Shown: positions 1 to 64,000 of the stretch, one piece after another | Position numbering within the stretch: the first letter of the stretch is position 1 | Layout of the letters: the number at the start of each line of letters is the position of its first letter | Source of the DNA: Liolophura sinensis | Lineage: Eukaryota > Mollusca > Polyplacophora > Chitonida > Chitonidae | DNA: 64,000 nt | Direction: 5' to 3' | Assembly (NCBI RefSeq): GCF_032854445.1 | Contig: NC_088302.1 | Span: 26,315,080 to 26,379,079, forward strand | Made by a program: the position numbers and the translations under genes | Notes under the pieces: generated by a model | Told to the model about the DNA's origin: nothing | The model's database searches: none | What the model saw: the letters and a program-made list of their open reading frames with translations, nothing else

Positions 1-3000
1 AGGCAGAGCCCTGCAAAAACCAACGCCTCGTCATCGGTCAAGTGAAGGTGTACTGACTTGAATTCAATGTATAAACCTGATGAAATGAGCAAGCAATATC
101 CTGGGAATGATCTCTTTGTCCAACATCGTGTAATTAACATTTGTTTACTGACAGGAAGAAGTAGGCCCCATGTTTCGCTCCCATTGGTTCATGTTATTTC
201 ACAAACCACGTGTATTTGTCACAAAGTTATGGGCTTTCAGCCTTTGAGAGAATTTTCTGGAGCGACAAACACTTGCCTAAATATTATAAACTTTTATTCT
301 CCAGTGTGTCCAATTAGAAAGCATGCCCTATGCAAAGTAAATTATTTAGTGTAGCTTACTTCCACCACTGCAATTTCTTACACTCATAAACCTGACAGAC
401 GTCATATAAGTGAAAAATTCTTCGGTACTACTCAAACCACAAATCAAATGTATAAATTTGCATCAAAAACTTTACACGCACATGCATCAGATTAAATCTA
501 ACACAAAATGGTTTTGCTTTTATGGCATTTTATTTGGTTTTCAGCACTATGCAGGGCATTTCACGACACTGTATCCTATGCCTCAGGACCGATATATTCA
601 CAATGCTGTCTAACTGTAACGCCATGACAAAGACACCATACATTACATACCACCCTGTCACATTATTATATACCCGGACCAATTCAAACAGGGTATGGAC
701 TGTCAACTAACCCTAAGTCCACAAACCAGGGAAATACGACGACTGTCGAGGTCAATATCTCCAATACATGTAGAAAACACCCAGTACTGTGACCGTTGGT
801 GCCATTCGAATTTTGTTAAAACTTTGTGTTCGTTTACAGTAATTCAGAGGATTTCCTAATGCAATTTATCATTATGAACTTCAGAATTTGAAGCATATGT
901 CAAATGAAATTAACACAGAAACACAAACACTTTGTAAATTAGTTAAAAGTTTCGAATGGCAATAACATGCCACCGTAGTCCAGGACTTGAATTCAATGTC
1001 TCACCATTACGTTTACAATATAAGATACTTACAGCATAAAAGCAAAGCAGCGACGACAACATAATAGTTGGCAGATGACCAAGCGTAACCGGTGAAATAA
1101 AGTCTCTTATTAATTTACCTCAATTAGGCTTTTATTCTAACTGTTCGTATATATGGTTAAATAGCAGCAAATTACCCCCCCCCCCCCCCCAGCCCCCAAC
1201 ACCGTGGATTATGCTGAATCAGGTTAAATAAAGTTGCATTGATGTCACACTGTAGTTGCATTTTATTAGACGTAGAATTAATCAAAATGCTGTGTACAAT
1301 CATATTAAAACAATGCAAAGGGTCCTGTTCCCTGGGATACTTTAATAGCCCTGGTTTATCAAGAATGCAATATTAAAGACGTAGAGCATGGGGAGTAAAC
1401 CAGAGCAGCGACGACAGTGTGGTGGCTGGTAAATTCACACGTGGCCAGTGATATACGACGTCATACCAGTTTACCCCATGTAGTGTTTCTCTTCCAACTG
1501 TTCATATCAATATATATAAATTATACGTCCCTGGCAGAATTAGTTCAAAGCTGTGATGTAATCACAATTAATAGTTAATTACATTAAGTGTAAACAAATA
1601 TGAAAGAAATGAGAAATTTGATTTGTTGTTGGTATTTTTTTCTTTCTTTGCAATGACGAACAGTAATCTGTATACTTAATTTTAATAGGTCTAATTTTAT
1701 TCTATTTGTTTTTTGTATTCACAATTCCTCTGACTACAAGAGACCACTACAATACGGATTCAATATTTTGTGCATGTTTTCTTCCTTTTAGCCTGTGAGT
1801 TGTCTTCAAACGCTTGTTGCCTTCCTTGTACAAACGTGCATGTCTCACTAGGACAAACGAAACTCTACAAAGAAAAAACTCGGAGGAAGGGTGATTTCCA
1901 CGTGTGTTCAGGTGATTTAATTACCTGTAATTGCTAAGGGCAATTGATAACGTGGCCGTGCTAAGACTGGTCCAGCTTCTCTACCACAGTCCCTAACCCC
2001 CGGTATGCTTGATGCCGGGATTTGTCGGGGGTCAGGTTGCCCGTGAACGACACGTCAGTCTTTACACGGATTTCGCTCATTTAAGCAATTACCGTTTAAA
2101 GGTCGTGCGCGCTTACGAAAGATAAGCTGTGATAAGCTATTCTTAGTCAGTATCTATATATATACATATATACACGACTCGATATTCCCTAATATATCCA
2201 GATGAACATATAAATGTGAAGTTCATCGTACTTTAGAGAGAAATTTTTTACTGTTTATTAAATGTGATGATCACCCACCATTCTGAGAAATTCTATACCA
2301 ATGACGTCTACTAATACAGTTGCCATCACTGCACTTTTGCCTACGTGCAAGACTCTGTTGTCTTTTTCTTTTTACAGGTCGCCTGTACTCATCTATCTGT
2401 AAAATCAGTCATACTCACTAAGAAAACTGACTTCCGTTAGTGGCACTTAGCACCATAAGCTCTACACATTTATATGCTAGAGGTTCATAGTACCACAAAG
2501 GAAATGTAGTTAAATACTTTTTCTAATTCATAATGTTAAACTCCATAAGATTGGCTTCGAAATGAAGAACTCATTGCCTCCGATGACGTCATAATTATTC
2601 CCAAGCAAATGGCCAGCTGGTTAATGAATAACTTGTTCACAATGGCTGCACCGACAAGCGGTTAGAACCAACATCCATCTCTAAAACCACACTGTCGTGT
2701 GATCATAACACTACGAGAGATAAAATAAACCTGACTTAAGATTATTTTATATTAAAACGTGTAAAGAATTTCAAATATGGTAGTGTTAGAAACAGGGTTT
2801 CCATAAAATTGATATGTTAAAAGACAGGAAAACGTAATTCAGCATCCCTGTTTTTCATTTTTGTGATATAGACTGAAGAGTGTAATAGGTGTTTGTGACA
2901 GAACATCGTGCTTCCGGTTTCTCTAGCCCATGACGTATCCCATGTGCGCGCAAGAATTGCAGATTAAAGTTGATTTGTAGAATTACCAAGAAAATCAGAC

Positions 3001-3177
3001 AAAAAGACTTTGTCCTTTAAGTAACAAATGTAATATTGTTTGATTTTTGTTTTGTGTAAAAAGAAGCTGAGTAGATGACCGGAGCTCATATTTGTTCCAA
3101 AACAATTCTTTTGACAAATCTTTTCAACATCTAAATATATCATCTTATAATTGTTTCAACACTTAATAATTTCTTAG
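1..3177. other. No gene recognised (intergenic)
   Basis: I see no ORF with protein-like composition and splice sites here. The stretch holds a run of 16 C at 1175-1190, a short TA-rich tract near 2150-2175, and at about 2376-2850 a diverged half copy of the fold-back element described at 25300-26265. The last is shown by the shared terminal block with TCTGTAAAATCAGTCATAC and the downstream block around ACTTTTTCTAATT. Nothing else is supported. Confidence 0.5.
2376..2850 (+). mobile_element. Half copy of fold-back DNA element
   Basis: This stretch aligns in order with 25300-25680. Shared blocks are the terminal TCTGTAAAATCAGTCATAC, the TACTTTTTCTAATT block, the ACTCATTGCCTC block, the GGCTGCACC..CAGCGGTTAGAAC-like block and the AAACGTGT..AA block. 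Only one arm is present, so it is either a truncated copy or one whose other arm has decayed. No coding capacity is visible, which suggests a non-autonomous element. Confidence 0.55.
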
Positions 3178-3560
3178 AGTGAGTGAGTGATTGGGGTTTA
3201 ACGTCGTACTTAAAAATTTTTCAGTCATATGACGACGAAGGAATCCTTAGAGTGCATGTAATGTGCCTCCTTGTTGCAAGACGGATTTCCACCGCTCTTT
3301 TATTTAGTGCTGCGTCACTGTGACCACTTACCGAAGGCAAATAAGCCGCCCCGCCCGAGCCATTATACTGATACGGGTCAACCAGTCGTTGCACTATCCC
3401 CTTCATGCTGAACGCCATAATGCCATGATCCGTAATAAGGAAACTATGTATGCGCCTAAGATTCATCCTGATTTAAAGCCACAGCCGAATTTAGGCTGAA
3501 CCTGCGACTAACAATAGGTCACGGACAGCGGGGGCCTCTGAATGCCTATTGAAATCAGTC
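3178..3560 (-). mobile_element. tRNA-derived SINE, family B (decayed)
   Basis: It begins with the GTGAGTGAGT end, followed by the conserved blocks GGGTTTAACGTCGTACTTAA and TTTTTCAGTCATATGACGACG and the body shared with the better copy at 43243-43582. In that copy the tRNA-like head reads on the minus strand, so this copy is also minus. Its head region beyond about 3420 is degraded. SINEs with this layout are widespread in molluscs (established knowledge); the exact family name was not checked. Confidence 0.7.
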
Positions 3561-5790
3561 CTGGTTTTTCATTACTCGAATTCTTATTTAGCCATTTCCA
3601 GTCCAATTTAATAGATCTATTAATGCTTTCTAAACTGCGCGAGACAGAGTCTAAATAAAACTTATTCTTTCATGGTACAAAATTTGCCATTTAGAAGTCA
3701 TGCTCACTGCTAAGTTAAATGTAGAGCGATAGGGCAGGCGAATAGACTTACATATAAGTCATGCTTTTGCAAACTTAAATTTGGATTGAACCACGTACGT
3801 TGATCTTTTTTTACATTCATATTACAAGATGACGTAAATCTGCACGTATATTTCACCATCCAACGATACACGCTGACTATATAAACTAATCGTCGCCTGT
3901 TGAATCTATATTTACTGACGTCAATTCCTGTCTGAACGCATGGGCACTGTATAGCACTGAATTACAAGGAAGCCTTTCATTCATTCCACCTCAGAGCGTG
4001 TTCGTGAATATCAAATTCTGATCATGTTGCCCATGTTTTTTTCGGTATTTTCAGTGAAAATGTTTGTTCACGCCATTGTCTCTATCCACTGTCACGCCGT
4101 CTTTGGAATTAATTACTGTCCAGCGCACCTAATGTTTATTTGCCATGTTACAAATCAGCCTACGACCACTTAATTGCATAACGAGACACAGAGCCTACAT
4201 AGTTTACAGAGACACAAAGTTTATTTTGGTGCTAATGAAAAGGTGGGGATGCGAAGTGTCGTGTTGGAACGTACCTGGGAGTTGGGGCACGAGTCAACCA
4301 ACGTATCGCACAATGAAAATAGGAACAGATGTGGGAACGAACGTCACTTAGAAGTACATACCACCCGTTACGTCTAGATCTGACCATATTAAAATATTAC
4401 AAAACACGCTTTTTCGACAAATCACAGATTTTGAGGATTCATGTACAGCCTATCTCTCCAATCAGTTGCAGGCTACGTGTGTTCTACCGACGTCATAATA
4501 ACATAAAGTTAAACAATTAAGTCAACATGATGTCAGCAAAGCCATTGGCAGATAACCAATAAACATTTCAGTATTCAACAGAAGTATTCACAGTTTTCAA
4601 TCATCAAGGGCTAAAATGACCAAATTTCAACCCTTACACTGTTGTCGCTGCTCTGGCTGCTCTGGCTTTAAGCGCCCGGCTTTACTGTTCGTTAGCTAAA
4701 TATCCCAAGGCCTGGTCACTTTGCATTCATTTGTTTTTATGTTACTGTTTGCTACCTATGATCGACGGTAACATAGCATTTTGAGTAACTCTATACCAGT
4801 GACACTGCACTTTTCTTATTACTTACTTCTGTTTAAGCCATAGTGCTAAGGCTGCTATTTGCGTACCTACATGAATAAAACACTAACTGAGGTAAAATTG
4901 GAAAAAGGTCGAATTTACTCGGTTATCCGTATGGCCATTTCCCAACCGCCACACTGTGGATGCTGCCTTGGTCTTGCTTGCTATGCAGTTTCTTATTTAT
5001 TGTATTGTCTCTTATATTCTATGCGTGTCTATAACGGGATTCTGCTGAACTACAACAAAGCATTCCCGAAGCCCAGTTCCCGTGTGTTGTTTTCATAGTA
5101 TTGTTTGTGATTGTCACGACAACACAACATTTTGACTAATTCTCAACAAGTTACACCTCATAAATTGTTAGTAACATCAACGCAGTTTTTGATTTACCTG
5201 ATTAAGCAATGAAAGCACATACATAGACAGTTTGAATAAAACTGAGGTAAATTGACATTATTAGCTACATCTAGTCTGTGGATATAATTTTAGGAAGTAG
5301 ACCAATCAAGTGCGGATAAATATTCGAGCCGAAGCCAGTTGAGTGTTTAGATGCAAGTGATGGCGCTGTATGACATGAAGACGACAAAACAATGTGTCTT
5401 TTTAACTTAAAGTAAATTTAAGAAAAGTTATCCTTTTGTTGAAGCGGCTTAATGTGAATTAGCTTTCCGCCGTTGTGAAAGGGAACATCATCAAACCATG
5501 AGGTACACCACTGGTACCAGAATTGTGTGGGCTAGAAACAGTCAGGCTCGGCCTTTTAATAATGATGACTTTCAAATGTGGCTGCACTCCTAAAACGAGA
5601 GTTATATATTATCACGAAGAGTGACTGCATTTGCATAAAGTGTATTAACGCCCAACGTGTTCACATTCCAAATCCATTAAAAGTTGGTTAATCGAGATCT
5701 TAAACCAACACTAGAAGCAGATTTGAAAAATTTCACTATTAATGGAGTTAGAATATGAACACCTTTGAAGAGTGTTGAAACATGACTCTA
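3561..5790. other. No gene recognised (intergenic)
   Basis: The stretch is AT-rich. Open frames of 60-80 codons at 4145-4520 and 4859-5098 have no flanking splice pattern or recognisable domain. A block at about 4630-4680 (GTCGTCGCTGCTCTGG-like in reverse) resembles 1395-1420 in inverted orientation, which suggests remnants of one more repeat family. Confidence 0.4.
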
Positions 5791-5794
5791 ATAA

Positions 5795-6860
5795 GTGCAG
5801 CCACTACTCGTGATCTTTGCAGTGTTAAATGTAACACTTTGCGTTTGCTCATAACCATAATGAATAATTATTAGTCTAATTTATTGAATCATTTATGAAA
5901 TCTTAAAATTAACCTTTCTCTGGTCCAACAGTTTTTTAAGATCCTTATATCTAACAGGAGAAATGGCATAAATTTACACATTAAGATGACATTGTTGGAT
6001 CAGTTGGCGCAGTCGAGAGTGAATATCGATATAAACCCGGTTTGGCAATCTCCAAATGTGAGATATTAATTGGAAGTCAGGCTGTAGTAAGGCGTACTTT
6101 GACAAGTCCTATGTACAAAGTATAGTTCCTACTATCTACGGTCTCAGCGCATTAACATTACAACATACAGACACTACCGTTATGATACATGGACACATTT
6201 TTAAAATTTTGAAAAGAAACTACCTAAATTGAAGAAGTTATTCCATAATTATTTCATATATAATATTCATCACATGACATGCAGCTCAAAGACAATACAC
6301 TACGATTAACAGCTGTTCCACCTTCGTAGATACTTCATTAACATTTAATTAAAACTGGTCAGATAAATGTAACTAACATACACGTAAATGCAGTCACACC
6401 TCGCGATCTTTACATTGTCAAAGGTAACACTTTGCGTATGCCCATAACCAGGATTAATTATTATTAAAGTTTAATTGATTGAATCAGTTTTAAATTAACA
6501 TTTTTCTGGTCCATTCAGAAACAAGTGTTTTTAAGATCTTTATATTTAACTGTACAAATGTCATAATTTATGACATTACGATGGCAATGTGAGATCAGCT
6601 GATTTGACACATTCATGCGTACAGTCGTGAATCCAGAGTGATTACTTGCACAAACTCAATTTGTTATTCTGCGAATGTGAGATAATAATTAAATATAATA
6701 ATATTAATATTAAAGTCAGGCAGTAGTAAGGCGTAGTGAGACAATGCCTATATACAAAACATAGTCCCTCCGTTCTATGGTCACAGCGTAAATGGAAGAA
6801 GTTTGTTCCATGGTTGTTTTATATATAATATTCATCATGTGACATGTGGCTCAATAACAG
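5795..6860 (+). repeat. Diverged direct duplication, ~0.5 kb unit
   Basis: The segment at about 5795-6310 recurs, diverged, at about 6388-6860. Colinear blocks include GTAACACTTTGCGT, the CATAACCA..AATTATTA block, CTGGTCCA, AAATGTGAGAT followed by AATTA, AGTAAGGCGTA and ATATATAATATTCATCA. The second copy has small insertions. No coding potential is seen, so this is either a tandem duplication or two insertions of one element. Confidence 0.65.
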
Positions 6861-7175
6861 TGCACTACGATTTAAATCCGTTCAACCTGTATAAAAGGAT
6901 TTTGAATTATTTCCATAACTCTTGTTTTCCACATATATGCATGGCTATATTTGAATGAAGGCACACAAGGCTCATATTAATTGCACCGCGAAAGATATTT
7001 CTATTCAGACAGACATGTCTGTATTTTTCAATTACTCACAAATTCTAAATTCAAAGCATCTGCTGTAAAGACAACAAAATCAAACAAAATATACACACTG
7101 TAAACAGACCTACAATGCTAAATGTATAAATACACAGGTGAAAGACTCAATACTGAACGTGTAGGATACACTTAC

Positions 7176-7203
7176 CCCCAGATTTGGTCATGGCTGCCGA
7201 CAT
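7176..7203 (-). CDS. Possible first coding exon of a minus-strand gene
   Basis: Reading leftwards, a start codon at 7203 opens a frame reading MSAAMTKSG and then meets a strong donor (GGGG followed by GTAAGTG) at 7175. The second ATG has a good initiation context (GGCAGCCATGA). No downstream exon was found in 1-7140. The call rests only on the donor and start context. It may be a chance match or a noncoding first exon facing away from the plus-strand gene at 8-9.2 kb. Confidence 0.22.
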
Positions 7204-7979
7204 TACTTGTAGCACTAAGCATGAATTGATCGCCCTACACAGTTCCCAACACTGCTCCCATCTTCTCTGTAACCTGTACTTTTGAAACCCCAAACAAATC
7301 AACTCCCACTCAACCTGGGGCTCGAAAAGGGGTTCGTTGCTAGCTCTCACAACCTCTGCCAGTCAGTACTGCTGGCAGAAGATCTTTTCCATTATCGCTG
7401 TTTTCACCACCACCCCATACCAACCCCATCTACTATGGCAATCATCACACTGCACATGCGTGGATCAGTATACATAGGTAGAATGAAAAAGGCCAATCTT
7501 CTTCATATATTAAAGAGCGTGGTAATTTAGAGAAAGACAGTCTCAGGTAAAGACTAGAAAACTCAACGCAACGTTTTCTGGACAAAATGTGCAGTTTGTA
7601 GGTCAATTGGTGGGTAAATAACATAACATTATCATATGTGTTTTGCCAACATTGTTTATGTATTGTAAACAACGTTATGTGTGGGATTATAGTCTGTCCA
7701 CATGTTCCACCTGACGCTTACAGCTTCACCTGGGGTACCTCTGGGGGCTTTTGTTTTAGTTAGCACCGATGTCCTACATCTTCAAACCACCTTCACAGTG
7801 ACATTTGAAGCCGTAATTAAGCCAACCAGTGGTTTGATGTCAAGTCAGTGAATGTCTAAATGAATGAAATGTCAGCAGACGACAAGACACAGCTACCGCG
7901 TGCTTTCAGCTCTTTTGTGACACGAGGTGAAAAAGAAGCACAAAAAAAGGCAGTTGCGTGTACAGTGGGATGCAGTGTG

Positions 7980-8064
7980 AACACCATATTGGCGGCGTTG
8001 TGCCCGGAGCTTCGTGTCTGTTTGTTTGCTCCTCTCCGCCTTTCCGCATTCAGCGATTTTGCAG
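7980..8064 (+). other. Possible 5' untranslated exon of plus-strand gene
   Basis: This GC- and CpG-richer stretch ends in TTTTGCAG followed by GTAATTAAAA, a plausible splice donor. Composition and position resemble a first exon next to a promoter: TTGGCGGCG is followed by a pyrimidine-rich run. It lies about 310 bp upstream of a plausible start codon at 8378. The left border is arbitrary. Confidence 0.25.
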
Positions 8065-8377
8065 GTAATTAAAACACAGTGTAGGTCGTAACTCCTCGAC
8101 CCCGTGCATGCAAACACCCATCCCCAACAGAAAACAAAAAGAGAGAGAAAAAACTGGAAAACGAAGCTGTCTATCCTCTACGTGTGCGACTCAAAATAAG
8201 CGCCCGCTCTGTTTAACCAGGTGGTGCGGATTCCGTCACTTGTTCACATAGAGCTATGGACTCCTTTAGTTCCCGCTAGACCATACGTCCGGGGCCTTTC
8301 AGGTGCCCGGCAAGGTGTGCGCCCTGCTTCCTCCACCCATAGACAAGTGTCTGTCAAGTATCAGTGAAATGTAATTG

Positions 8378-9239
8378 ATGATGGAGACAGAAAACGAACA
8401 AACAGATATGCAAAGTGAAGAATTGCCCCATATAGGCGTTGGTGCTGTATGTGTGGCAAAAGCGAGACAGCAATATCGCTGAGGATGAAACGTATCAAAA
8501 TAATACTATTGGATGGTTTTAAAATTCATTTTCATTCGATCGAGTAAAGCCAACTTAACTTTAGGGTGACTTCCTTCATAAACATGAAATAATCAATTCA
8601 TCGAATGAAGGATATATTTGGAGATTGTACTTGACTATGAAAGGGTTCATCCGTTCATGAAAGTTTCCCGAAATCTGAAATTTCCTGAAATTTCTTACAT
8701 CTAGCAGAGGTAAAGTCAATAACGGTAATGTGTAAAAAAAAAACAAGTCCTGGTGCCTGTTGCGTTATTACTACAAGTAGGTCAATGCTTATACTCGTTA
8801 TCAAGTCCTCTATTCTTGATGACAACCATTGTGTCTCAATATAAGATAACTTTAATGGCAGTTAGTGACTAACTAAAACAGGTCTTTCTGATTTTCACCG
8901 TTTGACAAAAGTACTCATAAATACTAATAATATTATATAATTGAGTAAAGAGATGTTGCGAGCAAAATTTAAATATACTGTCTGGCTATTCCCCATTAGT
9001 ACAATAATACTGATGGTCGTTTATACGGAGCTGTGCACACTAAAAATTTGATTTTTCGACCACAAAATATCAACTGTGTTATGGATGAAGAGGTTTGTGT
9101 TGTGGGTAGAGGAAGCCCTAGTAGGATGTTTGTACATGAGAAACCTCCTGCCTTAAAGTCGCAGCAAAAGCATGCAGAGCTCGAATTGTATCTCCTTGGC
9201 CAGTTGCTAGTGTGGCGCATGGGTTATGTGAATCCGTAA
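8378..9239 (+). CDS. Small plus-strand gene, two coding exons, unknown function
   Basis: The proposed exons are 8378-8446 (23 codons, donor GTATGTG, phase 0) and 9000-9239 (79 codons plus TAA). The second is preceded by the good acceptor CTATTCCCCATTAG. The frame of the second exon is strongly protein-like; it includes the stretch GRLYGAVHTKNLIF and ends WRMGYVNP. An AATAAA lies 20 bp after the stop. The joined product would be 102 aa, acidic at the start, without a signal peptide or membrane segment. I do not recognise the family. The last exon is the better supported part; the first coding exon and its donor are inferred from phase only. Confidence 0.38.
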
Positions 9240-9259
9240 GGGGTGGCCCGTTTAACACC

Positions 9260-9265
9260 AATAAA
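9260..9265 (+). terminator. Polyadenylation signal AATAAA (plus-strand gene)
   Basis: A canonical AATAAA lies 20 bp after the TAA that ends the proposed last exon at 9239. It supports a transcript ending here on the plus strand, about 150 bp from the end of the convergent WAP gene. Confidence 0.4.
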
Positions 9266-9307
9266 TTATAATGACATTTATGGGCTTTTGTCACTTTGAG
9301 GACAAGT

Positions 9308-9313
9308 TTTATT
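9308..9313 (-). terminator. Polyadenylation signal AATAAA (WAP gene)
   Basis: On the minus strand an AATAAA lies about 105 bp beyond the TAG stop of the WAP gene at 9418. It is the first canonical signal downstream and gives a short 3' untranslated region. The two convergent genes would then end within about 50 bp of each other or overlap slightly. Confidence 0.45.
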
Positions 9314-9417
9314 AGTTATTATATAAACATTGTTTTACAGATTATCGTGTTTGAAGCAGATGTTCAGCTTTGAAACAAACAAACTTCAGAAATCCACTAC
9401 AAATTTTTGTGTCGACC

Positions 9418-9560
9418 CTAACGAATTGCTGTTTTGCAAACCCGCCCGCAGCCTTCACTACAGCACTTCTGGTCAGCCCTACACTCGCTGTCCGACAGGC
9501 AGTTGTACCCCGGGATAAACACACAAATACCAACCAATCCAGATGGCGCGGGACATGCCC
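9418..9560 (-). CDS. WAP gene exon 4: WAP domain 2 and stop
   Basis: The acceptor is TTATTGCAG at 9561. The exon enters in phase 1 and codes one complete WAP domain, from CPAPSGLVGIC through DQKCCSEGCGRVC, then six residues and TAG. Eight cysteines are present. Its sequence is close to domain 1 (both contain KCCSEGC and GICxF), so the domains arose by duplication. Confidence 0.85.
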
Positions 9561-12500
9561 CTGCAATAAAGAATAACACGATATAAGAAGGACAGATTGA
9601 TGTTAGGTGGGCCGAATTGCTTAGGTAAATGATCGAATGCATGGTTAAATGATTGAATGTAAGACTGCTGCGTAATTGTGTGGCTAATTTACTAACTCAC
9701 TGGTAGGAACGGGTGTTTTGGCCTACCACAGTCAGAACATAATTTATCACAATGCCGAGCATTACGGACAGCTGTTCTTGAAATAACAGCAGTGCGTCAG
9801 GCAACACTCTTCCGAGACTGCTCTGACGTTAGTTTTGCCAAAACATTTGTTGGGCTAAGGATTACCGCAAACCAAGTCAGAGCGCGCTACATTTATAAAC
9901 CTGATGCAGTTGTCGTGGCAGTTTGTCATGGCGCCTTGGACCCAAAACCGAGGCAAGGACTCAAGACCAACTTAGGTCAACTTTTTGTCGTTTTTACTCG
10001 ATTAGCAAGGGTGTGTGCAATGTTGTTGTTGTTGTTGTTGTTAGAACTCTTTGGAAAGTGAAGGCAAGAAAAGTTATTGACTAGTAAGCCCTTTTCGGCA
10101 TACACGTGCATCCTTTACTCCTTAGGTTAACAGAAAAAATGTCCAGTGGTGAGTCTGCATTCATCAACTGTTTCGCAAATGTGGTAGCCTAATTATCCTA
10201 GAATGTCTCTGAATTATGCCACTGTATATTGAGTACTTTGAATTCAGCAATTCCGAAATGGCCAACGAACCTTGCAGTGCTGAAACCTTTTTTGAACACA
10301 ACAGAATCCTGTTTTACAAGGACATTTACCGTGTTGGCGAAGCTCTTCACTGCATGACGACACGGAAGTTGTGCGACTGCTTCGTAAAACAGACCCCTGC
10401 TTATAAAACCATGCATAAGCAATGAGATAAACAAAGTGTAAATCTGACTTGCCTGCATGATCTTGGACCCCCAGGGCTCTCTTGCAAACCTTGTTACAAC
10501 CTTCACTGCAGCACTTCTCTCCTGTCACAGATAAATACAATCATTTTTACAGACCAACAATCGTACAACTGTGGTGAGTGTAAATAGATATCACGCTAAC
10601 ACCTTTATCTTATTTATCAGTTGCCGACAACCCGGATTGAACATCGTTATAACTCTTCTTGTATGAACGCTAGTTTTAGAATGAATAAATGTGTGCTTGG
10701 TTGTAACATCATACTTAAAAATTTTTCAGTCATGTCACGACGAGGTGTCATTAGATGCGTGTATATACATCGTCTCTTCTTAGGCTGAGCGCCAAGCGAG
10801 GCAGCAACAAATGACGTTTTGAAAGTCTTTGGTTTGACCTGATCGGGTTTGATCCTGGGCCTCCCCGCCAGGTTACGTTAGAGGCTGCCATTCCCATAAT
10901 ACACGAACATGCATATGTTGTACAATAGTAATAGAAGTAAACTGTTCTTCAGCATGTTGTAAAACACCAATTACACAAATAAAAATCAAAAAGTACAATC
11001 ATAGTTTTCCTCGTGTTTACCACCAATTATCTCATCACAATCTACCAGGGAGTTCAAAACTATCTCTCTGTGAGTTTAACAGGTGTAAAACCTCACTATC
11101 CAGTCACATAATCTTGTCTGTGTGTATCTCTGAATCATTGTTTTTTTGTTTAACAGTGCCTCGTTACGTCAATGTTGTCAGCACTTACCTCTTCCCAAGT
11201 ATGTTCACCTTGGTTATGTGGTGTGCTGGTGATGTTCAGTGTGGTCAGCACTTACCTGTTCCCCGGGCAGTTCACCATGGTTATGTGGTGTGCTGGTGAT
11301 GTCAGTGTGGTCAGCACTTACCTGTTCCCCGGGCAGTTCACCATGGTTATGTGGTGTGCTGGTGATGTCAGTGTGGTCAGCACTTACCTGTTCCCCGGGC
11401 AGTTCACCATGGTTATGTGGTGTGCTGGTGATGTTCAGTGTTGTCAGCACTTACCTGTTCCCAAGTATGTTCACCTTGGTTATGTGGTGTGCTGGTGATG
11501 TTCAGTGTGGTCAGCACTTACCTGTTCCCCGGGCAGTTCACCATGGTTATGTGGTGTGCTGGTGATGTCAGTGTGGTCAGCACTTACCTGTTCCCCAGGC
11601 AGTTCACCTTGGTTATGTGGTGTGCTGGTGATGTTCAGTGTGGTCAGCACTTACCTGTTCCCCAGGCAGTTCACCTTGGTTATGTGGTGTGCTAGTGATG
11701 TCAGTGTGGTCAGCACTTACCTGTTCCCCGGGCAGTTCACCATGGTTATGTGGTGTGCTGGTGATGTCAGTGTGGTCAGCACTTACCTGTTCCCCAGGCA
11801 GTTCACCTTGGTTATGTGGTGTGCTGGTGATGTTCAGTGTGGTCAGCACTTACCTGTTCCCCGGGCAGTTCACCATGGTTATGTGGTGCGCTGGTGATGT
11901 CAGTGTGGTCAGCACTTACCTGTTCCCCAGGCAGTTCACCTTGATTATGTGGTGTGCTGGTGATGTCAGTGTGGTCAGCACTTACCTGTTCCCCGGGCAG
12001 TTCACCATGGTTATGTGGTGTGCTGGTGATGTCAGTGTGGTCAGCACTTACCCGTTTCCCAGGCAGTTCACCATGGTTATGTGGTGTGCTGGTGATGTCA
12101 GTGTGGTCAGCACTTACCTGTTTCCCAGGCAGTTCACCATGGTTATGTGGTGTGCTGGTGATGTCAGTGTGGTCAGCACTTACCTGTTCCCCAGGTAGTT
12201 CATCTTGGTTATGTGGTGTGCTGGTGATGTCAGTGTGGTCAGCACTTACCTGTTCCCGGGGCAGTTCACCATGGTTATGTGGTGTGCTGGTGATGTCAGT
12301 GTGGTCAGCACTTACCTGTTCCCCAGGCAGTTCACCTTGGTTATGTGGTGTGCTGGTGATGTTCAGTGTGGTCAGCACTTACCTGTTCCCCGGGCAGTTC
12401 ACCATGGTTATGTGGTGCGCTGGTGATGTCAGTGTGGTCAGCACTTACCTGTTCCCCAGGCAGTTCACCTTGGTTATGTGGTGTGCTGCTGATGTCAGTG

Positions 12501-15500
12501 TGGTCAGCACTTACCTGTTCCCCGGGCAGTTCACCATGGTTATGTGGTGTGCTGGTGATGTCAGTGTGGTCAGCACTTACCCATTTCCCAGGCAGTTCAC
12601 CATGGTTATGTGGTGTGCTGGTGATGTCAGTGTGGTCAGCACTTACCTGTTTCCCAGGCAGTTCACCATGGTTATGTGGTGTGCTGGTGATGTCAGTGTG
12701 GTCAGCACTTACCTGTTCCCCAGGTAGTTCATCTTGGTTATGTGGTGTGCTGGTGATGTCAGTGTGGTCAGCACTTACCTGTTTCCCAGGCAGTTCACCA
12801 TGGGTATGTGGTGTGCTGGTGATGTCAGTGTGGTCAGCACTTACCTATTCCCCAGGCAGTTCACCATGGTTATGTGGTGTGCTGGTGATGTCAGTGTGGT
12901 CAGCACTTACCTGTTCCCCAGGCAGTTCACCTTGGTTATGTGGTGTGCTGGTGATGTTCAGTGTGGTCAGCACTTACCTGTTCCCCGGGCAGTTCACCAT
13001 GGTTATGTGGTGTGCTGGTGATGTCAGTGTGGTCAGCACTTACCTGTTTCCCAGGCAGTTCACCATGGGTATGTGGTGTGCTGGTGATGTCAGTGTGGTC
13101 AGCACTTACCTATTCCCCAGGCAGTTCACCATGGTTATGTGGTGTGCTGGTGATGTCAGTGTGGTCAGCACTTACCTGTTCCCCAGGCAGTTCACCTTGG
13201 TTATGTGGTGTGCTGGTGATGTTCAGTGTGGTCAGCACTTACCTGTTCCACGGGCAGTTCACCATGGTTATGTGGTGCGCTGGTGATGTCAGTGTGGTCA
13301 GCACTTATCTGTTCCCCAGGCAGTTCACCATGGTTATGTGGTGTGCTGGTGATGTCAGTGTGGTCCGCACTTACCTATTTCCCAGGCAGTTCACCATGGT
13401 TATGTGGTGTGCTGGTGATGTCAGTGTGGTCAGCACTTACCTGTTCCCCGGGCAGTTCACCATGGTTATGTGGTGTGCTGGTGATGTCAGTGTGGTCAGC
13501 ACTTATCTGTTCCCCGGGCAGTTCACCATGGTTATGTGGTGTGCTGGTGATGTTCAGTGTGGTCAGCACTTACCTGTTCCCCAGGCAGTTCACCATGGTT
13601 ATGTGGTGTGCTGGTGATGTCACTGTGGTCAGCACTTACCTGTTCCCCAGGCAGTTCACCTTGGTTATGTGGTGTGCTGGTGATGTTCAGTGTGGTCAGC
13701 ACTTACCTGTTCCCCGGGCAGTTCACCATGGTTATGTGGTGCGCTGGTGATGTTCAGTGTGGTCAGCACTTACCTGTTTCCCAGGCAGTTCACCATGGTT
13801 ATGTGGTGTGCTGGTGATGTCAGTGTGGTCAGCACTTACCTGTTCCCCGGGCAGTTCACCATGGTTATGTGGTGTGCTGGTGATGTTCAGTGTGGTCAGC
13901 ACTTATCTGTTCCCCGGGCAGTTCACCATGGTTATGTGGTGTGCTGGTGATGTCAGTGTGGTCAGCACTTACCTGTTTCCCAGGCAGTTCACCATGGTTA
14001 TGTGGTGCGCTGGTGATGTCAGTGTGGTTAGCACTTACATGTTCCCCGGGCAGTTCACCATGGTTATGTGGTGCGCTGGTGATGTCAGTGTGGTCAGCAC
14101 TTACCAGTTTCCCAGGCAGTTCACCTTGGTTATGTGGTGTGCTGGTGATGTCAGTGTGGTCAGCACTTACCTGTTCCCCGGGCAGTTCACCATGGTTATG
14201 TGGTGTGCTGGTGATGTCAGTGTGGTCAGCACTTATCTGTTCCCCGGGCAGTTCACCATGGTTATGTGGTGTGCTGGTGATGTTCAGTGTGGTCAGCACT
14301 TACCTGTTCCCCAGGCAGTTCACCATGGTTATGTGGTGTGCTGGTGATGTCAGTGTGGTCAGCACTTACCTGTTCCCCAGGGAGTTCACCTTGGTTATGT
14401 GGTGTGCTGGTGATGTTCAGTGTGGTCAGCACTTACCTGTTCCCCGGGCAGTTCACCATGGTTATGTGGTGTGCTGGTGATGTCAGTGTGGTCAGCACTT
14501 ATCTGTTCCCCGGGCAGTTCACCATGGTTATGTGGTGTGCTGGTGATGTCAGTGTGGTCAGCACTTACCTGTTCCCCGGGCAGTTCACCATGGTTATGTG
14601 GTGTGCTGGTGATGTCAGTGTGGTCAGCACTTACCTGTTCCCCAGGCAGTTCACCTTGGTTATGTGGTGTGCTGGTGATGTTCAGTGTGGTCAGCACTTA
14701 CCTGTTCCCCGGGCAGTTCACCATGGTTATGTGGTGCGCTGGTGATGTCAGTGTGGTCAGCACTTATCTGTTCCCCAGGCAGTTCACCATGGTTATGTGG
14801 TGAGCTGGTGATATGATCAACACTTACCTGTTCCATGGACAGTTCACCTTAGTTAATTTTTTTATTTATTTATTTGATTGGTGTTTTGCGCCGTACTTAA
14901 GAATATTTCACTTATACGACGGCCGTCAGCATTATGGTGGGAGGAAACCAGGCGGAACCCGGGGGAAACAACCATCAGCAAGTTGTTGGCAGACGTTTCC
15001 GCGAAGAGGAAGCCAGCATGCATTTGTTTGATTGGTGTTTTACACCGTACTTAAGAATATTTCACTTATACGACGGCCGTCAGCATTATGGTGGGAGGAA
15101 ACCGGGCGGAACTCGGGGGAAACCTACGACCATCCGCAGGCTGCTGGCAGACGTTCCCACGAAGAGGAAGTCAACATGAGCTGGACTTGAATTCACCGCG
15201 AGTGGATTGGAGAGAGGCCACTGGATCATTGCATCGCGCTGTGCATTGTTGTGTACAAGTGATGTCGATGAGGCCAGCACTTACCGATTCCCCAGACCGT
15301 TCACCTTGGTTAAGTTGTGTACAGGTGATGTTAGTGACTTACCTGCCGCACATTCCGAGTCCTCCAGGCAGTTCACGTTGGGGTCGAATATACAGATGCC
15401 AGCAAGCCCACTGGATTGCGGACAAACACCCATACGGTCCATGGCGAACACTGAAAATATACTGGAAGTGAGCATCGCACAGTACATGTTATTAAGAACA

Positions 15501-18500
15501 TACCTGCGGAGGAAAACGGGTTTTTAACGCCGTACTCAAGAACATTTAACTTATGCGATGTCGGCCGGTGTAACGTATATTGTGGTAGGAAACCGGGCAG
15601 AGCCCGTGGGAACCCACGACCATCCGTAGGTTGCTGACAGACTGAAAAGAGGTTAAAGAATTTGGTCAAATCGTTAGTTATCCCATGAATATAAGATATG
15701 TTTAATCATACTGCATATGTTACCCTCAAAATACATATGTATCCTTCTGGATTGATATTGGGACCAATTTGTTTGTGCGCAACAGGTTTTGTGTTCGAAA
15801 TACATTATATATGCTGGCATTAAAGGACAAGTCCTCACAAATTTGGCTAAGGGCAACGCGAATGACAACACTATAGATGTTTAATAGAGGATATTTCCTG
15901 ATAACGCCTTTTGGGTGATGTGCCCTACTCCTTGCAGAACACGTGTCGCTCTGAAATGCTCGCTTTACATCACTGCCATCAATAGGAAGTTGGTACAAAC
16001 ATCTTAAGCGATAACGTCACTGAGGGCACCGTGATGAGAAACTTGAACCAATTTTACTGCTAAAGGCTGATTACAGGTTTGCACAAGGACATTAGTAAAG
16101 ATGCTAAGTCTAGACAAACCACAGAGGTTAGAACGATCAAGCTTGTGTTGTGGGAGCAGTGATATAGAACGAGCGAAAAATATTCACATGCGCTGCAAGG
16201 AGTAAGTGATATGCTGTGCTGGACCAGAAAAATAGCTTTAGTGAAACCCTGACGTATTAATTTCTGCATGCTGTCAAAGTTTTAAATTGGTTAAAAGAAA
16301 AGAACACATTTTTACAACCTACACCTTAAATGAAAGAGCTATACTTAAAGTTAAATAAAATATCTAAATTTTCTGTCAGCAGCGCGTATTATTTGAGTAT
16401 TTAACAGTTAAACATCGAATGCTTGGAAGTCTCTTTTACGCCGCCATTTGAACAGATTACACACGTTATCGTGCTTGGCGTTGCCCAGTAGCTCTTCAGG
16501 ACATGGCGTTCCAGACACATTGTGGCAGACAACAGCCGCGCATGTAGGTATGATGTGGCCCTCTAGCACATCCCAAACTCTACCTTTTCAAAGCTGGCTT
16601 TCACAGACCTTAAAATTAACCACTAGCACGATATAAGTACGTATTTAGCTGAGACTGAAAATGCACGTTAAACATATGGTAAGAGTAAAACCTGACATCA
16701 CAATGAATATTCAAGAGGAGGAAAAGAGGCTGTTCATTGGACAAGCCTGAAACATGGCGGGTCTATCAATGTGCCTCGAATCAGTGAATTTTGTAGAAAA
16801 TTACGATGTTTAAAACCGTTTTTCTCTCTTACGAAAATTTAAACAAAATCTAAAAAAATAGAATTCCACGCAGATTGTATAGCTCTTTCATTTAAGGTGT
16901 AGTTGGTATAAATGTGTTCTTGTCTTTTAACGTTTTTCTTCGTATGTAAAACTAATATATCCCATATACGTTCTAGTGTAATCAGTTTTTGTTATATTTC
17001 GGCAAGTTTAGAGTCCGTATTTCTGCCGAAGTTAGAAAGGCATTCTTCATGAGGGAGCGAATTAAAGTCCTTGTGGAGGACAGCTAGCACTTTGAGTTCG
17101 AATCCGGGTTCTTCTTTCCTTTTTATCTAGAAAATATACTTTTGTATGAGTAAAGATATAGGCCAAATTATGATAAATAAGTGTTACCACGAATTTCAAT
17201 TCCTGTCATTTAGTATGTTATTTATCTGATAGGTCAAGGGCCATTTGTGTCTAATACACACAAGGACATTTCGATTGTATGACCTACACATCATCCACAT
17301 GGGAATGGGCTCACTTCAGTGCCTGTTTAGAGCTTTAAAACGCACATTTCTGCTATAGGTGCAAATGAGGAGTAAACTAGAATTGAACAAAAAGAAGTGA
17401 CCTTGTGAATGTAACTCCAACCATGTTAGTTTGGCTTCTGAAGGTTTATTCATTTGTCAACAGCAAGAAAACTCTGAGTAGAATAAAACCACCCCCCTGT
17501 GAGTATCGTATGAGGATCACTAATCACACAGCTCTCAAGCGGTTTCTTCACGTTGCAAGATCTTACCAGAACATGGACACTGACAATGTTCCAGGGCTGA
17601 TCCCTCCCTAAACACATTTTTATGGCAGCGCAACAACTGCTAGAAAGGGGTGAAAACTAGTTACAACGTGATGAATACAGCGGTATGATGAGCTACATCT
17701 GCGTTAATAGTGACAAGATTGCGTCCCCAGATACGGAAGTTCTCTGAACTATCCACGTCAACCTGGGCTATTTACACTAATAAAGACATAAAACAAGGTC
17801 TTGCTGCTGTTTGAGGAACCAGGTTTTAACGGTGGTATTTAGCCGTGTAAAACATATAACACCAAAGCTGTTAGGAAACTGTATGTACCATTCGTTAAAC
17901 TACGAAACAATGCCATTCACCTAACAAACTGCTCACACACTGCGCCATGTATACTCCGGTTGCAATCTCTTTGCTGTGACACTTACCCTATCCGTCGAAC
18001 TCCCCTGGTCCAAGACACTGGTCCCCAGTGGACTATTTAACCACCAACAATCCTAAATACCTATCCCCGCTGACCTACTAGCAACTGAGTCAAATACAAA
18101 TGGGACTGTGCAAGATTTGCCTGTGGACCAATGTCATGTAGCCTACTTTGATTCACCGACTGTGGAAGATGAAAGGGATTCTGGCGAACTCCAATAGAAA
18201 CACGTGTTGTTCGCTTAACCGTAGCATGAATGTCATGTTCCACTGTCTTTTCTGGTGTATCTCCAATTTCTCCCTCCAGTGTTGCACAAGACGATTCCTC
18301 AAGCTGTACCCTTGCGTCACTCTGGTTAGTTCCGGACCCGTATTTATCTATCGTATTAAAACTTCAGTCAAAAACATTCAAACACATCTACAAATAGCTG
18401 TTTTGTTCTAGCCAGTTTGAAATTTGTACACAAACCTTTACTGCAGGACAATGTACTAACCACAATTTGAACTCACTCCAATTCTGAGTTTGGCTTTTTA

Positions 18501-20717
18501 AAGACTTGCAATTTATGACTTAAGTCTTAAGTTGCTTGATAAATACGGGCCCTGGTTTCCTATCTCCTGCTTGGCTCTGGTTAGTCCTTGCTCCCTCCCC
18601 TGCTTGGTTCTGGTTAGTCCTTGTTCCCTCTCCTGCTTGGCTCTGGTTAGTCCTTGTTCCCTCCCCTGCTTGAACCGTCCACGAACGTCCCTAATCCACT
18701 GGTACACTGATGGGTCATTCTTCCCATCGGGGCCATCACGAAAGCGTCCAAGGCGCACACTAGGCATTATCCATCGTGATGCACTAGGGTTGGAAACACG
18801 TTCAGTCAAAGCTGACACAGCATCAGTTGGTTTCTTTGTTCTTATAAGTTGTGCCAACTTACCCTTAACTAGTCTGGCCTCTGTTCCTGGAGAATTAGCC
18901 GCGATTCTAGCACGTTATAACGCCTCTTCTAGCTCTGCTGTCCTGGCTGGCTTATCTTGGTTACCCATCACTCTGATACTACAGCTTACGTGACGGTGCG
19001 AAAAGACGCAAGAACTGTATGTGCAACAACAACAGATGACTTATCTCATGCAGTTTACATGGTGAACTTGATAATGATCTCCCGTGTACAGGGAAGCCAC
19101 TAATAGCATGAGCTAACACTTACATTAGAACAGCTAAGCCTAACAAGGTAAGGGAGATAACCCTACCCACTGCAAGCATTTAGACACAGTTGGAACTCAA
19201 AATCAGCAAACTAAGCCGGGTTATTGCCGTATGCATCCAGACAAAATTGCACACAAACTAGCACCATTGTAGTCACCCATACATACAGATTCCACAGCAT
19301 TCACTGAATCTCTTAACTCTCTGTTAAACAATACCTGTCACAAAATTTAGCAGATCCACTGATAAGTTTCACATACTACACAAATTGTGTAACTCCGAAA
19401 AACGAAAGCTTCACTGAGACTCAATATTTCAGCATTATATTATGCCATTATCAGGAGTAATATTAAATGGGCAGCAACGAAATATGAATTGGACTAGAGA
19501 GTGTAGGCTTAACATATCTAAATATACATTTATCAGTAAAATAACTTGTGTAGTACAGTACACGTAAGATTATGCAAGCAAGAGACAACATTACACCAAA
19601 GGTCTAGACAGGGCAACTACCTGTAACTGTATCTGTCACCATCTAGCCAGGTAATCTCTAGTCTCTAATCTATAAATTACAGTAGGCCTACCTTGGAGTT
19701 TTCACACTGTCTTAACACTCAGTGTTCTCATTTTTTGACCTCTGAGGGTTAATTCATTTGTCGACAGTGGGAAAACTTTGAGTAGAACACAAACAACCTG
19801 AGATAGAAAGATAGAAAAATGACAATTGTGTATCCAGTCATTATTCTGTGTGTACTGTAATTGTGTACATGTTTCGCCATTAACCTGATGTGCACTGTAA
19901 CTGTTTACATGTTTCGCCATTAGCCTGGAGGGTACTGTAACTGTGTACATGTTTCGCAACTAACCTGGTGAGCACTGTAACTGTGTACATGTTTCGTGAT
20001 TAGCCTGGTGTGTACGGTAACTGTGTACATGTTTCGCCATTAGCCTGGTGTGCACGGTAACTGTGTACATGTTTCGTCATTAGCGTGGTGTGTACGGTAA
20101 CTGTGTACATGTTTCGCAATTAGCCTGGAGAGCACTGTAACTGTTTACATGTTTCGCCATTAGCCTGGTGTGTACGGTAACTGTGTACATGTTTCGCCAT
20201 TAGCCTGGTGTGCACAGTAACTGTGTACATGCTTCGCAATTAGCCTGGTGAGCACTGTAACTGTGTACATGTTTCGCCATTAGCGTGGTGTGTACGGTAA
20301 CTGTGTACATGTTTCGCAATTAGCCTGGTGAGCACTGTAACTGTGTGCGTGTTTCGCCATTAGTCTGGTGTGTACGGTAACCATGTACATGTTTCACCAT
20401 TAGCCTGGTGTGTACGTTAACTGTGTACATATTTCGCCATTTGCCTGTTGTGTACATACATACACTGTAGCCATGCGCGAGCGCATGTTTCTAGATTCAT
20501 AGGGTAACAGATTCGAAAACTAATTACGCACTACTACATACACCCTCATGTCCAAATGGGTCACACACATTTGATGGATCACACGGATAATGGTAAAAAA
20601 AACGATCAATCATTAAAGTACCCTACTTCCCGATGTTCATATTGCTACATATTACCGTGTTGGCCACATACCTGAAATGCCTGTAATTGTCAGAATAATG
20701 AACACCAACAGCTTCAT
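9418..20717 (-). CDS. Secreted double-WAP domain protein (perlwapin/antileukoproteinase-like), 4 coding exons
   Basis: The joined coding exons are 20672-20717, 15343-15450, 10453-10521 and 9418-9560: 366 nt, or 121 aa plus TAG. All introns are phase 1. Residues 1-15 are a signal peptide (MKLLVFIILTITGIS). WAP domain 1 spans about residues 22-67 and domain 2 about 76-117. Each has the eight cysteines of the four-disulfide core with the CC pair and the final C-x3-C. WAP proteins are secreted protease inhibitors or antimicrobials, and in molluscs some are shell matrix proteins (perlwapin); which role applies here is not visible. Domain 1 is split by the large intron 15342-10522, while domain 2 lies in one exon. 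The third intron uses a GC donor. The gene converges on the plus-strand gene ending at 9239. Confidence 0.85.
10453..10521 (-). CDS. WAP gene exon 3: second half of WAP domain 1
   Basis: The exon is 69 bp with acceptor TCTGTGACAG, phase 1 in and phase 1 out. It supplies EKCCSEGCNKVCKRA, the last four cysteines of domain 1, plus a short linker GVQDHA. The donor is GCAG followed by GCAAGTC, a GC-AG intron with otherwise perfect consensus. Confidence 0.82.
10688..10875 (-). mobile_element. SINE family B, decayed fragment
   Basis: Blocks TGTGCTTGG, ACTTAAAAATTTTTCAGTCATG and ACGACGA match the family B body at 43243-43582. A middle section is deleted: it jumps to GCTGAGCGCCAAGCGAGG. It lies in the WAP gene intron between exons 3 and 2, in the same orientation as the other B copies. 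Confidence 0.55.
11175..14850 (-). repeat. 66/67 bp minisatellite, ~55 copies, each carrying a splice-donor sequence
   Basis: Tandem units of 66 or 67 bp (TGATGTCAG versus TGATGTTCAG) run without interruption. On the minus strand each unit contains GGGAACAG followed by GTAAGTGCTG, a near-perfect 5' splice site, preceded by GTGAACTGCC. The same sequence marks the end of WAP exon 2 (GTGAACTGCCTGG.. and CAG followed by GTAAGTC at 15343), and a degenerate unit lies just inside that intron at 15256-15342. The array therefore derives from the exon-intron border. Higher-order copies are visible: the unit with AGGTAGTTCATC recurs at 12194 and 12723 (529 bp, 8 units), and the unit with TTACCTATTC at 12841 and 13106 (265 bp, 4 units). 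Long open frames on both strands are a by-product of the 66 bp period. Confidence 0.95.
14852..15013 (-). mobile_element. SINE family A, copy 1 of a tandem pair
   Basis: It has the tail TTTATTTATTTATTTGATTGG on the plus strand, then GTGTTTTGCGCCGTACTTAAG, ATATTTCACTTATACGACGG and CAGCATTATGGTGGGAGG, ending in a GAGGAAGCCAGCATG block. The tail at the left shows minus orientation. It abuts a second copy at 15020. It sits between the amplified minisatellite and its ancestral unit next to WAP exon 2. Confidence 0.8.
15020..15210 (-). mobile_element. SINE family A, copy 2 of a tandem pair
   Basis: This second copy is in the same orientation directly after the first, with the blocks TTTGATTGGTGTTTTACACC, CACTTATACGACGG, GGAAACCGGGCGGAACTC and ACATGAGCTGGACTTGAA. 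The head is degraded. Two head-to-tail copies suggest insertion into the tail of an existing copy or a local duplication. Confidence 0.78.
15343..15450 (-). CDS. WAP gene exon 2: first half of WAP domain 1
   Basis: The exon is 108 bp with acceptor TATATTTTCAG and donor CGGCAG followed by GTAAGTC, phase 1 on both sides. It codes VFAMDRMGVCPQSSGLAGI and on to DSECAAG, giving the first four cysteines of domain 1. Its last 40 bp are the source of the minisatellite unit in the following intron. Confidence 0.85.
15519..15645 (-). mobile_element. SINE family A fragment
   Basis: The stretch matches the family A body (ACGCCGTACTCAAGAACATTT, GGAAACCGGGCAGAGCCC, ACCATCCGTAGGTTGCTG). It has no tail and no head, so it is a truncated and diverged copy in the first WAP intron. 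Confidence 0.7.
16291..16930. mobile_element. ~640 bp inverted-repeat DNA element (non-autonomous)
   Basis: The ends are inverted copies. The left end TTAAAAGAAAAGAACACATT with CTACACCTTAAATGAAAGAG matches the reverse complement of 16870-16930. A second, inner pair is GCCGCCATTTGAAC (16440s) and ACATGGCGGG (16750s). No complete transposase is visible. The stretch lies in WAP intron 1. Confidence 0.6.
18338..18552. mobile_element. 215 bp MITE with GGxCCCGTATTTATC termini
   Basis: The left end GGACCCGTATTTATCTATCG is mirrored at the right as GATAAATACGGGCC, and both arms continue with ACTT..AGTC blocks. The flanks AACCAG on both sides may be a target duplication. No coding capacity. It interrupts the minus-strand ORF at 18061-18966. 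Confidence 0.6.
18567..18672 (-). repeat. 33 bp tandem repeat, ~3 copies
   Basis: The unit TCTGGTTAGTCCTTG plus CTCCCCTGCTTGG is repeated three times with a few substitutions. The period is a multiple of three, so the surrounding minus-strand frame stays open and gains an 11-residue repeat. Confidence 0.8.
19848..20446 (-). repeat. 40 bp minisatellite, ~15 copies, in WAP intron 1
   Basis: The unit is CTGTGTACATGTTTCGCCAT followed by TAGCCTGGTGTGTACGGTAA, with scattered substitutions. Pairs of variants (GTGTACGG and GAGCACTG ends) recur, which hints at dimeric higher-order structure. It ends about 225 bp from the signal-peptide exon at 20672. Confidence 0.92.
20672..20717 (-). CDS. WAP gene exon 1: start codon and signal peptide
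   Basis: From the ATG at 20717 the minus strand reads MKLLVFIILTITGIS, a short hydrophobic signal peptide. It then hits the donor TTTCAG followed by GTATGTGG in phase 1, exactly the phase needed by exon 2. The exon was missed as an ORF because it is only 46 bp. It was chosen because it is the only signal-peptide-like start with a phase 1 donor upstream of exon 2. Confidence 0.75.
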
Positions 20718-20848
20718 TTTGGTAAGTCTGCGTCGGGGACCTATCCTTACTGAACAGACTGTAGGAAGACTTGGCCTGACACATGGGTGAGGTTCCATGG
20801 GGTTGATGTTTCCGACGTCGGACCTCAGATGTGATTTTTACCCATGTT

Positions 20849-20886
20849 ACCAATGCGTTTTTTTTTTTTGTTTTTTTTTTTTTTGT
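20849..20886. repeat. Poly-T tract
   Basis: Two long T runs are broken by a single G. On the minus strand this is an A-rich tract about 130 bp upstream of the WAP start codon. Confidence 0.8.
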
Positions 20887-21197
20887 TTCCTCTTTTTTAC
20901 TTCTTTTTTATCTCAGAAATTTCTGCTGGCTAAGTATCGATATGTGACAGCTATAGAAATGTAATTGTTTTGATACTAAAACAGGGATATCTTATGGTTT
21001 TAACGGTAACACCTCTAGAGCCTCATGGTGTCATGCGGGAAGTAACATGTGCATGAGCGGAATTACTCTCTTTAGGCAGAGATGTGGAGAGAGTAGACCG
21101 CGACCTAAATTACGTGTACAGGCACAGTCAAGTGTGCCCGCGAAGTATTCTGTCGGCCAATGATACAGTGCATATGACCTCAAAGACGTGTGAAGAC

Positions 21198-21470
21198 CTA
21201 AGCGGCGCATAGGACCGTTATTGCTGGGTCAGTCCCTAAAGCGTTGTACTCGCTTCTGTCTCCCTGCCCATTCTCGCTGTACCAGAGTTCATATCCTTTC
21301 ATCACTTCAGGGTTGTCTCTTGGCATCTGTGCCGGGTAGTTCGAGATCACTTTAAATACATGCTGGACGTTTTGACCAATGGAGGTTAGAGCACAAGAGT
21401 TGCTGTGACCAATCAGACCGTCCGTCTTAAGTCTGCGCCATAATTCTGAGGTGACATGATCTCGCAACTT
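21198..21470 (-). CDS. Orphan minus-strand exon, C-terminal, unknown protein
   Basis: This is 90 codons ending in TAG, with strongly protein-like composition, including TSELWRRLKTDGLIGHSN and GYELWYSENGQGDRSE. The frame is closed upstream by a TAG that overlaps the only candidate acceptor (CTCATAG), which is purine-rich and weak. No upstream exon was found between 21.5 and 24.4 kb. It may be the last exon of a small gene, or a remnant. I do not recognise the family. Confidence 0.33.
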   Translation of the reverse strand, partial: KLRDHVTSELWRRLKTDGLIGHSNSCALTSIGQNVQHVFKVISNYPAQMPRDNPEVMKGYELWYSENGQGDRSEYNALGTDPAITVLCAA

Positions 21471-24220
21471 CTATGAGATTTCTCTGATAACAACACACAT
21501 GCAGATGAAAATACTGCACATGTATGTTCTGAAAGATTTTATTGGCTGACCTATTACCGAGTTGCATTATCTTTAATGTTCAGTTCAGTTAGGAAATTAA
21601 TTCCGCGAAGTAAAAGAGAACTGGTGACATTGTGCAGATGATCTGCCCCTGATCAGTGAGGTCGCAGGATCGAACCTCCAGTTCTCGCTGGTTAGGCTGT
21701 GTCTACAGGTTATAAACAGTGTTTGAAAGGTGTCTGGAGAATGCCGTATCCGGTGAGTGAAAAGGTGTTTTCACTATTCGAACCTCTATAACAAAGGCGT
21801 GCTGAATTCAACATCGACTGAAATACATTTCAAGATGACGAAACTAGACGATATATATAGAATGTTTTACATTTTGTTTTTAGGACTGAATTTGTATTTT
21901 TATCTTAATATATTGTTTTGATTTAATTGGATTTGACTGATTGGTGTTTAACCCGATACTCAAGAATGGGTGTAGGGAACCATCGAACTTTGGGAATTAC
22001 CGACGAGCTTTCCCACTTGTGACTTACAGATAAGAATACCATATTGGAGAAAGACAAGTGACGCACGTTAGAATGCGCAAACGGTTATACAAGCTTCGTC
22101 GACTGGTTAACGTGACCAAGGCTCCATCATCGACTGGTTAACGTGACCCAAGCTCCATCATCAGTGAGAGCTGCGGAATGTACATATTATATATCCATGA
22201 CCGTGAAGGAAACTGCACCACGTGAATCCTACTGTAAGACACCTTTACCATTCGGTCACGACCCGCTCACTATACTGTAACAGCAGTAGTAGTGGAATTT
22301 AGGTAGTGATAGTATATCTATAAGCAATGTCGGTGGAAATGGCAAGTTTACCTTTCCATACTCCAAATGTTATATTGGCACAAATCGTGCTTCCTCGTTT
22401 ATCAAAATAACAAAAATCAACTCTTCGAACTTTATCCACACAGTATAAGTCTATAGAAAGAGAAACGTGATTTTATTATGCATGATCATGAAGTTTTTGC
22501 ACACAATTTGTCGTTCCTGAGGTAAAAAAATGCACCCTCCATTAAAACGTTTAGACCACATGCATCAAAACGTTTGTCAGTTAACAGTCACTTGGGCTCT
22601 GTTCTTGTTTCGAAATGAGTAAGACCAAAGCCAAATGAATGACAGGCCTATACGTTTTCTGTTAGATAATTAATCCTATAAAAAATAAGGATAGCACAAC
22701 TAACACCGACAATACTGGCGTTGCTGCTCGCCAATATCATTCGTTACACAACAGTATGGACAGATACCCTAAACCTATGCAACACTGGGCTACATGTAGA
22801 TAGATAATGCGTGTTTATTCATAGGATGGTTTAGTTAATCGTGAGAAACTATATCACCAAGAGCCTTCAATTAAATATCAAAGCATCGTGCACACAGTGC
22901 AATTTTTCGTGTCGACAAATTCGAAAACAGGACAAACGCTATATCGTACAATTTGTAGAATTGCACAAATTGCAGCGCGGATGCGCGGCCTGTGACATAG
23001 CTCTTTCCTATGTTCGTTCTATTGGATGAATTCGACTAGTTTGAAATGGCCCCCATTTGTTTCAGTATTAACTACAAATGATGAGTTAATGAAAAGTATA
23101 TAAGTGAATATTATAGAGCACGGAATGACTTCCAAACTGAAATAAGCCGTGTATTGATTGCGCTAACAGCCTTGTCCATCAAAAACCTATGAATTGATAT
23201 AACATGCAAATTAATTCAAAATGTACCTTCAAAACTTCAAAATTTTTAATGAAGCACAATATACCAGAGAGAAGCAGCGAATACAGATAGCTCTACATTA
23301 CTAAAATGGTTGGTATCAGTCTTTTGCCTGTTATGTCTTAAATTCTTCAAAAAAGGCATCGGTTAAATATTTCTATATCGAAGAAAGTCAAAGAAATGCA
23401 CAGCCTGCATACAATATACATCCTGTAGTAAATTGTCCACTGGAAAAATGTAAAACTACCCTTGATGCACATTCACCATCAAGCAATGACAAATTAAAAA
23501 TTAGCAGAAATTATGTTGCCGTGCATTTTATGTGACGTTATCGCATCAACATAAGACTGGCTGTCATTTGACATATATAACAGGGCTTTATATAACCTTT
23601 CATTTCTATCACGTGATCAATCTTGATTCGCATATAGACTTGTGAATAAATTATTCTCCTTTACTCTCAAGCAATCTGGCGTGAACAAAATGTTAAATAA
23701 ACGAAACACATACAATCATACGCCATGTAAAGACTACACAAACATATAGAAGCTGATCATTGTATAAATAATTACATGTATTTACTTACGGTACATATAA
23801 ATAATTAAATCAACAAAATGATCACTTGTCATGTGACGAACATATATCATCGTACAGTTGTATAAATATTTATATCAAAATATTTAAAAAATTGACAAAC
23901 ACCCCATATTCCCATGTTTAAACAAAATCGGTAGACCAGCAGTACAAAAATAAATTGAGCAATACGTATTCATTTGCCATAATTGGTCTTTTCTTGACTC
24001 GTAACGCGTAACAACATGATCTCTGGTGCATTCACCGTTCATTCGCTAATATGTTCTTATCAACTCAGCAGACCAGACCAGCAAGGTGACAGGCTCAAAT
24101 CCAGCTCTTGCTGATTCCACTGTAACTTAATGTTAAGACTGATGACATGTGCTTTCGTTCTGCTGCAAAGCTTATGCATGAATCCTGATAAACCCCAAAA
24201 ATAACTACCACTCTCATGTT
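21471..24220. other. No gene recognised
   Basis: The stretch is AT-rich. It holds a truncated SINE-like end (GATTGGTGTTTAACCCGATACTC) at 21940-21975, a 33 bp direct repeat twice at 22095-22165 (CGACTGGTTAACGTGACC) and two tRNA-promoter-like scraps near 21660 and 24080. No spliced coding model could be built. Confidence 0.45.
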
Positions 24221-24224
24221 TTGA

Positions 24225-24346
24225 TATATTTATTTATTTATTTATTTATTTATTTGATTGGTGTTTTACGCCGTACTCAAGAATATTTCACTTATACGAC
24301 GGCGGCCAGCATTATGGTGGGTGGAAACCGGGCAGAGCCCGGGGGA
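24225..24346 (-). mobile_element. SINE family A, 5'-truncated, just beyond the SRCR gene stop
   Basis: It carries the tail (TTTA)n, TTTGATTGGTGTTTTACGCC, ATATTTCACTTATACGACGG and GGAAACCGGGCAGAGCCCGG. The flanking ATGTTTTGATAT on both sides (24216-24228 and 24347-24358) is a target-site duplication. On the minus strand its A-rich tail contributes repeated AATAAA hexamers about 200 bp after the SRCR stop codon. Confidence 0.85.
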
Positions 24347-24448
24347 TGTTTTGATATACTAATGACCGTAATTCTGACAACACGAAGTGGGATAGATCCT
24401 ATCCTATACTCTGAATAAAAATCTAGTTTCCACTTGCCGCCTAAGCTG

Positions 24449-55947
<31,499 letters not shown>

Positions 55948-56689
55948 TCCTAAAAAAAAGATTAACCCTTTAATGAACACCTTTATCATATTCAAATATG
56001 TGTTATGTTGTGAAATGTTCATCTCAGTATACGCCTCAACCCGGATTTAAATTGTTAGCTTTGACTACGTCATCAGACAACCAAGGTAATGTTATTTCTC
56101 AAGGATTCCCCTGTATGCAGTAGTTAGACTGGTACACAGGGCATAAGCATAGAAATTAATACTGGCCAAGTCCGCTTTAAATGCTGTATTAAATGCAGAT
56201 AAATGCCATGTTGTTTTGTACGTGGATGGCGGGTGTTTTGTACGGGAGACTGGGAGACAACTTGAAAACTGCAGACATTGAGCGGATCAAACAAAAACGA
56301 GGCTGTAATGGCAATATAGCTTGCAACTGCACATTGATTTTCTTTGCTTCTTATGTAGTAAATTTGTTAACTTCAACCTCAAAAATATATATCTCCTAAG
56401 AATCAAGTTGTACCATGCCTTACCACCACGTGCAGCTTGTACTTTTCTCTTCAACAAAAATCAACCTGTAGTTTGAACACTATTCTTGAGCTGTGGTTGC
56501 TGGAAGTGAAGTCATAGCATTTTGTTACCTTAGTAACCTCAAGGTGGTGGGTAGTAACACTGGGCAAAAAATTTTCAGTTGTATTCAAAATATCAGTATA
56601 TAAAACAGGGGAGTTACACTGTTGTATCAAGGTTCGCTTGTTTTGGCAAAACTAGGGGATACACGTAAAATTTTTAAAAATGCCGTTCA

Positions 56690-56872
56690 TCCTGGCTTCG
56701 TCTCCGGCCGTACGAGGGAAGGTCATCCAGCAACATGCGGATGGTCGTGGGTTTCTTCCGGGCTCTGCCCGCTTTCCTCCCACCATATTGCTGGCCGCCG
56801 TCGTATAAGTGAAATGTTCTTAAGTACGGCGGAAAACACCAATCAAATAAATACATAAATAAATAAAAATGC
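56690..56872 (+). mobile_element. SINE family A, 5'-truncated, with target-site duplication
   Basis: It starts within the body (CTGGCTTCGTCTCCGGCCGT) and ends with AATAAATACATAAATAAAT. The flanking AAAAATGCCGT occurs at about 56677 and 56866. The exact duplication around a headless copy shows 5' truncation during insertion. Confidence 0.85.
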
Positions 56873-57178
56873 CGTAACCCGATTGACAATTGACGATGAT
56901 TGAGGTCTACGCGTCTATGTATATACACCATATAGTACGGGCAATGTTGTGAGGACGCACGGCAGAAGTAGCCAACCTTACGTATCACCATTAACTGTTC
57001 AACTGTTTGTATTCGTAAATCATAGGCCACGCCATTGCAGACAAGAAATATCAAATTTCATCCATCTAAAGCGTATATTCTCAGCGATAAATGTACCTAT
57101 ATCTGACATTTTAGTTCGGCGTAAGGCCTACACAACCATTATCTACGATTCGTTTGTCGGTTTAAAATGTTAACCTAC

Positions 57179-57412
57179 CTGGCTTGATGTACGTTATCGG
57201 TAACGCTAATCTTCAATACTGATTCCCTAGTTTCCGGTTCTACAGAATTAACCGTCTTCCTCACAAGGCGTTCAAGTGAAATTTCCTCTATTCTGAACAG
57301 ATCTGTAGATTGCGCAACCATGTGTGTACAGAAATCTTCGGCTATCTGGTTTAGATCGAATACTCGTGTTTCTCGGTTAACATACACGTAGGCTATGTTA
57401 GCAATCGCCTCA
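57179..57412 (-). CDS. Orphan minus-strand exon, unknown protein
   Basis: About 77 codons are open with protein-like composition (VFDLNQIAEDFCTHMVAQ, ISLERLVRKTVNSVEPET). It ends at GCCAG followed by GTAGGTTAA, a good donor in phase 2. The proposed acceptor (CTGGGTAG at 57413) is uncertain. It does not share phase with the SRCR signal-peptide exon downstream, so it belongs to another transcript. I do not recognise the family. Confidence 0.35.
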
Positions 57413-57572
57413 CTACCCAGGCACGGCCAGGCGGATATCTAGGTTAGCCCTCGAGATAAGTTCACGTGTGTATTGCGATAGCTGGTGCTCAGGTATTATA
57501 TGTCAACAGACTTGACACCCAGCAAACAGACGACGTACACTGAAAAAATTAATCTGTTAATATGAAAAGAAA

Positions 57573-57768
57573 GTCTGTTGTCTGAGTGATGCTAGAATGT
57601 CTTCTGTTATTATAACATAATACTGTGTCATATTCAACATACAGTATTACCCCGTTAGTGTAATAGAATATTTATATTGAATTAATTGGATATAAAGTGT
57701 TATATTTAACAGAATAATCTGTTGCAATACCAGAATACATTCTAGCATCACTCAGACAACAGACGTTC
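57573..57768. mobile_element. MITE family X, 196 bp copy
   Basis: The left end TCTGTTGTCTGAGTGATGCT is mirrored exactly by AGCATCACTCAGACAACAGA at the right, followed inwards by AGAATGT and its complement. The interior is AT-rich and noncoding. Confidence 0.8.
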
Positions 57769-58874
57769 GGTTAAAATTAAAAGATTAAGTTTTGAGTGTA
57801 TACATTTGCACAGCTCTGGAGGATTGGAGGATCATATTGCGAGTTGTACTTATGTCATGTTAGTGAAGAATGAAACACACGCAAAATGTGGATTTATAAT
57901 ACGCGTACTATTGTCAATTCCCTTTTCATGTCGTTGTTTAATGCTGTGCATTAACAGAAAATTTGTTTTCTATATGACGGCACCATGAATCCGACGACGG
58001 CTGGATTCGAACGAGTAACCTTACTGGCCAAGAGCTATTTATGCCAGTAATACAGTAAGAAAATCACAATTGAAACAAAATGATCACAAATAACTGTACC
58101 TTCAAAGTGTTTGCGTGTATTTAACATATGAAATACGATTTTGAACGTTTGAATGCTGGTATATCTGACATATAAAAGACCAGATTAAAAGGCCAGATAT
58201 CTGAATCATAAATATCAAAACTGCGCGTTTGAAATGATGATACATCGAACAAATAAAATCAGACGTTATAGGTCTAGCTTTGTAGGTGTGTTCTTACATC
58301 TGTCACATAACAGGACAGCGGTATACGGACAAAAAGTCCTCCTGTTACTGGAAGGGTGGGCAAAAAGTCCTCTTTGTAACTAAAGCTTGTTTCCTTCATA
58401 CATTTGAACAAACTGATACTTGTAAAAGGAGAAAACTATAACAGTATAGTAATATACTATATATATAAGTATATATACTTTACTAAAAATTGAAAGCTGA
58501 TCAGTCTACTGAGTTAGAACTGTCGCTCATATATCGATGTTACTATCATCAAAGAATAAATACTGAGGCAAGGGACTTTAATTCTTTGATTCTCCTCTTA
58601 ATCCTCTGTCAGAACGCAGGCATGATTACCAGATAACGGGGTAAGAGGGATTAGCAGCTAATCTGTTTAAACCTTGTAAATTTGAACATGTGAAAAAAGA
58701 ATAAAAGACATCAGTGTTGTTCTTGATGTAAGTTTATTAACACATATTGAACATATATATAGCACAAAAATGCAGCACAACTTTATAGAAAAGGTTACCA
58801 TTGTTCAGGATAAGTTTAATAACACATGTTAAAGCTATAGCACAAAACTGCAGCGCAACTTCACAGCAATTTAT

Positions 58875-59090
58875 TTACGAAACAAACTGTTGCAACCAAA
58901 AACGGATGTTGTGGCCAGTCCCTTGGAGGGACTCTTCCATTAACTTTCGTTCGGCTGCTATATCTGAACACAACATCTTCAGTCTCTGCTGCATGTCTTT
59001 CATCTTTCTGTGTACTGTCTTCGTCAAACGTTGGCCGATGGCATCATTTGCAAGGTGAGTACATGCAAGCGATGCGTCCTTTCTGATGTT
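58875..59090 (-). CDS. Orphan C-terminal exon, coiled-coil-like, unknown protein
   Basis: This is 71 codons plus TAA. The sequence runs NIRKDASLACTHLANDAIGQ, then a charged heptad-like stretch (TKTVHRKMKDMQQRLKML, AAERKLMEESLQ), ending FWLQQFVS. AATAAA overlaps the stop. The candidate acceptor (CTGCAACTGAG) is moderate. The 5' 63 bp lie inside the palindrome arm at 59028-59172. No upstream exon was identified; it may belong to a gene or a mobile element. Confidence 0.4.
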   Translation of the reverse strand, partial: NIRKDASLACTHLANDAIGQRLTKTVHRKMKDMQQRLKMLCSDIAAERKLMEESLQGTGHNIRFWLQQFVS

Positions 59091-59347
59091 CTCAGTTGCA
59101 GAGAATACTGGTGGGTGTTAAAAGGATCTGTTCCAGCTTTCACACAAGGTGTTGGTTCTGTCTCCGTCTCCAAGTGTAATATTATGCACATATCTATAGC
59201 TCTGGAGACGGAGACAGAACCAACACCTTGTGTGAAAGCTGGAACAGATCCTTTTAACACCCACCAGTATTCTCTGCAATTGAGAACATCAGAAAGGACG
59301 CATCGCTTGCATGTACTCACCTTGCAAATGATGCCATCGGCCAACGT
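59028..59347. repeat. Near-perfect inverted repeat, 145 bp arms, 30 bp spacer
   Basis: Arm 59028-59172 is the reverse complement of 59203-59347 with about one mismatch. The spacer is 59173-59202. Immediately after, 59346-59440 is a direct copy of 59111-59205, which includes part of one arm and the spacer. Confidence 0.92.
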
Positions 59348-59428
59348 GGGTGTTAAAAGGATCTGTTCCAGCTTTCACACAAGGTGTTGGTTCTGTCTCC
59401 GTCTCCAAGTGTAATATTATGCACATAT

Positions 59429-59735
59429 CTATAGCTCTGGGGGAAAGAGTGGAGGAAGCCTTCTAAGGTGGAGAAGGCCATTTCTGTTGGCGAGCCGACG
59501 AAAGATACCGGTGACATAAGTGACATCAAAATCGTCTAACCCATCAGGAATGCTGCCTTTCAGACAACCCATTCCCTCTGTTACGCGGTCTAGTGGCAGG
59601 AAAGCAAGTCCGTTAAGCATTCCATAGAACTGTTTAACTGTTTGATCTTCCTTGTATCTAGTTTTGACGCCTAAGCTCTGTATTTTCAGCCAGGTACTCT
59701 GGTTGAGATGGAAAAAACATCACCCCAGGACAACG
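59429..59735 (-). pseudogene. MULE-type transposase C-terminal fragment
   Basis: The minus-strand frame reads WLKIQSLGVKTRYKEDQTVK, MLNGLAFLPLDRV and RRLPPLFPPEL. The pattern (long-range LGL..Y..D..v, LAFlP, RRpPLFPp.lW) is that seen at the C-terminus of Mutator-like transposase-derived proteins in invertebrates. The catalytic core is absent. Confidence 0.5.
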
Positions 59736-59890
59736 CATAGAAAGTGTACACTGCAATAATACTATTCACTGAGGACCGGGGAAACGGTATATTTTACACA
59801 AAGAGCGCATACATGTTTAAGGAATAACAAAGAAAATTACAAATATGCCGTCATGTATTTATATAAGAAGTGCTGATATACATGTGTCTA

Positions 59891-60000
59891 CGCTCATATA
59901 TCAGCGAGTCGACTATGTATACCTAACCATGCGCTCTTCTTCACCAACCAACCAGAGCGTATGGTTAGATATACATAGTCGACTGCCTGATATATGAGCG
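59891..60000. repeat. 110 bp imperfect palindrome
   Basis: CGCTCATATATCAG.. with GTCGACTATGTATACCTAAC pairs with the reverse complement of GTTAGATATACATAGTCGAC..CTGATATATGAGCG. The arms are about 47 bp with a loop of about 14 bp. It could be a small MITE or a cruciform. Confidence 0.85.
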
Positions 60001-60985
60001 GAAGATTTTTCGATCTGACCAGCTAATTAAAACCAGCTAATTAAGAGAGACTCAAAATCAAGCTACGTTGCCCAGAATAAACATGATCTACAACCCAAGA
60101 ATTTTGAACGGTGCTGAAGTTATATCTAATTATTTCACTGTCAAGAATGCCACGTGCATTCCTTATCAGTATAAACGCGAATGCTGTGGCTGGTAAAGGC
60201 TTAAATTAAAGAGTTTTGGACTGATGAATATATATGTCTGGTGTGTATAATTGTGACTGTGAATCATCCGATTTTGTCTAGGAACCATGTAAACATGTTT
60301 TGGCCGGTAACATGGATTTTGTGATAGGCCTAAAATACGAATTTTAAACGTTATGGATGAAGGGTCCTATGAGTATAGACAGCCGTAAAAGATTTATATG
60401 CGGACCAAACTGTAGTGCTGGATGTAAATGGAAATACGTCAATGATTGGGCAAAACGGGAGAACGTTTCAACATTTGTTCTCGATGATTGGCTAAATCTA
60501 ATTTGAAAACAAAACTGAAAGAGACTATCCACCAGCTAAGGCGAATTAGGGGTATAAAATATGTTACCGTCCGGGTTGACAAAGCACCAAATAATATAAT
60601 GTATAATTTTGTATGTTATTACATGTAGAAGATTTAAACACATGTGATCCTTCTATCCCATGTTTAACGTACCGATACTATGCCCCTATGCACATATGTA
60701 TATTAACATGTAATTCCACTCAACCCGGGTACAGTTCTAATATCAACGTTATGTTTATCTGAGCGGTTACAATAACAGCGTAACTAAGATACTTTTAAAC
60801 ATTTTCTTAGTTCGTAGCATGATATTTCGTACAATACAAATGTTGACCATTTCAAGTGTACCGGATTCGACGCATCGGTTAGTACTCAGGCATCTGGCCT
60901 TATGGAAGACTGCTGGCTGCTTCTACTTGCAGGTAAACTACATGTATCTTCCGTTACAACTGATATATACAATTTCCCCACTTAG

Positions 60986-61925
60986 AAACGGGAATACCAT
61001 GGTGTACATTCTATGACCAGATGTAAGCATGTGTCCACGTGACATGACGTCCCATGTAGCGACCGGAATACCATGGTGTACATGCTATGACCAGATGTAA
61101 GCATGTGTCCACGTGACATGACGTCCCATGTGGTGACGGGAATACCATGGTGTATATGCTATGACCGGATACAAGCGTGTGTCCACGTTATACAAGCTGT
61201 GGGCACATGTAAACATGTATCCACGTGACATGACGTCTCATGTAGTGACGGAAATACCATGGTGTACATGGTATGACCAAATACAAGCGCGTGCCCACGT
61301 GATATGACGTCCCATGTAGTGACGGGAATACCATGATAACAAGTTGTTATCAGAAGAAAAAGTGTACCCACGTGGGCGTCGACCTGTCTTCCTGTTGAAA
61401 ATAGGCTTACCATGACCTGTAGCTGTCATTACATGTAAGCGTGTACCCACATGACATGTCTTACCACCTAGTGATGGAATACCATGGCCTAACCGCTGTT
61501 GTCAGATGTAAGCGCGTACCCCACATGACAAGTCTTCCCACACAGTGATGAGATACCATGACCTACAAGCTGTTATCAGATGTAAGCGTGTACAAACGTA
61601 ACCTCTCGGGAATATCATGACCTAACCGCTGTTATCAGATGTAAGTGTGCACCCCACATGACATGTCTTCCCACATAGTGATGAGATACTATGACCTACA
61701 AGCTGTTATCAGATGGAAGTGTGTACCCACGTGACCTGTCTGGAATTCCATTACCTGCAAGCTGTTATAAGATGGATAAATGTACCCCACATGACATAAC
61801 CGCTGTTATCAGATGTAAGCGTGTACCCCACAGGACATGTCTTCCCACATAGTCATGAGATACCATAAACTACGGGCTGTTTTTAGAAGCGTGTACCCAC
61901 GTGACCTGTCCGGAATACCATGACC
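60986..61925 (+). repeat. ~75 bp tandem repeat, ~12 diverged copies, with CACGTGACATGACGTC
   Basis: The first copies read GGGAATACCATGGTGTACAT, GCTATGACCAGATGTAAGCA, then TGTGTCCACGTGACATGACG and TCCCATGTAGTGAC. Later copies vary in length (60-75 bp) and sequence. The early units contain both CACGTG and TGACGTC. Confidence 0.85.
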
Positions 61926-62639
61926 AATAACAAGAACCATGGCACTATCTTGATGCCTTCCATGCTGGTATCCTTACTGTGGCAAGGAAAGCTAGTGCAG
62001 ACAGCGGTTTTCATTAACTTTGAGTTAACATTGAGTGAAAACTTTGACATATGCCAATCACAAGCTTCAAAGAAATACCTAAAAAGTCTGAAATTCCTAA
62101 CGCCACTTGCTACAGTATATACTCGTGAATTAACCAAGTACAGGTTTATGATTTACCAAAACAACCTCGTGAATTTACAATGTACAGGTCGCGTCGTCTT
62201 GAATTTCAGATATATCAACAGGTGTTAAACGTGTTAAATCTTACAAGACACGATGATGAGATATCGGACCTGAAAAAACCCAAGAAAATTTTCACCTATG
62301 CTGCATCGCACCCACATAATAATAAACAACTTGCATGGTAGTTTATAATGAAAAGCTGCCCAAACTCAAGTTTTGGTACCAGTATAAAAATGTTTCACTG
62401 AATCTTTGTTCCATTTTCTGATACGAATTTATACCTACCACAATGTAGACCTTCTAGGGATAAAGATTTATCAGGAAGCATTCTAACAATTGTTCCATTT
62501 TTTTTCATTCACTGTGCAGTGTGAGATACCATCCAAAGGCCTAAGTTATCTGGCCAGACTGATAGACAGGATAAAAACTTACCTGGATACGGCAGGGATA
62601 TCACTCTTACTGATTATTCACGTAACAATGAAGAAAGAA

Positions 62640-62745
62640 GTAAGTGAGTGCTTGGGGTTTAACGTGCTACTTAACCATTTTTCAGTCATATGACGACGAA
62701 GGAGTCTTTAGAGTGCATGTAATGTGCCTCCTTGTTATCTAGTAT
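62640..62745 (-). mobile_element. SINE family B, truncated
   Basis: It begins with AAGTGAGTGCTTGGGGTTTA and has TTTTTCAGTCATATGACGAC and GAGTGCATGTAATGTGCCTC, then ends. The tRNA-like head is missing. Confidence 0.75.
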
Positions 62746-63039
62746 GAAGGAAGGAAGGTGAACTGTTTCTGAGATGAAATTTAAGTATTGTAACAGCAGG
62801 GCTGCCTTTTACATAGCCGTACATAACGAGGCACCAGGTGCCCAGCCATCTCTCATCTACATGCAGGTTTTAAATAAATAGTAAATATATTTGTAACATT
62901 TTATCAATAAATAACAGCTGTGATGTAAAAATCAACACAGAGTTCATTGTGACATTGAGTTATGAAATGTATGTAGGACCTCAAAGGCCTATATACTTAG
63001 CAGTAAAATGTATCATCATAATACTGTTTTGTACCTCAC

Positions 63040-63238
63040 ATGGCCTCTCACCAATGCTGTCGCTGTGAGTTCAAGTCCAGCTCATGCTGGCTTCCTCTCC
63101 GGCCGTACGTGGGAAGGTTTCGCAACAACTTGCGGATGGTCGTGGTATTACCCCGGGCTCTGCCTGGTTTCCTCCCACTATAATGCTGGCCGCTGTCGTA
63201 TAAGTGAAATGCGTAAAATACCAATAAAAAATATAATA
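63040..63238 (+). mobile_element. SINE family A, 5'-truncated, with target-site duplication
   Basis: It starts at GGCCTCTCACCAATGCTGTC, keeps the B box (GTTCAAGTCC), and ends with an A-rich tail lacking the usual TATTCTTGAGTACG segment. The flanking TACCTCACATG (63032 and 63243) is the target duplication. Confidence 0.85.
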
Positions 63239-63489
63239 AATATACCTCACATGTTATGGAATCTAGACTGGGGGCTGTTTTAGATTATTTTGGGTACACA
63301 TTTTTACCTGAGCCCGCCAGTTAAACATATGTTTGTATAATTTGAGAAGATACCGGTTGTTAATTTAAACACATTGTGTTCATTGCTTTATTTGTGATAC
63401 ATTTGTAGAGTTCAACATCGCAAACAGTATCCTGTTTAGAAAGCTAAATCATGCCTATTGTTTGAATGCTGAAGTGGTAGCAACCAAGG

Positions 63490-64000
63490 TCGGAGACAGA
63501 CAGCGTGTGTAGAGACAGACAGTTTGTAATCTACATTCATTCAGTGTAGAGAAAGATAGCGTGTAATTTACATCCATTCAATGAAGACAGACGGCATGTA
63601 ATCTGCATTCATTCAGTGTAGAGACAGACGGCGTGTAATCTGCATTCATTCAGTGTAGAATGAATGATTATGGCTTAACACCACATCGGCAATATTTCAG
63701 CCATATCGTGGCGACATTCAGTGTAGAGACAGACGGCGTGAAATCTACAATCATTCAATGAAGACAGACGGCGTGTATTCTGCATTCATTCAGTGTAGAG
63801 ACAGACGGCGTGTAATCTACATTCATTCAGTGTAGAGACAGACGGCGTGTAATCTTCATTCATTCAGTTTACAGACAGACGGCGTGTAATCTACATTCAT
63901 TCAGTGTAGAGACAGACGGCGTGAAATCTACAACCATTCAATGAAGACAGACGGCGTGTAATCTACATTCATTCAGTTTACAGACAGACGGCGTGTAATC
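63490..64000 (+). repeat. ~37 bp minisatellite running off the window
   Basis: The unit is GTGTAGAGACAGACGGCGTG followed by TAATCTACATTCATTCA, alternating with shorter units containing ATGAAGACAGACGG. At least 12 copies are visible and the array continues past the end. Confidence 0.9.
63660..63716 (+). mobile_element. Short SINE-core-like insertion in minisatellite
   Basis: AATGAATGATTATGGCTTAA and CATCGGCAATATTTCAGCCA, TATCGTGGCGA form a 56 bp block foreign to the array. Its layout (GGxTTAACxxCxC..CAATATTTCAGCxATAT) parallels the core of the SINEs here. The flanking CATTCAGTGTAG may be array unit or a target duplication. Confidence 0.55.

Follow-up and report, generated by a model that had tools for sequence, protein, structure and literature searches.

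A minisatellite that makes up three quarters of an intron in a WAP-domain gene is very probably a “mirage” (a name for which Canestro 2002 is reportedly the cited source), that is, an array derived from the border between exon 2 and intron 2, with the authentic, exon-proximal donor still in use. The arrangement is not special to the WAP gene. The gene lies in the window analyzed here, a stretch of 64,000 nucleotides from contig C8 of a 609-Mb genome; coordinates of genes and arrays are window positions unless another contig is named.

The WAP gene is small and is encoded on the minus strand, as are its exons, donor, and repeat units. Exon 2 (15343–15450) ends in CAG and accounts for the first half of a WAP domain; its probable 5′ limit, 15450, was set by an acceptor-like TTTTCAG. 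On its own, this half-domain gives a partial Pfam WAP match of 18.2 bits, which is below the cut-off of 20.8. The authentic 5′ splice site, GTAAGT (15337–15342), was identified from the sequence, stands in the context CAG|GTAAGTC at 15343|15342, and has a predicted U1 pairing energy of −12.1 kcal/mol. Exon 3 (10453–10521), read from the sequence, finishes the first WAP domain, and exon 4 (9418–9560) carries the second WAP domain (Pfam WAP, 1.5e-10) and the stop codon. The intervening intron (15342–10522) is 4821 bp long and interrupts the first WAP domain at ECAA|GEKCC. Once joined, exons 2, 3, and 4 form a single open frame, and by eye the first and second WAP domains have the same cysteine pattern. 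Exon 3 is itself followed by a GC donor. Paralogues were considered as substitutes for orthologs in a comparison of this intron and were set aside because WAP matches outside this gene are weak (33–51%).

The main array occupies 11168–14812 and consists of 55 units of 66/67 bp, each combining an exon tail, a donor, and the start of an intron, as seen by Tandem Repeats Finder and by alignment of the units. Tandem Repeats Finder reports a period of 66, 55.0 copies, and 94% matches, in agreement with the initial annotation, which had described a minisatellite of some 55 copies in this gene. The array proper ends at 14812 and is separated by two SINE-like insertions (14838–15180, recognized by eye, no strand assigned) from a degenerate first unit at 15256–15341, which runs on directly from the authentic donor, as had also been noted. 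This degenerate unit aligns to the array unit with a score of 86, the best of 5000 shuffles reaching 29, and was also found by a genome search with the array unit (80% identity, E = 3.5e-12). The same search, in which common words were skipped, returned at least 27 matches in the 609-Mb genome, all of them in this window. In this search the unit was thus found at one locus only, so that it is neither a dispersed satellite nor a transposon-borne repeat. The 26 matches within the array have 92–98% identity, compared with 80% for the degenerate unit; the edge unit was spared from homogenization.

The exon side of the border is also recognizable in the unit. Exon 2 and the unit have 13 exact coding bases in common, and the exon-only match, GTGAACTGCCTGG-GGA, has a score of 27 that was reached by 1 of 5000 shuffles and by none of 928 chunks of the window, in a test in which the stretch included one donor base; in a repeat test on the strictly exonic match, none of 2000 shuffles reached the score. 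About 14 exon bases, located between the GTGAACTGCCTGG-GGA match and CAG|GTAAGT, are missing from the unit. Because the similarity extends into exon 2 and into the degenerate unit, it exceeds the GTAAGT core, and the restriction to this core that the initial annotation had named as a refutation does not apply. The border origin proposed initially is thus borne out by both alignments and by the parallel cases in the same genome described below, and homology of the unit to the exon 2/intron 2 border is supported on sequence grounds. Within this pair, exon 2 is probably the older partner, since it encodes WAP-domain sequence with the cysteine pattern, by eye, of the gene's second WAP domain.

The array supplies the intron with a large number of potential donors. 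An exact CAGGTAAGTGC occurs on the sense (minus) strand in 41 array copies, and 43 sense sites besides the authentic donor have a predicted U1 duplex energy that equals or betters that of the authentic one, compared with none on the antisense strand. The commonest donor of the array unit has a duplex energy of −13.2 kcal/mol versus −12.1 kcal/mol for the authentic donor. These numbers agree with the earlier statement that the intron holds dozens of donors whose match to U1 is no worse than that of the real one, whereas the statement that every unit carries such a donor holds only in part, as 6 of the 54 aligned units have ATAAGT in place of GTAAGT and have thereby lost the G at +1. Across these 54 units, the donor columns show 1.56 variants per column versus 1.42 elsewhere, and 43 of 58 nine-column windows of the unit are no more variable than the nine-column donor. 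Donor positions +2 to +6 are without variant; other invariant runs in the unit are equally long or longer. Hence, in the 54 units, no selection on the array donors is visible and the donor columns as a whole are not extra conserved, and purifying selection on these donors was discarded as an explanation.

A second gene in the window shows the same arrangement. Its SRCR exon (30068–30249, minus strand, 5′ limit inferred; Pfam SRCR, 5.7e-11) is followed by a donor at 30067 and by an array of 14.5 copies of 82 bp (28920–30115, minus strand), the span given by Tandem Repeats Finder taking in the exon tail. The 82-bp unit consists of the exon tail (67 nt matched), the donor GAG|GTGAGT, and the start of the intron; the exon-tail alignment has a score of 68, reached by none of 2000 shuffles, and the match continues to the donor. 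As read from the sequence, the exon after the array probably encodes a transmembrane segment and joins in frame at 27754. The same intron also contains 84-bp arrays (27906–28783, minus strand; Tandem Repeats Finder). By eye, these seemed to be related to the 82-bp array, but the kinship was not significant, 69 of 5000 shuffles reaching the score.

Donor arrays were then sought throughout the 609-Mb genome as three copies of AGGTRAGT separated by spacers of 45–75, with the reversed motif as a control. This search gave 2567 hits versus 1238 for the reversed motif, a ratio of about 2:1; spacers of 17–44 gave 1801 versus 892, and CAGGTAAGT at a period of 58–61 gave 58 versus 9. Hits are not equivalent to arrays, as the 100 hits listed out of 2567 represent 18 distinct arrays, located at C1:0.3–5.5 Mb; among the matches listed, the control has 3 arrays in this same stretch. 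The stretch comprises 0.9% of the genome, and with 100 of 2567 hits it is denser than average, so that these counts do not scale up to the genome. For 24 donor arrays, namely the 18 from C1 and six from the CAGGTAAGT search (the seventh array of that search, L016, already being among the 18), the 5′ side in the sense direction was read.

Alignment of the unit to the putative exon tail was done for 19 of these arrays (13 of the 18 and all of the six), against 2000 shuffles each. In 14 of the 24 sampled arrays (L004, L005, L006, L009, L013, L014, L018, L019, L021, and L055–L059), the unit matches the sequence before the first donor with a score above all 2000 shuffles. Two of these positives are modest: with 20,000 shuffles, 1 (L005) and 24 (L013) were at or above the score. 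The test was negative for L010, L012 (852 of 2000 shuffles reaching the score), L017, L020, and L060. The donor position used for L055 is a guess. Taken alone, a positive exon-tail test is compatible with an exon as well as with a first unit that is non-coding, and coding homology is needed in addition. Such homology, recognizable in the frame that runs into the first donor, leads 11 of the 24 sampled arrays, and 10 arrays have both the homology and the exon tail in the unit; at L020 (alpha-L-fucosidase) the exon is present and its tail is not in the unit. Besides this enzyme, the homologies comprise ankyrin, antistasin, prominin, and Fe-hydrogenase-like sequences, RAPTOR (E = 1.8e-15), SNAPC3 (8.3e-18), MED7 (5.9e-10), a helicase-like protein (L013, 3.8e-11), DUF3535 (L014, 1.1e-5, slightly below its cut-off), and heparanase (L057, 1.3e-4). 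We take L013 and L014 to be parts of one Mot1/BTAF1 gene. In most of these arrays the homology ends at most a few residues short of the donor; in L014 and L057 it ends 12 and 19 residues before it, respectively. Coding homology was not found in 13 of the 24 sampled arrays; on reading, no exon was seen at L008, L011, L015, and L016, and L007 is doubtful. PDB searches, made with eight of these frames (six from the 18 C1 arrays and two from the other six), gave no match for L018 and L004.

The control set consisted of 15 distinct reversed-motif arrays among the matches listed. A Pfam search with the 29 longest flanking frames of these arrays gave nothing better than E = 0.08, a result to be read with the difference in frame rules, the control frames being the longest at each end and the donor-set frames those running into the first donor. 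One control array, L035, for which alone in this set a PDB search was made, is itself a border array, with a methylthioribose kinase exon (3.4e-11), the donor AAG|GTATCC, and an exon tail of 52 nt, and the unit of another, L031, includes a strong donor (−10.8). The reversed motif was therefore rejected as a clean negative control, and the comparison with it understates how common border arrays are. Acceptor borders are affected too. Arrays of the acceptor motif TTTTCAG gave 1774 hits versus 829 for the control, and among the 10 arrays, out of 16 listed, whose downstream flanks were read, one (L037, C1:2136463) was shown to end at an exon, that of RAPTOR (E = 0.0015). By eye, L043 resembles this acceptor case.

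We propose that a tandem duplication across the exon 2/intron 2 border would have created a unit of exon tail, donor, and some intron, and that slippage or unequal exchange may then have multiplied its copies within the intron. The array would have been homogenized in its middle and would have decayed at the edge adjoining the exon. Exon definition predicts use of the proximal site, which is the first copy in the case of donors and the last copy in the case of acceptors. The authentic WAP donor would have remained exon-proximal throughout, and the spliceosome most likely keeps it by exon definition; with this exon-proximal site in use the mRNA would not change, and for that reason the array copies would persist, their additional donors being passengers. 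By the same process, many exon ends across the genome have probably given rise to arrays, as has at least one acceptor border. Judging from its sequence, the array is most probably a side effect of border duplication that the gene tolerates. Against this reading stand the 13 sampled arrays without coding homology, the five negative and two modest exon-tail tests, the homologies that end short of the donor in L014 and L057, the invariant donor positions +2 to +6, and the exon bases missing from the WAP unit. A wider claim, which we regard as evenly balanced, is that minisatellites in this genome are born at exon ends time and again, a very large number of arrays having arisen independently from an exon tail plus donor and having lengthened introns while exon definition left the mRNA intact; border minisatellites would in that case contribute generally to the growth of introns, also beyond the chordates, and would be more than a lancelet peculiarity.

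Alternatively, the array donors may be in use, giving alternative exon ends or cryptic exons and hence regulated isoforms or unproductive transcripts. The 43 donors equaling or exceeding the authentic one in U1 pairing would allow this, as would the best AG of the unit, which has 11 pyrimidines among the 20 upstream positions, the same number as the real acceptor. The products, however, would be broken. The first cryptic donor lies 58 nt beyond the authentic one, and splicing there would put the transcript out of frame, with a stop codon soon after, while reading through toward the main array meets a TAA at this same donor, so that use of any array donor would break the WAP domain. Moreover, lancelet mirages are reported to leave splicing undisturbed (PMC3087553, PMC3902484). 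Productive use of the donor copies thus appears unlikely, and we regard donor usage in general as improbable. It is less probable still that recruitment of U1 snRNP by its donors maintains the array, as a decoy or as a guard against premature polyadenylation (telescripting). The strong sense donors with no antisense counterpart, the enrichment of donor arrays across the genome, and the invariance of donor positions +2 to +6 would all fit such a role, but border origin alone yields both the strand bias and the enrichment, and the donor columns taken together are as variable as the others (the 43 of 58 windows and the six units without the +1 G). The shielding from polyadenylation suggested in the initial annotation was rejected, because the sense strand of the WAP intron has no AATAAA or ATTAAA after the array, and hence no signals there to protect; the only two AATAAA in the intron (14874 and 14866, sense) are transcribed before the array.

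The least probable reading, which we consider extremely unlikely, is that this is an ordinary intronic minisatellite whose match to a donor is coincidental. The genome is indeed rich in minisatellites, but the homology of the WAP unit to the exon and to the degenerate unit goes beyond that of shuffled sequences, the SRCR gene offers a second case in the window whose alignment, like that of the WAP array, speaks against chance, and coding homology leads nearly half of the sampled arrays. Origin from the exon 2/intron 2 border thus remains the preferred reading.

Introns with dozens of equal or better donors nearby are natural tests of how the spliceosome chooses a donor; if the first donor is used, strength of match cannot decide this choice. 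Border arrays also suggest a route for intron growth and for a bulk supply of new splice sites. If related species show the pattern as well, their border duplications could be arranged as a dated series in which to study the birth of minisatellites, a process so far described, in the accessible parts of the literature, for a few lancelet genes (PMC3087553, PMC3902484).

Several known systems are comparable. In human segmental duplications, internal tandem repeats likewise reflect minisatellite expansion at exon–intron boundaries; there, exons are changed or new introns created by the repeats, with transcript evidence, whereas the WAP copies sit downstream of an intact donor, within an intron that was already present (PMC2812944). 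Intron 3 of the abalone TSSK1-like gene is also a mollusc intron with a minisatellite, here of 27 bp and variable in length, but its consensus lacks GTRAGT in either direction and a border origin is not claimed in the portion available (PMC6905558). For the earthworm metallothionein repeats, a border origin is not described in the text available. No report of border minisatellites in a mollusc was found among open-access titles and abstract openings; as subscription literature lies mostly outside these, this is weak evidence. The closest parallels are the amphioxus mirages, known from Adh3 and the globin genes BflGb6 and BflGb9 (PMC3087553) and from TnC of the lancelet, where PGBD5 carries similar repeats (PMC3902484). 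Like the arrays described here, these genes show minisatellite-like tandem duplication of an exon–intron boundary, many units that carry splice signals, edge units that escape homogenization, and effects at both 5′ and 3′ borders. The amphioxus globin mirages are backed by RT-PCR, whereas the WAP and SRCR arrays are known from the genome sequence alone; the WAP array has 55 units in one intron, compared with 6 and 3 in two BflGb6 haplotypes. The kind of array is therefore already known from amphioxus, and what is new is its occurrence at many loci in the genome of another animal, probably a mollusc to judge from the SINE-like repeat, with donors counted against controls.

RAPTOR has one donor-side array (L009) and one acceptor-side array (L037) at C1:2.08-2.14 Mb, and an additional 54-bp array with CAG/GTATGT lies at L009. 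Two further donor-side arrays (L013 and L014), at C1:4.19-4.20 Mb, were taken to belong to one gene, which we presume to be BTAF1-like. In the RAPTOR donor-side array, the exon tail was matched over 54 of the 61 bases of the unit, and in the SNAPC3 array (L058) over 51 of 60; the units of both are thus mostly exon, which indicates that the duplication stops shortly past the donor.

Along the genome, 100 of the 2567 donor-array hits (three AGGTRAGT copies at spacers of 45-75) fall within C1:0.3-5.5 Mb, which makes up 0.9% of the genome, a density several times the genome average that is possibly a chromosome-end effect.

Within the window, a possible third border array occupies 60991-61797 (+), with units carrying GAT/GTAAGC or GTAAGT. 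About 60 bases separate its start from what may be a signal-peptide exon that ends with CAG/GTAAAC at 60931 (+). Exon 3 of the WAP gene is apparently closed by a GC donor, CAG/GCAAGT, at 10452 (-). By eye, several copies of one kind of SINE-like repeat were recognized (14838-15180, about 15525-15640, 24217-24340, 25750-25985, and 44418-44620), some of them inside or adjoining minisatellite arrays.
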